64,000 nucleotides of DNA from Leptolyngbya sp. SIO1E4 (GTDB taxonomy: Bacteria; Cyanobacteriota; Cyanobacteriia; Phormidesmidales; Phormidesmidaceae): positions 62,001 to 126,000 of the forward strand of contig JAAHFU020000002.1 of the NCBI GenBank assembly GCA_010672825.2, written 5' to 3'. Every line of letters starts with the position of its first letter. The stretch's first letter is position 1. Below, piece after piece: positions 1 through 64,000 of the stretch. The notes beneath the pieces are model-generated. The model did not search any database and was not told where the DNA came from. It was given only the letters and a program-made list of their open reading frames with translations. Position numbers and translations under genes: made by a program.

Positions 1-1
1 T

Positions 2-2182
2 ATTGGCGGCTGGGTGGCCTTGGCGGCTGTGATAGTCATTGGCCCTCGGATGGGGCGTTTTTCCAGCAAACGGCGGCGTCCGTTTCTGATGGGCTATGAC
101 TTGCCATTGGCCTTGTTGGGGACGCTGCTGCTGTGGCTTGGCTGGTTTGGTTTCAACGGTGGCAGCGTCTTGGCGCTGAATGATCAGGTGCCCGGCATCA
201 TTGTCAATACGGTGTTGGCCGGGTCGGCTGGGCTGGTGACGCCCATTGTGCTCAGCCTTGTTCGAGGCAGGCAACTGCGGGTAGATGCAGTCATGAATGG
301 CTCGTTGGCTGGGCTGGTGGCCATTACCGCCAGCTGTCATGTGGTCACCGCAGGGGCGGCGATCGCCATTGGTGCGATCGGGGGTATCGGCATGTTGATG
401 ACTGAGCGTTACCTAGAGCGTTTGCAAATAGACGATGTCGTCGGCGCTATCCCTGTACATTTGGGGGCAGGTATCTGGGGGACGTTGGCTGTTGCTTTGT
501 TTGGGGATTTGGCCCTAATTGGTACCGGGCTCAGCCGCATGGCCCAACTGGGGGTGCAGCTTTTGGGCATTGCGGTGGCTGGGGGATGGGCTTTTGGGTT
601 AGCGCTGTTGATTTTCTGGGGGATAAACCGCCGCTGGCCGTTGCGCGTGCGCCGCAAAGATGAGCACATTGGGCTCAATGTGTCAGAACATGGTGCCGTC
701 AGTGACCTTGTGGATCTCTTCACCATCATGCGTCGACAGGAGCGAACTGGCGATTTACAGCTGCGGGCTCCGGTAGAACTGTTTACCCCGGTAGGGCAAA
801 TTGCGGCTCGATACAATCGCGTGATCAGTAGCTTAGAACAGGCGCTAGCCCATACTGATGCCATTGTTGAAACGGCGATCGAGGCGATTTTAACGGTTTC
901 TCATCGAGAACTCCTCATTCGAACTGCGAACCCTGCTGTCCAAAAAATTTTTGGCCTATCTGAAAAACAGCTGGAAGGAAAACCGCTCGGGATTCTCTTG
1001 TCCTGCTCTGAGACAGAGATGCAGCTGAGTATCAATGGAAATTTCCACGAACCGAGAAACCATCAGTGCTTGCAGATGCTTGGCAACGTGCTGATGAAGG
1101 CCAGCGTAGAAGGAACCCCGTATCAGCTGATAGGACGTCGCCGTAGTGGGGGAGCTTTTCCTGTGGAAATTACAGTGGCATCTCTCAAAACCCGCCGGGA
1201 GCATTGCTACACCCTCATCGTTCGGGATATTACGCTCCGTAAGCAAGCGGAAGAAGCGATTCAAGCTGCTGAGGCTAAAGACCTGAAAACCCGTCAACTC
1301 GAAAAGACTCTGAAAGAGCTACAACAAGCACAAATTCAGCTCATTCACAGCGAAAAGATGTCAAGTTTAGGGCAATTGGTTGCGGGAGTAGCCCATGAAA
1401 TCAACAACCCGATCAACTTTATCTATGCCAACTTGACCTATGTAGAAGATTATTTTCGGGATCTGCTAGACCTGATTAACTGCTACCATGCAGAGCCCGT
1501 AACGGCAACATCCGATGGAATTCGTCGCAAAATCAAGGCAATTGATCTGGATTACCTGATTCAAGATTTGCCCAAAATTCTAGGATCAATGCGAGGAGGG
1601 GCTGAGCGCATCGCGGAAATAGTGCGATCGCTGCGAGATTTTTCGCACTTAGGCGGGGCCAACCTCAAATGGGTCGATATTCATCAAGGGCTAGAAAGCA
1701 CCCTCACAATTTTGGGCAACAAACTCAAGGGGAAAGGCTCAAGACCCTCGATTCAAGTACTGCGTGACTATGGTGATTTTCCTAAAGTCGAGTGCTATCC
1801 CAGCCAGCTCAACCAGGTATTCATGAATCTGCTGACGAATGCCATTGATGCCATCGACGAAAAGTGGGAATTAGAGCCAACCCGATCTTGGCCAGAAAAC
1901 CCTGGGTTTGTGCCCCAGATTATTGTCCGCACCCAAGTCACCAACCGCGATCGCATTCAAATTCACGTGAGTGATAACGGCATTGGCATTCCAGAACCGG
2001 TGAAGCGTCGGATGCTGGACCCCTTTTTCACCACAAAGTCGGTGGGTAAAGGGACAGGACTGGGAATGTCCATTAGCTATCAAATTGTTGTAGAGCGCCA
2101 CCGGGGAACCTTGAACTGTTTTTCCAGCCCTGGAAAGGGGACTCGGTTTTTGATTGATATTCCCTTGATGCAGAGTGAGTAG
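2..2182 (+). CDS. Ammonium transporter-PAS-histidine kinase fusion (5' end outside window)
   Basis: A membrane ammonium channel/sensor joined to a cytoplasmic kinase. The reading frame is already open at base 2, so the N-terminal part of the Amt domain lies outside the window. Counting from the GTG at 14, residues 1-205 are Amt helices: a motif LGWFGFNGGS near 41-51, NGSLAGLVAITASC near 95-108, and DDVVGAIPVHLGAG with the second pore histidine at H149. The conserved Amt tail motif GLNVSEHG sits near 220-227. A linker leads to a PAS domain (about 280-410), a short coiled coil, and a HisKA dimerisation region with phospho-acceptor H461 in AHEINNP. The ATPase N box is near 600-613, G1 (DNGIGIP) near 654-660 and G2 (GKGTGLGM) near 678-685. 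All kinase motifs look intact. No response regulator is adjacent. Ammonium sensing is an inference from the fusion; Amt-kinase fusions such as Ks-Amt5 are known in anammox bacteria. Confidence 0.9.
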   Translation: MGGWVALAAVIVIGPRMGRFSSKRRRPFLMGYDLPLALLGTLLLWLGWFGFNGGSVLALNDQVPGIIVNTVLAGSAGLVTPIVLSLVRGRQLRVDAVMNGSLAGLVAITASCHVVTAGAAIAIGAIGGIGMLMTERYLERLQIDDVVGAIPVHLGAGIWGTLAVALFGDLALIGTGLSRMAQLGVQLLGIAVAGGWAFGLALLIFWGINRRWPLRVRRKDEHIGLNVSEHGAVSDLVDLFTIMRRQERTGDLQLRAPVELFTPVGQIAARYNRVISSLEQALAHTDAIVETAIEAILTVSHRELLIRTANPAVQKIFGLSEKQLEGKPLGILLSCSETEMQLSINGNFHEPRNHQCLQMLGNVLMKASVEGTPYQLIGRRRSGGAFPVEITVASLKTRREHCYTLIVRDITLRKQAEEAIQAAEAKDLKTRQLEKTLKELQQAQIQLIHSEKMSSLGQLVAGVAHEINNPINFIYANLTYVEDYFRDLLDLINCYHAEPVTATSDGIRRKIKAIDLDYLIQDLPKILGSMRGGAERIAEIVRSLRDFSHLGGANLKWVDIHQGLESTLTILGNKLKGKGSRPSIQVLRDYGDFPKVECYPSQLNQVFMNLLTNAIDAIDEKWELEPTRSWPENPGFVPQIIVRTQVTNRDRIQIHVSDNGIGIPEPVKRRMLDPFFTTKSVGKGTGLGMSISYQIVVERHRGTLNCFSSPGKGTRFLIDIPLMQSE

Positions 2183-2213
2183 GGAGATAGACGGGGTAGG
2201 GAGATAGGGCGGT

Positions 2214-2266
2214 GGGGAGTAGGGGAGATAGAGGAGTTAAAAAGTGTGATTTCTGACCTACTCCCC
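2214..2266. terminator. G-rich/C-rich inverted repeat between convergent genes
   Basis: GGGGAGTAGG at 2214-2223 is exactly complementary to CCTACTCCCC at 2257-2266, with a 33-nt loop. It lies between the convergent Amt-kinase and rsmI genes inside a low-complexity stretch of gggagatag-like units. The same purine-rich run encodes the acidic EEEGEKGE tail of RsmI. A terminator role is inferred; there is no clear T-run. Confidence 0.35.
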
Positions 2267-2274
2267 TTTCCCCC

Positions 2275-3156
2275 TTACTCCCCTTTCTCCCCCTCCTCCT
2301 CCGAAATATCCGGCAGCGCGATCGCAATCTGATAAATGTCGCGTTTAGAGTGATGGGTTTCTTGGGCAAGTTGACGACTGGCTTGAGAGCGGGAGAGACC
2401 GGCTTGTAACAGTTCTGTGAGCCGCTGTTCCAGTTCTGCTTTTGAAAGTGGCTCAGTGTTTTCAGGGGGTTTCCCGGCTACGACTAACGTGAACTCGCCC
2501 CGAGGGGGATGGTCAGTGAAGTGGGCGATCGCGGCTGTCAGGGTACCCCGCCAAACTTCCTCATATTGTTTGGTTAGTTCTCGGGCGATCGCGATGCGTC
2601 GATCAGTGCCCAGACTGGTTTGCAGGTCTTGCAAGGTAGCCAGGAGGCGATGGGGGGCTTCGTAGAGGACGAGGGTGCGATGCTCTGAGGCGAGTTGGGT
2701 GAGGCGATCGTGGCGATCTCGCCCTTTGGCGGGAAGGAACCCTTCAAAGACAAAGGGGTGAGGGGCTAGCCCTGAGATGCATAGAGCAGTTACTGCCGCA
2801 GTTGCACCGGGAACCGCCACCACTGGAATCCCGGCCTCTGCACAGGCTTCGACGAGTTCAAACCCTGGATCAGAAATGCCTGGCATACCAGCATCGCTGA
2901 CGAGGGCCACTTGCTTGCCCTCCTGCAGCTGGGTGATGAGATCAGGCAGACGTTTGCGCCAGTTATGGGCGTGATAGCTCGTCTGGGGTGTTTTGATCTG
3001 GAAGTGATGCAGCAGTTTTCCCGTGTGGCGTGTGTCCTCTGCGGCAATCAAATCCACCTGTTGAAGTGTTTCAATGGCCCGAAATGTCATGTCCCCCAAA
3101 TTGCCCAAGGGGGTGCCCACGATATAAAGTTTGCCGGTGATCTGGGTATCCGCCAC
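2275..3156 (-). CDS. rsmI: 16S rRNA (cytidine(1402)-2'-O)-methyltransferase
   Basis: SAM-dependent methyltransferase of the tetrapyrrole methylase fold that 2'-O-methylates C1402 in the decoding centre of 16S rRNA. It has the usual family length (293 residues). The N-terminal VGTPLGNLGD is at 13-22, AEDTRHTGKLL at 39-49, ALVSDAGMPGISDPG at 84-98 and VPGATAAVTAL at 115-125, all diagnostic of RsmI. The start is a GTG at 3156; no better upstream ATG exists in this frame. The last ten residues (EEEGEKGE and neighbours) are read from a low-complexity intergenic-type repeat and are probably not functionally important. The gene is convergent with the Amt-kinase gene and divergent from the PfkB gene. 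Confidence 0.95.
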   Translation of the reverse strand: MADTQITGKLYIVGTPLGNLGDMTFRAIETLQQVDLIAAEDTRHTGKLLHHFQIKTPQTSYHAHNWRKRLPDLITQLQEGKQVALVSDAGMPGISDPGFELVEACAEAGIPVVAVPGATAAVTALCISGLAPHPFVFEGFLPAKGRDRHDRLTQLASEHRTLVLYEAPHRLLATLQDLQTSLGTDRRIAIARELTKQYEEVWRGTLTAAIAHFTDHPPRGEFTLVVAGKPPENTEPLSKAELEQRLTELLQAGLSRSQASRQLAQETHHSKRDIYQIAIALPDISEEEGEKGE

Positions 3157-3221
3157 AGCGCTTTTACCATGTGTGCTGTGCTTCAGAATAGACTGAGGCG
3201 CTCATAGGTGGAGGAGAAATC

Positions 3222-4082
3222 TTGAAAACAGGCGTCTTTATAGGATTGATCACCTTAGACTGCATCTATCAGACCCGTAAAACTCTGGAAGCGAATGAAA
3301 AGCAAGTCGCGGAGGCGGTGTTGTTGGCCGCAGGTGGCCCGGCTACGAATGCGGCTGTCGCCTTTAGAGCACTGGGTAATCGGGCTGTTTTGGTAGGGGC
3401 ATTGGGATGCCATCCCTTAAGTACTGTGGTGCGCGATGACTTGACCCAGTCTGGGATCGTGCTCGTTGATCTGACGCCCACGGCGACGGTCTCACCCCCG
3501 TTTTCGTCCATTGTGGTGAATATGATGACGGGCGATCGCGCCGTCATTTCACGCAATGCAGCTGATCGCCCGACTCCTAAAGGGCCGCCACCGCCCGATC
3601 TGCTAGCTGGGGCGGCGTGTCTCCTCATCGACGGTCACCAAATGTTGCTGGGGCTTGCCCTGGCTCGCCAAGCTCAGCAGGCTAATGTGCCAGTCATTAT
3701 CGATGCGGGCAGCTGGAAACCGGGGTTTGATCAGGTGTTGTCGTTGGCAACTGTAGTCATCGCTTCTGCAACATTTTGCCCCCCGGAGCCGGGCATCGGT
3801 GCGATCGCCTACCTGCAGTCCCTGGGCATTCCCTACATCGCAATTACCCGAGGGGCAGCGCCTATCTTCTACCAAACCCCTTGCCAATCTGGTGAAATTG
3901 CTGTGCCGACGATTCAGCCCGTAGATACCCTGGGAGCTGGCGATATCTTTCATGGTGCCTTTTGCCATAGCTGTATTCAGGGGGTTGATTTTGTGGAGGC
4001 ACTGACTCGCGCAGCCCAGGTGGCTTCTGGGTCTTGCCAGTCTTTTGGCACCCGGCAATGGGTTCATCAGTGGGTTGAGTAA
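3222..4082 (+). CDS. PfkB-family carbohydrate/nucleoside kinase
   Basis: Ribokinase-fold kinase of 286 residues. The N-terminal glycine signature GGPATNAAVA is at 38-47, and the C-terminal PfkB signature DTLGAGD is at 235-241, where D241 is the predicted catalytic base and the GAG the anion hole. The start is TTG at 3222 preceded by a strong GGAGGAG ribosome-binding site at about 3210-3216. The substrate cannot be assigned from sequence; ribokinase, fructokinase and sugar/nucleoside kinase activities all occur in this family. It is transcribed alone, divergent from rsmI and upstream of the bisphosphate nucleotidase gene. Confidence 0.9.
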   Translation: MKTGVFIGLITLDCIYQTRKTLEANEKQVAEAVLLAAGGPATNAAVAFRALGNRAVLVGALGCHPLSTVVRDDLTQSGIVLVDLTPTATVSPPFSSIVVNMMTGDRAVISRNAADRPTPKGPPPPDLLAGAACLLIDGHQMLLGLALARQAQQANVPVIIDAGSWKPGFDQVLSLATVVIASATFCPPEPGIGAIAYLQSLGIPYIAITRGAAPIFYQTPCQSGEIAVPTIQPVDTLGAGDIFHGAFCHSCIQGVDFVEALTRAAQVASGSCQSFGTRQWVHQWVE

Positions 4083-4164
4083 AAACACGGGAAACCTTGA
4101 TGCACTCTGAAGTAGGACGGGTAGACTAAGCCTGGATTTTAATCAGTAAACATGAGGCACTCCC

Positions 4165-5127
4165 ATGGCTTATGAAAAAGAACTGACGATAGCGATGGAA
4201 GCAGTGATGATGGCAGCCAAGCTGTGTGAGGCGGTGCGTCGAGACATGGTACCTGAAGCCATGGAGAAGTCTGATAAAAGTCCGGTAACGGTTGCTGACT
4301 ACGGTTCTCAGGCAATTATTTGTCGGGCATTGTCTCAGGCGTTCCCTGAGGATCCTGTTGTCGGAGAAGAGGATGCAGCCGAGTTGCGGACGCCGGAGAT
4401 GGCCGATCGCTTAAAGCAGGTAACCAGTTTTATCCAGTCTGTGTTGCCAGAGGCAGAACCAGAGCAGGTGACGACATGGATTGATCACGGCAATGGTTCA
4501 ACAGCAAAGCGTTTTTGGACACTCGATCCCATTGATGGGACGAAAGGATTTCTGCGGGGTGACCAATATGCGATCGCCCTAGCCCTGATTGAAGATGGCG
4601 ACCTCAAGGTGGGTATCCTTGGCTGCCCGGCATTAGCCTTTGGGGATGGCACCCCTGGCCTGCTCTTTACAGCTGTTCGGGGTGAAGGCACAAAGATGCA
4701 GCCAATAACAGGGGGCGATGCTAAACAAGTTCAGGTGGTGCAGCCCGGCGATGCTGAACGGTTACGGTTTGTGGAAAGTGTGGAAGCCAGTCACGGTAAC
4801 CAAGCCCAGCAACAGGCCGTGGCCAAAGCTGCAGGCATTACTGAAGATTCAGTCCGCATGGACAGCCAGGCTAAGTATGGTGCTGTAGCGGCGGGTGAGG
4901 CTGCCCTCTACCTACGACTGCCTTCTCCTAAATATCCAGACTATCGCGAAAAAATCTGGGATCACGCAGCCGGGGCGATCGTCGTAGAAGAAGCAGGCGG
5001 ACGGGTGACCGACATGCACGGCAAACCCCTTGATTTTTATGCTGCCGCCAAAATGATGGATAACCGGGGTGTCATCGTGAGCAGCGGAGCTATCCACGAT
5101 GCCGTATTGTCTGCGCTGCAGGAGTGA
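4165..5127 (+). CDS. 3'(2'),5'-bisphosphate nucleotidase, inositol-monophosphatase superfamily
   Basis: Mg-dependent, Li-sensitive phosphatase expected to convert 3'-phosphoadenosine 5'-phosphate to AMP, a by-product of sulfate assimilation. At 320 residues it has the longer Hal2/SAL1-type length rather than that of short CysQ. Metal-binding motifs are visible: GEED at 67-70, DPIDGTKGF at 121-129, and a C-terminal WDHAAGAIVVEEAGG with the third metal-binding Asp. The start is ATG 4165. It stands alone between the PfkB gene and a strong hairpin. Inositol phosphatase activity is an alternative, but the length and the DGTKGF motif favour the nucleotidase. Confidence 0.9.
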   Translation: MAYEKELTIAMEAVMMAAKLCEAVRRDMVPEAMEKSDKSPVTVADYGSQAIICRALSQAFPEDPVVGEEDAAELRTPEMADRLKQVTSFIQSVLPEAEPEQVTTWIDHGNGSTAKRFWTLDPIDGTKGFLRGDQYAIALALIEDGDLKVGILGCPALAFGDGTPGLLFTAVRGEGTKMQPITGGDAKQVQVVQPGDAERLRFVESVEASHGNQAQQQAVAKAAGITEDSVRMDSQAKYGAVAAGEAALYLRLPSPKYPDYREKIWDHAAGAIVVEEAGGRVTDMHGKPLDFYAAAKMMDNRGVIVSSGAIHDAVLSALQE

Positions 5128-5277
5128 AAGGCTCCGTTATACCAGTTCTCAGCTTTGAGTGCTGAGTGTTGAGTCGTAGAATTCCCGTACAGCGGGGGCT
5201 GTGGGGATTTCAGCTGTAGTCGATATTGAGAGATTGGGTATTGCAAGGGGCTGAGCCCTTGTTCGTGAAAGGGAGGT

Positions 5278-5319
5278 ACGGGCTGTAGAGACTCGACATA
5301 TCGAGTCTCTACAGCCCGT
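5278..5319. terminator. Perfect 19-bp stem hairpin between convergent genes
   Basis: The arms 5278-5296 and 5301-5319 are perfectly complementary over 19 bp with a 4-nt loop (cata). The hairpin lies between the 3' ends of the nucleotidase gene (+) and the universal stress protein gene (-). It is strong enough to act as a bidirectional terminator, although no long T-run follows on either strand. Confidence 0.6.
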
Positions 5320-5338
5320 CTCTTGTTGTTGATTCGAT

Positions 5339-5767
5339 TTACTTGAGAATCAGAACTGGGCAGGGAGCCAAGTGCACGACGCGTTCTGCTACCGAACCCA
5401 ATAAAAGGCGACTAATCTCTTTGCGCTCGTGGGAAGACACAACAATGAGATCGGCGTCTACCTGTTTCGCATAGTCAATGATTTTTGTGACAGGATCTCC
5501 GATCGCTACCTCGATTTGAGCGCCTTCGTATCCCATTTCACTGAGTTTTTTGCTTAGAAACTCGTGAACTTTATGCTTGCGCTCATCATCGCTGATCGTT
5601 CCCCATATGGCGGCCGGATCGGCTGGATGCAGCGGTGCCAGAACATGAATTAGCTTCAAGGATGAAACCTCATCAACATATTCTTTGGCAGGCCCCACTG
5701 CTTGATAAGACACTTCTGAAAAGTCAATGGGGACGAGAACCGATTTCTTTTTAAGCCAACTCATCAT
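5339..5767 (-). CDS. Universal stress protein family (UspA fold)
   Basis: Single-domain Usp protein of 142 residues. The N-terminal VLVPIDFSE and the C-terminal LLLGSVAERVVHLAPCPVLIL are typical. The usual ATP-binding glycine motif (G-x2-G-x9-G-S/T) is modified: the segment before LLLGS reads SSHERKEISR, lacking the first two glycines, so nucleotide binding may be weak or absent. The start codon lies 10 nt downstream of the stop codon of the AGCS symporter, so the two genes very likely form one transcript ending at the hairpin at 5278-5319. A regulatory or stress role linked to the symporter is an inference from this arrangement. Confidence 0.85.
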   Translation of the reverse strand: MMSWLKKKSVLVPIDFSEVSYQAVGPAKEYVDEVSSLKLIHVLAPLHPADPAAIWGTISDDERKHKVHEFLSKKLSEMGYEGAQIEVAIGDPVTKIIDYAKQVDADLIVVSSHERKEISRLLLGSVAERVVHLAPCPVLILK

Positions 5768-5777
5768 TCATTCCCCC

Positions 5778-7337
5778 TTATTTCAGAATCGGTTCTTTAG
5801 AGGCTGCAGACTCTGGCAACATTTCCCCTGACTTGAGGCGAGACATGTAGCTATTGAGCTCGCGAGCAATCAGCCCGGACATCAAGAAGCAGCCCAGCAG
5901 GTTCGGCAGAGACATCGCTAGCGCCATAATGTCGCTGAAATCAAGAACTGGCCCAAGGTTAACGACTGCACCCACAAAAACACAAACTAGAAAGATCGTT
6001 TTGTAGGTATTGACTGTGCGATCGCCAAACAGAAATGCCCATGATTGCTGTCCATAATAGCTCCAAGAAATCATGGTCGAAAGCGCGAACAAAAACCCTG
6101 CCACCGCAATCACATAGGGGAACCAACTAATCACCTGTTCAAAGGAGGCGGCTGAAAGTTGAGCCCCATTCAGGTCAGCGGCTGTTGGATCTGCATACAC
6201 ACCCGTCAAGACAATGACAATGGCCGTCAGGTTACAGATAAACATCGTGTCAATGAAGGGCTCTAGCAGGGCTACAATCCCTTCTCGGATGGGTTCATCC
6301 GTTCGCGCGGCAGAGTGAGCAATGGCTGCTGAACCTAACCCCGCTTCGTTAGAAAATGCTGCTCGCTGAAACCCAATCACCAGTGCACCCACGGCACCCC
6401 CAGCCACTGCTTCTGGGCTGAATGCGGTGCTGATAATGGTGCCGATCGCCCCTGGAACAGCTGGCAGTTTGACCAGGATGACCCAAAAACACGCGAGGGC
6501 ATAAATAACCGCCATGAAAGGGACCAAAACCCCAGCCACTGCGCCAATGCGCTCGATGCCTCCAATAATGACTAACCCGACAACGGCGGCCAAAACAATG
6601 CCAAATAGCCAGCTAAAATTCTCTAGAACTGGAACGACGTTTGAGACGGCGGCAAACGCCTGATTGGCCTGGAACATATTGCCAATGCCCAGACTGCCAA
6701 TCGCGCAGAAAACCGCAAAAATGACGGCTAACCCTCTGCCTAAGGGGGCCATTCCCATTGCAGATAAGCCCCGAGAGAGGTAATACATCGGCCCGCCACC
6801 GACTGTGCCATCCGGTTTAATGACGCGATACTTTTGACCCAGGGTACATTCGGCAAACTTACTCGACATCCCTAAGAACCCTGCCATCGTCATCCAAAAA
6901 GCGGCCCCCGGCCCCCCTAGCCGAATGGCGATCGCAACCCCGGCAATGTTGCCGATGCCCACCGTGCCAGAAAGGGCAGCTGCTAAGGCTTGGAAATGGG
7001 ACACATCGCCTTCATCTTCAGCGCTGTCGTATTTGCCCTGGACGACATCAATCGCGTGTTTGAAAGCACGAATGTTAATGAATTTCAGGCGCAGCGTAAA
7101 GAAAATAGCCCCAATGACTAACCAAAGGACAATAAATGGCATGCCGTTTTCGCCACCAATCCTGAAATAAAACAGCAGGTTGAGAACATCGACAACGCTT
7201 TGAACTCCGGCTTCAAGGGCACCTAAAAGCCCCCCTGGGGCAGCATCTTCTTGGGCTAAAGCAGCTTGGGGTATAAAGACTGCCAAAAAAAGCATGAGGA
7301 AAAGATAGTTCCTCAATTTAAACAGCGCCTGTTTCAT
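5778..7337 (-). CDS. Alanine/glycine:cation symporter (AGCS family)
   Basis: Inner-membrane Na+- or H+-coupled transporter of alanine or glycine, 519 residues with about ten or eleven hydrophobic segments. The N terminus resembles a signal peptide (positively charged start, hydrophobic core, ALAQE cleavage-like site near 28). Family motifs seen include GTVGIGNIAGVAIAI near 125, GGGPMYYL near 180 and FSNEAGLGSAAIAHSAA near 331-347. The universal stress protein gene follows by 10 nt. Upstream lies an A+T-rich region with three inverted repeats (7426-7581) that could hold the promoter and operators. It fits the nitrogen-scavenging theme of this region by importing alanine, which Ald (16712) could deaminate; that link is an inference. 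Confidence 0.92.
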   Translation of the reverse strand: MKQALFKLRNYLFLMLFLAVFIPQAALAQEDAAPGGLLGALEAGVQSVVDVLNLLFYFRIGGENGMPFIVLWLVIGAIFFTLRLKFINIRAFKHAIDVVQGKYDSAEDEGDVSHFQALAAALSGTVGIGNIAGVAIAIRLGGPGAAFWMTMAGFLGMSSKFAECTLGQKYRVIKPDGTVGGGPMYYLSRGLSAMGMAPLGRGLAVIFAVFCAIGSLGIGNMFQANQAFAAVSNVVPVLENFSWLFGIVLAAVVGLVIIGGIERIGAVAGVLVPFMAVIYALACFWVILVKLPAVPGAIGTIISTAFSPEAVAGGAVGALVIGFQRAAFSNEAGLGSAAIAHSAARTDEPIREGIVALLEPFIDTMFICNLTAIVIVLTGVYADPTAADLNGAQLSAASFEQVISWFPYVIAVAGFLFALSTMISWSYYGQQSWAFLFGDRTVNTYKTIFLVCVFVGAVVNLGPVLDFSDIMALAMSLPNLLGCFLMSGLIARELNSYMSRLKSGEMLPESAASKEPILK

Positions 7338-7425
7338 GGTTTACTGTCTCGAGTAAGAATTTATTTCGACACCAAAAATGAAAGCAAACTATGCTTTTGC
7401 CTGCAGATCAAAATATATAGAATGC

Positions 7426-7581
7426 ATTGTTCAAATATTTTTTGAACAATAGGTTTAAGTGTGCAAGTATTCGCACTTAAAAAAAGTGATTTGATATACG
7501 GTATTACGCTTTATAGAGTCAAATTTTCAAGCTAAAGTGACTTGTTGGCTAAAATTTGAAAATTTTCAAAAATTTGAAAAT
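7426..7581. repeat. Cluster of three inverted repeats upstream of the AGCS gene
   Basis: ATTGTTCAAA (7426-7435) pairs with TTTGAACAAT (7441-7450). TTTAAGTG (7454-7461) pairs with CACTTAAA (7474-7481). TTTGAAAATTTTCAAA (7555-7570) is a perfect 16-bp palindrome, followed by a further near-copy to 7581. They lie 90-245 bp upstream of the symporter start codon. An operator or transcript-leader role is possible but unproven. Confidence 0.5.
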
Positions 7582-7786
7582 ATAGTTGTGGGCTTGAAGG
7601 AATTCATCCTATCGCTATAGAACTTTGGTCTTAATGTGTCTGCTTGATTAGGGTGGAATATCTTCTTGAAGTGATTCCCAGAGGATTGAGTGCATTTCGC
7701 CGCAGTGGGAAATAGGGAAATAAACCTTTCTAGATGAAAGTTAAAAATATCTGGGTCAAGATAGGAGCTAAGGTTGGAGGCTTATC

Positions 7787-7872
7787 GCAGTACGCATTTG
7801 TATTAGAACAGTCCAGATAACTCAATTGCCCGCTGATCAAGCGTTCCGATTCATCCTTCTACCTACTGCTAC
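7787..7872 (-). repeat. Dispersed 85-bp repeat, family 2 (MITE-like), copy 1
   Basis: Read on the minus strand, this 86-bp segment closely matches 52335-52419 on the plus strand along its length. Both copies share GTAGCAGTAGG at one end, the block TTGAGTTATCTGGA in the middle and ACAAATGCGTACTGC at the other end. GTAGCAGTA and the terminal TACTGC are inversely related, suggesting short imperfect terminal inverted repeats. There is no coding capacity. Confidence 0.7.
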
Positions 7873-8016
7873 GCAGAAGCAAGCTATATCCTTCTGCCTT
7901 TTTCTATAGGATGTGGCTTATCCAAATGCTAACCGCTGTAGTGCTAATTTTTTTTGCCAATTTATTGAGCGTTAAACGATGTAAAACTTTTGATTTTCCC
8001 TGTGCTGAGATCTGAC

Positions 8017-8847
8017 TCAATACTCTCCGGATTCTTTGATCCGCCGCACCAAATACTCTCGCATTTCGATGAAGTCTTTCGAGAGGCGTAGTTCTGAAGG
8101 GGCCTTATCTTTTAACTTGGCCGAGAACGGGTTGGTGATATCTTCTACGATGCGACCTGGTTTAGCGTACATCAGAATAATGCGGGTAGAGAGCAGGAGG
8201 GCTTCTTCGACATCGTGGGTGATGAAGAAAATGCTTTTATGGGTCTGTGCCCAGATGTGATGCAGGCTGAGCTGCATCGATTCGCGGGTAAATGCATCTA
8301 AAGCCCCGAAGGGTTCGTCCATAAGGATGACTTTGGGGTCAGCTGCTAAGGCGCGGGCGATCGCGGCACGCTGTTTCATGCCCCCTGAAAGCTGGTAAGG
8401 CAATTTTTTGGCAGCATCAGAAAGACTCACCATGTCAAGAAAGTGGCTCACGCGCGATCGCCGCTCTTGAGCATCAACCCCCTTCATCCGAGGCCCAAAA
8501 TCGACATTTTTTTCGATGCTTAACCAGGGGAACAAGTTGGGTTGCTGAAACACCACGCCAACCTCAGCATCGGGTTTAGTATGGGGGTGGCCATCAACCA
8601 TCACGGTGCCATAGGTCGGGGCTTCATAGCCCGCCAGCACCCTCAATAAAGAGGTCTTGCCACAGCCTGACGGGCCAATAGCGCACACAAAATCACCGCT
8701 ATTGAGGTCTAAATCAACCCCTTGCAAGGCGTGGAAGGGCGTGCCGCCATAAACGTCATAGATCAAATCAATATTCTTGAGGGAGATCAGGGCAGTGCCT
8801 GCTGCCGTGGCGCTGGAAGTCTGATTAAGCGTGGTGGGATAAACCAT
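8017..8847 (-). CDS. tauB: Taurine ABC transporter ATP-binding protein
   Basis: Cytoplasmic ATPase that drives uptake of taurine or a related sulfonate. It has Walker A GPSGCGKTS, the Q-loop in VVFQQPNLFPWLS, signature LSGGMKQR, Walker B VILMDEP and H-loop ITHD, in the order typical of the nitrate/sulfonate/taurine (SsuB/TauB) subfamily. The frame is open up to a TTG at 8895, but that codon is only 2 nt from AGGAG. ATG 8847, preceded by AAGGT at suitable spacing, is preferred (276 residues). It is the last gene of the minus-strand operon aminotransferase-tauC-tauA-tauB. The specific substrate is inferred mainly from TauA and the neighbouring transaminase. Confidence 0.88.
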   Translation of the reverse strand: MVYPTTLNQTSSATAAGTALISLKNIDLIYDVYGGTPFHALQGVDLDLNSGDFVCAIGPSGCGKTSLLRVLAGYEAPTYGTVMVDGHPHTKPDAEVGVVFQQPNLFPWLSIEKNVDFGPRMKGVDAQERRSRVSHFLDMVSLSDAAKKLPYQLSGGMKQRAAIARALAADPKVILMDEPFGALDAFTRESMQLSLHHIWAQTHKSIFFITHDVEEALLLSTRIILMYAKPGRIVEDITNPFSAKLKDKAPSELRLSKDFIEMREYLVRRIKESGEY

Positions 8848-8929
8848 GGTGGTGACCTTAAATATTGCACCTGAAGTGCTGGTTAGGACAGTCAAATCTC
8901 CTGAAATCCTTATGCAGCAAGGTTTTGAT

Positions 8930-8957
8930 TTCTGCCTTCTGCTTTCTGCCTTTCGCT
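8930..8957 (-). repeat. Heptanucleotide repeat (STRR-like) between tauA and tauB
   Basis: Four tandem heptamers of the TTCTGCC/TTCTGCT type occupy 8930-8957, inside the 191-bp gap separating tauA from tauB. Similar heptamers occur at 53686-53727. Such short tandem heptamer repeats are typical of intergenic DNA in filamentous cyanobacteria. Confidence 0.65.
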
Positions 8958-9038
8958 ATAGGGGAGTTAGGCAGCTCTGCCGGGATGATTGAAGGCAGAG
9001 CCGCAAAGAGCTAGCTGAAGGCTAGGTGCCAGGAGCCG

Positions 9039-10127
9039 CTAAGATTTTGCGTCAGCGACTGCCTTGTTAAACATGGCGTCTTTGTACGCTGTTAGTTCCG
9101 GGGCGGAGGGAATCGCGCCCTGCTCCACCATGAATTCAGCCGAATCTTTGAGCACTTGAGCCATGGCACCGGGGGCATCGGGAGTGCCGAGATAGTCGGC
9201 AGAGGCTTGCTCTTCGGCGCTGAGCCAAATCAATTCGTCCATGACAACCAAGCTTTCTTCAGGGGAGAGGCCAATCTCTTCAGAGATCGCCTCAGAAGCT
9301 GCAGTTGGGTCTTCTCGATAAAACGCCACAGCGGCATCAATCGCGGCAACATAGTCCGTCAGGAAGTCGGGATACTGGGCCGCAAAGTCGGTATTGACGA
9401 CCCCCAGGTCGGCGGTGATGATGCCCGTTTCTGCAAGCTGCTTCGCGGTAATCAGGATGTTGCCATCAGCTTCCATCATTTTGGAAAGGGTCGGATGCCA
9501 GACGAAACCGCCGTCAATGTCGCCCCGTTGCCAGGCGGCCAACATGTCCTGGGGTTGCATATCGAGAATTTGCACATCAGTCGGATTGATGCCTTCTTGG
9601 TCTAGGGCCGACAGTAGGCTGAAGTGGGTGGTGGAACCAAAGGGGACGGCGATCTTTTTGCCGGGCAGATCGGCCATGGTGGTGATACCAGAGGCGCTGG
9701 TGACTGCGAGGGCTTCGTTGTCACCGATGATGTCGTGAATAATGTAGACCTGGTAAGGCAACTTTTGGGCAATGCCGGTAGAGGCGGGGACTGAACCCAC
9801 CAGTCCGACATCAATACCTCCCGAAACCATGGCCGTGTTAACGTCTCGACCCGAGTCGAAAGACAGCCACTGAATATCCACATCGGGATATTTCTCTTCC
9901 ATCAGGCCCAGATTTTTTGTGAGCACTTCAGCATTGGGAATCACTTGATAACCAATGCGAAATTCAGTGGGGGTTGCCCCGCCACCTGCGGCGGCGGCAT
10001 CATCAGGAGCCTCTGGAGCAGTGGCCGTAGGCTGAGTGCAGGCGGCAAGGAGAATTACCAAGGCCATGCTCAACAGACCCAGTAGAAAATTGAAGTGTCG
10101 TCGAAACAGGCGTTTGAAATTGAACAT
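9039..10127 (-). CDS. tauA: Taurine ABC transporter substrate-binding lipoprotein
   Basis: Periplasmic binding protein, 362 residues, with an N-terminal lipoprotein signal (charged start, hydrophobic core, lipobox LLAAC with the lipidated Cys at 30). The mature part closely follows E. coli TauA block by block as I recall it: a FDSG motif near 90, GSVPASTGIA near 111, KKIAVPFGSTTHFSLLSAL near 155-173 and AAWQRGDIDGGFVW near 196-209. The Ala/Gly/Thr-rich linker at 30-50 is typical of lipoprotein tethers. It lies between tauC (66 nt upstream) and tauB. A 12-bp hairpin spanning the tauC stop codon precedes it and may favour higher TauA synthesis. Taurine is the best substrate call; other short sulfonates remain possible. 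Confidence 0.92.
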   Translation of the reverse strand: MFNFKRLFRRHFNFLLGLLSMALVILLAACTQPTATAPEAPDDAAAAGGGATPTEFRIGYQVIPNAEVLTKNLGLMEEKYPDVDIQWLSFDSGRDVNTAMVSGGIDVGLVGSVPASTGIAQKLPYQVYIIHDIIGDNEALAVTSASGITTMADLPGKKIAVPFGSTTHFSLLSALDQEGINPTDVQILDMQPQDMLAAWQRGDIDGGFVWHPTLSKMMEADGNILITAKQLAETGIITADLGVVNTDFAAQYPDFLTDYVAAIDAAVAFYREDPTAASEAISEEIGLSPEESLVVMDELIWLSAEEQASADYLGTPDAPGAMAQVLKDSAEFMVEQGAIPSAPELTAYKDAMFNKAVADAKS

Positions 10128-10171
10128 TGCGATTGATTCACTCCAAATGAGAACGGGGTGTCACAGGGGGG

Positions 10172-10202
10172 CGCGAATAGGGGCGGCATGCCCCTATTCG
10201 CG
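10172..10202 (-). promoter_or_regulatory. Intercistronic hairpin between tauC and tauA
   Basis: CGCGAATAGGGG (10172-10183) and CCCCTATTCGCG (10191-10202) form a perfect 12-bp G+C-rich stem with a 7-nt loop. The stem overlaps the tauC stop codon (10194-10196) and lies 45-75 nt upstream of the tauA start. There is no T-run, so mRNA processing or 3'-end stabilisation is more likely than termination. Confidence 0.55.
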
Positions 10203-11057
10203 TCCGACCCAGGGTAAGTAATAGGTCTGTAGCCAGCGCAGGCCGAGATCGAGAACAATTGCAATCACACCCATAATCAAAATGCCGACAAAGATAATGT
10301 CGCTGCGTAGAAACTTACTGGCATCTAGCACCATCCAGCCGATACCTGAGACAGCCGCCACCATCTCAGCTGCCACCAGGGTGGTATACATAAACCCCAG
10401 GGCTGTCCGTAACCCCGTGAACAGCTCTGGTAAACAGGACGGAAAGATAATTTGGGTGAACACCTGCCATTGGGAGGCGCCGAGGGAAAGGGCAGCGTTG
10501 ACGCGATCGCGCGGTACCCGCTTCACCCCCGAGACCATGGCAATATACAGCGGGGCAAACCCGGCCAAAAATAACAAGGCAACTTTGGACGGATCTTCAA
10601 TGCCCAGCCAAATCACCAGCAGGGTGTAATAGGCCAGGGGCGGAAGCGGGCGGTAGAACTCAATGAACGGATCGAGAATTGCCTGGACTGGTTTGAAGTA
10701 GCCGCTGGCTAACCCCAGGGGCACAGCGGAGCACAGCGCCAGGACAAAGGCAATGACCAGGCGCCACATGCTGGCCCCAATGTGCTGAATCAGGGGGAGC
10801 CCTTTATAGCCGTTTTGCAAGATATCGAGAAAAGAGGCCCATACACTTTGGGGGGTGGGGAAGAATAACGGGTCTACCAGCCCTCCATTGGTTACCAAAA
10901 ACCACAGCAGCAGGGCCGTTAATACAGCACCCACCGATAGCAGGCGGGGAGGTATCTTAATGGACTTTTTGGTGGACTTTCTGGATGTGCGCTTCGGGGA
11001 TGTCGGCTTTTTTAGCCGCACCTCCCGGTCTGTGGATTTGTCGGTTTGCAAGGTCAT
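10194..11057 (-). CDS. tauC: Taurine ABC transporter permease
   Basis: Inner-membrane permease of the BPD_transp_1 type that pairs with TauB. About six membrane helices follow a Lys/Arg-rich cytoplasmic N terminus. The EAA-type coupling motif is present in the segment ALSLGASQWQVFTQIIFPSCLPE. Conserved FYRPLPPLAYYTLLVIWLGI is characteristic of the TauC/SsuC group. The frame is open to 11174, which would overlap the aminotransferase gene, but the extra N-terminal residues look like read-through of intergenic DNA; ATG 11057 gives MTLQTDK and a normal family length (287 residues). No strong ribosome-binding site is visible at either start. It is the second gene of the operon. Confidence 0.88.
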   Translation of the reverse strand: MTLQTDKSTDREVRLKKPTSPKRTSRKSTKKSIKIPPRLLSVGAVLTALLLWFLVTNGGLVDPLFFPTPQSVWASFLDILQNGYKGLPLIQHIGASMWRLVIAFVLALCSAVPLGLASGYFKPVQAILDPFIEFYRPLPPLAYYTLLVIWLGIEDPSKVALLFLAGFAPLYIAMVSGVKRVPRDRVNAALSLGASQWQVFTQIIFPSCLPELFTGLRTALGFMYTTLVAAEMVAAVSGIGWMVLDASKFLRSDIIFVGILIMGVIAIVLDLGLRWLQTYYLPWVGRE

Positions 11058-11154
11058 GGCGATCAAGGGAATGGGGATGGGGGGCATGTAACTGAACGGT
11101 GCTAGGCCGGGGAACAAGGGCGCATGGCTACACGCCCCCAATCCCATCGAGAAA

Positions 11155-12540
11155 CTACCCAGCAGGCAGGGCAAAGACTGCCTGGTAAAGGGTGTCTGCT
11201 AAGCGATCTGCCTCCTCATGGGTCAGTACCAGAGGAGGGCACAAAATCAGCACGTTTGTGTGGCCTGGAATGGTATTGGTGTTGCGGCCAATGATGAGGT
11301 GTTTATCCATGCAGTGTTTAATTACGGCACTGACCCGGTCTCCATCGAGTGGTGTTTTGCTGACTTTGTCTTGGACCAGCTCTACCCCCAGCAAGAGCCC
11401 CTTCCCACGCACGTCACCAACGTTGGGATGGTTCAGCAGTCGCCGCAGTTTTTCGAGCAGGTACTCTCCCATTTCGGCAGCCCGTTCGGGTAGGTTCTCC
11501 CGCTCTAAAATTTCAATGTTGCGCAGGGCTACCGCGCTGCAAACGGGGGTGCCGCCGTAGGTGGTGATATGCCGAAAGTGGCTGTCACTACCCGGCTCGT
11601 CTAAAAAGGCTGCGAAGACATGCTGTTTTACAACCGTGGCTGACAAAGGCATGTACCCGCTAGTCAGGCCCTTAGCAAAGCAAATGATATCGGGCTGCAC
11701 GCCCCAGTGCTGGTGGCCAAACATGCGTCCTGTGCGGCCAAAGCCATTGACCACTTCGTCATAAATCAAGAGAATGCCCGTGCGATCGCAAATCTCCCTG
11801 ACCCCCTGCAAATAGCCCTCCGTCGGTGGAATTACACCGCCACCCGAGATGATTGGCTCGACAATAACGGCAGCGACAGACTCAGCCCCTTCGTAAAGAA
11901 TGGTCTGCTCTAGTTCTCGCAGGCAGGCCGCGTTATACACATCTTCTGACTGCCCGTCCCCGAAGCGATAGTGGTAAGGCGGGCTGACATGAAGGAAGCC
12001 CGGTACCAACGGCTCATACTTGAGTTTGCGTTCGGCTTGAGCGGTTGCGCTTAAGGCCCCCATGGTGTGGCCATGGTAGCCCCGATAGCGAGAAATAATT
12101 TTGTATCGGGGGCCTGATCCGGCTGGGGCAGTTTGAGCATGGTACTGACGCGCAATCTTAAAGGCGGTTTCGTTGGCCTCTGATCCGCTAGTGGAAAAGA
12201 ACACCTTGCCCTCATAGCCCAGTAGCGACAGCAGTTTATGGGCTAGCCGAATCCCGGGCTCATGGCTCATGGTCAGTGGGAAGTAGGCCAAATCGACCAT
12301 CTGCTCATAGGCCACTTCTGCCAGTTCCTGACGGCCATAGCCCACATTGACGCACCATAGACCTGAAATGCCATCGAAGTATTCCGCTCCATCGGCATCG
12401 GTGACATAACACCCAACGCCACGTTCCATGCGCTTAGGCGGCTTCTGGGAAAATGGCTTGTGTTGCACCATGGGATGCCACAGCGAGGCAGCATCCATTT
12501 TCCCTAAGTCAACTGTTTCTGGATTCAGACTGGCAACCAT
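11155..12540 (-). CDS. tpa: Class III aminotransferase, probable taurine--pyruvate aminotransferase
   Basis: PLP enzyme of 461 residues proposed to transfer the amino group of taurine to pyruvate, giving sulfoacetaldehyde and L-alanine. Class III features are present: FSTSGSEANETAFKIAR near 115-131, GYHGHTMGALSATAQAE near 154-170, DEVVNGFGRTGRMFG with the pyridine-contacting D261, and the Schiff-base lysine K290 in FAKGLTSGYMP. KYEPLVPGFLHVSPP resembles the block I associate with Tpa proteins. AGGAG lies 10 nt before ATG 12540. It leads the tauCAB genes and follows an NtcA-type promoter. Alanine dehydrogenase nearby supports pyruvate as acceptor. A broader omega-amino acid:pyruvate transaminase is the main alternative. 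Confidence 0.8.
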   Translation of the reverse strand: MVASLNPETVDLGKMDAASLWHPMVQHKPFSQKPPKRMERGVGCYVTDADGAEYFDGISGLWCVNVGYGRQELAEVAYEQMVDLAYFPLTMSHEPGIRLAHKLLSLLGYEGKVFFSTSGSEANETAFKIARQYHAQTAPAGSGPRYKIISRYRGYHGHTMGALSATAQAERKLKYEPLVPGFLHVSPPYHYRFGDGQSEDVYNAACLRELEQTILYEGAESVAAVIVEPIISGGGVIPPTEGYLQGVREICDRTGILLIYDEVVNGFGRTGRMFGHQHWGVQPDIICFAKGLTSGYMPLSATVVKQHVFAAFLDEPGSDSHFRHITTYGGTPVCSAVALRNIEILERENLPERAAEMGEYLLEKLRRLLNHPNVGDVRGKGLLLGVELVQDKVSKTPLDGDRVSAVIKHCMDKHLIIGRNTNTIPGHTNVLILCPPLVLTHEEADRLADTLYQAVFALPAG

Positions 12541-12620
12541 GAGGAAATACTCCTAATAACACAAGAGAATGCTCGGATTAACGAGCGATGTTTTGCCAAC
12601 ATGAAGCGCCTTAGCTATGC

Positions 12621-12662
12621 ACATTAACAACATAAATAAAGCGCTTATGTATATCGATATAC
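12621..12662 (-). promoter_or_regulatory. NtcA-activated promoter of the taurine operon
   Basis: The palindrome GTATATCGATATAC (12649-12662) matches the NtcA consensus GTA-N8-TAC exactly. On the minus strand, 22 nt after the TAC comes TAATGT (12626-12621), matching the TAN3T -10 element. This is the canonical class II NtcA promoter layout (site centred near -41.5). The predicted transcript starts near 12614, about 75 nt before the aminotransferase start codon. NtcA is the cyanobacterial nitrogen-control activator; control of this operon is inferred. Confidence 0.7.
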
Positions 12663-12691
12663 GATCAAACACGATGAGGCATGAAAAGCCA

Positions 12692-12722
12692 ATATTTCCA
12701 CAATCAAATTTTGTGGAAATAT
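12692..12722. repeat. Perfect 12-bp inverted repeat upstream of the NtcA promoter
   Basis: ATATTTCCACAA (12692-12703) and TTGTGGAAATAT (12711-12722) are perfect inverted arms with a 7-nt spacer, 30 bp upstream of the NtcA box. It could be an operator for a second regulator or a weak terminator for the upstream SDR-TauE transcript. Confidence 0.5.
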
Positions 12723-12927
12723 GATTTTTGGCATGCCAAGAGTTTCTGGCACCAGCCAGAAAACAAGATCTTGACTTATCTAGATACCCTCTGTTGCTGC
12801 ACATATAAAACCCTTGCTATCGCCCTGCTCACCCTGGAGAAAAGCAGGCTCTGAAAGTCAAGGAATGTACCTCTTTCAATCCGATTGGTATCAGATGGGT
12901 CAATGGCTGAAATGAAAACCTATGAAA

Positions 12928-13659
12928 TCATGACTGCACCCCCAATATGACAAGTCGAATGCCGATCACCATCAAAATTCCAAGCACTATCCGAGTGAAT
13001 ATCAAGGGATTAAAAATTTTTGATAGGGTAACCCCGGATAACAACCCCACAATTAGACTCGGGATGGTGATCAAAAACTGATGAAAAATCTCTGGCGAAA
13101 TGCGCTGTTGTAGCCCATGCCCTAAAACGACAAGAACGGCATTCACCCAGAAAAAGCTGGTTAAGTTGCTTTTGAACTTTTCCTGAGGCCAACGCTGACT
13201 GTTGCCATACAGCACCACTGGCGGCCCGGGTAGGTTATAGCTACCAATCAAAATGCCAGATACCCAGCCAGTTCCATAGGGCCATAGCTGTGACTTCAAC
13301 TCGGGCATTACGGGGGCGATCAGTGCATATAAGGAATAGATCAAAATCACGATTCCTAACGTAATCAGCATCCAGGCTGCAGGGATGTATCGTAAGGCTA
13401 AAAAACCAAATGGAATGCCTAGAACTGAGCCGAATAACAGTTGTGCCACAACTTTGCGATCGCAGGATCGACGATAGTAAAGGCATAACAAGGTGTCGTT
13501 CGTCAAAGTAGTCAGCGCTACTAAAGGAGCCGCGACATGAATGCTGGTTAATCCTGCCAGTACCGGCATCGTCACTAAGGCAAACCCAAAGCCTGCAACC
13601 CCCTGGATAAAGGCGGCCAAAAAAGTAGTGAGAATAATAATGATTTCTACTAACGTCAT
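12928..13659 (-). CDS. TauE/SafE (DUF81) family membrane exporter
   Basis: Integral membrane protein of 243 residues with about seven or eight hydrophobic helices and the duplicated TauE/SafE pattern: GVAGFGFALVTMPVL near 20-34 and a second-half repeat GSYNLPGPPVVLYGNSQRW near 138-156. This family exports sulfite, sulfoacetate and other organosulfonates or C2 compounds. Its start overlaps the stop of the upstream SDR gene by 4 nt (ATGA), so the two are translationally coupled. Next to a taurine uptake and transamination operon, export of the leftover sulfonate (isethionate, sulfoacetate or sulfite) is the most economical role; the exact cargo is inferred. Confidence 0.85.
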   Translation of the reverse strand: MTLVEIIIILTTFLAAFIQGVAGFGFALVTMPVLAGLTSIHVAAPLVALTTLTNDTLLCLYYRRSCDRKVVAQLLFGSVLGIPFGFLALRYIPAAWMLITLGIVILIYSLYALIAPVMPELKSQLWPYGTGWVSGILIGSYNLPGPPVVLYGNSQRWPQEKFKSNLTSFFWVNAVLVVLGHGLQQRISPEIFHQFLITIPSLIVGLLSGVTLSKIFNPLIFTRIVLGILMVIGIRLVILGVQS

Positions 13660-14435
13660 TCCAGGTTCCGGTGAACGAGCGATACGGAAGATTGATCGGT
13701 CGGCATCAGGAAGATTTCGCTGATATTCACGTGGGCGGGGCGAGTGATCGCAAACAAAATAGTGTCGGCAATATCATCGGGAGTCAGCGGTGTCATGCCG
13801 CTATAAACAGATTTGGCTCGGTCTTCATCTCCCCGAAAACGCACCTGGCTAAATTCGGTTTCTACCAACCCTGGCTCAATGTTGGTGACGCGCACCGCGG
13901 TGCCTAATAAATCCATCTTTAGGCCTTCAGATAGAGCCTTAACCGCTGCTTTGGTGGCGCAGTAAACACTGCCGCCGGGATAAGTCTGCCGAGCTGCGAT
14001 CGAACCAATGTTGACAACATGACCGTGTCCTCGTGAGACCATCACCGGTACGATCTCGCGCGTCATGTACAGCAACCCTTTGATATTGGTGTCAATCATT
14101 TCTTCCCAATCCTGAAGCGGGGAATTGTACTGTTTGCCTAACCCCCGGCTGAGTCCAGCATTGTTAATGAGGACATCAATGTGCTGCCAGTCAGCCGGCA
14201 ACCCTTGAATAGCGGCTCTGATGGTGTCACGATTTTGCACATCTACCGGCAGTAACAGCGCCTCAACCTGATAACTTTGGTGCAGCTCGTCTGCTAAAGC
14301 CTGCAGTTTTTCTTTGCGGCGAGCGGCCAGAATCAAACGTGCTCCTGCCTGGGCAAATAAACGAGCACAGGAGCGCCCAATGCCACTGCTGGCTCCGGTA
14401 ATGAGAATGGTTTGATTGGTGATAGATACGGTCAT
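13656..14435 (-). CDS. SDR-family oxidoreductase, YdfG/IsfD-like; candidate sulfoacetaldehyde reductase
   Basis: Classical short-chain dehydrogenase of 259 residues. The NADP-binding glycine motif TGASSGIG is at 13-20, with basic residues in LAARRKEKL (37-45) suggesting NADPH preference. NNAG is at 91-94, and the catalytic S145, Y158 and K162 are in order. The C-terminal blocks (RVTNIEPGLVETEFS, ALTPDDIAD-like segment, PAHVNISEIFLMPTDQS) resemble the YdfG 3-hydroxy acid dehydrogenase subgroup, to which I think the taurine-pathway reductase IsfD also belongs. Reduction of sulfoacetaldehyde to isethionate is proposed from the neighbourhood. Generic serine or 3-hydroxy acid dehydrogenase activity is the alternative. 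It overlaps the TauE gene by 4 nt. Confidence 0.8.
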   Translation of the reverse strand: MTVSITNQTILITGASSGIGRSCARLFAQAGARLILAARRKEKLQALADELHQSYQVEALLLPVDVQNRDTIRAAIQGLPADWQHIDVLINNAGLSRGLGKQYNSPLQDWEEMIDTNIKGLLYMTREIVPVMVSRGHGHVVNIGSIAARQTYPGGSVYCATKAAVKALSEGLKMDLLGTAVRVTNIEPGLVETEFSQVRFRGDEDRAKSVYSGMTPLTPDDIADTILFAITRPAHVNISEIFLMPTDQSSVSLVHRNLE

Positions 14436-14609
14436 GAAATGGGATGCACTCCTGGCAGTTGATCTTGAACAATGTTGGATTTTCCGCTGGTTATTTGCTG
14501 GTTGTGATTCGCGGATTTTCTGATGTATTCTCCGTTGATAAGCAAGGGATGGGTAACGGGGCAGCAGGGGTATGAGCCCCTTTTTCCTACCTGCTGACGC
14601 TTCTAGCCG

Positions 14610-15551
14610 TTAGCGAATCGCTGACGGCTGATGTCTCAGGGTCAAATAATTCAGCAACGCCTCTCGAAATGGCAACAAGTTTTTGTACACCTGCATTTCC
14701 GGCTGTAGAGCTGACACTGCTTGGGCCAGCTGCGCTGCCACGGTAGGCGTTTCTACGATTTGCTCTAGTGGATAAAGATAGGTTCGAATGGTGAACAGAA
14801 TGCCCTGACTGACGGGCAAACGGCGTAGGGTTTGCCGTTCTACCCTTAGCCACAGGGTTTGCCCAGCATTTTCTGCAGTAATTGCAGCATTCAACGCGGT
14901 TACCTGCTTGTCTTCATTCAGAAAGAGATCAGGCGAATCCACAATGCTCCAGTTAAATCGCAGGCCTGGAAAGCCCTCTCGCAGGCGGTCGAACACATTG
15001 TCCACTGGACGCTCTAGCCTTTGGGCATAGTCTGGCACCCGCTGGTGAATCCGCCCCATGGGTTGACCGAGTTTTTCCCGTAGAGACCACCGCTGGGGAA
15101 AACAGACGGAAGCTGCAGACAGAACGTACCCCTGGTCTCCAGGAAGCAGCAAACAGAGGTCTTCTTGCACCAGCCGCCCTGCTAAATCGAGGGGCGCCTC
15201 TGCAAATGAGGCAAACTTCCAAATTTCCTGAGTTTTGAGAGTGTGAATGCCGCGCTCTAGCGGTTTATAAATTTCAGGAAAGTATGTAAACAGATGCTCC
15301 ATGAGCAACTGCAAAACTTCTTGTTGAGCGGCTTGAGTATTGGGAAGCGCCGAAAACACATCTGGATGGTGACTGGCTAATAGCTGGGCTTTGTACTGCA
15401 AATAGCTCTCTAATTTGCCATCAATATCGAGCCAACTCTCCAATGACAAAGCCTTTAACCCCATTGTAAGATGGCGCTTACTTTCCATAAATGGCAAGTG
15501 TATTGACTGATGATTTGAAACGCTCATTGACAGGGCCTCAGCATTTATCAA
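14610..15551 (-). CDS. DUF3445 / haem-dependent oxidative N-demethylase-like protein
   Basis: Soluble protein of 313 residues belonging to the DUF3445 family, described as haem-dependent oxidative N-demethylase (HODM alpha-subunit) like. The diagnostic block is clear: CFPQRWSLREKLGQPMGRIH near 152-171, then VPDYAQRLERPVDNVFDRL near 174-192 and the downstream WSIVDSPDLFL. The first 30 residues are poorly conserved-looking and offer several in-frame ATG choices, so the start is uncertain. The gene lies 174 bp upstream of the SDR-TauE pair on the same strand. If the family function holds, it might demethylate N-methylated taurine or another secondary amine before transamination; this is speculative. 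Confidence 0.75.
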   Translation of the reverse strand: MINAEALSMSVSNHQSIHLPFMESKRHLTMGLKALSLESWLDIDGKLESYLQYKAQLLASHHPDVFSALPNTQAAQQEVLQLLMEHLFTYFPEIYKPLERGIHTLKTQEIWKFASFAEAPLDLAGRLVQEDLCLLLPGDQGYVLSAASVCFPQRWSLREKLGQPMGRIHQRVPDYAQRLERPVDNVFDRLREGFPGLRFNWSIVDSPDLFLNEDKQVTALNAAITAENAGQTLWLRVERQTLRRLPVSQGILFTIRTYLYPLEQIVETPTVAAQLAQAVSALQPEMQVYKNLLPFREALLNYLTLRHQPSAIR

Positions 15552-16342
15552 AAATTAAGCGTTGATCAGACCTACTCTCTTCACAGAGTTATGAAATACT
15601 GACGGATCAGAATTATGAGAAAGACCTCTTGAGTGCGACAAAATCAACCGTCAAAAATGATGGATTTGAAGCATCTGTCAAAGCATCAGCGACCTGACAA
15701 TTGAATCCTCTTCCCTGAAATTGAAAACGCGAACTGCCTGGACTTACTGCTTAAAAAGTCTTAAGAGAGACGCCTAAGAGAAAACCGCTAATGGCTGTTG
15801 CAGGGTAAGTTCCCTGCAAACAACGTCTTCGCTTTCAGATTAAAAAGTCAGAGGCCTTAAGGCTGCTGGTCTGCTCTCAATAAGGGCAACATTACCCTTG
15901 AGACACTTCTTTTAGAGAAGGATCTGTAGAGGTTGCTCAAGATAAGCACTGCCTGAATCTCTGGTGTAAGTCTGAGCTTGGATTCTGGTCAGTCCCTATA
16001 GAGTGAAGGTTTAGAACATCTGCACTTTGATTAGCCCAAACCTGGCCCCATCGCAGCTTGGAGACAGGATAGAGAGCCTAAATAAGGTAAACCGCAGAGC
16101 CTGGTAACCTAAATATGATTCAGCAGAGCGAAGCAGAAAATGATTTGGAGAGCAGCATCGCCTACCCGGTTACCACAGCATAGGGAGAACCTACACCATT
16201 CCATTTGAGCAAGTGCTTATGGCGCCGCCCCTCCTTCGTGTTCAAGTAAGAAGGAGTATGACTTGGACTCAGGGATGAAAAGTATAGAGACAATACCAAC
16301 ATCTTAGTCGGGGGCGGTGGAGTGTTGAGTCAATACAGACCG

Positions 16343-16384
16343 AAACTATCAAGGTTTAGTATATCTTTTTGTATGATGGTATAC
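16343..16384 (-). promoter_or_regulatory. Second candidate NtcA-type promoter, minus-strand orientation
   Basis: GTATGATGGTATAC (16371-16384) fits GTA-N8-TAC. On the minus strand TAGTTT (16348-16343) follows after 22 nt and fits TAN3T. This points toward the DUF3445 gene with an unusually long leader (about 785 nt) or toward an unannotated small RNA. On the plus strand, toward ald, I see no correctly spaced TAN3T. A chance match is quite possible. Confidence 0.4.
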
Positions 16385-16689
16385 AGCCCTTAGAAATTAC
16401 TTGACTGAATGAAATTGATCTTGATATAGATGATTAGGTTCGGTGATACTCTATGGCTGTAAACTTACTGGTTGGGTTGATCTTCTAAAGTCGCAGCAGT
16501 AGATCAATCTTGAATAACAGGGTTTATATCGTCATTGGCACTCTGATCAGAAATTGAGAAAACTAAAGCTACAAGCAATGAGTGCTTTTGAAGATTGGGT
16601 TAGTTTTGATAGGAGCGGAATAGAGCCCCCCTATCATTAACGACTCCCAAGCCATCCTAAGAATTGCAACAACAAAGCAACGTAACTTT

Positions 16690-16710
16690 GCGAATTGGAG
16701 GTTAATTCGC
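16690..16710 (+). promoter_or_regulatory. Ribosome-binding site in the loop of a hairpin before ald
   Basis: GCGAATT (16690-16696) and AATTCGC (16704-16710) form a perfect 7-bp stem whose 7-nt loop is GGAGGTT, exposing the Shine-Dalgarno sequence. The ald ATG follows at 16712. This placement fixes the start codon and could tune translation. Confidence 0.6.
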
Positions 16711-16711
16711 C

Positions 16712-17827
16712 ATGCAAATTGGGCTTCCCAAGGAAATTAAAGATCAGGAATTTCGAGTCGGGTTGACCCCTGCTAGCGTGCAGGCCCTATGCAATAAGGG
16801 GCATCAGGTCGTCGTGGAGAAAGCGGCCGGGACTGGGGCTGGGTTTACCGATGCCGATTATGTCGCTGCGGGGGCAACTCTGGCGTCTGATCCGGCGATC
16901 GCCTGGGCACAGGAAATGGTGGTCAAGGTTAAAGAACCTCAGCCTTCTGAATATGCTTATTTTCGCGATGACCTGGTGCTGTTTACCTATCTCCATCTCG
17001 CTGCCGAGCGAGCGCTAACCGAGGCGCTGATAACCAGCGGAGTCAGTGCGATCGCCTATGAAACGGTGATGACCACCGATGGCAAACTGCCTCTGCTGAC
17101 GCCCATGAGCATCATTGCCGGGCGGCTGTCTGTGCAGTTTGGGGCGCGCTATTTAGAGAAACAGCAGGGAGGGCGCGGCGTGCTCCTTGGCGGGGTGCCC
17201 GGTGTGGCCCCCGGTCGCGTGGCAATTTTGGGAGGCGGCATTGTGGGCACAGAAGCCGCTCGCATTGCCGTAGGCATGGGGGCCCAGGTGCAAATTTTAG
17301 ATATTAATGTTGATCGCCTCTCTTACCTAGAAACTCTGTTTGGGTCTCGGGTTGAGCTGCTTTACAGCACGGCGGCCCAGGTTGAACGGGTCGTGCCAGA
17401 GGCAGATTTGTTGATCGGCGCCGTGCTCGTGCCAGGTCGCAAAGCACCCACCTTGGTTAACCGAGACCTGGTGGCCAAAATGCACCCTGGGTCAGTGATT
17501 ATCGATGTGGCAGTTGATCAGGGGGGCTGTATTGAAACCCTGCGCCCCACGTCCCACAGTCACCCCACCTATGTAGAAGCAGGGGTGGTGCACTTTGGGG
17601 TACCCAATATGCCAGGGGCGGCTCCCTGGACGGCAACGCAGGCGCTGAACAATAGCACCTTGCCCTATGTGCTGAAGCTAGCGGATCATGGGCTTGATGC
17701 GCTGCAGAAAGACCCCGCGTTGGCCCAGGGGTTGAATGTGGTTAAAGGGGCGATCTCTCACCCGGCGGTACAGGAGGTGTTTCCTGATCTTTGCAAACCT
17801 TCGGTTCCCAGCCCCGCCTTGACCTAA
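16712..17827 (+). CDS. ald: L-alanine dehydrogenase
   Basis: NAD-dependent oxidative deamination of L-alanine to pyruvate and ammonium (reversible), cytoplasmic, 371 residues as usual. Substrate-site residues expected for the family are present: R15 in EFRVG, K74 in KVKEP and H95 in YLHLA. The Rossmann motif GGGIVGTEAA is near 173-182, with an acidic residue (LDIN) ending the second strand, favouring NAD. The start is set by GGAGG in the hairpin loop just upstream. It is divergent from the DUF3445-SDR-TauE-taurine genes. In known taurine pathways Ald regenerates the pyruvate consumed by Tpa and releases ammonium, so it fits the locus functionally, though it may serve general alanine metabolism. 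Confidence 0.95.
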   Translation: MQIGLPKEIKDQEFRVGLTPASVQALCNKGHQVVVEKAAGTGAGFTDADYVAAGATLASDPAIAWAQEMVVKVKEPQPSEYAYFRDDLVLFTYLHLAAERALTEALITSGVSAIAYETVMTTDGKLPLLTPMSIIAGRLSVQFGARYLEKQQGGRGVLLGGVPGVAPGRVAILGGGIVGTEAARIAVGMGAQVQILDINVDRLSYLETLFGSRVELLYSTAAQVERVVPEADLLIGAVLVPGRKAPTLVNRDLVAKMHPGSVIIDVAVDQGGCIETLRPTSHSHPTYVEAGVVHFGVPNMPGAAPWTATQALNNSTLPYVLKLADHGLDALQKDPALAQGLNVVKGAISHPAVQEVFPDLCKPSVPSPALT

Positions 17828-17995
17828 ATATCCAGAGATAGCTCACGCCTTGACAAGTTTGCGGCAACCGATTGACCGTCGGCTGTCGCAAACTTGTGTG
17901 TGGGCATTGCGCTCACGGTTGGCTACTGCTGGAATTATCCTGTGATTCAAATATGTTAGGGTCGCGTAGCGCATTCTTTATCCAGAGAGTAAATC

Positions 17996-19318
17996 ATGGC
18001 TCATATTGGCATACTCTGTCCGACCCTGAGCGGTCATCTGAATCCCATGATGGCCCTGGGGGCTGAATTGAAGCAACGAGGGCACCGCGTGTCTGTTGTG
18101 GGTCTACTCGATGGACGCTCCAAAGTTGTGGCGGCTGGATTAGAATTTTTGGCCATTGGGGAAGCAGAATTCCCACTGGGCTCAACCTCAGGCGCTTTAG
18201 ACACGTTGGGACAACTCAGCGGTATGGCGGCGTTGCGTTATTCCATTAAGTTGATGAAGCAAGCAACCGCTACCTTACTACAAGATGCGCCTGCGGCCCT
18301 TCAAAATAGGGGCGTAGACCTCCTGCTGATCGATCAGGCTTTATACGGGGGCCCGACCATTGCCCAAGGTCTAGATCTTCCTTTTATTAGCGTCTGCTGC
18401 GCGCTGATGTTCAATCGAGATCCTGATGTGCCGCCTTTTTTTACAGCGTGGCGCTATCATCCAACCTGGTGGGCCCGGTTGCGGAATCAAATGGGGCATC
18501 AGCTGTTGTCTGTGATTGCTAGGCCCAGTGTCCGACAGATTGCTGAGTATCGGCAGCGATGGAATTTACCGCCATTAAGGCATCAAAACGATGCCTATTC
18601 TGAGCTGGCTCAGCTTTGCCAACAACCTGCCGAATTTGAGTTCCCCCGGCAGTCTTTACCGGCCTGCTTCCATTTCACAGGGCCTTACTCAAATTCAGCG
18701 AGCCGCGAGCCTGCTTTTTTCCCGTTTGATAAATTGACCGGGCAACCGTTGATTTATGCGTCTCTGGGCACGTTGCAAAATCGCTTGTTCGGGATGTTTC
18801 AGACGATCGCGGCAGCCTGTCAAGACCTGGAGGCACAATTGGTGATTGCACTGGGGGGCGATCGTGTGCCAAAGGCGCTGTCTGCTTTGCCGGGATCCCC
18901 GCTAGTTGTTGGCTATGCGCCACAATTGGAACTTCTGAAAAAGGCCACGTTGACGATTACCCACGCAGGCATGAATACCACGTTGGAATCTTTAAGCAAT
19001 GGTGTGCCCCTGGTAGCGATTCCCATTACGAACGACCAACCAGGTGTAGCTGCGCGGATTGCCTGGACAGGGACTGGAGAGTGCATCCCGCTAAACCGTT
19101 TGAGTGTTCCCAAGCTACGGCGGGCAATCAGACAAGTCTTGACACAGGATTCGTACCAAAAAAATGCCGTCAGGATACAAGCAGCGATTCAAGCGGCTGG
19201 CGGCATCAGCCGAGCCGTCGATATTGTTGAACAGGTGATTTCAACCGGCAAACCCGTTCTAGCTACAGCTGACTCATTGGGGCTGGGCGAGCCCCTAGCG
19301 ACGTCCAAGCATAAGTAG
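17996..19318 (+). CDS. GT1-family glycosyltransferase (MGT/UGT type)
   Basis: GT-B fold glycosyltransferase of 440 residues that transfers a sugar from a nucleotide donor to a small lipophilic acceptor. The N terminus ILCPTLSGHLNPMMALG (5-21) is the acceptor-domain signature with the catalytic His in GHLNP. The C-terminal donor site reads YAPQLELLKKATLTITHAG then TTLESLSNGVPLVAIP then NDQPGVAARI, which matches the macrolide/UDP-glucuronosyl-transferase motif. Zeaxanthin glucosyltransferase (CrtX) or another carotenoid or sterol glycosyltransferase is possible; the acceptor cannot be told from sequence. ATG 17996 begins MAHIGILCPT. It runs toward a convergent MarR regulator 17 bp downstream. 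Confidence 0.88.
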   Translation: MAHIGILCPTLSGHLNPMMALGAELKQRGHRVSVVGLLDGRSKVVAAGLEFLAIGEAEFPLGSTSGALDTLGQLSGMAALRYSIKLMKQATATLLQDAPAALQNRGVDLLLIDQALYGGPTIAQGLDLPFISVCCALMFNRDPDVPPFFTAWRYHPTWWARLRNQMGHQLLSVIARPSVRQIAEYRQRWNLPPLRHQNDAYSELAQLCQQPAEFEFPRQSLPACFHFTGPYSNSASREPAFFPFDKLTGQPLIYASLGTLQNRLFGMFQTIAAACQDLEAQLVIALGGDRVPKALSALPGSPLVVGYAPQLELLKKATLTITHAGMNTTLESLSNGVPLVAIPITNDQPGVAARIAWTGTGECIPLNRLSVPKLRRAIRQVLTQDSYQKNAVRIQAAIQAAGGISRAVDIVEQVISTGKPVLATADSLGLGEPLATSKHK

Positions 19319-19335
19319 TGCGAGTTGTATCTGTT

Positions 19336-19809
19336 CTAATCTCCATCAAGGGAGGGGACAGCGGCGTGAATACACTTCAACCTCTCGACGGTTTCTTTCA
19401 GTAAAGCCTGGCCCATCGTTGCGGATAGGGTGTCATCCAGTTCGGCGAGAAGCTGTCTGGAATCTGCCATCAGGTGTTCGCCCAGTTCCGTAAACAGAAT
19501 TTGTTTTTGTTTGCCTTTGCCGTCTAACTGCTCTAAATAGCCGACACGGCATAATTCTTTGACTGTTTTTGCCACCATTTGCCGCGAAATGCCCAGGCTG
19601 CGGGCAATCTCTGACCCATAGTTGATGCCACATTCCAGGGTGCTCAAAAAATTAAGGGCGGAAGGTGTTACCGATGGGTATCCCTTTTCCTTCAAAGTCT
19701 TTGACAAATATCGGAATATCTTGTCGTTCATCTTTGCGGCCCCAAACACCAATTGAAGTGATTGACTCTCCACAATAGGGAGGCCCCTCTTTGTCACCTG
19801 GGTTGACAT
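19336..19809 (-). CDS. MarR-family winged-helix transcriptional regulator
   Basis: DNA-binding dimeric regulator of 157 residues. The winged-helix segment runs from about 45 to 115: TPSALNFLSTLECGINYGSEIARSLGISRQMVAKTVKEL is followed by the wing YLEQLDGKGKQKQILFTELG. Helices before and after form the expected dimer interface. It is divergent from the SRPBCC gene and convergent with the glycosyltransferase. Matching 9-bp half sites flank its promoter (19802-19852), one overlapping its own start codon, so autoregulation and control of the divergent gene are plausible. The ligand is unknown. Confidence 0.88.
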   Translation of the reverse strand: MSTQVTKRGLPIVESQSLQLVFGAAKMNDKIFRYLSKTLKEKGYPSVTPSALNFLSTLECGINYGSEIARSLGISRQMVAKTVKELCRVGYLEQLDGKGKQKQILFTELGEHLMADSRQLLAELDDTLSATMGQALLKETVERLKCIHAAVPSLDGD

Positions 19810-19852
19810 ACTAGAATCCTCGTAGTAGCTTCGGAATAACCTCTATGTCAAC
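19802..19852. promoter_or_regulatory. Inverted half-sites in the MarR/SRPBCC divergent region
   Basis: GTTGACATA (19802-19810) and TATGTCAAC (19844-19852) are perfect inverted copies separated by 33 bp; the first overlaps the MarR start codon. The distal copy read on the minus strand also contains TTGACA, a possible -35 box for marR. An operator pair bound by the MarR protein is a reasonable guess. Confidence 0.4.
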
Positions 19853-19922
19853 TTGGTGTACATGAGGCGCTTGAATATTCCTGCTTAGGGTTTTACACCA
19901 CAATTCAGTTAAGGAGATGCGG

Positions 19923-20837
19923 ATGAATCACGTTCGCCCGTTACGGGTTGCCCTTTTGGCCAATGCTGCATTCTCGCTCATGAGTGCCGGGTTCATGGTA
20001 TTGAAGCCAGGGATTGTCGGTGAGATGCTGGGTATCCAAGCTCCCCTGGTGCTTCAGGGCATCGGGGCTGCGTTGGGTGTCTTTGCAGCAGATTTAATTC
20101 TCCAGGCGACTCGCGATCGCATCGCTCCTTGGCGTGCACTTTATGCCAGCGCTGCGGATTTTGTGTGGGTGTTGGCAACTTTGGGCTTACTAATCGGGTT
20201 TCCTGACGCCCTGTCTGGTTCTGGCAAGGTGTTGGTCGGTGCTGTGGCCCTGGTTGTTTTGGGGTTGGGTGCGTGGCAGCTTTGGGCCATTGACTATGTC
20301 TACCGGCTTCCAGCGACCGGCGAATACCGCGTGTGTATCTCTGTGCAGGTCAATGTCTCTGCGGATGCCATGTGGAGCGTGATCAGTCGCCTGGGAAACA
20401 TTGAAAACTACGCACCCGCTTTGGCCCATTCCGCTGTGCTAGATGGCAAAGCACCGGGGGTGGGGGCTGTGCGCCTGTGTGAAAACCGTGTCGGGAAGCG
20501 TTGGCGTGAAGAATGTGTCGGATTTGTGGCGGGTCGCAGCGTGGTTTTGCGGTTTGTTGCAGAGGCACCGGATTTTCCGTTCCCAATTCAGCGGATGACG
20601 GGAGGTTGGGAAATCATGCCGAGCGATCGCGGTTCTCAGGTGACGGTCTGGTGGGAGTTGATGCCCAAGCCCAAATCCTTCGCCTTTGTCATTCTGCCGT
20701 TACTGGCTTTCCAGGCGGATCGTGATCTGCCGCAAATCATCCAGCGTATGGCTGCAGATGCGCTAGAGGATGCTGCTGACTCTACCCGTCTGGAAGTGCC
20801 GGGTGCGATCGCCCGTCTTTTACCCAATTTCTGCTAG
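19923..20837 (+). CDS. Membrane-anchored SRPBCC (polyketide cyclase/START-like) protein
   Basis: Two-part protein: about four hydrophobic helices in the first 130 residues (segments near 8-28, 40-60, 75-95 and 100-125), followed by a soluble SRPBCC domain of about 145-290 beginning VCISVQVNVSADAMWSVIS. SRPBCC domains bind hydrophobic ligands or act as cyclases and dehydrases. The first in-frame ATG (19917) directly abuts AAGGAG, so the second ATG at 19923, with 6-nt spacing, is the better start. It is divergent from marR, which may regulate it. No specific function can be assigned; the N-terminal helices resemble a small DoxX-like or DUF-type membrane module. Confidence 0.8.
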   Translation: MNHVRPLRVALLANAAFSLMSAGFMVLKPGIVGEMLGIQAPLVLQGIGAALGVFAADLILQATRDRIAPWRALYASAADFVWVLATLGLLIGFPDALSGSGKVLVGAVALVVLGLGAWQLWAIDYVYRLPATGEYRVCISVQVNVSADAMWSVISRLGNIENYAPALAHSAVLDGKAPGVGAVRLCENRVGKRWREECVGFVAGRSVVLRFVAEAPDFPFPIQRMTGGWEIMPSDRGSQVTVWWELMPKPKSFAFVILPLLAFQADRDLPQIIQRMAADALEDAADSTRLEVPGAIARLLPNFC

Positions 20838-20884
20838 CTAAGTGAGGATTGCAAAAGACAGAAGGCTGAGGGCAGAAGGATGAA

Positions 20885-20987
20885 TATAGCGGTGTGCATT
20901 TGGATCAAGTACACCCTAGACCCCAAACCCTAGACCCTGCCTTCACCAAAATGTACTGGTACTGGATTGAACTGAATAGGGCTATAG
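20885..20987 (+). repeat. Dispersed about 100-bp repeat, family 1, copy A
   Basis: This intergenic segment begins TATAGCGG and ends GGCTATAG, so its ends are inversely related. It contains CACCCTAGACCCCAAACCC and, later, a TGTACTGG block. Related segments occur at 29307-29390, 36643-36700 and, inverted, 58576-58676. It is non-coding and lies between the SRPBCC and VOC genes. Confidence 0.65.
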
Positions 20988-21077
20988 AAACACTGCGGGC
21001 AGTGAGGGGTTGGCCAGTTCGTATCCCCTGAGTTGGGTCATGGTGCTGCGAAGAGAAACGTTTTAAGGGTCTGCGCG

Positions 21078-21461
21078 TTACTTTGCCCCGTTGGGGTCGG
21101 CCTGGCTGAGCTCTACCACATTGCCATCGGCATCTTGCACAAACAGTGCAGCACGCCCAGAAGAACTCATCTGGAAGGCGTAGCCGTGATGGGTGAGCTG
21201 CGTTTTCATCGCCTCCAAATCGCTAATTTGAAGGGCTAAATGGGCATTGCGGCCCCATTTGTCAGGGCGTGGGCAAGGCGCTTGCCATCCTTCCTGCTGA
21301 ATCAGGTGAAGCTGGAAGTCACCGACCTGGTACCAAAGGCCACGAAAATTGAGCGATCGCGGAGCAGGCTCCAATCCCAGCGCTTGTCCATAAAACGCGT
21401 CTGCTTTGTCTAAATCGTTCACTAACAGGGCGACATGTAGCGATCGCAAGATTGTCGTCAT
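21078..21461 (-). CDS. VOC-family (glyoxalase/bleomycin-resistance-like) protein
   Basis: Small metal-binding beta-alpha-beta-beta-beta fold protein, 127 residues from ATG 21461. This start is chosen because GGAG lies 6 nt upstream, whereas the frame-extending GTG at 21473 overlaps that site. The N-terminal LHVALLVNDLDKADAFYGQALGL and the C-terminal LFVQDADGNVVELSQ carry the usual VOC metal ligands (His, and Glu in VELSQ). Closely similar cyanobacterial proteins are annotated as glyoxalase family; the substrate is unknown. It is downstream of mtnA on the same strand with a 53-bp gap after the mtnA start-side region and may be transcribed with another gene only weakly. Confidence 0.85.
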   Translation of the reverse strand: MTTILRSLHVALLVNDLDKADAFYGQALGLEPAPRSLNFRGLWYQVGDFQLHLIQQEGWQAPCPRPDKWGRNAHLALQISDLEAMKTQLTHHGYAFQMSSSGRAALFVQDADGNVVELSQADPNGAK

Positions 21462-21514
21462 TTTTGTCTCCACTCAGCACTGCCTGTTCCTAGGGTAAGG
21501 CGAAGCCTTACCCA

Positions 21515-22567
21515 TCAGGCTAAAGCTTGAGCGTAGTTCGCTTTCAGGCTGGCTCCATAGGGCGGTCGCAAAATGCCGCGCTCGGTAATCAGCCCGGTGA
21601 CCAGGTGATTAGGGGTGACGTCAAAGGCAGGATTGCGAACTTTCATGGCCTGAGGGGCGGTGCGGCGATCTCCAAAATGAGTCACTTCTGCTTCCTCGCG
21701 CTCCTCAATCACGATGGTCTGGCCGCTGGCAGTCTCAAAATCGATGGTCGAGTAAGGACAGGCCACATAAAACGGAATCTCAAAATATTGGGCTGCGATC
21801 GCCACGCTCAACGTCCCAATTTTGTTGGCGACATCCCCATTGGCGGCTACGCGGTCAGTGCCCACAATGACCATGTCGATTATCCCTTGACTCATGAGGT
21901 GCGCTGCCATGCTGTCGCAGATAAGCGTGACATCGATGCCATGCTGCTGCAGTTCCCAGCTGGTTAGGCGTGCCCCTTGTAGAAGAGGGCGGGTTTCATC
22001 GGCATACACCCGAAACGGGATGCCTTGCTCGTGGGCTAAATACAGCGGCGAGAGGGCGGTCCCTAACTCTGAGGTCGCTAAAGCCCCAGCATTACAGTGG
22101 GTCAGTATACCCATCCCCGGTTGAATCAACGTGACCCCGTGGGTTCCAATGGCCCGGCACAGTTGGCGATCTTCGTCGTGAATTTGGATTGCGGCCTGTT
22201 CAAGGGCTGCCAGGATCTCGGTTGGGGAGCCTGCGATCGCCTTGGCCTGGTTAACCAGCCGCATCAGCGCCCAATGTAAATTAACGGCGGTGGGTCGTGC
22301 GGTGTCGAGGTAGTGGGCTTGCCGTTCAACCTCAATCAGAAAATCTGCAGCACTCAGATGAGTTTTTTCTCGGAGACCGATGACTAAGCCGTAGGCACCC
22401 GCAATGCCAATGGCTGGTGCACCCCTCACCTTGAGCTGTTTAATCGAATCCCATACCTGCTCCAGGCTGTCTTGCTTTTCAACAACCGTTTCCAACGGCA
22501 GGCGAGTTTGGTCTAACAGATACAGCGCTCCCGCTTTCCATTCAATACTGTGAGGTAGCGGTGCCAT
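21515..22567 (-). CDS. mtnA: S-methyl-5-thioribose-1-phosphate isomerase
   Basis: Methionine salvage enzyme converting 5-methylthioribose 1-phosphate to the ribulose form. At 350 residues it has the standard family length. RGAPAIG is at 48-54, the catalytic cysteine C158 is in THCNAGALAT, and the catalytic aspartate D238 is in GTDRVAANGDVANKIGT, matching the family's Cys/Asp pair and separating it from eIF2B-type regulatory subunits. AGGAGG lies before the ATG at 22567. No other methionine salvage gene is adjacent. The VOC gene lies immediately downstream on the same strand. Confidence 0.96.
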   Translation of the reverse strand: MAPLPHSIEWKAGALYLLDQTRLPLETVVEKQDSLEQVWDSIKQLKVRGAPAIGIAGAYGLVIGLREKTHLSAADFLIEVERQAHYLDTARPTAVNLHWALMRLVNQAKAIAGSPTEILAALEQAAIQIHDEDRQLCRAIGTHGVTLIQPGMGILTHCNAGALATSELGTALSPLYLAHEQGIPFRVYADETRPLLQGARLTSWELQQHGIDVTLICDSMAAHLMSQGIIDMVIVGTDRVAANGDVANKIGTLSVAIAAQYFEIPFYVACPYSTIDFETASGQTIVIEEREEAEVTHFGDRRTAPQAMKVRNPAFDVTPNHLVTGLITERGILRPPYGASLKANYAQALA

Positions 22568-22730
22568 CGGTTGATGTCCTCCTGATTAGGCCATCCTTAT
22601 CGAGCAGGGTTATCGCTTTATTCGCCATTGTAAGCGAAGGCTCTCTGCGGATTGTTGGAGCGCCTCTACGAATGAAATCGTATTGGCCCTGGGGCAATGT
22701 TTGGCTCCTAGCCCAAAAATTGCCGTAATA

Positions 22731-22760
22731 AAACCTGTGAGGCAATTACCCCACAGGTTT
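22731..22760 (-). terminator. Rho-independent terminator of the DPCAGE-repeat gene
   Basis: AAACCTGTG (22731-22739) pairs with CACAGGTTT (22752-22760), with further G-C pairs inside. Read on the minus strand the stem is followed by TTTTATT, a typical intrinsic terminator. It lies 68 bp beyond the stop codon of the small repeat protein. Confidence 0.65.
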
Positions 22761-22827
22761 AAATATCAAGCAAAAGAACCCGTTGCAATAGCTAATTGGC
22801 TAGCAGGTGCAGCCTAGCTATGCGCTG

Positions 22828-23067
22828 TTAACCGGCACAGGGGTCAGCTGCACAGGGGGCACCTTCACCAGCACAGGGGGCACCTTCACCAGCACAGGGG
22901 TCAATTTCACCAGCACAGGGGTCAATTTCACCAGCACAGGGGTCAATTTCACCAGCACCGGGATCAACCTCCTCTTGTGGGGCATCGGTTGTGCCACCAC
23001 CACAGGCAACCGTGCCAACCGTAAGCGTAGCCGCGATCGCGATTGCACTCAGATACTTTGCGTTCAT
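22828..23067 (-). CDS. Small secreted protein with Cys-containing DPCAGE repeats
   Basis: A 79-residue protein. Residues 1-22 form a signal sequence (MNAKYLSAIAIAATLTVG, then TVAC). The Cys at 22 could be lipidated, but the position -3 residue (Thr) is not canonical for a lipobox. After CGGG and an acidic linker come seven 7-residue units of the form DPCAGE(I/G) or APCAGE(G), with one Cys in nearly every unit. GAGG-type ribosome-binding sequence precedes ATG 23067, and a terminator follows, supporting a real single-gene unit. Cys/acid repeats of this kind suggest metal or redox binding in the periplasm, but I know of no proven function. Confidence 0.7.
   Translation of the reverse strand: MNAKYLSAIAIAATLTVGTVACGGGTTDAPQEEVDPGAGEIDPCAGEIDPCAGEIDPCAGEGAPCAGEGAPCAADPCAG
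22835..22968. repeat. 21-bp tandem repeats within the DPCAGE gene
   Basis: About six copies of a 21-bp unit (core GCACAGGGGTCAATTTCACC, read on +) encode the 7-residue protein repeats. The last three full copies are nearly identical, indicating recent expansion. The repeats also open an artefactual reading frame on the plus strand. Confidence 0.8.
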
Positions 23068-23829
23068 CGTTTATTTCCTCTCCTCTGAGGTTTGTGTGTA
23101 ACTTGCCAGAACCGCAGCGAGTGCGGGAAACCGTAACAAGCCTGTTTACGCTCTGCCCTAACGGAACATTAAGCCCATTAAGGCTGAGATTTTCCTGAGA
23201 GATTGGTAAGTGATTCTATCTTCTCTTAGGGAAAAGGGGAACAGTAAGCGAACGATAGCTAATCTTACAGGGATCACCCTACCTATGGTCTAGCCCCCCA
23301 CCCACGATTTAGCGTCGTTATCGAGCTGCAAATCTCCTAAAACGAAGGCTATAGATGCCTGCAGAGGGGTCTTCACTCCAGCTCGATTGATCTCAGATTC
23401 ATTTCTTTACAGTCGGTAATAATGCGGATACGTTCCGTTACTAAAGGGCTGATATTGCCGCCGCCGCTCCAAGCAAGTCTGAATTCGATACACTAAAGGG
23501 CATGATTTCGCGATCGCATCCAAGCGCTATCGGATCGAGCCCTGGGCATCTTCTCCTAAGGCATTGCCCACCGCTAAGAATGACGGCTGCTAGGCGTGCT
23601 TGTATGGGTTTCTGAAATTGCGCAGACTGCACAGACTGCACAGTTTGAGTGGCGCTATCAAATCTCTCAACAGCCCTTCTTTGAAATTTTTCAGGGACTC
23701 TTTTCTCCCGTGAGCATCAGGGGCTCTATGGGCTTATTGCCAATAACCTGCAGGGTGTGACCCTGCTATTGGGCCTGTTTGAGCTGGGTCGGCGATCGCT
23801 TACTACCGCCCCCTAAAGCCCTTAGCAGT
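23068..23829. other. Intergenic region between DPCAGE gene and NUDIX gene
   Basis: These 762 bp separate two divergently transcribed genes. I see no convincing coding frame, RNA gene or repeat family member. A short direct repeat of ACTGCACAG occurs near 23627-23645. Promoters for both flanking genes must lie here but are not obvious. Confidence 0.45.
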
Positions 23830-24306
23830 ATGGCTAAACAAAGCGCCGGACTCTTGATGTATCGCCAACCTCCCCAGGGTCTTGAAGTGTTGCTTGTGCA
23901 TCCTGGAGGGCCATTCTGGCAAAAGCGCAACCTCGGGGTTTGGACAATTCCAAAGGGCCTGGCTGAGCCTGGAGAAGACCTGTTCAATACTGCCTGTCGT
24001 GAATTTATCGAAGAGACCAGTCTGACCCCTGAAGCTCCATTTCTAGAGCTACCAGAGATTCGGCAATCGAGTAAGCGGGTGAAGGCTTGGGCGTTTGAAG
24101 GAGACTGCGATCCAACCTTGGTGCGGAGCAATACCTTCACCCTAGAATGGCCCCCTAGATCCGGGAAAATACAAGAATTTCCTGAGGTAGACGGAGCGCA
24201 GTGGTTTTCCCTAGAAAAGGCTCGGTGCCACATCATCAAGGCTCAAATGCCGCTGCTAGAAAGCCTCAGAGCAAAACTCCAGCACCTGCAGCCGAACTCG
24301 CCGTGA
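23830..24306 (+). CDS. NUDIX hydrolase
   Basis: Pyrophosphohydrolase of a nucleoside diphosphate linked to another moiety, 158 residues. The Nudix box is at about 43-65 (GLAEPGEDLFNTAC then REFIEETSL). It has the invariant Gly, Glu, REF and EE residues for Mg binding; the final Gly of the box is replaced by Ser. The frame is open to a TTG at 23779, but ATG 23830 begins MAKQSAGLLMYR, directly at the family's first strand. A conserved hypothetical follows 39 bp downstream and then a PHP gene, all on the same strand, probably cotranscribed. The substrate is unknown. Confidence 0.88.
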   Translation: MAKQSAGLLMYRQPPQGLEVLLVHPGGPFWQKRNLGVWTIPKGLAEPGEDLFNTACREFIEETSLTPEAPFLELPEIRQSSKRVKAWAFEGDCDPTLVRSNTFTLEWPPRSGKIQEFPEVDGAQWFSLEKARCHIIKAQMPLLESLRAKLQHLQPNSP

Positions 24307-24345
24307 TTTGTCGATAAGCTAAAGCCAGCGATTAATCCGGAAGCA

Positions 24346-24831
24346 ATGCTCAAATTTGAGACCCCTCAAGCCCGGCAGTTAGCTGAGCAACTGATGCAGC
24401 CTGCCCTCATCCGTATCATTGACAATATTCGCAAACGTCTAGAGGTTTCTGACTGGAGGGGCAGCTATCAGGAGACTCAGCTTTGGCCCGAGGGTGTTGA
24501 GGAGGCTCAACTGCAGCGGGTCAAAGGGCTACAGGCCCAGCTCAAGATAGCTACGCCAGAACAAGCGGATGCGCTGCGGGCAGAATTGGGAACCCTGCCC
24601 CAACCGTTTCCTGGCTATGAATTGCATTTAACCCGAGGCGATCAAGAACGCATCGTGGACGTTTGGGAACTCTGCTATTGCGTGTGCTTTGAACAGTTTC
24701 CGGTGCTAGAACAAGCCGTCACCGTTGATACCTCGCTGATAGACGATGCCGTCAATGATGTAGACTGGCTGGTTTTAGATAACAAGGCAAAAGCGATCGT
24801 GGATGACATTTTTGAGCAACTAGGAGCCTAA
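24346..24831 (+). CDS. Conserved cyanobacterial hypothetical protein
   Basis: A 161-residue soluble protein that I recognise only as a conserved cyanobacterial family, with the block VDVWELCYCVCFEQF near 106-120 and an acidic, helical C terminus ending DNKAKAIVDDIFEQL. It has no signal peptide or membrane segment. It sits between the NUDIX gene (39 bp) and the PHP gene (5 bp), so the three are likely one operon. No function is assigned. Confidence 0.8.
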   Translation: MLKFETPQARQLAEQLMQPALIRIIDNIRKRLEVSDWRGSYQETQLWPEGVEEAQLQRVKGLQAQLKIATPEQADALRAELGTLPQPFPGYELHLTRGDQERIVDVWELCYCVCFEQFPVLEQAVTVDTSLIDDAVNDVDWLVLDNKAKAIVDDIFEQLGA

Positions 24832-24836
24832 ACAGG

Positions 24837-25676
24837 ATGCTGGAATTGCATTGCCACACGACCTGTTCGGATGGCACGTTAACCCCTGAGCAGTTGGTAG
24901 AAGCCGCGATCGCAGCTGGGGTTAAAGCCCTAGCGATTACCGATCATGACACGCTGGCGGGTTGGGATCGGGCCACGGTCGCAGCCGGTACCCAACTCGA
25001 AATTGTCCCTGGCTTAGAACTCAGTACGGTTCATCGGGAGCGATCGCTCCACATCTTGGGCTATTACCCCAATCGAACCAAATTGGAACCGGCACTGCAG
25101 GCTCGGATTGCGGGTCGTAAACGGCGAGCTCAAGCAATGGCTGATAAACTCGCGGCCCTGGGCTACCCCATCGAACTCCCTGCCATGCCGGAGGACATGG
25201 CCCCAGGTCGCCCTCATATTGCTCGGGCTCTGGTGGCAGCTGGCTATGTCCAAGCGCCCCAGGAGGCGTTTACCCGTTGGTTGGGAGATAATGGCCCGGC
25301 CTATGTGCAATACGATAAATTTTCTGCCGCAGAAGGCATCCAACTGCTGTTAGACTGCGGCGCTGTGCCCGTGTGGGCACATCCCCATTTGTTTCGCGGC
25401 GGGACTGTGGCCACGGTGTTACCGGAGTTAGTGAACGCTGGCCTCATGGGTGTCGAAGTTTATCACCCCCATCACAGCCCTAGCGATGAACGCAAGCTAG
25501 AAGCCCTCTGTGCCGAGTATGGCCTGCTCATGACTGGGGGCAGTGACTACCATGGCCCGGCAGAGAGCAAAACCCAGGGTGCTGTCAGCCTCAATGGTCT
25601 GAAGGTGCCGCTGTCCCTGCTGCCACCTTTGAAGCAGGCTGCGATCGCCCTCAAAGCCAAGATGCCCACGGGATGA
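24837..25676 (+). CDS. PHP-domain metal-dependent phosphoesterase
   Basis: Polymerase-and-histidinol-phosphatase domain protein, 279 residues. Metal-ligand motifs are HCHTTCSDG (5-13), ITDHDTL (38-44), EIVPGLELST near 60, VWAHPHLF near 177 and a C-terminal GSDYHG near 236-241, the complete set for the trinuclear metal site. This subfamily includes 3',5'-nucleotide bisphosphate phosphatase and RNase AM (YciV/TrpH), which is a plausible role. The ATG is 5 nt after the preceding stop codon, indicating an operon with the hypothetical and NUDIX genes, and it ends at the hairpin at 25687-25724. Confidence 0.9.
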   Translation: MLELHCHTTCSDGTLTPEQLVEAAIAAGVKALAITDHDTLAGWDRATVAAGTQLEIVPGLELSTVHRERSLHILGYYPNRTKLEPALQARIAGRKRRAQAMADKLAALGYPIELPAMPEDMAPGRPHIARALVAAGYVQAPQEAFTRWLGDNGPAYVQYDKFSAAEGIQLLLDCGAVPVWAHPHLFRGGTVATVLPELVNAGLMGVEVYHPHHSPSDERKLEALCAEYGLLMTGGSDYHGPAESKTQGAVSLNGLKVPLSLLPPLKQAAIALKAKMPTG

Positions 25677-25686
25677 AACCTAAAAA

Positions 25687-25724
25687 TGCCTATAGAGACG
25701 CCGGATGGCACATCTCTATAGGCA
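25687..25724. terminator. 12-bp hairpin between convergent PHP and CAAD genes
   Basis: TGCCTATAGAGA (25687-25698) and TCTCTATAGGCA (25713-25724) form a perfect stem with a 14-nt loop, 11 bp after the PHP stop codon. It is probably a bidirectional terminator; there is no long T-run. Confidence 0.55.
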
Positions 25725-25823
25725 CAGACGAACAAAGGCACGCACAAACAAAACAGGAAGGGTAGGCCAGAGGTGATATCGATGGGATGAAAACTCACAA
25801 ACTGCTGGTCACAACCCAAAATC

Positions 25824-26285
25824 CTATCCACGTTTGCCTAAGACCTGATCTTTGAGAGAATTGACGTTCTCTGTGAGTTCTTGACGGTTGGCATCCTTCA
25901 GCAAAAACCGGTAGACAAACCAGCCGCTGTAGCCTAGCCCGATCAGCTCAAAGGTTGGCGCTAACAAGGGCACTTCATTGACCGCGTGCAGAATAGCCAG
26001 CAGCAGCTTGACAGAAACAAAGGCTGCTAAAATCAAGCCGACTGTCACCAATGGCCGCTTGTATTCTTGGAAGAAGTCAGTGACATAGTCAGGCAGATTC
26101 GCCAAGAGTCCAGAAACTTTTTCCCAAATCTGTTGAAATTGCTGGTTGACCTCGTCACTAGGAGCAGTTGCTCCAGTCGTATCAGTGTCACTAGGAGCAG
26201 TTGCTCCAGTCGTATCAGTGTGAAACGCCTGGTTTTCCGGCTCAGGCATTGTAGTCTCGGATTTTAAGTCTGTGCTCATATCCAT
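25824..26285 (-). CDS. CAAD-domain membrane protein (CURT1-like)
   Basis: 153-residue protein with a disordered Thr/Ala-rich N terminus (1-48), an amphipathic helix, then two membrane helices (about 78-100 and 107-127) of the CAAD (cyanobacterial aminoacyl-tRNA synthetase appended) domain, ending in a charged helix ENVNSLKDQVLG. Stand-alone CAAD proteins are thylakoid-associated and homologous to the plant CURT1 thylakoid-curvature proteins. The N-terminal segment includes an exact 11-residue duplication (TDTTGATAPSD twice), caused by a 33-bp tandem repeat. It is convergent with the PHP gene and divergent from hflX. Confidence 0.88.
   Translation of the reverse strand: MDMSTDLKSETTMPEPENQAFHTDTTGATAPSDTDTTGATAPSDEVNQQFQQIWEKVSGLLANLPDYVTDFFQEYKRPLVTVGLILAAFVSVKLLLAILHAVNEVPLLAPTFELIGLGYSGWFVYRFLLKDANRQELTENVNSLKDQVLGKRG
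26155..26220. repeat. Exact 33-bp tandem duplication inside the CAAD gene
   Basis: 26155-26187 and 26188-26220 are identical. They encode a duplicated 11-residue unit in the disordered N-terminal linker without disturbing the frame. Confidence 0.9.
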
Positions 26286-26497
26286 AACGGGAGCTCACCA
26301 CCCGGAATGACATCTTAAAAGTGCAATCCTCTCACTACAAAATCTAGGCACGGATGATCCATGATCCTAAAATCGCTTAAATGAGAGGTTAGCGATCGCT
26401 GCTGAGCGATAGCAGAGTTATAGTCTGAAACCGCTCAAATTTCAAACTCTTTAGATAAGGCAACAAACCCCAATTCCCCCTAACCCCCTGAACCCCT

Positions 26498-28273
26498 GTG
26501 TTCTCTACCCCCTCTCATCCCCGACGACTGATTCACCCATCCATTAGGATAGTTTCTAGTCAGGGTTTCATCGGAGGCTTAAGGCTAATCGAGACAATTC
26601 ACGGCAACCTACAAGGGCTGAAGCCAAACCAGTTAAAGCAACTCCAGCGGCTGTATCATCAGCGGTTACCGGGCGATCGCTTCACGACGTCCGAGTTTGC
26701 TCAGCGTTTGGCAGCTATCAGCACAGAACTGGGCCAGCCTGTGTGTGTTTATCTCAATCGGCGCGGACAAGTTATCCGAGTGGGGGTGGGCAGTCCCCGA
26801 CAAACGCGGATTCCACCCCTAGAGCTGCCGCGTTATGGGGCCGAGCGTTTGTGTGGTATTCGCTGCATTGCCACACAGCTAAAACAGGGGACGCCCACCA
26901 CCAGTGACTTGACGGCAATGGCCATGCAGCGGCTAGATGCGCTGCTTCTGGTGACCCTCTCTGGGCAGGGGTTTCAGCGCCGAGGGGGAGGGGCCACGGG
27001 GTATGTGCAGGCGGTTTACCTGGCTCACCTGGTACCCCATCCAGAGGCCCGCTGGAATGTTTCGGATGCCCTCAGCCTGGACGACATTGCCCGACAAGAT
27101 TTTCTGGCCCTTACCGATGCCCTAGAAGCTGAGTTTCGGCGGGTTTTTGTTGCTCAGCAAGTGGATGCTGAGCACGATCGCGTCATTGTGGTTGGGCTGT
27201 TGACAGGGAATGTGAAAAAGGCCCAGTTTCAATATGGTCTGATGGAGGTGCAGCGGCTGGTGGAAACCGCTGGTGGAGAAGTGCTCGAAATCTTACACCA
27301 ACGCCGCGATCGCCCTCATCCTCAAACGGTTTTGGGAGCGGGTAAGGTGCAAGAGGTGGCGCTGGCGGCGCAAACCTTAGGGGCCACGCTGGTGGTGTTT
27401 GACCGAGATTTGTCTCCCGCTCAGGTTCGTAATCTAGAAACTCAAGTCGGGGTGCGAGTCGTAGACCGCACGGAGGTGATTTTAGATATCTTTGCCCAAC
27501 GGGCGAGGACTGGGGCTGGCAAGCTGCAGGTTGAATTAGCCCAGCTAGAGTACCAGCTGCCGCGACTCACTGGGCGCGGGCAAGCCATGTCTCGACTGGG
27601 GGGCGGTATCGGAACCCGAGGGCCGGGGGAAACGAAATTAGAGACAGAGCGTCGTGCTATTCAGCGGCGTATTGCCCGCCTGCAGCGTGAGGTTAATCAG
27701 CTCCAGGCTCACCGCGATCGCCTGCGCCAGCGACGGCAGCGAACTGATGTGCCCTCCGTTGCCGTCGTGGGGTATACCAATGCCGGCAAGTCTACCCTGC
27801 TCAATGCCCTGACCAACTCGGAGATTTATGCCGCAGATCAGCTGTTTGCCACGCTAGATCCGACCACGCGGCGGCTGACGGTTGTCGATCCTGAAACGCA
27901 AACTCCGCGAACTCTAGTGCTGACAGATACCGTAGGATTTATTCAAGATTTGCCGGAGTCGTTAATGGATGCCTTCCGGGCCACCCTAGAAGAAGTGACC
28001 CAGGCGGATGCTTTGCTCCACGTTGTGGATTTATCTCACCCGGCCTGGCAGAGCCACATTCGCTCGGTAATGACGATTTTATCCGTCATGCCGACGACAC
28101 CTGGCCCCATTTTGCTGGCCTTTAACAAGCTTGATCAGGTGGGGAGCGAGGCGTTAGCACTCGCCAAGGAAGAATTTCCCAATGCGGTATTTGTTTCAGC
28201 ACAATCCCGTATTGGCCTGGAGACCTTACGGCATAAACTATTTGAATTGGCGAACTATGCCCTTTGCCTCTAA
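26498..28273 (+). CDS. hflX: Ribosome-associated GTPase HflX
   Basis: Ribosome-splitting GTPase of up to 591 residues. The C-terminal G domain has G1 GYTNAGKST near 424-432, G3 DTVGF near 475 and G4 FNKLDQ near 546. The central HflX domain has DRPHPQTVLGAGKVQE and the glycine-rich linker SRLGGGIGTRGPGETKLE. A roughly 200-residue N-terminal extension is usual in cyanobacterial HflX. The longest frame starts at GTG 26498 without a clear ribosome-binding site. Homologues I recall begin METIYGNLQGLK, equivalent here to codon 31, which is ATC (26588) preceded by GGAGG at 26573-26577. The true start is therefore uncertain. Confidence 0.9.
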   Translation: MFSTPSHPRRLIHPSIRIVSSQGFIGGLRLIETIHGNLQGLKPNQLKQLQRLYHQRLPGDRFTTSEFAQRLAAISTELGQPVCVYLNRRGQVIRVGVGSPRQTRIPPLELPRYGAERLCGIRCIATQLKQGTPTTSDLTAMAMQRLDALLLVTLSGQGFQRRGGGATGYVQAVYLAHLVPHPEARWNVSDALSLDDIARQDFLALTDALEAEFRRVFVAQQVDAEHDRVIVVGLLTGNVKKAQFQYGLMEVQRLVETAGGEVLEILHQRRDRPHPQTVLGAGKVQEVALAAQTLGATLVVFDRDLSPAQVRNLETQVGVRVVDRTEVILDIFAQRARTGAGKLQVELAQLEYQLPRLTGRGQAMSRLGGGIGTRGPGETKLETERRAIQRRIARLQREVNQLQAHRDRLRQRRQRTDVPSVAVVGYTNAGKSTLLNALTNSEIYAADQLFATLDPTTRRLTVVDPETQTPRTLVLTDTVGFIQDLPESLMDAFRATLEEVTQADALLHVVDLSHPAWQSHIRSVMTILSVMPTTPGPILLAFNKLDQVGSEALALAKEEFPNAVFVSAQSRIGLETLRHKLFELANYALCL

Positions 28274-28369
28274 AAAGTTGGGAAATGTGGGTATTCTCTC
28301 CGGGAAGAGGTGCCCATCCTGAGATAGGGTAAGGGATGGCCTCGGAATTGCTATTCGGTCACAGTATTC

Positions 28370-29299
28370 ATGGAATTGCTAAAGGTTGGCGATCTCACCC
28401 TCCCAGCGGCAGAAGTCATGCCCTTGTTGAGCAAGACCGGTATGTTGCCCCGTTTGGTGCAAGAGGTCGTGATTGAGGCTGCGATCGCCGGGATTGAACT
28501 CACCCCTGAGGAAGTGGCTGCGGCTGAAGCTGAATTCTGCAAACGTAATCAAATCAATACCCCAGATGAGGCGAAGGCATGGGCACAGCAGCGCTACGGT
28601 GCCCCTGATCTCGTGCCCACCATCGCTGCTCGGGAAAGGCGACTGGCTAAGTTCAAACAAACCTCCTTTTCCAAGGAGGTAGATTCCTACTTCTTGCAGC
28701 GCAAGCGAACCCTAGATCGAGTCTTGTATTCTCTAATCCGAACGACCCAGGTGGGGCTGGCCCAGGAACTGTACTTTCGGATTCACGATGACGGCCAGCC
28801 TTTTGCCGATTTGGCGAAGGAGTATTCGGAAGGGCAGGAGGCGAAGACGGGGGGGCTGATTGGGCCGGTGGAACTAAGCGTGCCCCATCCCTCATTGGCA
28901 GGCATGCTCTCTATCAGTCAGCCTGGGCAGGTGTGGCCCCCTCGACGCATTGGAGAATGGTACATCGTTGTTCGCTTAGAGAAGTTTTTCCCGGCGCAGC
29001 TAGATGAAGCTATGGAGCAGCGCCTAATGGATGAGATGTTTCAGCAATGGCTGAAGGAGCAGCTACAGGGCGTTGCGGTCAGCATGCTAACCCCTGATAC
29101 AATTCCAGTGCAGGCTGAAGCAGTCTCTGAGATCTCCAGCCAAGGAACGGACGTGCTAACCGGGAAGAACGGAGAGTTACCCCGTGGGGAAACGCCAGTT
29201 TCTGAATTGGCGACTCAAGATAATCCTGGAGAAAACATCGCGCCTGTGACTGATACAACAGCCCCTGCAGAGACCTCTGAAACGGATCCCTGGTCGTAG
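28370..29299 (+). CDS. Parvulin-type peptidyl-prolyl isomerase domain protein
   Basis: 309-residue protein. Residues 1-110 form an N-terminal helical SurA-like chaperone region (EEVAAAEAEFCKRNQI). Residues about 120-220 match the rotamase domain, including FADLAKEYSEGQEAKTGGLIGPV and the later PGQVWPPRRIGEWYIVVRLE. The C-terminal 80 residues are low-complexity and Thr/Glu-rich. Such cyanobacterial PPIases often sit beside type I secretion genes; none is present here. There is no N-terminal signal peptide, so a cytoplasmic folding role is likely. A copy of the family 1 dispersed repeat starts 8 bp after the stop codon. Confidence 0.85.
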   Translation: MELLKVGDLTLPAAEVMPLLSKTGMLPRLVQEVVIEAAIAGIELTPEEVAAAEAEFCKRNQINTPDEAKAWAQQRYGAPDLVPTIAARERRLAKFKQTSFSKEVDSYFLQRKRTLDRVLYSLIRTTQVGLAQELYFRIHDDGQPFADLAKEYSEGQEAKTGGLIGPVELSVPHPSLAGMLSISQPGQVWPPRRIGEWYIVVRLEKFFPAQLDEAMEQRLMDEMFQQWLKEQLQGVAVSMLTPDTIPVQAEAVSEISSQGTDVLTGKNGELPRGETPVSELATQDNPGENIAPVTDTTAPAETSETDPWS

Positions 29300-29306
29300 G
29301 ACTGAC

Positions 29307-29390
29307 AGCGATTTGCAGTCGGATAAAGCACACCCTAGACCCCAAACCCAAGATCCTGTCTTGACCCAGAGATCCTGGACTCAAGTGAAC
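29307..29390 (+). repeat. Dispersed about 100-bp repeat, family 1, copy B
   Basis: It begins AGCGATTTGCAGTCGGATAA and contains CACCCTAGACCCCAAACCC, identical over 19 bp to copy A, then TGTCTTGACCCAGA, shared with copy C, ending CAAGTGAAC. It lies between the PPIase and lactate dehydrogenase genes. Confidence 0.6.
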
Positions 29391-29473
29391 AAAGTTCATA
29401 CCACTGGGGTGATTGTTTATCCACAGTGCCAACGCTCAATCCATTTGAACTCAATCCATCTGCACTCAATCCA

Positions 29474-30460
29474 TCAAAACTGAATCTGATCGATGACGCT
29501 GCGCAGAGTTTGAGCTGAGTGTTGGAGTTGTGCCTGTTCAGTTTCGTTCAGGCTAAGGTTGATCACCCGAGTCACCCCCATCCGGTTCACAATCGCAGGC
29601 AGGCTCAGGCAGATATCTTGAATGCCGTAAATCTCATCCAGCAGAGAACTGACCGTGAGCACCCGACTCTGGTCACGAATGATAGATTGTACAACCTGTG
29701 TAACCGCCAAACCAATGGCATAGCTGGTGGAACCTTTCCGTCGGATGATCTCGTAGGCAGCGTTTTTCGTTTGCCTGAAAATATCTTCTAAGATTTCGCG
29801 ATCGCGGCTAGATGAAGCCCCATCGATAATTCGATTGCCGGCGATATTTGCCTGACTCCAGACCGGCACTTCACTATCGCCATGCTCACCGATGATGTAG
29901 GCATGCAGACTACGGGCATCAATCTGGATCTGACGGGCCAGCAGGTAGCGAAAGCGCCCCGTATCTAGCACTGTGCCCGAGCCTAGCACCCGTGCCCGAG
30001 GCAGGCCAGACAGTTTCCAGGCGACGTAGGTAAGCACATCTACCGGATTCGTGACCATCAACAAAATGGCTTCAGGGCAGTGGGTGACGATATCAGGAAC
30101 TAACTTTTTAAGGATTTCAACATTCTTCTGCACCAAATCTAACCGACTTTCCCCAGGCTTTTGGGCCGCCCCTGCCGTCACAATGACAATATCGGCCCCA
30201 GCCCCATCGGCTAAGGTACCCCCGGTAATCTGCGTGGGTTGCACAAAGGGCATGCCCTGCTCCAGATCCATGACCTCCCCTTCTAGCTTTTCCTGATTGA
30301 TGTCAACCAGCACCATTTCATCAAAGACATTCTGGATCAGCATGGAGTAGGCACAGGCTAGCCCCACTTGACCGGCGCCAACAATCACCCCCTTTAGCGG
30401 ACGTAGGGGATCCAACGTCCGCTGGGGCTGGGGATTTTGGGTAAATAGGGTTTCAAACAT
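29474..30460 (-). CDS. ldh: L-lactate dehydrogenase
   Basis: NAD-dependent reduction of pyruvate to L-lactate in fermentation; 328 residues from ATG 30460. The Rossmann motif [10 protein letters not shown] is near 24-33. The substrate-specificity residue is Gln (Q100 in AAQKPGESR), which selects lactate over malate. R106 (GESR), R169 in LDTGR and catalytic H193 in GEHGDS fall almost exactly at classical LDH numbering with this start. An upstream TTG/ATG (30517/30514) is possible and lies about 11 nt from the preceding stop codon, but it adds a non-conserved tail. It follows the MBL-fold gene on the same strand. The malate paralogue is at 52549. Confidence 0.92.
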
Positions 30461-30527
30461 GGAGGTTGGGGCACGGGGGCAGGGCAACTGGCGATCGCCT
30501 CTGGGGGTGTACATCAAGCGTCATCGG

Positions 30528-31322
30528 TTAAGCTGCAATTGAGCGAGGGGTCAAGGGCAACTCTACGCGATCGCCCACCTTAGGCTCAATGACCTGGATT
30601 GACTTCCCCGCTTCAGCAAACTGGCGACGCACTGCTTCAACACTCCCAGAGACCCTAAGTAAGGAAGCGAGAAGCCCATGATATTCTGCCTCTCCAGCAT
30701 TCGCAGTCGGCAACATTACCTGAGGCTGCAGCCAATCTGCCAACTCTTGAATGCTCTTACGGCCTCGAATAATGGGCCCGACCAACGGCAGCGCCAGATC
30801 TAACATGGGCGTGATCACCACGTCTACAGGCGCTTCAGCCCGCAGCTCAGTCTTGTGAAACCCGTGAGGTTCGTAAAAGAGCCTGAGCCCACTAGCATTC
30901 TCTGTCAGTACGTAACCGTTCTCTAAGAGGGTCGGGCCAATAGGCGATCCGGGAACTGCTTTAATCGCCCATCCATCGCGGGCTAAGTCTTCACCGTGAT
31001 CTAGCGCTGTGACCTCGGTAAACCCAAATTGGCGGGCAACCTTGGCCGCATTGGGAGAACCAATCACAGGTATTGTCTTATCTAAGGCTTCCAGGGTCTG
31101 AGGATGGGCATGATCTTCCAGACCCTGAGATAGCAAAATAGCATCTATGTTCTCTGGCAGCGAACAAGGGGTTGGGCGTTCCCCTCGGAATAGCCAAGGG
31201 GCATTACCAAATACCAGTGGCCCTACAAGCCAAGGGTCGACCAAAATTCGCTGACCAGCAACTTCCCAAAGCCAACTGTTGCTGTCAAGCCAAGTCGCAT
31301 ACATAGACAAACCAAACTTCAC
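30528..31322 (-). CDS. MBL-fold metallo-hydrolase-like protein
   Basis: 264-residue metallo-beta-lactamase fold protein with the UlaG/YcjY-like layout (start SMYATWLDSNSWLWEVAGQRILVDPWL). The canonical HxHxDH metal motif is altered to SQGLEDH (65-71): both first histidines are replaced (Gln and Leu), leaving Asp and His. A later VVITPMLD and the ENASGLRLFYEPHG segment occupy the other ligand positions. It may bind a different metal set or be non-catalytic. It lies just upstream of the lactate dehydrogenase gene on the same strand, so cotranscription is likely. The substrate is unknown. Confidence 0.8.
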   Translation of the reverse strand: MKFGLSMYATWLDSNSWLWEVAGQRILVDPWLVGPLVFGNAPWLFRGERPTPCSLPENIDAILLSQGLEDHAHPQTLEALDKTIPVIGSPNAAKVARQFGFTEVTALDHGEDLARDGWAIKAVPGSPIGPTLLENGYVLTENASGLRLFYEPHGFHKTELRAEAPVDVVITPMLDLALPLVGPIIRGRKSIQELADWLQPQVMLPTANAGEAEYHGLLASLLRVSGSVEAVRRQFAEAGKSIQVIEPKVGDRVELPLTPRSIAA

Positions 31323-31714
31323 ATCTCTTTACAGTTTAGGAGATGTCGCTAATCTTGGGCTGCCTGCTCTGGTGACGTCTTGACCGGGCAAAATTCATTC
31401 TCTATGTTGCTGAAGCAAGACGGGCTCCTCTCAAACACTCTCTGTTTGCCTAGAGGCAACAATTCCCATACGGGTGCTCAACAACTGTTCGAGATATAGC
31501 GCTAGCGCCTTAATTAAATTGCTGAGCATCGCCTTAAATGTTGGGCCCAAAGTCAAAATGGCTCGCAGTCTGACCCTAACCAGACTGGCGACTGCTATAT
31601 CTGGAATGCTGACTAACTGAGCGAAAGATTAAGCTGCTACAGGGAACTTTCTCCTGACCTCACTGAAGGGGCTGACGTGGCTGCACGAGGAGCAGGAGGT
31701 CGCATTGCTCCGAC
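31323..31714. other. Intergenic region with small palindromes
   Basis: No gene is apparent. It contains TTGCCTAGAGGCAA near 31446-31459 and GCGCTAGCGC near 31499-31508, both palindromic, of unknown significance. Confidence 0.4.
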
Positions 31715-32128
31715 TTATCTAGCACTCACGGTATTAGGTATCGTTTGGGAAATTAGACACTGCATTGGCGTTGAAGGGCGCGGAAGATTATAGGGGCGCT
31801 CTGTGGCCAAAGGTGGAACCAGCTCCAGGGGGATACCGCAATCTTCAAAATGCTGCACTGCATTCGCAGCTGGAACCCTATCGTCGATCACACTGTCTAT
31901 ATAAGAGCGATTTTTTCGCTCAATTTCAGCTCTTGCGGCTGCGATCGCCTCGTCAACATTTCTCACTGGAGGCAGAAGGGTAGTTTCCCCCAATTGATCT
32001 ATAACCACTGGGCTAATGACCCCAGTATCAGGCTTCATTTCTGAGCTGCCGTAAAGTTCCCGATTAGGAAACTCGACGTGGGCTGCCGCGATCGCGCCTT
32101 GGTAAGTTTCGCAGTGAATCAGTCGCAT
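31715..32128 (-). CDS. Hypothetical protein, no recognised domain
   Basis: 137-residue predicted soluble protein starting MRLIHCETYQGAIAAAH, with an Ala/Glu-rich helical middle segment (VDEAIAAARAEIERKNRSYIDS) and a Pro-rich tail. Preferential Ala/Glu use and a GAGGAGC sequence before the ATG support expression. I do not recognise a family. It is isolated between two gaps of 300-400 bp, so context gives no clue. Confidence 0.55.
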   Translation of the reverse strand: MRLIHCETYQGAIAAAHVEFPNRELYGSSEMKPDTGVISPVVIDQLGETTLLPPVRNVDEAIAAARAEIERKNRSYIDSVIDDRVPAANAVQHFEDCGIPLELVPPLATERPYNLPRPSTPMQCLISQTIPNTVSAR

Positions 32129-32433
32129 TATGCTCCTCTTAGCTGTCTGTGGCGTTGCTTAGAAATCAAGGAAGACACACCCTAGCCGATAAATTTGCTG
32201 CTTCTACAGGGAAGACACAAAGCCAACACATTTAGACATTAGAGAATCAATGTGACAATCCAGTGACGACAATTGTGAATACCCCGGTTCAACCTTTGGA
32301 GACTCAAGGAAGCACAAACCCTGTTGACATTCAGCCACCTAACCCAAATTGCCGGATTTCACTGATCCCCGTATAATCCTGGGGTTGTCCCGATAGAAAA
32401 ATTAAAGTATTTGTTGGCTTCTCGGATACAGTG
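32129..32433. other. Intergenic region upstream of the M23 peptidase gene
   Basis: Apart from the promoter at 32349-32377, I see nothing recognisable in these 305 bp between divergent genes. Confidence 0.45.
32349..32377 (+). promoter_or_regulatory. Sigma70-type promoter of the M23 peptidase gene
   Basis: A perfect -10 box TATAAT (32372-32377) is preceded at exactly 17 bp by TTGCCG (32349-32354), which matches four of six -35 consensus bases. It lies about 57 bp upstream of the start codon. Confidence 0.55.
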
Positions 32434-33300
32434 ATGCGCTTTCGACTTCCACGCCCTTACACCATTTTGATTACTCGAACTGGTGAGACGCCCTTGGCTG
32501 TTACGCTTCGTCCCTTACCCTTCATAATTCTGGGTTTAGTGCTGGCGTCTATGCCCATTACTTGGGTCACCAAATTAGTTTCCCAAAATGTACAGCTTAC
32601 AGAGCGCAACGAAAACCTAACTGAAACCGCTAACGAGGTTTTGTTAGAGCTAGAAACGCTGGATGAGGAAATTGAAGACCTTAGGGAGCGGGCTGGTTTG
32701 CCGGAAGGGGACGTTCCAGCGTATCCGTCAACAGTTGAGCAATCGCAGGGAGGCGTTGAACAGACCGCGCCTGCTGAAGACTTATTTCAACTGGCAAAAG
32801 CCCAGATGCCTCAACTAAACTCCCATCTGGAGGCGAATGTTCGCCCTGCTTTGGAAGAAACTTTAGCGGAAGAAATGGCACGCTCTGCGGCCTTCCCCAG
32901 TGCGAAACCGCTGAAGGGCTGGCTAGATGTTTCCTCCGAATTTGGGCTACGTCCAAATCCTTTCGGAGGTCGCAACTATGAGATGCATAGCGGCATCGAT
33001 TTCCGCGGCCCTATTGGAACCCCTATCTATGCCACTGCAGATGGTGTTGTGGTGACAGCACAATATTCTGGCGGGTATGGCCAAAAAGTTGTGATTGACC
33101 ATGGTTATGGCCACAGTACTCTGTATGCCCATATGTCTGCCATTGCGGTAGACGTTGGCGACCAAGTGAAGCGAGGTGACAATATCGGTGCCTTAGGGAA
33201 TACAGGCCGCTCTTCTGGGCCTCATCTACATTATGAGATTCACCGTGACAATAAGGCTGTGAATCCACGTCACTATCTGCGGCTGAACGATGATTTCTAG
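32434..33300 (+). CDS. M23-family (LytM) metallopeptidase, membrane anchored
   Basis: Peptidoglycan-acting endopeptidase or regulator, 288 residues. A short cytoplasmic tail is followed by one membrane helix (about 28-46), a coiled coil (about 50-90, LTERNENLTETANEVLLELE region), a linker, and a LytM domain (about 175-275). Metal ligands are present: H185 and D189 in HSGIDF, and H264 and H266 in HLHYEI, with an additional His in YAHMS, so it should be catalytically active. The architecture resembles EnvC/NlpD-like cell-division proteins. The frame starts with GTG 32431 directly followed by ATG 32434; either may be used. A sigma70-type promoter is upstream. Confidence 0.9.
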   Translation: MRFRLPRPYTILITRTGETPLAVTLRPLPFIILGLVLASMPITWVTKLVSQNVQLTERNENLTETANEVLLELETLDEEIEDLRERAGLPEGDVPAYPSTVEQSQGGVEQTAPAEDLFQLAKAQMPQLNSHLEANVRPALEETLAEEMARSAAFPSAKPLKGWLDVSSEFGLRPNPFGGRNYEMHSGIDFRGPIGTPIYATADGVVVTAQYSGGYGQKVVIDHGYGHSTLYAHMSAIAVDVGDQVKRGDNIGALGNTGRSSGPHLHYEIHRDNKAVNPRHYLRLNDDF

Positions 33301-33509
33301 AAGGAGATAGGCGACTCAAGGGAGATAGGGGGTTGGGGAATAGAGATATGGGGGCTTTGCTATGGCTTCTGGTGTCCGAGCGTCCCTGCTTTCCCAATTT
33401 CTGATTGCTTTAATTCTCTGCCTCATCAATTACTTTTAACCCTCTTTGCCTGAATCAAAACCTCTGCCGGAGTGTACTAGGATGAAAAAGCGTTGCACGT
33501 CAGGCTTTT

Positions 33510-34601
33510 ATGGGTAATACGTTCGGGCATCTCTTTCGCATCACCACCTTTGGAGAATCTCATGGAGGTGCTGTCGGTGTCGTGATCGACGGTTGTCCGC
33601 CTCGGATCCCAATCTCTCCTGAGGAAATCCAAGCCGAGTTAGATCGTCGTCGCCCTGGGCAAAGCAAGATTACCACTCCCCGCAAAGAGGCTGATCGGTG
33701 CGAGATTCTGTCTGGTGTTTTTCAGGGACAGACCCTGGGGACGCCCATCTCAATTTTGGTGTGGAATAAAGATACCCGACCCCAAGACTATAGTGAGATG
33801 GCGACGACCTATCGCCCTTCCCATGCGGATGCTACCTATGACAGCAAGTACGGTATTCGCAACTATCAAGGGGGCGGACGGTCTTCTGCGCGAGAAACCA
33901 TTGGTCGGGTGGCTGCGGGTGCGATCGCCAAAAAGATTCTCAGACAATATGCCGAAATCGAAATTATCGGCTACGTGAAGCGTATCCAAGATATTGAAGG
34001 GGGCGTTGACCCAGACTTGGTAACCCTAGAGCAAGTCGAGCGTAATATTGTGCGTTGCCCTGATGCGGACGCTGCTCAACGCATGATTGATCGGGTTGAG
34101 CAAGTACGTGACCAAGGGGATTCGATTGGTGGCGTTGTTGAGTGTGTTGCCCGAGGTGTTCCTAAAGGGCTCGGGTCTCCAGTATTTGACAAACTAGAAG
34201 CCGATCTCGCCAAGGGCGTGATGTCTCTGCCTGCCAGTAAGGGGGTTGAGTTAGGGTCAGGTTTTGCCGGAACTTTACTCACCGGCAGCCAACATAACGA
34301 CGAATTTTATGGAGACGAATCAGGTAACTGGCGTACGCGCACGAACCGGTCTGGTGGAACCCAAGGCGGGATTTCCAACGGAGAGAACATTATTATCCGA
34401 GTTGCCTTTAAACCGACTGCAACCATCCGCAAAGCCCAGAAAACAGTTACCAATTCGGGAGAAGCAACGGTGCTGGCAGCAAAAGGGCGCCACGATCCCT
34501 GTGTATTACCTCGGGCCGTCCCGATGGTTGAATCAATGATGGCGTTAGTGCTCTGCGATCATTTACTCCGCCACCATGGGCAGTGTCGACTATTCGACTA
34601 G
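33510..34601 (+). CDS. aroC: Chorismate synthase
   Basis: Last step of the shikimate pathway: conversion of EPSP to chorismate with reduced FMN. It has the normal length of 363 residues. Signature regions are seen: [18 protein letters not shown] (6-23, start), [30 protein letters not shown] near 107-136 (split motif with the invariant [13 protein letters not shown]), and the C-terminal [20 protein letters not shown] 33510 begins MGNTFGHLF as in cyanobacterial homologues. It is transcribed alone. Confidence 0.97.
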
Positions 34602-34955
34602 CTTAGTCTAAGCTGTATTCAATCATTGATGAATGGCCCATAATTCTCAGCATTTTCATTTGCTGAATCAGTATAAGTGTGTGTTGAGATCAACCATTTG
34701 AAGAAGAACTCTGTAGGACTCTCGAAAGGCTGGACTTTGAAAGTTTAGTTGAGGTAGATGACTAATTCTGGGCCTGTGTGGCTGTGAGAATCGTCTGACC
34801 TCACTGATTTAACTGAGACAACATCTGTTTGATGCCAGGAATTTTCAGATGCCCCTTGAATGGGCATAGATTGAGTTCCTTGACGGTAGATCTGTGCTTG
34901 TTTCAAATAGAGTCATCAGTTGAATAGAACACCATCTTCCTATAGAGGTTAATAA
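34602..34955. other. Intergenic region between aroC and the EAL gene
   Basis: There is no gene, repeat or RNA I can recognise in this 354-bp stretch. Confidence 0.4.
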
Positions 34956-36581
34956 TTGATGAGAATGCCACATCTAATGGCTATTCGATGGCTACGGCGC
35001 TACCGTCGCTTGGTCTTGTGGCTTCTTGGAACTAGTTTTGTTCCCTCTATCTTTTTGCTATTGATTTCGTATTATCAAACGATCGCGGGTGCGCAATCTG
35101 ACTTAGAGAAAGCTGTTGAGCAAAGTGCACGGCGTCTTTCTAGCCTGATGAGAGCTTCAGAAATAACGCTGAAAGAGCTAGAAATTAGCCTTGAGAATCT
35201 TAGCCTGAATGATTCTAGGGCGTGGAAACTACTGCAGCGCTTAGCCTATAGCGACCCTAGATTTCGTGAAATTGGGATTATCAATGAAGAAGGGCTACTA
35301 GTCTTGACCAGCTTGGGACCTGTTGATCCGCCAATTTATGTAAATGCGAAGATCCGGGCTGACCTGTCGGTTAAGGAATTACAGATTATTGGCCCGATAA
35401 CCACTACTTTAATGCAAGAAAGATCCATCGTTCTTGCATTGCCTACAAAGGGAAAAGGTGAAATTAATATACTGGTTGACCCGATTGTTTTGAGCACTTA
35501 TTGGAATAGCTCTAACGAACTAGATTTAGGCCCCGATGGCTTTCTCGCATACGTGAATAAACAAGATCAGAAAATAATTACTGGATCGGGTATTTTGCCG
35601 AGGGATGGACGTATATCTACCAGTGTTATCAGAAAACAGAGATTAAGAGAAGTCCATCCGGTTGATGGTACTAATGTCTACATCGTTGGTGAAGTTTCTA
35701 AAGCCTGGGTCTTGCAAAAATGGAGGCATCTATTGCTCATTGGTAGTCCAATTACTATCTTGAGCAGTAGTATTTTGATGTTTTTGCTGATTCGATTTCT
35801 CTACCCGACTCAGATGTTAGATTATGACATCAAAATAGGACTTAAAAATAACGAATTTGAACTCCACTACTAGCCTATTCTTGATCTTCGCACCGGTCGT
35901 TGTATTGGTTCTGAAGCGCTCATTCGCTGGCAACATAGTAACCAGGGTCTTTTATTGCCAAGTCTATTTATTCCAGTTGCTGAGAAAACCGGCTTGATTG
36001 CTGAAATTGGTGAATGGGTAATTGAGAAGGTGATTGAAGAGCAATCGCAACTTTTGAAGGTTTACCCTGATTTGTACACAGCTATTAATTTGTCTCCAGC
36101 ACAGCTAAATTCCGGTGCCTCGAATCAAACGATTCTGAGATTTTTAGAGAAAGATTGTAAAATCGCTAACAACTTAGTATTTGAAATTACAGAAGCTATC
36201 TTGATTGAAGACGATAAAACACCTGCTCTCGACACGGTTGCCAGACTTCGATCTTTAGGTGCCAGAATCTCCCTAGATGATTTTGGGACAGGCCATTCAG
36301 GCATTAGCTATCTTCATAAGCTTGGTTTTGACTATCTCAAGATTGATCGTGTCTATACCTCTGCGAGTGATGCCTCTTCAAGTATTGCATCCATTCTTGA
36401 GGGCATTATCGACTTTGGCAGACGGCTTCAAGTTGAGTTGATTGCAGAAGGGATTGAAACGGAAGCCCAGCAACAATTCCTGCTAAACCGGGATATCCGA
36501 TATGGACAAGGGCGATTGCTGGCATACCCGATGCCTATCCGAGAGTTTGAGTACTTTTTGGCAGGAAATCTAAAAAATTAA
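34956..36581 (+). pseudogene. CSS-type sensor/EAL c-di-GMP phosphodiesterase interrupted by an amber codon
   Basis: One reading frame from 34956 to 36581 (541 codons) encodes membrane helix (about 20-40), a periplasmic sensor loop (45-260) of CSS-motif type but lacking the Cys, a second helix (about 262-283) and a complete EAL domain. It is broken only by TAG at 35871-35873 (codon 306), exactly where EAL proteins have Gln in the motif HYQP; CAG to TAG is a one-base change. The downstream frame keeps the catalytic set: EALIRW, NLSPAQL, EITEAIL, DDFGTG, LKIDR, AEGIE and GQGRL. The codon could be a recent nonsense mutation, be suppressed, or be a sequencing error. Without read-through the product is a sensor lacking its phosphodiesterase. 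Confidence 0.85.
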
Positions 36582-36958
36582 TAATGTCTAGGAAAAGCTA
36601 TCTGTAACGGGGTGTGTTCGAATTTCATTCGAATGAAGTGGACCACTAGACCTTATTCCCTATCCCTGTCTTGACCCAGATGTCCTGGATGCAACTGAAC
36701 AAGGTGATGCATTTGTCCAAAGCCAGCAGCGCTAGTGGTGACTGGTGATCTGAGGATATTTGTGCACTGCTTGAAAGATGCTCTGCGCAAAATACATTTT
36801 GCGCACCTGGCGACTTCTTGTCAGAAATTTGAGATGAGCCTATTTACTTATCTTCAGATTCCTTATCCAGATTCTGAAGCATCAGCAAGCTGTTATAGAA
36901 TGCCTGTATCCTGAAATCTTACAATGCGCAGTGATGGTGTAACTGCGGGGAGGCACGA
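36582..36958. other. Intergenic region with a family 1 repeat fragment
   Basis: No gene. It holds the palindrome TTCGAATTTCATTCGAA near 36617-36633 and the family 1 repeat fragment at 36643-36700. Confidence 0.45.
36643..36700 (+). repeat. Dispersed repeat, family 1, copy C (diverged)
   Basis: It contains CCACTAGACC and TGTCTTGACCCAGATGTCCT followed by CAACTGAAC, matching the 3' half of copies A, B and D; its 5' half is diverged. Confidence 0.5.
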
Positions 36959-37162
36959 TTGGTGACAAGGGTAACTGAGGGCGCCTGTGACTTGGCCGTC
37001 CTCGTCGATCAGTTTATTGCGTCCAGAAACATTAACCATCGCCAATATCAGCAACTGTATGCGGTTGTATTGGCTGATGGCAGCGTAGATGAATACGAAC
37101 GGCAGCAAATTAATCGCCTGTTTGATGCCATTAAAGAAGGCATGGTTAGAGTAGTCGATTAG
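36959..37162 (+). CDS. Small conserved cyanobacterial hypothetical protein
   Basis: 67 residues, mostly helical: VLVDQFIASRNINHRQYQQLYAV followed by DGSVDEYERQQINRLFDAIKEG. I recognise this pattern from short conserved cyanobacterial proteins of unknown role. GGGGAGG (36947-36953) lies 5 nt before TTG 36959 and 8 nt before GTG 36962; either is possible as start. The ribosome-binding site and the protein pattern support a real gene. Confidence 0.65.
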   Translation: MVTRVTEGACDLAVLVDQFIASRNINHRQYQQLYAVVLADGSVDEYERQQINRLFDAIKEGMVRVVD

Positions 37163-37341
37163 GCGATCGCTGCTTCTTTAAAGATGCTTGTGTCTACAGG
37201 AAACTACTTCCTGATATCGGTGCTTAATGCAAGGATGCACGGGTAGCTACTAGCCGTTTGAGCTTTCTCAAGAATCCTTAAACTCACAACTCTGCTCTCA
37301 GACACGATAGTCATCCCTTCTGAGATGCCCAAGGGAAGGCC

Positions 37342-38298
37342 TTAAAACGGTAGCTTCTTTTTGCTGGCTTTGTCGCTGTCGTAATCTAGCTCTTTTAACT
37401 TTTTCATAATGCGACTAAAGTATTCACCCATATATTCTTCCAAGCTCGTAATTTCGTTTGGGTCAATATTAAACGTCTGATAAACATCCTCCATGGGGGC
37501 TATGATGGGCTTATCGCCAACAATCACCTCAGTAAACGTCAGGCGATCCGCCAGGTTCCATCCCCATTGAAAGAAGGACGCAAATTTTTTCACAACTTTG
37601 AGCAAGCCCAAGGGCATCCGAGAAACCCGTGCGCTTTGACCCGATAAGCGCTCACAGAGTCGAATAATTTCGTATGCTCCCCAGGCACGAGTGCCCGCTA
37701 ATGGGAAGCCGCGATTGAGGGTCTCTGGGTTACTGAGAGCTGCAATTGCAAACCGTGCAATGTCTTGGGTGTTCATGAACGCAATCGGTGCTGAACCGTT
37801 CATGACCCAAATCCCTTGCTTTTCTAGAATAGGGATAGCGTACTGGCCGATCAGCCCTTGCAGAAAACCACAGGGGTAGAGGATGGTATATGGCAACCCC
37901 GATTCTGCCAGAAACTTTTCGGTGCAATGCTTGATATGCATCAAGGGGACTTGAGGATATTTCTCGGAATTCAAGATCGAGAAAAAGACAAAGCGGCTGA
38001 CATCAGCCGCCTTGGCTGCCTTAATCAGGTTTACTTTTCCTTGCCAGTCCACTTGGTCGATCGCATCAGTAGGGCGAGCGGTTGCAGCATCAATGACCGC
38101 ATCGACACCCTCTAACGCGGGTTTTAAGGTTTCAGGCTTACACAAATCACCGCGCATAAGCTGCGCACCCCATTCCCGTAAGAATGCACCGCGCTGAAAA
38201 CTGCGAACCAAGCACTGTACCTCGTGACCCTCGTCTAGCGCTCGCCGGACAATTTGTCTACCTAGGGTGCCTGTTGCACCAACGACCAAGAGTTTCAT
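37342..38298 (-). CDS. ycf39: Ycf39-type atypical SDR, photosystem II assembly factor
   Basis: NAD(P)-binding NmrA-like protein, 318 residues from ATG 38298, which gives MKLLVVGATGTLGRQIVRRALDEGHEV, the standard Ycf39 N terminus. The frame extends to 38364, but that extension is not family-like. The Ycf39 signature continues with ECQCLVRSF-like and GDLCKPETL segments, then DAATARPTD near 91-99 and PCGFLQGLIGQYA near 163-175, ending with a long C-terminal region. Ycf39 binds the high-light-inducible protein HliD and helps deliver chlorophyll to newly made D1. petM lies 90 bp upstream on the same strand, so a photosynthetic transcript petM-ycf39 is likely. Confidence 0.92.
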   Translation of the reverse strand: MKLLVVGATGTLGRQIVRRALDEGHEVQCLVRSFQRGAFLREWGAQLMRGDLCKPETLKPALEGVDAVIDAATARPTDAIDQVDWQGKVNLIKAAKAADVSRFVFFSILNSEKYPQVPLMHIKHCTEKFLAESGLPYTILYPCGFLQGLIGQYAIPILEKQGIWVMNGSAPIAFMNTQDIARFAIAALSNPETLNRGFPLAGTRAWGAYEIIRLCERLSGQSARVSRMPLGLLKVVKKFASFFQWGWNLADRLTFTEVIVGDKPIIAPMEDVYQTFNIDPNEITSLEEYMGEYFSRIMKKLKELDYDSDKASKKKLPF

Positions 38299-38388
38299 GA
38301 AAGAGAGAAACAAAAGTTTACGTTCTTCTAACCATACCAGATGAATCCCAAGTGTCTCATCCAATGAACTGGGGGATCTGGCTAGAGA

Positions 38389-38493
38389 TTATTCTTCTCC
38401 CCCTTGCAGACGAAGCATCAAAAAGCCCACGCCCAACCCCACCAAGACTAAGGTGAAGAGTAGAATGGCGACACTAAAAATTTCGCTGCCCAT
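38389..38493 (-). CDS. petM: Cytochrome b6f complex subunit PetM (subunit 7)
   Basis: 34-residue single-helix thylakoid membrane protein. The sequence MGSEIFSVAIL followed by a hydrophobic helix and the tail MLRLQGGEE is the PetM consensus. The frame is open upstream to 38583, but ATG 38493 with GGAGAT upstream is the real start. It contributes to the stability of the b6f dimer. It precedes ycf39 on the same strand. Confidence 0.95.
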   Translation of the reverse strand: MGSEIFSVAILLFTLVLVGLGVGFLMLRLQGGEE

Positions 38494-38616
38494 TATGATG
38501 AATCTCCTATGCTCTCTTGCTTTCAGTGAATGAACGAGGATGTTCTTTGCAGGAATTATTCTACAGTTTTGAGGCTGCCTCACGGAAAACCCACTGCGTT
38601 TTAACGGTCATTTCTG

Positions 38617-39765
38617 ATGACTCATCCTTTGGATTCCCACATTAAAAAGATTAACGCTCGGCTGAAAGCTGCTCAACTAGGGCTTAGGGTCGAGCGACGA
38701 GGCGATAAACTCGCACTGCGGGGAACTTTTCCCCCTCGTCCGGGGAGCGATCGCCAGCATCCGCACCAGCAACGCATTCCCCTAAAGTTGCCAGCCAATA
38801 AAGCCGGGCTGAAACAAGCTGAACAAGAGGCCAAAGTAGTGGCCGGTAAGTTGATTGAACAAACGTTTGATTGGCACCCTTACCTGGTGCAGCGAGGGCC
38901 TGTTTTAGGGGCGGATGAACTCACTGACAAAATTGCTGCCTTTGAGCAACATTACCTCTCTGAAGGGCTAGCCGACCCAGATAAACACGCAGCCTCTGTG
39001 AAGGCGACTTGGAGTAAAGCCTATGCTCCGTATCTCAGAAAGTTGCAAGACATGAGCGATCTCCGCCCAGCACTGAGCTTACCGGAAGCCATTGTGGCAA
39101 CCGTTAAAAGCACCCGGGCCAACTCTCGTGGCCGTCAGGTGTGCTGTACCGCTATGGATGCCTTTGCTGGCTTCCTCAATGTGGACCTGCCCATAGACCT
39201 GAAAACCCTTTGGGGAAAGTATGGCGCTAGCCGAACTCAGATGCGTAATCTACCGACCGATGATGAGATTGTGGCTGGGTTTAACCAGATTCCAAACCCG
39301 GCTTGGCAGTTTGTCTACGGTGTGATGGCCGTGTATGGCCTGCGTAACCATGAGGTGTTCTTCTGTGATTACAGGGCTTTGGCCAGCGGAGATCCAGAAG
39401 CTGCGATTGAAGTACTCGACACAACCAAAACCGGGGCTCACGATGTTTGGCCCTTCCCACCCCAATGGATTGACCAATTTCAGTTAAGAAATGTAACTTT
39501 GCCTCATCTACAAATTGATTTGGAAAAGACCACCTTGCAACGGATTGGCCAGCAAGTGACCCTTCAGTTTCGGCGTTACGGCATTCCTTTTGCGCCCTAT
39601 GACCTACGACATGCCTGGGCAGTTCGCACCATCTTGATGGGCCTGCCAGATACCGTTGCTGCCCGAATGATGGGGCACTCTGTGGCAATTCATAACCGCA
39701 CCTATCACCGCTGGATCACCCGCCGGGATCAGCAACAGGCTGTTCAGGCTGTCTTAAACGCTTAA
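38617..39765 (+). CDS. Tyrosine recombinase/integrase family protein
   Basis: 382-residue site-specific recombinase-like protein. The N-terminal arm-type region (1-90) and core-binding region (95-195) precede a catalytic domain with R243 (YGLRNHE), the box II R331 in YDLRHAW, H354 in MMGHS and the nucleophile Y363 in RTYHRW. The first residue of the HxxR motif is Tyr (Y328) instead of His, a known tolerated variant. No excisionase, att site or phage gene is nearby, and the composition is like its neighbours, so it looks like a domesticated or resident cyanobacterial integrase rather than part of an element. Its target is unknown. Confidence 0.82.
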   Translation: MTHPLDSHIKKINARLKAAQLGLRVERRGDKLALRGTFPPRPGSDRQHPHQQRIPLKLPANKAGLKQAEQEAKVVAGKLIEQTFDWHPYLVQRGPVLGADELTDKIAAFEQHYLSEGLADPDKHAASVKATWSKAYAPYLRKLQDMSDLRPALSLPEAIVATVKSTRANSRGRQVCCTAMDAFAGFLNVDLPIDLKTLWGKYGASRTQMRNLPTDDEIVAGFNQIPNPAWQFVYGVMAVYGLRNHEVFFCDYRALASGDPEAAIEVLDTTKTGAHDVWPFPPQWIDQFQLRNVTLPHLQIDLEKTTLQRIGQQVTLQFRRYGIPFAPYDLRHAWAVRTILMGLPDTVAARMMGHSVAIHNRTYHRWITRRDQQQAVQAVLNA

Positions 39766-39970
39766 TGGATGGATCTTAAACACTGCTAGAGACGGCATTA
39801 GCACGCGATTACTGAGCAGCATCCGACAGGGTAGGTCTGCCGTGTCCAAAAGACTTGGATCTCACGTCTCTGAATTTCTAATTCTCTTAATAATTGGAAT
39901 CAACGCCTTACAAGGTATAGCGTTTTGCTGAGTGGTAAACGCTGGATATAGCGTCCGCTAGAACACATAT

Positions 39971-40001
39971 ATCTATGAGATCCCCCATGGATCCCATAGA
40001 T
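39971..40001. repeat. 13-bp inverted repeat upstream of the MerR-like gene
   Basis: ATCTATGAGATCC (39971-39983) and GGATCCCATAGAT (39989-40001) pair with one mismatch and a 5-nt loop, 54 bp upstream of the MerR-like start. It may be an operator for that regulator or a terminator for the integrase transcript. Confidence 0.5.
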
Positions 40002-40054
40002 TAGAAAAAAGCAGTCAATTGCCCCTGCCCATCTCGTCAAGGTGAGGTTCAGTG

Positions 40055-40540
40055 ATGGAACAATTCACACGCCGTGAAACTGTCGTCTTGACGCGCACTA
40101 GTACCGGGCGCTTAGGCTACCTAGCCAAAACAGGGGTTGTTGTTCCCCTTGGCGCCCGCGATAACCCGCCTCGACAGATCTGTTACTCGTGGGAGCAAAT
40201 CTTAGAACTGCGGGCGATTCAACATTTGCGCCGTCAAGTTTCTTTGCAAATGATTCGAAAGATTTTAGCGTTTCTAGAGAGTAGTGGTAGCGATCGCACC
40301 CTGCATAACAAGCGCCTTGTGATCACTAACGGTGAGGTTGACTGGGTGCAGGCCGAGTCAGGTAGCGGGCCACAGGTGGTTCAAGTGGTTGCCAGAAAGA
40401 ACCGCCATGTCGGTCAACTCAAGCTGATGACGGTGCCTGCGGTCTCTGAGTTGATCGATGAGGTGTGGGAGACGGCTCTTCATTCCAACGTGATTGACTT
40501 TGAAAGTTTTCGGCAGCGAGCGCTCCAGTCTCACCCGTAA
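40055..40540 (+). CDS. MerR-like DNA-binding protein
   Basis: 161-residue protein with an N-terminal MerR-type winged helix: GRLGYLAKTGVVVPLG near 18-33, then YSWEQILELRAIQHLRRQVSLQMIRKILAFLE near 44-75 (the MerR wing and dimer helix). The C-terminal half (80-161) is not a typical effector domain and looks more like the proteins that pair an HTH with a DUF433-like tail. GTG 40052 directly precedes ATG 40055; AAGGTGAGG upstream favours the ATG. A 13-bp inverted repeat upstream could be its operator. The ligand and targets are unknown. Confidence 0.7.
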   Translation: MEQFTRRETVVLTRTSTGRLGYLAKTGVVVPLGARDNPPRQICYSWEQILELRAIQHLRRQVSLQMIRKILAFLESSGSDRTLHNKRLVITNGEVDWVQAESGSGPQVVQVVARKNRHVGQLKLMTVPAVSELIDEVWETALHSNVIDFESFRQRALQSHP

Positions 40541-40859
40541 GAACGGCCATAGCGACAGTCGATAAATCCTTCAAAGTCCAAGCAGAGTGCTGCGTGTTCC
40601 TTTAAATGCTCCTTTATAAGGGTCGCTAAATCAGGCAGCTGGCCAAACAGAGCAGCTTTAGACTGTCTCGTGATGGGGGTCACACAGGCACCGTTGCATG
40701 GTCACACCTGGAGCCGGGAGGGTATCACCCCTGAGGCGTTGTTTAGTCACCAGCCAATATTGCCGGCATCACAGGAATGTCGCCCGTACAATCACGGAAA
40801 TTTTAGACCCATTCATCCATACTTGTATTCATCAAGTTCATTGCACACTCTTGGGAGAG
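40541..40859. other. Intergenic region before a small hypothetical gene
   Basis: Reading frames here are short and read out of the neighbouring small gene; I see no independent gene, repeat or RNA. Confidence 0.4.
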
Positions 40860-41114
40860 ATGGCTATGACTCCCGCTTTATTGGCGTCCCTGGAAATCGA
40901 CACTGCTGACTACTTCAAGCAGATTGGTATTACATACTGGCAAAAGCTGGTGAGAGAAGGCGTTCCTAGAAGAGAGGCCTGTACCATCGCCGCCGCGATC
41001 GCGAAATTTGATCTGTTTGAGCGATCGCCCTCTAGTGAACAAAAGCGTCTCATTTCGCAATTCAGTCCCTTAGTGTGTCGCGCTCAACTGTGGCGTAGTC
41101 ACTTGCTGCTGTAG
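40860..41114 (+). CDS. Small conserved hypothetical protein
   Basis: 84 residues: MAMTPALLASLEIDTADYFK, then a helical segment YWQKLVREGVPRREACTIAAAIAKFDLFE and an end SPLVCRAQLWRSHL. It resembles short cyanobacterial hypotheticals. GGGAGAG lies directly before ATG 40860; the second ATG (40866) has better spacing. The frame remains open to 40698, but the upstream portion reads through intergenic sequence. Function unknown. Confidence 0.6.
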   Translation: MAMTPALLASLEIDTADYFKQIGITYWQKLVREGVPRREACTIAAAIAKFDLFERSPSSEQKRLISQFSPLVCRAQLWRSHLLL

Positions 41115-41139
41115 TGCACATTTCGGAAACTGTGCTGCG

Positions 41140-41685
41140 CTAAACCGCTAGCTGAGCTTCTGGGTCTGTCAGAACTGCTTGGGACAAGTTCAATGTGTCA
41201 AGCTGAGCCTTCGTCAGTTGGCATCCCGTCAGGTTCGTACCCAGCAAAATAGTGCCTGTGAGGTCGACGTTTCTGAGGTCAACTCCTTGCAGATCACACC
41301 CCGACAGGTCTGCATAGCACAGTAGGGCATGCTTCAAGTCAGCCCCTTTGAGCTGAGCGTCACGCAAGTTGGCCAGGCGTAAGTCTGCCCCAGAAAAGCA
41401 CACCCTTTCTAAAGTGCTTTGGATGAGTTGGCAGCGAATGAGATTGGCCTTGGCAAACGATGCTCCGTTTAGTTGAGCGTGGGATAAATTGGTTCGCCAC
41501 AGCATTGCTCCTGAAAAATCTGCTGCATGGAGCAGGCTGTGGCTCAGGTTGCTGCCGGTTAGGTCAGCCCCTCGAAGAATGGCCTGATGCAGCTGTATGC
41601 CTGGCATCCATGCTTCTCGAAAATCGACGCCACTGAAGTCACGTCGACCGGCTGAGTAACTGTTTAGAAGCTGAACAACTTGCAT
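41140..41685 (-). CDS. Pentapeptide-repeat protein
   Basis: 181 residues made almost entirely of A(D/N)LXX pentapeptide repeats (for example GADLTGSNL, FSGADLRLANLRDAQLKGADL) forming a right-handed quadrilateral beta-helix. Roughly 25 repeats are visible between about 18 and 170, capped by a short non-repeat N terminus. No signal peptide, so probably cytoplasmic. Such proteins are abundant in cyanobacteria, with mostly unknown roles. It is convergent with the small hypothetical gene and divergent from the TM2 gene. Confidence 0.88.
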   Translation of the reverse strand: MQVVQLLNSYSAGRRDFSGVDFREAWMPGIQLHQAILRGADLTGSNLSHSLLHAADFSGAMLWRTNLSHAQLNGASFAKANLIRCQLIQSTLERVCFSGADLRLANLRDAQLKGADLKHALLCYADLSGCDLQGVDLRNVDLTGTILLGTNLTGCQLTKAQLDTLNLSQAVLTDPEAQLAV

Positions 41686-41937
41686 ATGCCTTGTGTACTG
41701 ATAAGAGAATCCGATTATTCAAGGGCTAGCCTGCGACAAAATAACTGCTGATTGTTAAAGCCTTTACAGACAGCCCTCATTGTTAAATAATGTAACGATT
41801 TTTGAGGGGCACTGCAAATCATTTGTGGAAATCGCATGATCCCTACCTTTCAAGGTGAGGAAACCTGATGGCGTCTAAGCAGTCTTGTTGATTAAAATCA
41901 GAAGAATTAAGCGAGGCGTTGAGATGGAGACTCTGCC

Positions 41938-42435
41938 ATGACCTCATCTGCCGATGACAAGCGTTTGATAATGTCTTATTTACTGTGGGCAGGCGCTTTC
42001 TGCGGCTTGTCGGGACTGCATCGTCTATACAACGGGAAAATTGCAACTGGCCTGATATGGCTCTTTACGTGGGGCTTGTTTGGTGTGGGTCAGTTTATCG
42101 ATGTGTTTTTTGTCCCTGGTATGGCTGAGGATTATGAGCTGAAAAGGCTTAAAGCAAAGTATGGTACCAGCGCGTACGACTTGTTGAATGAACCTGCTGT
42201 TGCTACTGAGCCGTTGAAGCCGCCTACCCGTCAAGAGAAGATGGTCGCGCTGCTAAAAGCTGCTCAGAGTCGCAACGGGCAGCTCTCTGTAACTCAGGCT
42301 GTGATGGATACTAGCATGGACTTTGAAGAGGCAGAGACCCTGCTGAAGGACATGGTGAAGTCTGGGTATGTTGCCGTTGATAACCATGCCAGCACTGGTG
42401 TTGTGGTTTATCGATTTGACGAACTTGCGAGGTGA
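41938..42435 (+). CDS. TM2-domain membrane protein with C-terminal winged-helix-like domain
   Basis: 165 residues. The TM2 domain spans about 10-60: an 'SYLLWAGAFCGLSGLHRLYNGK' type first helix and turn, then a second helix WLFTWGLFGVGQFIDVFF. The remaining cytoplasmic part (95-165) includes a helix-turn-helix-like segment GQLSVTQAVMDTSMDFEEAETLLKDMVKSGYVAV. ATG 41938 is well placed. Function unknown; proteins of this architecture are common in cyanobacteria. It is divergent from the pentapeptide gene. Confidence 0.8.
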   Translation: MTSSADDKRLIMSYLLWAGAFCGLSGLHRLYNGKIATGLIWLFTWGLFGVGQFIDVFFVPGMAEDYELKRLKAKYGTSAYDLLNEPAVATEPLKPPTRQEKMVALLKAAQSRNGQLSVTQAVMDTSMDFEEAETLLKDMVKSGYVAVDNHASTGVVVYRFDELAR

Positions 42436-42460
42436 TGACGGCTTCATGCTGTTGCTCCGG

Positions 42461-42799
42461 TCAAATTGCTACGGGCTTTTCCCAAATAATCAGTACCAAG
42501 CAGCCATCGTCGCTGGTTACTGCATGGGCTGATCCGGGTGGGTTAACGATAAAGGTTCCTGCCTGATAGGTGCCTCGGTCATCTCGCTGAGAACCGGACA
42601 ACACCAAGATATGTTCGTAGCCAGTGTGGGTGTGGTGGGGAATTTGAGCGCCAGGTTGGTAGTACAAGAATGCTGCTGATGGGCCTGTTTCGTCACCATA
42701 CAGTCGATGAATCTCTATCCCTGGACGAAAAGGGTGCCATTGCAGTGTGTCGGCTCTTTCGGACAGTTGCCATAGGTCTTTGAGTGTATAAGCCGTCAT
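42461..42799 (-). CDS. Cupin-domain protein (ChrR-like)
   Basis: 112-residue single cupin from ATG 42799. The metal-binding motif HHTHTGYEHILVLSG contains the expected His and Glu ligands, and the second motif NPPGSAHAV supplies the last His. A longer frame up to 42892 would overlap the ABC gene and is unlikely. It starts 13 nt after the ABC ATPase stop codon, so it belongs to the biuret-hydrolase-like/ABC transcript. Cupins of the ChrR C-terminal type can be anti-sigma-associated or dioxygenase-like; the role here is unknown. Confidence 0.78.
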   Translation of the reverse strand: MTAYTLKDLWQLSERADTLQWHPFRPGIEIHRLYGDETGPSAAFLYYQPGAQIPHHTHTGYEHILVLSGSQRDDRGTYQAGTFIVNPPGSAHAVTSDDGCLVLIIWEKPVAI

Positions 42800-42812
42800 A
42801 ATACCTGTGTGA

Positions 42813-44360
42813 CTAATGCCCGGCCATGCGTTGACCAATGACTGTGAGATCTGCGTCTGCGATCGCGCTTTCATAGGTGAACTCGCCCTCACTCATCACC
42901 ACAATGCGATCGGCGAGAGCGAGCAACTCATCTAAATCTTCGCTCACTAGCAAGACGGCAACCCCTCGGTTGCGAGCCTCCACAATTTTGTCATGAATAA
43001 AATCCACCGCTGAAAAATCTAGACCAAAGCTAGGATTTGCGGCAATCAATAACTGCACCTCATCGGACGACAATTCTCGAGCTAATACCGTACGCTGCAC
43101 ATTTCCCCCTGAGAGGTGGCTCACGGGGGTCTGCACGGAGGGGGTTTTGACTGAGAACGTTTTGACTAACCCTTGGGCTGCATTCCGGATAGCTTTCAGG
43201 ACGAGCATGAGGTTCCATTTCGCTTGAGGAGGGCGATCAAATGTCCGCAGAGCCATGTTTTCCGCCACGCTCATTGTGGGGACACAAGCATTGCGAAGAG
43301 GTTCCTCTGGTAGCGAGTAGACTCTGTGTTTGAACATTTCAGCACGGGTGGCTGTGTAAAGGTCGCCATTGACCTTGAGGTGGCCTTGGGTGGGCGATCG
43401 CTGCCCTGCTAACACTTCGACAAATTCTCGTTGGCCATTGCCCGATACCCCGGCGATACCCACAATTTCGCCAGCATGAACGTTAAGGTTTACGCCTTTG
43501 ACTGCCGATAATCCATTGTCTCGATTGGCGGCAAGATCAATGATTTCTAAGATTGGTGCCGTTGCTTCTAGCTCGTCTTTAGCGACGGATTTTGGTTTGC
43601 GAGCCTTACCCAACATCATCTCAGCCATGGTTTCAATGGTGAGATCCTTAACCTGCCCTTGTCCTGCCAGTTGCCCCCGGCGCAGAATCGTCACTTCATC
43701 CGCAAACGCCTGCACCTCTCGAAACTTATGGGTGATCAGTAAAACGCTTAGGTGCCCCTGCAAGACCTCCTCCTGCAGTAGGCCGAGCACTTCGTCTGCT
43801 TCTCCAGGCGTAAGCACTGATGTCGGCTCATCTAAAATCAGCAAGCGGCTTTTGAGATAAAGCTGCTTCAGAATTTCCAGCTTTTGTTTTTGCCCTGCAG
43901 CGAGCTGTCCGACCGGGGTTTCTAGCTCGACATTAAAGGGGGCGCTATCCATAAATGCTTGCAGGGCTTCTCGCTCTTGTTTCCAGTTGATCAGCGTTTT
44001 GTTGTCGTAGCGAGCAAGCACCAGATTCTCGGCAACGGTCATGGCAGGCACTGAGGTGAAATGCTGATAGACCATGCCGATGCCACAGCCGTGAGCATCC
44101 TTGGGGCTGTGAATAGTCTGCGGTTGCTGATTAATCAGGATTTGCCCAGAGGTGGGGCGATAAAACCCCATGACGCACTTTACCAGCGTGCTTTTGCCCG
44201 CTCCATTTTCACCCAGCAGCGCATGTAAGCTACCAGGCCTCAAGGTCATGGAGACGCCATCCAGAGCAGTAAAGCGGCCAAAATGCTTCGTCATTTCGAC
44301 TACATCTAGCTGGGGTGGGCGCTCAGTTAGGGCGGGTTTCGTCAGGGTTGCAGTGTCCAT
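42813..44360 (-). CDS. ABC transporter ATPase with two fused nucleotide-binding domains (nucleoside/sugar type)
   Basis: 515-residue double ATPase. The first domain has Walker A GENGAGKST near 48-56 and Walker B LILDEPTSVLTP near 171; the second has GVSGNGQREF replacing Walker A, and signature LSGGNVQR. This layout is that of RbsA/NupO-type ATPases used with BMP-family lipoproteins and nucleoside or purine permeases. No permease or binding protein is encoded in the neighbouring genes seen here, so it may serve components encoded elsewhere. It lies between a biuret-hydrolase-like gene and a cupin on the same strand. Confidence 0.85.
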   Translation of the reverse strand: MDTATLTKPALTERPPQLDVVEMTKHFGRFTALDGVSMTLRPGSLHALLGENGAGKSTLVKCVMGFYRPTSGQILINQQPQTIHSPKDAHGCGIGMVYQHFTSVPAMTVAENLVLARYDNKTLINWKQEREALQAFMDSAPFNVELETPVGQLAAGQKQKLEILKQLYLKSRLLILDEPTSVLTPGEADEVLGLLQEEVLQGHLSVLLITHKFREVQAFADEVTILRRGQLAGQGQVKDLTIETMAEMMLGKARKPKSVAKDELEATAPILEIIDLAANRDNGLSAVKGVNLNVHAGEIVGIAGVSGNGQREFVEVLAGQRSPTQGHLKVNGDLYTATRAEMFKHRVYSLPEEPLRNACVPTMSVAENMALRTFDRPPQAKWNLMLVLKAIRNAAQGLVKTFSVKTPSVQTPVSHLSGGNVQRTVLARELSSDEVQLLIAANPSFGLDFSAVDFIHDKIVEARNRGVAVLLVSEDLDELLALADRIVVMSEGEFTYESAIADADLTVIGQRMAGH

Positions 44361-44474
44361 AGGTTAGAGAAACAAGTCAATTTCATTAAAGCCCTCGAAT
44401 GTGACAGTTGCAGTTCTCATGCAACGTGGCCCCCAGCAACGTCCATCGCTGATTCATTTCATCAATTCATTTCA

Positions 44475-45194
44475 TCAATGGATTGAATTCTTGATTGCCT
44501 CAATGAAATGAATCGACGTGGCAACAGCTCCGAATACCCCTCCCTGCATTGTGATCATCTTTAGTGCGGCTAGATAGTTGCCGTAGTCAGTTGCGCCTGT
44601 ACAGTCAGAAAGGACTAAACATTCATAGCCGCGATCGTTGGCCTCACGCATGGTGGTGTGAACACATACGTCGGTAGTAATGCCTGTGAGAATCAGGTTT
44701 TGAATTCCTAAGCGGCGCAGTAGCAGGTCTAGATCGGTCGCGAAAAAGGCCCCTTTGCCGGGTTTATCAATAACGACCTCGCCTGGTAGAGGGGCCAACT
44801 CGGAGATGATTTCCCAGCCCGGCTCGCCTCTCACCAAAATTTTGCCGCAGGGGCCAGGGTCCCCAATGCCTGCTCCAATTTGCCGCGATCGCCATTGCTT
44901 ATTTTCTGGAAGGTCAGAGAGGTCAGGACGATGCCCTTCACGGGTATGCATGACACCGTACCCCAACTCTCGCATCACGGCTAAGAGGTTCTTTAGGGGC
45001 TCAATGGGGGCACGCGTTAGGGAAAGGTCGTAGCCCATCTTGTCGACATATCCGCCTTTGCCACAAAAGTCGATCTGCATATCAATGACAATGAGCGCTG
45101 TATTGTCTGGGCGCAAATCGCCGTTATAAGGATAGGGATAAGGCTCAGCGTTGACGTGACGTCCCATAAACAATGCCTGAACGGTAGCAACCAC
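44475..45194 (-). CDS. Isochorismatase-like amidohydrolase, biuret hydrolase (BiuH)-like
   Basis: 239-residue cysteine hydrolase. The catalytic triad of the family is visible: D38 (IVIDMQIDF), K147 (DKPGKGAF) and C177 (TTDVCVHTT). Long stretches match what I recall of Rhizobium BiuH, the biuret hydrolase of cyanuric acid breakdown: [16 protein letters not shown] near 19-34, [13 protein letters not shown] near 48-59 and [15 protein letters not shown] near 106-120. Biuret, triuret or a related ureido compound is therefore a better substrate guess than isochorismate. A second start at ATG 45167 is possible. It is the first gene before the ABC ATPase and cupin, consistent with uptake and hydrolysis of a nitrogen-rich compound. 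Confidence 0.8.
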
Positions 45195-45399
45195 TGCAGA
45201 ATTAGCATTTTGCCCCGGGACTAAGAGTTCAGAGCGAACGGATCTTGAGGGGATTGATCGCTTTCTACTGAGCGCATGATCGATCGCACACCGAAACGCA
45301 TAATGATTGAGCCCATTTGAGCGCGCGCTGGGTCAGGTGTGGTGACTTGGGGGACAGGTAGCTGAGGTCGCAGGGAGTGATGTCTCGTATGATTGGGGC

Positions 45400-46080
45400 A
45401 TGCGTATTCTCTTGGTTGATGATGAAGCCGAGCTAGCTGAGCCCTTGAGTCGAGTCTTGAGTCGCGAAGGGTATCAGGTAGACTTGGCCTTTGATGGGCA
45501 ATCTGGAAGTCAAATGGCGGCAGAGGGCCGCTATGATTTGCTGATTCTAGACTGGATGCTGCCCCATTACAGCGGGCTGGAAATTTGTAAACAGGTGAGG
45601 TCGCGAGACGATGCCACCCCGGTCTTATTTTTGACTGCCAAAGATACGCTAGATGACCGCGTTGATGGCCTAGATGCCGGAGCTGATGATTATCTGGTCA
45701 AACCATTTGAATTGCGGGAACTGCTGGCCCGGGTGCGGGCCTTGCTGCGGCGACCACCGACGATTGAACCCGTGATCCGCACCCCGCGCTTACAGTACGG
45801 TGACTTAGAGCTAGATGAAGCAAATCAGCTGGCTTACCGCCAGGGGCAATGCATCGAATTGTCCGAAAAAGAAACGCGGCTCTTAGCCTACCTGCTGCGA
45901 TATCCCAATCAGGTCTTAACCCGCAGTCAAATTCATCAGGTTGTCTGGGGAGAGCTAGAAGAACCCAATAGTAATGTCCTGGCTGCTCAGGTGCGCTTAC
46001 TGCGCCGAAAAATTGAGCCCCGAGGTACTCTGCCTCTGATTCACACGGTTTACGGTAAGGGATACCGTCTCGGGGGGTGA
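45400..46080 (+). CDS. OmpR-family response regulator, RppA-like
   Basis: 226-residue two-component regulator: receiver domain 1-120 with D7/D8 acid pair, phospho-acceptor D51 (LLILDWMLP) and K101-region KPFE, then a winged-helix DNA-binding domain (about 130-224, ending VYGKGYRLGG). The sequence follows the cyanobacterial RppA/NrsR/ManR group. No histidine kinase gene is adjacent, so its partner is elsewhere. psb28 follows 47 bp downstream on the same strand. Confidence 0.88.
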   Translation: MRILLVDDEAELAEPLSRVLSREGYQVDLAFDGQSGSQMAAEGRYDLLILDWMLPHYSGLEICKQVRSRDDATPVLFLTAKDTLDDRVDGLDAGADDYLVKPFELRELLARVRALLRRPPTIEPVIRTPRLQYGDLELDEANQLAYRQGQCIELSEKETRLLAYLLRYPNQVLTRSQIHQVVWGELEEPNSNVLAAQVRLLRRKIEPRGTLPLIHTVYGKGYRLGG

Positions 46081-46127
46081 GTCTGCCGAGTCTGTATACT
46101 GGATATCTGGGTTTGGTTAGGTAGATC

Positions 46128-46508
46128 ATGGCTTCTGAAACCCCCCTGGTTGAATTTTTTGATGGTGTTCCAGAACAAATCAGCGATGTCAGCCTCCGAC
46201 GCGATCGCTCAACCGGTGACCGGCTGGTGTTACTCATTTTTGAGCGGCTACAGGCCATTGAAGAGTTTAAAAGTTTTCGGAGTCGCTTTTCTAGAGCCCT
46301 CAGACTTACTGACAGTGAAGGCATTATCACGATCGAACCGTCTGGGGTGAAGTTCATTTTTGGCGGGCCTGAGGGGGATGACCTGAAGCAGGTGGAATGT
46401 ACCCTCGCCATTGATCGTGATGATCACTGGGAACGGTTCATGCGGTTTATGCATCGTTACGCAGACGCCAATGGCATGGTCTATGGTGAGCCAGAGAAGC
46501 AGAAGTAG
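46128..46508 (+). CDS. psb28: Photosystem II Psb28 family protein (probably Psb28-2)
   Basis: 126 residues. The C terminus HWERFMRFMHRYADANGM is the Psb28 hallmark. The N-terminal pattern VEFFDGVPEQISDVSLRR and the FIFGGPEGDDL segment favour the Psb28-2 paralogue over Psb28-1. Psb28 proteins bind PSII assembly intermediates (the CP47 module and RC47) on the cytoplasmic side. It follows the response regulator closely and may be cotranscribed with it. Confidence 0.9.
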   Translation: MASETPLVEFFDGVPEQISDVSLRRDRSTGDRLVLLIFERLQAIEEFKSFRSRFSRALRLTDSEGIITIEPSGVKFIFGGPEGDDLKQVECTLAIDRDDHWERFMRFMHRYADANGMVYGEPEKQK

Positions 46509-46579
46509 TGCGCTGCTTCTGTCTCCGTCAGATTGATTGTGAAGGGGGCTGAAGCTGTAATCCTAAAGGAGTCAGGGTC

Positions 46580-47509
46580 ATGAAAATCGCCATTACCGGA
46601 GGAACTGGATTTGTCGGCAGCCGCCTAGCAGAGCGACTGCACCGCGAAGGCCATGATCTGGTGATACTGACGCGAGATGCGGCCCGAGCTAGGCGCATCT
46701 TTCCTGATGCTGTCTTTCCGCGGGTGACGCTGGTGGAATATACGCCGTTGACGTCCGGGTCTTGGCAGGGGGAAATTGCAGGCTGTGACGCAGTGGTGAA
46801 TCTCGCAGGAGCAGCCATTTCTGAACGTTGGACACCGACCCATAAAAAAGCCATTTTGGCAAGCCGCAAAGTCGGCACCGAAAAACTTGTGGAGGCGATC
46901 GCTGAGGCAGACCCCAAGCCTAAGGTGCTGGTCAGCGCCTCTGCGATCGGATTTTATGGGTCTAGCGAAACAGCAACCTTTGATGAGACCAGCCAGCCTA
47001 CAGAAGAAAATTTTCTGTCCCAGGTGTGTCAGGCTTGGGAAGCTGCAGCCCGTCAGGTTGAAGCTGTCGGTGAAGTGCGGTTAGTGATTCCTCGCATTGG
47101 CATTGTGTTGGGTAATGGCGGTGCCCTGGGGCGCATGTTGACGCCTTTTCGATTATTTGCAGGTGGCCCGATTGGCAGTGGGCGTCAATGGTTTTCCTGG
47201 ATTCATATTGACGATCTTGTCGCACTGATCGTTAAAGCGGTGAATGACCCCACCATGCAGGGGGTTTACAATGCCACGGCCCCTAACCCTGTGCGGATGA
47301 CCCAAGCCTGCGAAGCCTTAGGCGCCGCGTTGAATCGTCCGTCTTGGTTGCCCGTGCCAGATTTTGTCATTGAAGCCTTGCTGGGAGATGGGGCGATCGT
47401 CGTCTTAGAGGGGCAAAAAGTTTTGCCCAAACATCCCCAAGCAGATGGAGTTACCTATCAATACCCCACGATTGAGCAAGCCATGAAAGCGGTTGTGACG
47501 GCACTGTAA
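46580..47509 (+). CDS. TIGR01777-family epimerase-like SDR (SDR39U1)
   Basis: 309-residue NAD(P)-binding extended SDR. GGTGFVGSRL is at 7-16 and VSASAIGFYGSSE near 113-125 carries the Ser/Tyr-like active region seen in this family, followed by IPRIGIVLGNGGALGRM near 162. The C-terminal DUF1731-like end LLGDGAIVVLEGQKVLPKH matches the family. A purine-rich AAAGGAG lies before ATG 46580. Function unproven; homologues occur in chloroplasts. Confidence 0.9.
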   Translation: MKIAITGGTGFVGSRLAERLHREGHDLVILTRDAARARRIFPDAVFPRVTLVEYTPLTSGSWQGEIAGCDAVVNLAGAAISERWTPTHKKAILASRKVGTEKLVEAIAEADPKPKVLVSASAIGFYGSSETATFDETSQPTEENFLSQVCQAWEAAARQVEAVGEVRLVIPRIGIVLGNGGALGRMLTPFRLFAGGPIGSGRQWFSWIHIDDLVALIVKAVNDPTMQGVYNATAPNPVRMTQACEALGAALNRPSWLPVPDFVIEALLGDGAIVVLEGQKVLPKHPQADGVTYQYPTIEQAMKAVVTAL

Positions 47510-47869
47510 AAATCTGGGTGAATGGCGTTAAGGCATTCCTCGGGGTCATTGCCTGTAAGGGTACGCTGGGCTGTTTCCAAAAGATGCCCTGGTTACTTGG
47601 ATTAAGGCTAAAGCGCTTCTTAAGGTGTGGAGGTTGCTTACCCTGCTTCTTGCAGGATTGATAGAGGGTTGAGGGCCTCCCCAAGAAAGCCTTTGTTCAT
47701 GACCCCTACAACTATTGCCCAGGTGGAATTTGCATTATTTTGAAGGGGCTGCTAACTTTGCTTAACAATTCATTGCAAGATCGGTGCATTTCCTGAGAAC
47801 TTGCTAACGTCTAGGCAAGATTACAGGATTCTCAGACTATATCTAGCGGTTTACCCGTGCGAATAAGGC
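47510..47869. other. Intergenic region
   Basis: No gene, RNA or repeat recognised in these 360 bp; promoter elements for the downstream gene are presumed but not clear. Confidence 0.4.
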
Positions 47870-48877
47870 ATGACTGACACAAAAGCCCTGACTTTAGACC
47901 CTCAAGCCTCTGCTCAAGCAGAGCCCGATCAGATGGTAGAGGTCTATGCTGACCGTCTGATGGATGAACTCTTTGATGGGGTTGAGCGTGCCCTAGACGG
48001 AGACCTGGATGGGCTGGAAGCGGCTCCGGCACCCAAAACGGAGACGGTTGCTGAGTCTGAGCTCACGCTTAGTTTTAGTGAAGGGGGGCTGCCGGCAGTC
48101 TTGTTGTCTGAAGAAACGGAGCGTGCGCCAGTTCATTTACCCGATGACCTGGCTGCTGCCCCTGCGCCAACGGATGCGACCGGCCAACCCACTAAGAAGG
48201 GATGGCGGCGCTATTGGACGGTTAATCGTGTCTTGCTTGGAGCTGCAGCGCTCTCGCTATTGGCAACTGTGGCGCTATGGCTACATCAACGTCAGCAGGT
48301 TTCTGTCACGACATCTTCCCCTGCGACCACGCCTGCGGATGCGACTACTCCCAGTGCCAATGCAGAATTCCTGGAATATGTCCGGCGTTCTTTAGAGGTG
48401 GTGGCTCAGCAGGGGAGCGATGTGGCTTCCACCTCAAATTTGGGTGTACCGGAGGTGCCAGTTGCCCTTAATAGCGGGGCACTGGGGCTTCCTCCTATTG
48501 GCAACAATACTTTACCGCCTGCGCCCATGATGAATAACGTTCCGCTTGCCAATGGTGGCTCTGTGAATGTAATCGAGCGCGTGTATATTCCTTACCAAGC
48601 CACTCAGGCACCGACAGCAACGGCTGCTCCCCCCCCTGCGGCGAGTACGGCGACGCCTCCTACGGTTGCCTCTGCTCCCGTACACTCGCTAGTGGGCGTC
48701 TTGGAACTCGGCGATCGCTCCGCTGCTTTATTCGAAATTGATGGAGTTGCCCAACGAGTCTACATTGGTGAACGAGTTGGCAGTAGCGGTTGGTCTCTAG
48801 TATCCGTAAGTAATGAGGAAGCGGTCGTCCGACGTAATGGAGAAGTTCGCTCCATTTATATTGGCCAACGGTTTTAA
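47870..48877 (+). CDS. Single-pass membrane protein with PulC/GspC-like C-terminal domain
   Basis: 335 residues: acidic disordered N terminus (1-110), a membrane helix (about 123-141, VLLGAAALSLLATVALWL), a long Pro/Ala/Thr-rich periplasmic linker (145-265) and a small C-terminal beta domain (about 272-335, LVGVLELGDRSAALFEIDG then EAVVRRNGEVRSIYIG). That end resembles the homology-region domain of type II secretion proteins GspC/PilP. I recognise it only as a conserved cyanobacterial hypothetical. No secretion genes are adjacent. Confidence 0.78.
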   Translation: MTDTKALTLDPQASAQAEPDQMVEVYADRLMDELFDGVERALDGDLDGLEAAPAPKTETVAESELTLSFSEGGLPAVLLSEETERAPVHLPDDLAAAPAPTDATGQPTKKGWRRYWTVNRVLLGAAALSLLATVALWLHQRQQVSVTTSSPATTPADATTPSANAEFLEYVRRSLEVVAQQGSDVASTSNLGVPEVPVALNSGALGLPPIGNNTLPPAPMMNNVPLANGGSVNVIERVYIPYQATQAPTATAAPPPAASTATPPTVASAPVHSLVGVLELGDRSAALFEIDGVAQRVYIGERVGSSGWSLVSVSNEEAVVRRNGEVRSIYIGQRF

Positions 48878-49108
48878 GATCTGTTGCCCTAGCGCTAAAG
48901 GCTCATTGAAGCAAGAAAAGATTGGTTGAGCCAAAATTTCGGAAGACAAGCGGCGACACGGCCTTTTCCTGCTGGATTTCACAGTCTCGGGGCTGAACCC
49001 CATATTCTTCGAATTGCTAGCGTTTAAATTCTGATGTCAGAGACCATTTCTCACCTTCAGTCGGTATTCCATTAGCTATTATTGGGGTGGTGTTAGGAGT
49101 CGAGCTGA

Positions 49109-49696
49109 ATGGGCTTATTTGAAGACCTGAGCCGTTTTCTAGAAAGTCGCCTAGACGAATTCCTAAAAGCCAATCCCCATCTAGAGTTGATGGCATTGGA
49201 AGATCAACTGCGTGGACAGGAAGCGGATGCCATCGATCTGCTAGGGGATCTCAAACGGCGGGAAAAGCAGTTAGAGGATGGCATTTTGTCTACGGCGCAG
49301 GAGATTCAGCGCTGGCACACGCGTATTCAGAAGGCCAAAGCTTCTAACCGACAGGATTTAGTCACTGCTGCCGAAGAGCGGGAGGCGGCTTTGTTGCGGC
49401 AAGGCAACCATGTATGGGGGCAAATGCAAGGTGTTAAGGAGCAGATTGAGCAAACGCGCCAGCTACAGCGTCAAATCCATGAAAAGCGCCGCGAGTTGAA
49501 AACTAAAATTGCAGCAGCAGAAACTGCCCGCGCCACTGCTCAGGCAGCGTCAACCGTCAATAATCAGCAAACTGCTGGCTGGAATCAAAGCCCCTATCGC
49601 AGTTTTAGTTCCCCCATTGATCCTTTAGAAGAAACGTTTCAACGGTGGGAAACAGAGGAAGAATTAGAAGCGTTGAAGCGGCAAATGGGACGATAA
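49109..49696 (+). CDS. TIGR04376-family conserved cyanobacterial protein
   Basis: 195 residues, predominantly coiled coil between about 45 and 145 (heptad-rich LKRREKQLEDGILS region and beyond), with a conserved N terminus MGLFEDLSRFLESRLDEFL. This N terminus and a C-terminal PLEETFQRWETEEELEALK are what I associate with TIGR04376. Soluble, no signal. The role is unknown. Confidence 0.85.
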   Translation: MGLFEDLSRFLESRLDEFLKANPHLELMALEDQLRGQEADAIDLLGDLKRREKQLEDGILSTAQEIQRWHTRIQKAKASNRQDLVTAAEEREAALLRQGNHVWGQMQGVKEQIEQTRQLQRQIHEKRRELKTKIAAAETARATAQAASTVNNQQTAGWNQSPYRSFSSPIDPLEETFQRWETEEELEALKRQMGR

Positions 49697-49891
49697 GACC
49701 GTAACTGGTGAACCTGGTTTGGGTAACATAGGTTACATAGTGCCCTCCTTTTGATTGAATCATCAACTTTTAATAGATGCGAGTCGTGTCCTCCTATGCT
49801 CTACGGAGTAAGGCGATCGCCGTTAAGGTTGAGGCAACGATAGTGCCTGATTCATCTACGTGTTTCTTGTGTATTTTGATGCTGCCGTCCT

Positions 49892-50803
49892 GTGTTTACT
49901 GTGGCTGTTCCTTCATCCCAAGAATCTCAAATCTGGCACGGTCAGGCGAGTGCTCTCTACAATGCCGGACATTTCCAGGCTGCTGCTGAAAAATATGAGC
50001 GTCTGCTGGTGGCAGATGCAACTGATCTCAAAGCCTGGGTTTACCATGGCTATGCACTGTGTGAGCTTAGGCGTTATGAAGCTGCCCTTGACAGTTTTCG
50101 GCAGGCAATTCAGCTCGCGCCTGAACATGCTTTAGCCTGGCATGGTCAAGGAATTGCCCAGGCTAAGCAGGCTCAGTATGCTGATGCGCTCAAAAGTTTC
50201 GATCGCACCCTTACGCTCAATCCAGAAGATTTTAAAGCTTGGTATAACCGAGGCAATGCCCTGATTCGCTTAAATCGCTATCAAGAAGCGTTGGATAGCT
50301 TTAATATCCTGATTCAGAAGCAGCCTGATAACTACCGCGCCTGGTACAACCGGGCGATTGCCTTTGCTGCCATGCGCCGCTACCACGATGCCCTGAGCAG
50401 TCTAGATACAGCTGTTTCGATCAAGCCTGATTGCCACTACGCTTGGACTTATCGGGGGCTCATGCTCAACAAACTCTACCGCTTTCGGGATGCTCTCAGC
50501 AGTTTTGAGCGGTCTTTGCACTATCGCGTCTCCAATCCCAATGCCTGGTATGGTAAAGCCGCAACCTACGCACTACAGGGCAATGCCGCCCAAGCTGCGT
50601 TGCTGTTGAGAAATGCGATCGCGATCAGCCCAAATCTGTACCGTGTCATGGCCCAAGCCGACCCTAGCTTCAGCGTAGTCATTCATAGTGCCGAGATGCA
50701 AACCCTGCTCGCTGGTAGAGATAGAGGAATCCGAGAAGACTCCTTAGAATGTCAGGAGAATTCTTCTCTGTACGATGGCCCGAACTCCGCAGCTCACGTT
50801 TGA
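49892..50803 (+). CDS. Tetratricopeptide-repeat protein
   Basis: 303 residues with about seven TPR units between residues 15 and 245 in 34-residue spacing, for example AWYNRGNALIRLNRYQEAL and AWTYRGLMLNKLYRFRDAL, which match the W/L/G/Y/A/P TPR consensus. GTG is the start at 49892; an in-frame GTG at 49904 is another option. It is expected to act as a protein-interaction scaffold. Its 3' end overlaps the helicase gene by 29 bp in another frame, suggesting coupled expression. Confidence 0.8.
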   Translation: MFTVAVPSSQESQIWHGQASALYNAGHFQAAAEKYERLLVADATDLKAWVYHGYALCELRRYEAALDSFRQAIQLAPEHALAWHGQGIAQAKQAQYADALKSFDRTLTLNPEDFKAWYNRGNALIRLNRYQEALDSFNILIQKQPDNYRAWYNRAIAFAAMRRYHDALSSLDTAVSIKPDCHYAWTYRGLMLNKLYRFRDALSSFERSLHYRVSNPNAWYGKAATYALQGNAAQAALLLRNAIAISPNLYRVMAQADPSFSVVIHSAEMQTLLAGRDRGIREDSLECQENSSLYDGPNSAAHV

Positions 50804-52256
50804 TCGCGGCACGCTCATTTTGCATCCACCCCCGCGTGGCAAGGTTTGGATTGACTTTGCGACCTGGGATGATCGCATTGAGAAATTTCGGATTCCAGCC
50901 TATCAGTATCGATCATTGGTAGAAGCTTTGCGATCGGCCCAGGCTACTTTTACCGATAAAGTGCCCCAGTTTGAGACCTTGGCCTTAAACAGCCAAAATC
51001 GCTATACGCCCTATGCTCACCAGCAAGCGGCTTTGGATGCCTGGGTGGCTGCAGGCTGGCGGGGGGTTGTGGTGCTGCCAACTGCTGCTGGAAAAACCTA
51101 TTTGGCCCAGATGGCCATGCAGGCGACTCCCCGCAGCACCCTCATTACGGTGCCAACTTTAGATTTAATGCATCAGTGGTATGACCAGCTGTTGAAGGCG
51201 TTTCCGGGGGTTGATGTGGGGCTACTAGGCGGGGGATCCCGCGATCGCACACCTATTCTAGTTGCGACCTATGACAGTGCCGCCATTCATGTGGAATCCT
51301 TGGGCGACCAATATGGATTGTTGATCTGCGACGAGTGCCATCATTTGCCCAGTGACTTTAACCGGGTCATTGCCGAATATTCCATTGCCCCTTACCGGTT
51401 AGGGCTGACGGCAACCCCTGACCGCACTGACGGTCGCCACGATGATCTTGACCATTTGTTGGGGCCAGTGGTTTATCACAAGCAACCTCAAGATTTGGCT
51501 GGGACAACGCTTGCTCCCTATGAAATCGTTCAGATTAAGGTGGCCCTGACTCAAGACGAACAACAGCGGTATCAGACCTTAATCCAGCAGCGCAACGACT
51601 TTTTACAATCAGCCAACATCTGGCTAGGCAGCCTGGAGGGATGGCAACGGTTTGTTCAGGCTAGCGCCCAATCCCAGGCAGGGCGGCGGGCAATGCTGGC
51701 CCATCGAAAATCTAAGGCGATCGCCCTGGGGACTGAAGGCAAGCTGCGAGTGCTCAGTGAGCTGCTGGTTCAGCATTACCCAGACCGTTGTCTGATCTTC
51801 ACTGCGGATAATGCAACCGTTTACCGTATCTCCCAAGACTTTTTGATTCCCGCAATTACCCACCAAACCCCTGTGAAAGAGCGTCATGCGGTTTTAGAAC
51901 GGTTTCGGAAGGGAGACTATCCTACCCTTGTGGTGTCTCAGGTTTTAAACGAAGGCGTGGATGTGCCCGATGCCCGGGTGGCTATTTTGCTGTCGGGAAC
52001 GGGATCTACCCGCGAATACATTCAGCGGCTAGGGCGCATTCTCCGTAAAGGGTCAGGGCAAAAGCAAGCCATTCTCTACGAGGTGATTGCAGAAGAAACC
52101 ACTGAAGAGGGCATCGCCCGTCGTCGTCGGGCTCAACCTCCTCAACGGAAAACAGCGCAGTTAGATCTCTTGCCAACTTCAAAACCTTACGACGCGACTG
52201 TGGCACCGCTGCTACCAAAGGCCGCTGAGGCTGAGAAAGATTGGCCTGAGGCTTAG
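50775..52256 (+). CDS. Superfamily 2 DNA helicase, XPB/Rad25-like
   Basis: 493 residues. An N-terminal damage-recognition-like region (1-80) precedes the ATPase core: motif I LPTAAGKTYLA near 101-111, motif II DECHH near 182-186, motif III LTATP near 208-212, and motif VI YIQRLGRILRKG near 416-427. The order and the DECHH box match XPB-type helicases of archaea and bacteria, which often pair with a Bax1/DUF790 nuclease. No such partner is encoded next to it here. It may function in DNA repair. Confidence 0.87.
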   Translation: MARTPQLTFDRGTLILHPPPRGKVWIDFATWDDRIEKFRIPAYQYRSLVEALRSAQATFTDKVPQFETLALNSQNRYTPYAHQQAALDAWVAAGWRGVVVLPTAAGKTYLAQMAMQATPRSTLITVPTLDLMHQWYDQLLKAFPGVDVGLLGGGSRDRTPILVATYDSAAIHVESLGDQYGLLICDECHHLPSDFNRVIAEYSIAPYRLGLTATPDRTDGRHDDLDHLLGPVVYHKQPQDLAGTTLAPYEIVQIKVALTQDEQQRYQTLIQQRNDFLQSANIWLGSLEGWQRFVQASAQSQAGRRAMLAHRKSKAIALGTEGKLRVLSELLVQHYPDRCLIFTADNATVYRISQDFLIPAITHQTPVKERHAVLERFRKGDYPTLVVSQVLNEGVDVPDARVAILLSGTGSTREYIQRLGRILRKGSGQKQAILYEVIAEETTEEGIARRRRAQPPQRKTAQLDLLPTSKPYDATVAPLLPKAAEAEKDWPEA

Positions 52257-52334
52257 GCTTTTGGGAGAGTGGGGAGATGGGGTAAGAACTTTGAAGATTT
52301 GCGGATGGCGCGATCCCCAGTTGTCATAATCGAT

Positions 52335-52419
52335 GTAGCAGTAGGCAAAAGGATGAATGAAACGCTTGATTAGAGAGCAGTTGAGTTATCTGGATTGTCT
52401 TAACACAAATGCGTACTGC
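52335..52419 (+). repeat. Dispersed 85-bp repeat, family 2 (MITE-like), copy 2
   Basis: Matches the inverse of 7787-7872 across its whole length with scattered substitutions. The end GTAGCAGTA and the beginning of the sequence after the terminal TACTGCTAT form imperfect 9-bp terminal inverted repeats. It sits in the gap upstream of the malate dehydrogenase gene. Confidence 0.7.
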
Positions 52420-52548
52420 TATGTAGAGAAAGTCTGAGAGGAGTGGAACGACGATTGCGCAATAAGTCAGGGTCACACTGCGATCGCTCCCTGTGAGCTT
52501 TAGTTCGCGAACCGTGCGGGGCTGATCTTGGCTGCTGGAGGTGTAGCA

Positions 52549-53562
52549 ATGGCTGGTTATTCATCCGCTGCAGGGCGTTACAGTCCTCGAGTGACTGTCA
52601 TTGGGGCCGGGAACGTTGGCAGTGCCCTTGCCCAGCGCATTTTAGATAGCCATTTAGCCGATGTCGTGTTGCTAGATATTGCAGAGGGGCGACCGCAGGG
52701 AATTGCCCTCGATCTTACCGAGGCCAGCGCGTTAGTTGAACGACCGCGACATATCATCGGTACCCATGATTACGAAGACACTGCCAATTCTGAGGTGGTG
52801 GTAGTGACCGCAGGGCTGCCGCGCAAACCGGGTCTGTCGCGTGATGACCTGATGCAGGTTAACGGCAGAATTGTCATTGATACCGTGACCCAAGCGATCG
52901 CCTACTCTCCCCAAGCGCAGTTCATCATTGTGACAAATCCGCTGGATGTGATGACGTATCTGGCTTGGCAGGTGAGCGGGTTACCACCCCAGCGGGTTAT
53001 TGGGATGGCTGGCGTCTTAGATTCTGCCCGTTTTCGTACCTTCATTTCCTTAGAGTTAGGAGTGCCCCCAGAAGATGTATCCGCTTTAGTTTTGGGCGGC
53101 CACGGCGACCTCATGGTACCGCTGCCAAACTACGCTTCAGTGAACGGTATTCCGGTGACTGAACTGTTAGACCCAGAGACCATCCAGCGGCTGATTCAGC
53201 GCACCCGCAATGGCGGTGCCGAAATTGTGAACCTCCTGAAAACAGGCGGGGCTCATCACGCCCCTGCCAACTCTGTTTACTTGATGGTGGAAGCGGTGCT
53301 AATGAATCGCCATCGAATTCTGCCAGTGGCGGCCTACCTGAGTGGCGAGTATGGGCTGCATGACCTCTATATCGGTGTACCTTGCCGGGTGGGAGCTTCA
53401 GGTGTAGAAGCGGTGATTGAACTCGGCCTGACGCCAGATCAGCACAGGGCACTGCAGCGATCTGCGGCAGCGGTACAAGATGCTATCCAGAAGGCAACGG
53501 CTGCCTTGCTTCACCCTCCTAAGGTCGTTGCTGCTATTAGCAACGCTAACAGTAGCCGTTAG
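52549..53562 (+). CDS. mdh: Malate dehydrogenase
   Basis: NAD-dependent malate/oxaloacetate oxidoreductase of the LDH-like type, 337 residues from ATG 52549, chosen because GGAGG lies 7 nt upstream. A TTG at 52528 also opens the frame. Rossmann motif IGAGNVGSA near 18-26. The substrate-specificity residue is Arg (R92 in LPRKPGLSR), which selects malate over lactate; R98, D158, R161 and H185 (GGHGD) complete the site. Compare the lactate-type paralogue at 29474, which has Gln at the equivalent position. It stands alone. Confidence 0.93.
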   Translation: MAGYSSAAGRYSPRVTVIGAGNVGSALAQRILDSHLADVVLLDIAEGRPQGIALDLTEASALVERPRHIIGTHDYEDTANSEVVVVTAGLPRKPGLSRDDLMQVNGRIVIDTVTQAIAYSPQAQFIIVTNPLDVMTYLAWQVSGLPPQRVIGMAGVLDSARFRTFISLELGVPPEDVSALVLGGHGDLMVPLPNYASVNGIPVTELLDPETIQRLIQRTRNGGAEIVNLLKTGGAHHAPANSVYLMVEAVLMNRHRILPVAAYLSGEYGLHDLYIGVPCRVGASGVEAVIELGLTPDQHRALQRSAAAVQDAIQKATAALLHPPKVVAAISNANSSR

Positions 53563-53685
53563 CAGGGTCTGTTGGGTTCCGAGCTGCATAAGAATTCTAG
53601 AAAATCCGATTGTCCTAGCTAGCACTTCAGGTGCAGTAGATTGAGATACTTAGAAATCTGTATACCTCTCACAGCCAGTATTTCA

Positions 53686-53727
53686 TTCTGCTTTCTGCTT
53701 TCTGCTTTTTGCCTTCTGCCTTTTGCC
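53686..53727 (+). repeat. Six heptanucleotide repeats (STRR-like)
   Basis: 53686-53727 consists of six consecutive heptamers of types TTCTGCT, TTTTGCC and TTCTGCC. It is in the gap between mdh and the HesB-type gene; the same motif occurs at 8930-8957. Confidence 0.7.
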
Positions 53728-53816
53728 ATGTAAGCAACTCATGGGGACGTGACTTGCGACTAATGGCGATAAGCTATAAATCATCTTCGTGTACAGCGTT
53801 TGTCTGAGTTGATTCC

Positions 53817-54185
53817 ATGATCCATCTGAGTCAGAGCGCCATTCGTGAATTGAAACGCCTGGAAGCTAAAGATCCTTACGGGAGCGGGGTGGTACGGGTC
53901 GCGATCGCGCCAGGCGGTTGTGCTGACCTGACCTATGACTTGCGATTTGGGCAAGCGACTAAACCCAATGACCAGGTGCTCAGGATCGATCAGCTCAAGA
54001 TCGTGATTGCGGCAGATGAGTTGGCCTATTGCGATGGCTTAGCCATTGATTACTCGGAAGATCTTATGGGGGGTAACTTCCGCTTTACGAACCCCCTGGC
54101 AAAACAAACCTGTGGCTGTGGAACCTCCTTTAGCCTTGAAAACAAGCCCTTGTCAGAGACTGCGGTGGACTGTCAACAGGCATAG
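53817..54185 (+). CDS. HesB/IscA-family iron-sulfur cluster carrier
   Basis: 122-residue A-type carrier that holds and transfers Fe-S clusters. The three conserved cysteines are present: C35 in GGCADLTY, and C99 and C101 in TCGCGTSF. The sequence ends with a short extension beyond the CGCG motif. ATG 53817 begins MIHLSQSAIREL. It is convergent with the YihY gene, whose stop codon lies only 9 bp away. Confidence 0.9.
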   Translation: MIHLSQSAIRELKRLEAKDPYGSGVVRVAIAPGGCADLTYDLRFGQATKPNDQVLRIDQLKIVIAADELAYCDGLAIDYSEDLMGGNFRFTNPLAKQTCGCGTSFSLENKPLSETAVDCQQA

Positions 54186-54193
54186 AAAGTTAC

Positions 54194-55213
54194 TTACAGT
54201 CGTTTATCTGAACCTCGGTGGATGGTGAAAGACTCAAACGAGGGCGGCGGCGGTATGGCCACTGTCTGAGATCGCGATCTCAGGTCAGGGAAGTGAACGT
54301 TCATAAGGAGGCTGAAACGCCCGCCAAGTAACAATCCACACGTGCTGCAGTAAAGCGTCAGCAGCAGTAAGGTGACAGTGCTAATAACGCTATAGAGCCA
54401 GTGATGATTGGGCCAAGAACTAACATGAACTTTCAATAAAACTGACAAGGCTGCCCACATCAGTGTCGCTAACATGGTGCCCGGCAAAATCGGCTGGCTG
54501 TTGGCGGCAAACCTGAGGCTGCCTCGATAAAATACCCCAAACATTAGAGACATGGTTGAGAGTGCCAAGCTCCACCGCAAAGCCTGGGCCATCAGGTGGC
54601 GGCCTGTGTTCCAAATGGGGGCGTCGGAGATCGCCCCCTCTATACCAGTGGGCAAGGCTATAAACACTAACCCATAGGCCAGCATGGTCAAGAGGGCGCT
54701 AACCAATGCTAGCAAGACTGTACTCAGTCGCTGACGGATCGATATTGCCGGGGCAGGCTCCCGAGGGTTAGGGGGCTGAAGACTCTGTTGAGCTGAGCCT
54801 ACGATCTTTAGCCAGAGGCCCAGCGCCAGCCCGCTACTGATGCTCAATAACAGCCAGCGGTGTGAGGGTTGCCATTCTGTGGCAGTTTGTGTGATTAGGC
54901 GACTAACGGTTTCAAGACTGCGGGGGCTCCACTGATTGAAGCCTGCCATCACAAGATCTTGAAACTCTGGACTGAGGCTGGCTGCAGCCAGCAATGCCAG
55001 TGCACTGAGCAGCAGGAAGAATAAGAGTCCATAGGCGATCGCCGCTGCTCGCATCCAGTAATGATGCTGGGTGGCATACTGCATCAGCGATCGCCACAGC
55101 ATGCGGTTGAAGTAACTCCCAAAGGTTCGCTTCAGAGGCCGTTGGGGTGCTGCAGAAGGTGTCTGATAGTCAAAGGGACGCGACATAAGGGTGAAACGTC
55201 GTCGTTGAGTCAT
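54194..55213 (-). CDS. YihY/virulence factor BrkB-family membrane protein
   Basis: Inner-membrane protein with about six hydrophobic helices and 339 residues from ATG 55213; the frame is open to a TTG at 55246. The chosen ATG follows AAGGA at normal spacing. The YQRAAAIAYGLLFFLLL-type first helix (near 45-65), and later ALPTGIEGAISDAPIW and VLLKVHVSSWPNHHWLYS segments, follow the YihY family. Earlier annotations as ribonuclease BN are wrong for this family. Its function is unknown. Confidence 0.85.
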   Translation of the reverse strand: MTQRRRFTLMSRPFDYQTPSAAPQRPLKRTFGSYFNRMLWRSLMQYATQHHYWMRAAAIAYGLLFFLLLSALALLAAASLSPEFQDLVMAGFNQWSPRSLETVSRLITQTATEWQPSHRWLLLSISSGLALGLWLKIVGSAQQSLQPPNPREPAPAISIRQRLSTVLLALVSALLTMLAYGLVFIALPTGIEGAISDAPIWNTGRHLMAQALRWSLALSTMSLMFGVFYRGSLRFAANSQPILPGTMLATLMWAALSVLLKVHVSSWPNHHWLYSVISTVTLLLLTLYCSTCGLLLGGRFSLLMNVHFPDLRSRSQTVAIPPPPSFESFTIHRGSDKRL

Positions 55214-55541
55214 AGCGACGATCCTTGGGAATATTTCTATCAGCAAGCGCTCTTAGGATACTCGCGATGTCCCTAGCTTTAAAGAGGACTTAGAGTATTC
55301 AGAGTGATGACCGCTGCAACGTGGGCGCGTGTTGCCAAACCTAGGTAGACCCCACTTGTCAGCGCAGCTTTTTCTTTTTTAAGCGTCACCGCAGAAGTTT
55401 AATGGGGATTCTTAACGCAAGGGCTGTATGAAGGATCTAGAGCGAGCGATGAAGCTTTCTCATAAACTCGGTCACATTTGCTGTTTTAATTGGCTGAGCA
55501 TGTTATTCATTGACCGAGATTTCAAGCAGTCTAGTGGGAAC

Positions 55542-57650
55542 ATGAGGCGCTCTGTTATGGCTAACCTCTCAAAATTAGTGGTGTGTTTCTTCTCTGGGAT
55601 GATTATCAGCATCCTATTGGCATTAGCCTCTGCTTCAGGGCATGCCAGTACAGGAGGAGAGCAGACTACTGAGGTCAACCCCGCCACAGGCGTTCAGACA
55701 GGGCTGGAGGTTGCTCAAGAGAATCCTGATCCAGAGAGTCCTCAAATTCGCAATCGTCCGTCTTTTATCCCTCAGCCGTCGCGGCCATTGCCCTCTCGTT
55801 CAGAAGACCCGGCAGATCAAATTGCCCCACCAGGCTTAGATGTGCAACCTGGCGATGCACCGATTACGCCCTACATGGCGATCGCGATGCGACAAGAGCT
55901 GGATAACTTAGTAGGGCGCTTCGAGAGCGCGCTATTTCTGGCAGATGCTGCCGAACAGCCTGCAGAAGTGCAAGTTCAAGAGGTTGAGGCGGCTCTGACT
56001 GCCTCAGCAGATGCCTCTGGTATTAGCGTGGCTTCGGAGCCCGCTTTAAATCCGGTGCTGGTTGAAGCCAGACAACTCATTCAAGACTGGACAGGCTTGA
56101 TTGAAAATCGGGCTTATCGGGAAGCCCGCGATCGATGGCTGAACGTGCGCCAAACCCTCTGGGCAAATTTCCCCACTGATCGGACCTTTGCCCAGCCAGA
56201 AGTGCGGGCAATGTGGCTAGACCGAGGGAGCATTGTGCGGGCAGGTTCTCGTCAGGGGCTGGCAACCCTCTTCGACAACATGAAGGAATCAGGCATCAAC
56301 ACAGTTTTTTTTGAAACTGTCAATGCCAGCTATCCTATCTACCCCAGTCGAATTGCTCCCTTACAAAACCCCCTGGCTCGCCGCTGGAATCCTTTAGAAG
56401 CAGCCGTGGATCTGGCCCATGAGCGCAACATGGAGCTGCATGCTTGGATGTGGGTGTTTGCTGCGGGGAATCAGCGACACAATGGGATTTTGAACTTGCC
56501 CACTGAGTATTTAGGCCCGGTTCTCAATTCGCATCCTAACTGGGCAGCCTACGACAATGAAGGTAACTATATTCCACGCGGTCAAACGAAGCCTTTCTTT
56601 GACCCGGCTAATCCAGAGGTTCGCCGCTATCTCTTGGCACTCGTGGATGAAATCATCAGCAACTATGACGTAGATGGGTTGCAGCTAGATTATATTCGCT
56701 ACCCCTTTCAGGATCCGGGGGCAGAACGAACCTATGGCTATGGGTTGGCGGCACGACAACAATTCCGTCGACTGACAGGGGTAGACCCGGCGCAATTGAC
56801 CCCTCGGGTTGACCCGTGGCTGCCTGCTTCTGAGCGAGAACGGCAGCGATCGCTATGGGAACGCTGGACAGAATTTCGGATTGAGCAGGTTACGAGCTTT
56901 GTAGAAGAAACCTCAAAACTAGTACGCAGTAAACGCCCAGACATTACCCTCTCCACAGCGGTGTTTGCGATTCCCGAGCATGAACGCCTGCAAAAAATCC
57001 AACAAGACTGGAACAGCTGGGCTGAAGAAGGCTTAGTGGATTGGATCGTCCTCATGAGCTACGCCCAAGATACCAATCGCTTTGAGCAACTGATCAAGCC
57101 CTGGGTTTTGGAGGCAGACTATACGCCTACCTTAGTCATTCCAGGGATGCGTCTATTGAACATGTCAGTGCCTGCCATGATTGACCAGATGCAGGCTCTG
57201 CGTGATTTGCCTGCTCCTGGCTATGCCCTGTTTGCCACCGATAACCTCGACACCCGGATTCAAACCGTACTGAACAGTACTCAGGGCAGTCATGGCGATT
57301 GGGTGCCGCAACAGGCTCCTTACAAAACGGCGGCCCAACGTTTCCAGGCAATGCAGCGAGAGTGGAACTGGCTATTGTCCAACGGGCAACTCGGACTTGA
57401 ACCCAGGCTGGCCGATGCTTGGATTCAGCGCGTGAATGGATTTGGCAACGCTTTAAATGAGCTGGCTGATGGCGCAGCCAACACCAATATCGAAGATTTA
57501 CAATCGCAGATTCAAGACCTCAAGCGTGACCTTGGTGTTGGCATGCGGCTGCAAACAGCCACAACGCGGGAATATCGTTTTCAAGCTTGGGAGAATCGCC
57601 TGGAAGCTATTAGCCGGTTTTTAACCTATGGTGCAGCCCAGCGCAGCTAG
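55542..57650 (+). CDS. Secreted family-10-like glycosyl hydrolase (GHL10/DUF187)
   Basis: About 702 residues from ATG 55542, which provides a signal peptide (MRRSVMANLSKLVV then a hydrophobic core to SASGHA). The frame begins at 55428, but that extension lacks a signal pattern. The central domain (about residues 240-560 of the long frame) has EVRAMWLDRGS, GINTVFFETVN, LHAWMWVFA and DVDGLQLDYIRYP segments, typical of GHL10 glycosyl hydrolases with a TIM-barrel core. The last 100 residues are helical. It probably acts on cell-surface or exopolysaccharide glycans. It is followed by an SH3 lipoprotein gene. Confidence 0.85.
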   Translation: MRRSVMANLSKLVVCFFSGMIISILLALASASGHASTGGEQTTEVNPATGVQTGLEVAQENPDPESPQIRNRPSFIPQPSRPLPSRSEDPADQIAPPGLDVQPGDAPITPYMAIAMRQELDNLVGRFESALFLADAAEQPAEVQVQEVEAALTASADASGISVASEPALNPVLVEARQLIQDWTGLIENRAYREARDRWLNVRQTLWANFPTDRTFAQPEVRAMWLDRGSIVRAGSRQGLATLFDNMKESGINTVFFETVNASYPIYPSRIAPLQNPLARRWNPLEAAVDLAHERNMELHAWMWVFAAGNQRHNGILNLPTEYLGPVLNSHPNWAAYDNEGNYIPRGQTKPFFDPANPEVRRYLLALVDEIISNYDVDGLQLDYIRYPFQDPGAERTYGYGLAARQQFRRLTGVDPAQLTPRVDPWLPASERERQRSLWERWTEFRIEQVTSFVEETSKLVRSKRPDITLSTAVFAIPEHERLQKIQQDWNSWAEEGLVDWIVLMSYAQDTNRFEQLIKPWVLEADYTPTLVIPGMRLLNMSVPAMIDQMQALRDLPAPGYALFATDNLDTRIQTVLNSTQGSHGDWVPQQAPYKTAAQRFQAMQREWNWLLSNGQLGLEPRLADAWIQRVNGFGNALNELADGAANTNIEDLQSQIQDLKRDLGVGMRLQTATTREYRFQAWENRLEAISRFLTYGAAQRS

Positions 57651-57758
57651 TTCGCCCTTAATTCCAGTAGATCCGATCGCAACACCGTTAATTGCGTTCA
57701 GAAATTTCTAATGAGAAAATCTTGCCAATCCTGAAGATTGATAGAGAGTTCCCTGAAA

Positions 57759-58565
57759 ATGAAATTTTCGTCTTCTTCGATGGCGTTTTTTGGTGCCCTG
57801 ATATTGGCGATGGGCATGGCAGGATGTCGCAGAGGCCCAGAAACGACTCAGCCTGAGCCAGCGCCAGCGTCTCCTACTGCCCCGGCACCTGGATCATCCG
57901 CTGAGCCCGAAACTCAGTTACCAACAGATACTGCCCAATCCCCAGACTCAACCAGTAATCCTCCCTCTGACGAAGCGACGACCGGAACCCCTCTAAACCC
58001 CCCGCAAGAAGCTATTCTCACTGCTGAGCAGGCAGATGCTCAAATTAACCTGCGATCGCAACCCACCACTCAATCCAGTGAAAAGGGGTTTGGGTTGGTG
58101 GGTAATTCAGTGCAGCTCTTAAGATCTGCTGAAGGAGAAGGGGGCTATATCTGGTACTACGTGCAGTTTGAAAACTCAGAAGCAGAGGGCTGGATTCGCG
58201 GAGATTTTATTGATACCGAAGGAGCCACGGCAGCAACTCCCCAAGTGGCGGCTACGGAAGAAGATGCCCTGGGAGAAGCGCTTGATGCCATTTGTGGAGG
58301 GCCAGAAAATTTAAACGCCTACTACAGTACCCAGAATTACAACATCTATATTTGCAACTCACCCAATGGCCTCATCTATGTGAGCAATGAAAAAGGAACC
58401 AGCGATACTCTGGTTTCCCAAGAGGTAGCGGCTACAGAGACTGGCTTTTTAGCTCAGCGTGGTGACTATACCTACGCCATTGATAGTGAAGCATTAGAGG
58501 TGTCTCAGGGAAATCGTTCTGAACCGCTTTTGCAAGAACGTGTGGAATTTTCTGAACGCTACTAG
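57759..58565 (+). CDS. Lipoprotein with bacterial SH3 domain
   Basis: 268 residues from ATG 57759, which gives MKFSSSSMAFFGALIL then the lipobox GMAGC, so the mature N-terminal Cys would be lipidated. A Pro/Thr/Glu-rich linker (25-85) leads to a bacterial SH3-type domain (about 88-155, NLRSQPTTQ through YYVQFENSEAEGWIRGDF). The C-terminal 90 residues form a separate small domain (TEEDALGEALDAICGGPEN onward). An SH3 module of this kind often binds peptidoglycan. It lies just downstream of the GH10-like gene, so both may act at the cell envelope. Confidence 0.85.
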   Translation: MKFSSSSMAFFGALILAMGMAGCRRGPETTQPEPAPASPTAPAPGSSAEPETQLPTDTAQSPDSTSNPPSDEATTGTPLNPPQEAILTAEQADAQINLRSQPTTQSSEKGFGLVGNSVQLLRSAEGEGGYIWYYVQFENSEAEGWIRGDFIDTEGATAATPQVAATEEDALGEALDAICGGPENLNAYYSTQNYNIYICNSPNGLIYVSNEKGTSDTLVSQEVAATETGFLAQRGDYTYAIDSEALEVSQGNRSEPLLQERVEFSERY

Positions 58566-58575
58566 CTGGCTTGGG

Positions 58576-58676
58576 CTATATAGTGCTGTTCAGATGAATC
58601 CAGTACATCTCAGTCAAGAAAGGGTCTAGGGTTTGAGGTCTAGGGTTGTACTTTATCTGAATGCAATCCGCTATAG
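58576..58676 (-). repeat. Dispersed about 100-bp repeat, family 1, copy D
   Basis: Read on the minus strand it begins CTATAGCGG and ends near CTATATAG, with CCTAGACCTCAAACCCTAGA in the middle and a TGTACTGGATTCA block near the end. This is the best complete match to copy A. Its 5' end contributes the stop codon of the pterin dehydratase gene (58671-58673), overlapping it by 6 nt. Confidence 0.65.
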
Positions 58677-59015
58677 CTCAATGGCAATTTGGTCAGTCTT
58701 CGCAGCCATGATGAAGTCATTGCGATGCAGCCCGTTAATCGCATGGGTCCACCAGGTCACTGTGACTTTGCCCCATTCAGTGAGGATGGCTGGATGATGG
58801 CCTTCTGCCTCAGCTATCTCACCCACTCGTTGCGTCAAGGCAAGGGCTGCTTTAAAGTCACGCAGTTTATAGACCCGTTGTAAATGTGCTTCACCATTCT
58901 GCTCAATTATCTGCCACGCTGGAATCTGAGGTTTCAGCTCCGCCAATTCTGCTGCTGATATCGGTGGCGAATTCCCCCTACAGGGAACACAGTTTTGTTC
59001 TTTGAGATCCGACAT
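58671..59015 (-). CDS. phhB: Pterin-4a-carbinolamine dehydratase (PCD/DCoH)
   Basis: 114-residue dehydratase that recycles 4a-hydroxytetrahydropterin. The family signature [21 protein letters not shown] is complete, with active-site H73, H74 and H91 and a following D100 in GLHRND. A start at ATG 59015 is clear. The C-terminal codon and stop codon lie in a dispersed repeat, implying an insertion-derived end that leaves the active site intact. No other pterin gene is adjacent. Confidence 0.93.
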
Positions 59016-59400
59016 GAATGCTGCTCCTCAATACTCATCCAAAGGATGAATATTTGGCTAAAGATTTGAGCCTATCCTAATAAAAATAAGGAGTTATTTG
59101 ATTGATAGAATACTGTCTTGTCAGTGAATAATACTCATTTCAACTATTTTCAACTCAAGAAGCCTGGGTGAGTCGATCTCTGTAACAATTTCGATTTCTT
59201 CCGACAAAAAAAGAAATCTCAGCTGACGTATGCACTGAGACATGTCTCGATATGTCGATCCACTTGTCTCCGTTTCTTTAGAACCTGGCTGCAGTGACAG
59301 GCGTTAATAGCAATCTCCGATTTTCTCGGAGCCAATGCAACTGTTGTCAAGGTCGATCTAGAGAATGCGATAGGCTTCTTTATAAGCTCACGGTGTAGTC
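59016..59400. other. Intergenic region between phhB and the VOC gene
   Basis: No gene is visible in these 385 bp between divergent genes. A perfect 12-bp palindrome GAGACATGTCTC (59237-59248) lies near the middle and could be a regulator site. Confidence 0.45.
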
Positions 59401-59862
59401 ATGACCCATTCAACCCTTCAAAATACGATCGCACTTTCAGCTGGCGTGCTCAAAGGCGTCCACCACATTGCTCTGAACGTAAAAGATATGGCGGCTTCTC
59501 GGCAATTTTATGGCGGGGTGCTAGGGCTGCACGAACTCCAGGGCGACGAAGTGCCGGAAACCTTGAAAACCTTAGTGGCTGAGGGCAGAGTCGCTAACTT
59601 TCGCCTGCCTGACGGCACGATTTTAGATCTGTTTAGCGAACCAGACCTGTCTCCTCCCCATAGTGACCCCACCCGTCAATTTACACGGGCGAATCATTTT
59701 GCCTTTGATATTGCCCCAGATCAGTTTGATCAGGCTGTGGCAGTGCTGAAACAACATCCAGTTAGGATCGATCACGGCCCAGTCAGTCGCCCGACCGGGC
59801 GCGGCATCTATTTCTATGATCCGGACGGCTTTTTGTTAGAGATTCGCTGTGATCCGGCATAG
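59401..59862 (+). CDS. VOC-family (glyoxalase-like) protein
   Basis: 153 residues. N-terminal GVHHIALNVKDMAASRQFYGGVLGL (about 19-43) and C-terminal YFYDPDGFLLEIRCDP carry the standard VOC metal-binding His and Glu positions, with an additional ANHFAFDIAPDQF block in the second half. It is unrelated to the VOC gene at 21078 beyond the fold. It starts 16 nt before the peroxiredoxin-like gene, so the two are probably one operon. The substrate is unknown. Confidence 0.87.
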   Translation: MTHSTLQNTIALSAGVLKGVHHIALNVKDMAASRQFYGGVLGLHELQGDEVPETLKTLVAEGRVANFRLPDGTILDLFSEPDLSPPHSDPTRQFTRANHFAFDIAPDQFDQAVAVLKQHPVRIDHGPVSRPTGRGIYFYDPDGFLLEIRCDPA

Positions 59863-59877
59863 AGGTAGGAAGTCGCT

Positions 59878-60660
59878 ATGAGCATTTATGACAGCCTAAA
59901 CCAACTGCAGCGACAACGGGTCAGTGATGGGGCTACGGTTCCTCTCTTGAGTGGATGTGAATCAGCGCAGAGGGTGTTGTTTCTGGCCTGGCCTCAACTC
60001 GGGGATTTTGACAGTCTGGAATATGCTTGGTGGCTACAGCGTGAGCAGGTCAAACTCCAAGCAGCAGGCGTGACCGTGCGGGCTGTTGGCATCGGTAATC
60101 GAGTTTCCGGTCAACAATTCTGTGACTATACGGGCTTCTCTGCAGACAACTTGTTTGTTGATCCAGCTGCAGAAATTCATCAGAAGCTGGATTTATATGT
60201 TGGGCTTTCTCTTAAAATCCCAGGTCTCTCAGCGGGACAGCGGGCCTGGGTTAACTTGATGCTGATGTGTGCAGGCATTGCCAGCCCTGGCACTTTGGCA
60301 GAAGTGCTGCGAGGCTATATCGGCGATCGCTCCGCACCTCAGCTCATTAGTGATGAAGAAACAATAGAAGGCACACCACTACCGCCCCTGAAAGGATCCT
60401 TTTTTCGATGGGCTGGAGGCCAAGGGTTCCAGCGTCCCTTTGAGCTAGCAACCTTACGCTTACAGAACATGACTGAAGTGCTTAGTCATTGGCAAACCTA
60501 TGTTCCTGATGCTAGCTATATGACCCAACGGGGTGGCACCTTTCTCTTCGATGAAGATGGAAAGTTACTGTACGAATATCGCGATCGCGGCATCCTTGGG
60601 TTCGCTGAGAATATGAGCTATCCCTTATCGTTCTTATTTCAAGATGCCTCTGCTACCTAA
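59878..60660 (+). CDS. AhpC/TSA-like (peroxiredoxin-like) family protein
   Basis: 260 residues. The N-terminal half has a thioredoxin-like fold pattern (RVLFLAWPQLGDFDSLEYAWW and AAGVTVRAVGIGNRV) but lacks a clear peroxidatic CxxC or TxxC motif at the usual place; a single Cys occurs near 83 (QFCDYTGF). Later RGGTFLFDEDGKLLYEYRDRG is the conserved C-terminal strand of the family. It probably acts with the preceding VOC gene, but the reaction is not known. Confidence 0.78.
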   Translation: MSIYDSLNQLQRQRVSDGATVPLLSGCESAQRVLFLAWPQLGDFDSLEYAWWLQREQVKLQAAGVTVRAVGIGNRVSGQQFCDYTGFSADNLFVDPAAEIHQKLDLYVGLSLKIPGLSAGQRAWVNLMLMCAGIASPGTLAEVLRGYIGDRSAPQLISDEETIEGTPLPPLKGSFFRWAGGQGFQRPFELATLRLQNMTEVLSHWQTYVPDASYMTQRGGTFLFDEDGKLLYEYRDRGILGFAENMSYPLSFLFQDASAT

Positions 60661-60693
60661 CCGTAGCGATCTCATGTGTGGCCAAGAGTAAAC

Positions 60694-60728
60694 GAGAGCT
60701 TTGAGATAACAAGTATCCCAAAGCTCTC
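60694..60728. terminator. 15-bp hairpin between convergent genes
   Basis: GAGAGCTTTGAGATA (60694-60708) and TATCCCAAAGCTCTC (60714-60728) pair with one mismatch and a 5-nt loop. It lies between the peroxiredoxin-like gene and the repeat-protein gene and probably terminates both. Confidence 0.6.
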
Positions 60729-60784
60729 CATTTCTGAATAATATAAATTGGCAGATGCACTCTAGCGTTAAACAGAGAAAAACT

Positions 60785-61726
60785 CTATTTTACTTCTACA
60801 AATTGTCCTAGTAATTGGACAGCATTTGCTTGGTTTTCCAATGTGACAAATTGGCTCCCAGCTTGATTGTTCTGGGAGAAACCAGCAAGGCATAACGCGT
60901 ATTGTTTTCCATCAATGACCACAGTCTCTTGAGACTGACTGTTATTGATAGCAACTGTATCAGGACAGGGTGGCCCAAACCCAGGTGTTTGAGGACAGGT
61001 TCCATGGATGCCCTCGTTGGGCACTTCATTGTGGTTAAGCTGGAAGCTAAAGTTAACCTCAACCCCATTAATGGTCACCGTTAACTGCAAAGTAGCCGAA
61101 CGAATACTGTAACCATAAACAGGATAGTTGTGATGCACAAATGTCCCTAAGACAAAGTAAGAACCATCCAGGGATACTGATGCTGCACTGATTCCTTCGA
61201 AATAATAGGAACTTTGTCCCCCTGGATAATTGCTCTGTCCCCAGCTGATCTGATTTGTCCCGAGTCCAGTTAAAAATGTTGCTCCAGCTACCTCTTCTAC
61301 AACATTTGACCAAACTCCAACAGTACTCACCAAAAAGACTAGAGATGATACCTGTTGCGTGATATTTCCAGACTGACCAGGAATGACGTAACCAGACTGA
61401 CCAGGAATGACGTAACCAGACTGACCAGGAATGACATAACCAGTTTGTCCAGGAATGACGTAACCAGTTTGTCCAGGAATGACGTAACCAGTTTGTCCAG
61501 GAATGACGTAACCAGACTGTCCTGAACCTGTAGAGCCAGAGCAACAGCAAACCACAATTGGTGGCCCTTGTGGTTTCGGATCTATGGTAGGTTTCTTTTC
61601 CTCAGGAGGTGGGCAGACTTTCTCAGGGGGTTTCGAGGGAGGGCATACAGTTCCCCCACCTCCACAAGGTCCGCATGGCTTAGGACATTTTCGACGGCAG
61701 CAGCGCCTTCTTCTACGGCAACCCAT
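60785..61726 (-). CDS. Repeat-linker protein with choice-of-anchor K-like domain
   Basis: 313 residues. N terminus MGCRRRRRCCRRKC is rich in Cys and Arg, followed by a Cys/Pro/Gly-rich region (to about 65) and six-plus copies of an 8-residue unit GQTGYVIP/GQSGYVIP (about 72-120). The C-terminal domain (about 125-313) has the choice-of-anchor K-type blocks GLGTNQISWG, YYFEG, FVLGTFVHHNYPVYG and FQLNHNEVPN...CPDTV. There is no ordinary signal peptide, so any export route is unclear. It is paralogous to the gene ending at 62639. It is cotranscribed in orientation with its two neighbours to the right. The function is unknown; a structural surface role is inferred. Confidence 0.75.
   Translation of the reverse strand: MGCRRRRRCCRRKCPKPCGPCGGGGTVCPPSKPPEKVCPPPEEKKPTIDPKPQGPPIVVCCCSGSTGSGQSGYVIPGQTGYVIPGQTGYVIPGQTGYVIPGQSGYVIPGQSGYVIPGQSGNITQQVSSLVFLVSTVGVWSNVVEEVAGATFLTGLGTNQISWGQSNYPGGQSSYYFEGISAASVSLDGSYFVLGTFVHHNYPVYGYSIRSATLQLTVTINGVEVNFSFQLNHNEVPNEGIHGTCPQTPGFGPPCPDTVAINNSQSQETVVIDGKQYALCLAGFSQNNQAGSQFVTLENQANAVQLLGQFVEVK
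61368..61522. repeat. 24-bp tandem repeats encoding GQ(S/T)GYVIP
   Basis: A unit of about 24 bp (core GGAATGACGTAACCAG) is repeated six to seven times, with S/T variation in the encoded 8-residue unit. The copies differ by only a few bases, so expansion is recent. They are coding and not spaced like a CRISPR array. Confidence 0.85.
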
Positions 61727-61798
61727 AGGGATTACTTTCTCCTAAATGAATGACAAAAATATTCGATTGCGTCTTTAATGTTGTAGAAAAGGGAAGTT

Positions 61799-62608
61799 TT
61801 AGACTTGACTATTCTGAAACTTCCCGACCTGTCCCCCTAATTCGACCAAGTTTTGTTGAGTTGCTTTCTCGGGGAAGAAATCTGAATCACAGACAACACT
61901 TTGGGCGACTGCACGAGCAAAGCGAGTGGCTTTGACATTATTTTTGGTATCCATGTCTGCTTCAAGACTAATGGAGGCAAAAAATCGTGCATCGCAAAAG
62001 ACTCCACACTCAACATTAGCTTCGTAGTCGACTTCTGCGACTTCAATATGAGAATGAAGTTCACATTCATAACATGAACTTTGCTGTTCATTGCCGATGC
62101 GCCCTGCTTTAACCAATGCTGACTCAATGATGATTGAGCTATGATTGCTGCAAAATACTAATGAAAGAGCTGCTTTTGAGGGTGACAGGTGGCAATTTTC
62201 TATTTCAAGATCTGAAAATCCTGTGACGTTAACAGAAGCCAGATCAAGTCCTTTAACAATCACAGAAGAAAAGTAGCTTACGGCAAGCCCAAAATCAGCA
62301 TCTTCTCGTATGGGCATGATTTTAACGGTGCTAGGATTATCAGGAGATCCAATAATCTCAACCTGCCGCGCATCATGACCATAAATTTGAACAGCGTCGT
62401 AGGTTCCTGATTCAACAGAAACGATGAGATTGAAGTTTTGACTAAAGTCATAGTTCCTGTTAGCCCAAACAACAGCGTAATCAATGGTTGCAAAAGGGTT
62501 TGTTTCAGTTCCTTGACCTGTTTCGTCAGAACCATTAGGGGCAACATGTAGCTTTAAGTTCGCAGTTAAGATCTGCTTACTCTCGGAAATAAGTATTGTT
62601 TCAGGCAT
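61799..62608 (-). CDS. Right-handed beta-helix-like protein
   Basis: 269 residues. The start ILTANLKLHVAPNGSDETGQGTETNPFATIDYAVVWAN is the common N-terminal block of parallel beta-helix (pectate-lyase-like) proteins, also seen in phage tail-spike and surface proteins. The middle alternates short strands (for example VIVKGLDLASVNVTGFSDLEIENCHL) consistent with beta-helix coils. There is no signal peptide. The base composition is A+T-richer than most of the window. It lies between two paralogous repeat-linker proteins on the same strand, 30 bp from the larger one, so these are likely expressed together. Substrate or partner unknown. Confidence 0.7.
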   Translation of the reverse strand: MPETILISESKQILTANLKLHVAPNGSDETGQGTETNPFATIDYAVVWANRNYDFSQNFNLIVSVESGTYDAVQIYGHDARQVEIIGSPDNPSTVKIMPIREDADFGLAVSYFSSVIVKGLDLASVNVTGFSDLEIENCHLSPSKAALSLVFCSNHSSIIIESALVKAGRIGNEQQSSCYECELHSHIEVAEVDYEANVECGVFCDARFFASISLEADMDTKNNVKATRFARAVAQSVVCDSDFFPEKATQQNLVELGGQVGKFQNSQV

Positions 62609-62638
62609 GATGGTAATAAAGAAAATCTAGCAACATCA

Positions 62639-64000
62639 TTAGCTAGCACCAACAGCAGCAGAAGGCATTTTCAATTCCACGAGCTGGCACAGAATTTGAG
62701 CAACATTCACTTGATTTTCTAAAGTGATAAATTTGCTCTCAATTTGATTGTTTTGGAAAAATCCAACAATACATAAAACGTATTGCTTTCCACCAATGGT
62801 CACTGTCTCTTGAGAATAGTTGTTGCTAATTGAAACAACATCAGGGCAAGGTGGCGAAAAGTCAGGTGTTAGAGGGCAAACGCCATTGATGCCATTATTA
62901 GGCACTTCATTGTGGTTGAATTGGAAATTGAAATTGACATCAACACCATTGATTTTCACTGTCAGCTGTAAGATGGCAGACCGAATGCCATAACCGTAGA
63001 CAGGATAGTTGTAGTGGGTGAATGTTCCTAAGGTGAAGTAACTGCCATCTAAAGAAATAGATGTTGTTGTAATGCCCTCAAAATAGTAAGCGCTTTGATT
63101 TCCTTGAGAGACAGGATTTCCCCAGCTAATTTGATTAGTTCCAATGCCCTTTAAATAGGTAGAACCAGACACAGTTTCTAGAACATTTAACCAAATTCCG
63201 AAACTGCTGATGGAGAATACAACAGACGATATTTGCTGGGTTACCGTTCCTGTTCCGCCACCAATTACCGCTCCCGTTCCGCCACCGATTACTGTTCCTG
63301 TTCCGCCACCAATTACCGTTCCTGTTCCGCCACCAATTACCGCTCCCGTTCCGCCACCGATTACCGTTCCTGCTCCACCACCAGTTATCGTTGGACCTGT
63401 TGTTCCACCTGGGAAAATGGTTCCAGGGCGTCCACCCCCACCGATAATTGTCTGCCCGGTTGTCCCGCCACCAATCACGGTTGGGCCAGTGATACCTCCA
63501 CCAATCACGGTCGGACCTGGCTTACCGCCATTAATCACGGTTGGGCCAGTGATACCCCCGCCAATCACGGTCGGATTTGGCTTACCTCCACCAATCACGG
63601 TTGGACCCGGTTTACCCCCACCAATCACGGTTGGGCCTAGAGTCCCTGGAATCACACCAATTGGTTGCCCAGTTACATAAATTGGCTGTACGGGGGGTGG
63701 GCAGGGACAAGGTGGACAAACAACGACATAGCAGGGCGGAACTGTAATCGGCTCAACAACTGTTGGTGGTGACTCCTCTATCAACACCAACTTTCCATAA
63801 ATTTCAGCTTTGTTATCTCGGCTCTCAGCTGTTCTGAAATTTCTAGTGACTTTTCCACCCTGCAAAAAACCAGTAATGGTTAGTGCGTAGACCTTTCCCT
63901 GGATGGTGACTTTTTCTTGAGATGTAATTTCTGGAATGGAGACAATATCTGGAACAGGGCCAGGGTCATTTGGGGTTTCGTTGTGTTGAAACGAGACGTT
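62639..64000 (-). CDS. Repeat-linker protein with two choice-of-anchor K-like domains (5' end outside window)
   Basis: The frame is open to the right edge (453 residues visible), so the protein is longer than seen here. At the edge is the end of one choice-of-anchor K-like domain (VSFQHNETPNDPGPVPD, then EKVTIQGKVYALTITGF). Next is a Pro/Cys-rich segment (VPPCYVVVCPPCPCPPPVQ), a long Gly-rich repeat linker (GPTVIGGGKP- and VIGGGTG-type units) and a second, complete domain (IGTNQISWG, YYFEG, FTLGTFTHYNYPVYG, NHNEVPN, CPDVVSI). The second domain is a close paralogue of the one encoded at 60785. No signal peptide can be judged because the start is missing. Function unknown; a secreted or surface structural role is inferred. 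Confidence 0.75.
   Translation of the reverse strand, partial: NVSFQHNETPNDPGPVPDIVSIPEITSQEKVTIQGKVYALTITGFLQGGKVTRNFRTAESRDNKAEIYGKLVLIEESPPTVVEPITVPPCYVVVCPPCPCPPPVQPIYVTGQPIGVIPGTLGPTVIGGGKPGPTVIGGGKPNPTVIGGGITGPTVINGGKPGPTVIGGGITGPTVIGGGTTGQTIIGGGGRPGTIFPGGTTGPTITGGGAGTVIGGGTGAVIGGGTGTVIGGGTGTVIGGGTGAVIGGGTGTVTQQISSVVFSISSFGIWLNVLETVSGSTYLKGIGTNQISWGNPVSQGNQSAYYFEGITTTSISLDGSYFTLGTFTHYNYPVYGYGIRSAILQLTVKINGVDVNFNFQFNHNEVPNNGINGVCPLTPDFSPPCPDVVSISNNYSQETVTIGGKQYVLCIVGFFQNNQIESKFITLENQVNVAQILCQLVELKMPSAAVGAS
63242..63640. repeat. 24-bp and 30-bp tandem repeats in the repeat-linker gene
   Basis: About 63242-63385 holds six copies of a 24-bp unit (VIGGGTG(T/A) in protein), and about 63450-63640 holds roughly six copies of a 30-bp unit (GPTVIGGG(I/K)(T/P)). 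The two blocks have different unit lengths but share a GGTGG-like core, and both are coding on the minus strand. Confidence 0.8.

Follow-up and report, generated by a model that had tools for sequence, protein, structure and literature searches.

A candidate NtcA-activated promoter before a probable taurine aminotransferase and importer operon in Leptolyngbya sp. SIO1E4

A class III aminotransferase gene of the cyanobacterium Leptolyngbya sp. SIO1E4 and the TauCAB-type importer genes behind it appear to be driven by a canonical class II NtcA-activated promoter, here called P2, in a pathway that would probably keep the nitrogen of taurine and discard its sulfonate; we give this reading a probability of roughly 85%. 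It was reached from the window, meaning the whole stretch of 64,000 nucleotides that was analysed, and from related genomes. What was observed directly is how the promoter is built, that close relatives keep it, that some known nitrogen genes of the host are preceded by the same arrangement, and which genes the cluster contains. If the reading is true, the global regulator of nitrogen in cyanobacteria would also govern the use of a dissolved organic sulfonate amine, and phototrophs would be linked to the taurine that marine animals and algae release.

Architecture of the promoter

In the class II rule as it is set out in the relevant part of PMC3898017, an NtcA box of the form GTAN8TAC is centred near -41.5 and followed by a -10 box TAN3T, with 22 nt between the two in the examples given there. 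On the minus strand of the window the box GTATATCGATATAC occupies positions 12649-12662 and the -10 box TAATGT positions 12621-12626, with a spacer of 22 nt (12648-12627) between them. Counting 41.5 nt from the box centre, as that rule has it (PMC3898017), predicts a transcription start at 12614. The box stands 108 nt from the aminotransferase gene, whose ATG is at 12540 on the minus strand, and a probable ribosome-binding site, AGGAG (12550-12554, minus strand), lies 9 nt 5' of the start codon. The 14 bp of GTATATCGATATAC form a perfect palindrome, of which the window has six, and as a 14-mer it has a single copy in the 8.22 Mb host genome. Between the end of the upstream TauE-family gene and the P2 box there is a 12-bp stem-loop (12692-12722, minus strand; fold z -5.1), the probable end of the upstream transcript; this strong stem-loop lies between P2 and the TauE-family, SDR and HODM genes. 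An ordinary sigma-70 promoter was considered and rejected, with 7 matches against 6.2 in shuffled sequences. A search for known RNAs and riboswitches from 12000 to 17000 returned a single match of 17.4 bits against a gathering score of 45 (E 0.5), which was discarded.

Taken without the -10 box, GTAN8TAC has 14 matches in the window, or one per 4.6 kb, against 4.72 in shuffled sequences; the rate of about one per 4 kb that the earlier note had expected of random matches therefore holds for the observed sequence and fails for the shuffled one. The full pattern GTAN8TAC-N20-24-TAN3T is present four times on both strands together, compared with 0.5 in Markov simulations. The matches at 12662 and 16384 are both intergenic, on the minus strand and in the same cluster; the one at 14743 falls inside the HODM gene on the opposite strand, and the last is at 35681. 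In a simulated intergenic region with the length and composition of that of P2, read on one strand, the pattern has a probability of 0.0016, or 0.0007 if only spacings of 22-23 are allowed.

A gene-start control covered the 250 nt upstream of 232 starts (ORFs of at least 130 aa), taken from the window together with 17 cyanobacterial loci. Strict GTAN8TAC-N22-24-TAN3T precedes six of them, namely 5/18 aminotransferase copies (window, L015, L016, L018 and L019) as against 1/214 other genes, and the loose GTN10AC form precedes 11/18 and 8/214, respectively. On the strength of the simulations, this control and the conservation described below, a chance origin of P2 was rejected. The earlier note had seen in P2 a fit to GTA-N8-TAC-N20-24-TAN3T pointing at the aminotransferase gene, and its sequence, coordinates, orientation and spacing are all as claimed.

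Conservation in relatives

The aminotransferase gene was found in 9 of 39 genomes of relatives (E up to 1e-80) and in 2 of 386 genomes of the phylum (E up to 1e-150), the host being counted in both sets; three of the nine hold remote paralogues, of 38-39% identity. Scanning genome contigs for the gene yielded 35 loci, in 20 of which the 400 nt upstream were inspected. The upstream regions of the window and of L011-L019, the loci at least 83% identical in the aminotransferase, were aligned as 10 sequences. All nine of these relatives keep GT-N10-AC in the same place, followed 22-24 nt on by TAN3T. The strict GTAN8TAC is kept in four of them (L015, L016, L018 and L019) as in the window, and in the other five (L011-L014 and L017) the left half reads GTG instead of GTA. 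GT and TATACA never vary in the alignment but the inner bases do, the pattern of a binding site under selection. The alignment has 14 invariant columns, eight of them inside the 15-bp site, a placement for which the hypergeometric probability of 1.3e-7 is rough since the sequences are related.

The promoter appears to be confined to this close circle among the loci inspected: no such promoter precedes the aminotransferase gene in the 10 loci at most 80% identical (L007, L020, L021, L023-L025, L028, L030, L041 and L046). Within 800 nt upstream, no strict box with a -10 was found in L020, L021, L023, L024, L025, L028, L030 or L041; strict boxes in L023, L024 and L028 lack a -10, and the loose GTN10AC matches of L030 and L041 are more than 320 nt from the gene. 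L007 and L046 have no such promoter within 1500 nt upstream.

NtcA in the host genome and at other nitrogen genes

The host genome encodes ntcA (L047; 385 bits, cut-off 245), and the box and exact 22-nt spacing of P2 recur in the host promoters of glnA (GTATCAAGAAATAC-22-TAGGAT), urtA (GTATTCTAGGCTAC-22-TACTAT) and a urtA-like gene (GTATTGAAGCATAC-22-TATGAT, 488 nt before the ORF). The host ntcA gene itself has a GTAN8TAC-type box without a canonical -10, and no canonical box with a -10 was found at four amt-family loci or at the glutamine-synthetase-like L093 and L094 (L095 lies outside this count). Searching the genome for GTATN6ATACA returned 29 rows, in many of which the same site is read on both strands, and 15 with the reversed pattern as control; several copies of this type of box sit inside genes. 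At L058 (C1:1464800) of the same genome, a gene for a urea-type binding protein and a divergent permease-like ORF flank a GTAN8TAC box that has TAN3T at 22 and 20 nt on its two sides and is a possible two-way NtcA promoter.

GTN10AC is highly conserved in the 508 putative NtcA ChIP sites treated in PMC3898017, and a putative Anabaena site reported there, GTGTGTCTTGATAC, which lies 22 nt before a putative -10, resembles the GTGTGT variant of L012-L014. With the class II promoters of glnA, urtA, nirA and ntcB, as that source describes them, P2 shares the box, the distance of about 22 nt and TAN3T (PMC3898017); unlike the known class II targets it names, that of P2 is an aminotransferase/taurine-importer operon. 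The canonical NtcA promoter proposed in the earlier note is thus supported at the level of sequence by the class II architecture, the presence of ntcA in the host, the match to glnA and urtA and conservation in 9/9 close relatives. Judged by sequence, P2 is a typical case of a well-known promoter class. No report of such a target was found among the open-access papers listed, none of whose titles deals with NtcA and the use of taurine.

The gene cluster and its probable substrate

The gene behind P2 (11155-12540, minus strand) encodes a probable taurine aminotransferase of 461 aa with an Aminotran_3 domain, assigned to the PRK07678 subfamily (NF005812, 617.9 bits, cut-off 488). It is distant from the taurine:2-oxoglutarate enzyme 6jix (217 bits, against 505 for the best match). 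On the same strand follow genes for a TauC-type ABC permease (10194-11174; TauC is the best NCBIfam model, 246 bits, below the cut-off of 342), a TauA-type substrate-binding protein (9039-10127; TIGR01729, 225 bits, below 304), whose best solved relative is the taurine-binding protein 6ssy, and a TauB-type ABC ATPase (8017-8895; taurine ATP-binding subunit model, 264 bits, below 357). An AGCS sodium:amino acid symporter (5778-7337, minus strand; TIGR00835 over cut-off) and, after it, a Usp protein gene lie beyond the aminotransferase-TauCAB genes. On the other side of P2, also on the minus strand, are a TauE/SafE-family membrane protein and candidate IsfE-like exporter (12928-13659; PF01925), a YdfG/IsfD-like SDR reductase (13656-14435; best NCBIfam model YdfG, NF007829, 279.5 bits, below the cut-off of 411) and a haem N-demethylase resembling the HODM alpha subunit (14610-15551; PF11927); an alanine dehydrogenase (16712-17827; TIGR00518, 573 bits, over cut-off) is encoded on the plus strand. 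That HODM stands beside taurine-type genes might, as speculation, point to demethylation of N-methyltaurine to taurine.

Neighbourhoods were compared across the loci only, over at most 10 kb to either side or as far as the contig end. The commonest neighbours in relatives are the SDR, TauE-family, AGCS, Usp and alanine dehydrogenase genes; the exceptions are L018 with the TauE-family gene only, L020 with the SDR only and L030 with HODM only, and L021 and L025 have none of the compared neighbour genes. The first recognised gene behind the aminotransferase is AGCS in L011-L015, L017 and L019, and alanine dehydrogenase is near the aminotransferase in 9/17 loci of named cyanobacterial relatives (L011, L013-L015, L017, L023, L024, L028 and L041). 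Among the loci compared, the window, L016 and the Domibacillus MAG L022 are the only ones with TauCAB behind the aminotransferase. The aminotransferase of this MAG is 68% identical to that of the window, and the gene may have passed between Bacillota and cyanobacteria, or the contig may be mis-binned.

PMC6616044 describes how Klebsiella and Chromohalobacter import taurine, transaminate it, reduce the product to isethionate with NADPH and export this; as of 2019 it gives IsfD clusters as predicted in Proteobacteria only. Like the IsfD-type clusters outlined there, the present one has candidates for the importer, the aminotransferase, the reductase (an SDR) and the exporter side by side; unlike them, it has a cyanobacterial host, a PRK07678-subfamily aminotransferase, linked alanine dehydrogenase and AGCS genes and an NtcA-type promoter (PMC6616044). 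Anoxic Synechococcus is described with taurine transporter genes and without a known cleavage route in the pertinent part of PMC12997750, and the corresponding part of PMC3368415 merely cites isethionate work. As judged from its genes, the substrate of the cluster is probably taurine. No Xsc scored above cut-off, the two best matches being acetolactate synthases, and no desulfonating gene is among the ORFs scanned in the cluster. Together with the IsfD/YdfG-like reductase, the TauE-family protein and the alanine dehydrogenase, the lack of an Xsc over cut-off favours a role in nitrogen supply, and the earlier note's preference for nitrogen over sulfur is thereby the better supported one, on grounds of gene content that are independent of the promoter.

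Under nitrogen shortage, NtcA together with 2-oxoglutarate would bind at 12649-12662 and bring RNA polymerase to TAATGT (12626-12621), and the mRNA induced from about 12614 is predicted to carry the aminotransferase and the TauCAB-type importer. The importer would take up an amine, most probably taurine, whose amino group the aminotransferase would move into amino acids. The IsfD-like reductase would probably reduce the leftover aldehyde and the TauE-family protein would probably export the product; in this way the nitrogen would be retained and the sulfonate discarded.

Alternative explanations

Some regulator other than NtcA, such as a LysR or MocR protein dedicated to the pathway, might bind the palindrome, whose fit to the NtcA consensus would then be coincidental. 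The invariant right half TATACA exceeds the minimal NtcA rule, the Pleurocapsales-type loci with small ORF and aminotransferase described below have a different palindrome 21-22 nt before TAN3T in six of six cases, and in Hyella a LysR gene adjoins the second copy of that palindrome, all of which would suit such a protein. However, the box and exact spacing of P2 equal those of host glnA and urtA, no transcription regulator is among the 13 ORFs scanned from 4.1 to 20.9 kb, and one cluster holds two NtcA-type boxes, and we regard another regulator as improbable. Least probable is a cluster that serves sulfur supply next to an incidental NtcA box. Taurine transporters often serve sulfur supply, and the host genome has two TauD-family genes elsewhere, on contig C4; the better-scoring TauD-family stretch (L104), though, has no NCBIfam match at 1e-30, the scanned cluster ORFs and the Xsc search speak against desulfonation, and alanine dehydrogenase, reductase and a conserved NtcA-type promoter all argue for nitrogen instead.

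More weight belongs to an operon that NtcA does control but that handles another amine, such as beta-alanine, which would pass through malonic semialdehyde to 3-hydroxypropionate by means of the YdfG-like enzyme. This idea keeps its place because the SDR resembles YdfG more than IsfD, with 249 bits to 3asu and 217 to the sulfoacetaldehyde reductase 6ixj, and AGCS and alanine dehydrogenase genes adjoin the aminotransferase in more loci than TauCAB does. Against it stand the adjacent TauE-family gene and the presence of TauCAB behind the aminotransferase in three loci (window, L016 and the Domibacillus MAG), and on this evidence a substrate other than taurine seems rather unlikely.

A second promoter and a conserved small ORF

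The cluster has a second NtcA-type promoter, P1, between the alanine dehydrogenase and the HODM/SDR genes, with the box GTATACCATCATAC at 16371-16384 and, 22 nt after it, the -10 box TAGTTT at 16343-16348, both on the minus strand. The box stands 68 nt before a conserved small ORF of 46 codons (16162-16302, minus strand; MLVLSLYFSSLSPSHTPSYLNTKEGRRHKHLLKWNGVGSPYAVVTG) with the core GRxHKHL...GVGSP. The strict form GTAN8TAC-22-TAN3T is found at P1 in the window, L011, L013, L014, L015 and L017, where the distance to the ORF is 64 nt in the five relatives. L016 and L019 have looser versions, the box with its -10 is absent from the searched regions of L018, L020 and L030, and the contig of L012 ends before the site.

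Homologues of the small ORF were aligned from the window and 12 loci (13 sequences), and L046 and a second copy in L024 were recognised in addition. All 13 aligned sequences share the GR-x-HKHL and G-x-GSP core, in which the second L024 copy differs. Differences totalled over all sequence pairs number 1069, 813 and 1884 at codon positions 1, 2 and 3 (229, 66 and 735 in the core); third positions vary most, which favours coding, and a function as RNA only was rejected. The window, L011, L013-L017 and L019 have a start-type codon (ATG; GTG in L016) 25 codons ahead of the core, and the other seven copies have ATG or GTG 20-21 codons before it (GTG at 21 in the Hyella copy). The ORF has no match in NCBIfam and none in Pfam apart from a sub-threshold one (E 0.2), and an AlphaFold2 model from the 13 sequences is uninformative (mean pLDDT 55.9). 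Origin as a mobile or viral piece was likewise rejected, with no plasmid match and confirmation of 0/38 pattern matches in viral contigs.

Among 386 genomes of the phylum the small ORF turned up in G000 and G106, the same two that have the aminotransferase, in a search that scored up to 18 first-look candidates per genome and so does not make absence strict. The G106 match contains one TGA in the reported range, and L046 shows an open frame; G264 gave a weak match with two stops (E 9.6e-4). In the 39 relatives, where all candidates were scored, the ORF is present in G000, G002, G015 and G023, all with the aminotransferase, and absent from G003 and G025, which have that gene. So far the small ORF thus appears bound to the aminotransferase cluster, the weak, stop-broken match in G264 aside. 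Several NtcA-linked small proteins of cyanobacteria (PirA, NirP1 and IF7) are likewise encoded by a short ORF right behind an NtcA-type promoter. The present ORF, compared with them by description only, differs in having no Pfam or NCBIfam match and in being found with this cluster.

Pleurocapsales-type loci

In L023-L025, L028 and L041, which are named Pleurocapsales, and in L046, the small ORF precedes the aminotransferase in the same orientation and has another conserved element before it. The pattern TGTTYR-N3-BRAACR, with TAN3T at 21-22 nt, occurs in six of six of these loci, the same sequences from which it was built, and has 10 matches in the 534,252 strand-bases of 17 loci, six of them the ones listed here. 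The palindromes, similar to TGTTTGN3CAAACA, are at 6018 in L023, 3630 and 9309 in L024, 9441 in L025, 6316 in L028, 6952 in L041 and on the reverse strand of L046. From its sequence, this region looks like a LysR-type control region. Hyella has, at L024:2702-7052, a LysR gene, the second element with its copy of the small ORF and then DmmA-like, reductase and HODM genes, an arrangement that suggests a dimethylamine-monooxygenase-like operon headed by the small ORF.

The small gene seems to have an NtcA-type promoter in one group and the promoter of another activator in the other, and it is the part of the cluster that would be likely to surprise a specialist. Tentatively, and with rather less than even confidence, we propose that the first of the two NtcA promoters, P1, drives an undescribed, pathway-specific protein of about 46 residues that tunes amine scavenging, by way of the aminotransferase and the haem N-demethylase, to nitrogen status. 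In Pleurocapsales a LysR-like element at nearly equal distance from the -10 box would take the place of the NtcA box, and in Hyella the two copies would stand before the aminotransferase genes and the dimethylamine-monooxygenase-like operon. A further detail, seen by eye, is an ACATT-N8-AATGT-like repeat that overlaps the Pleurocapsales-type palindrome.
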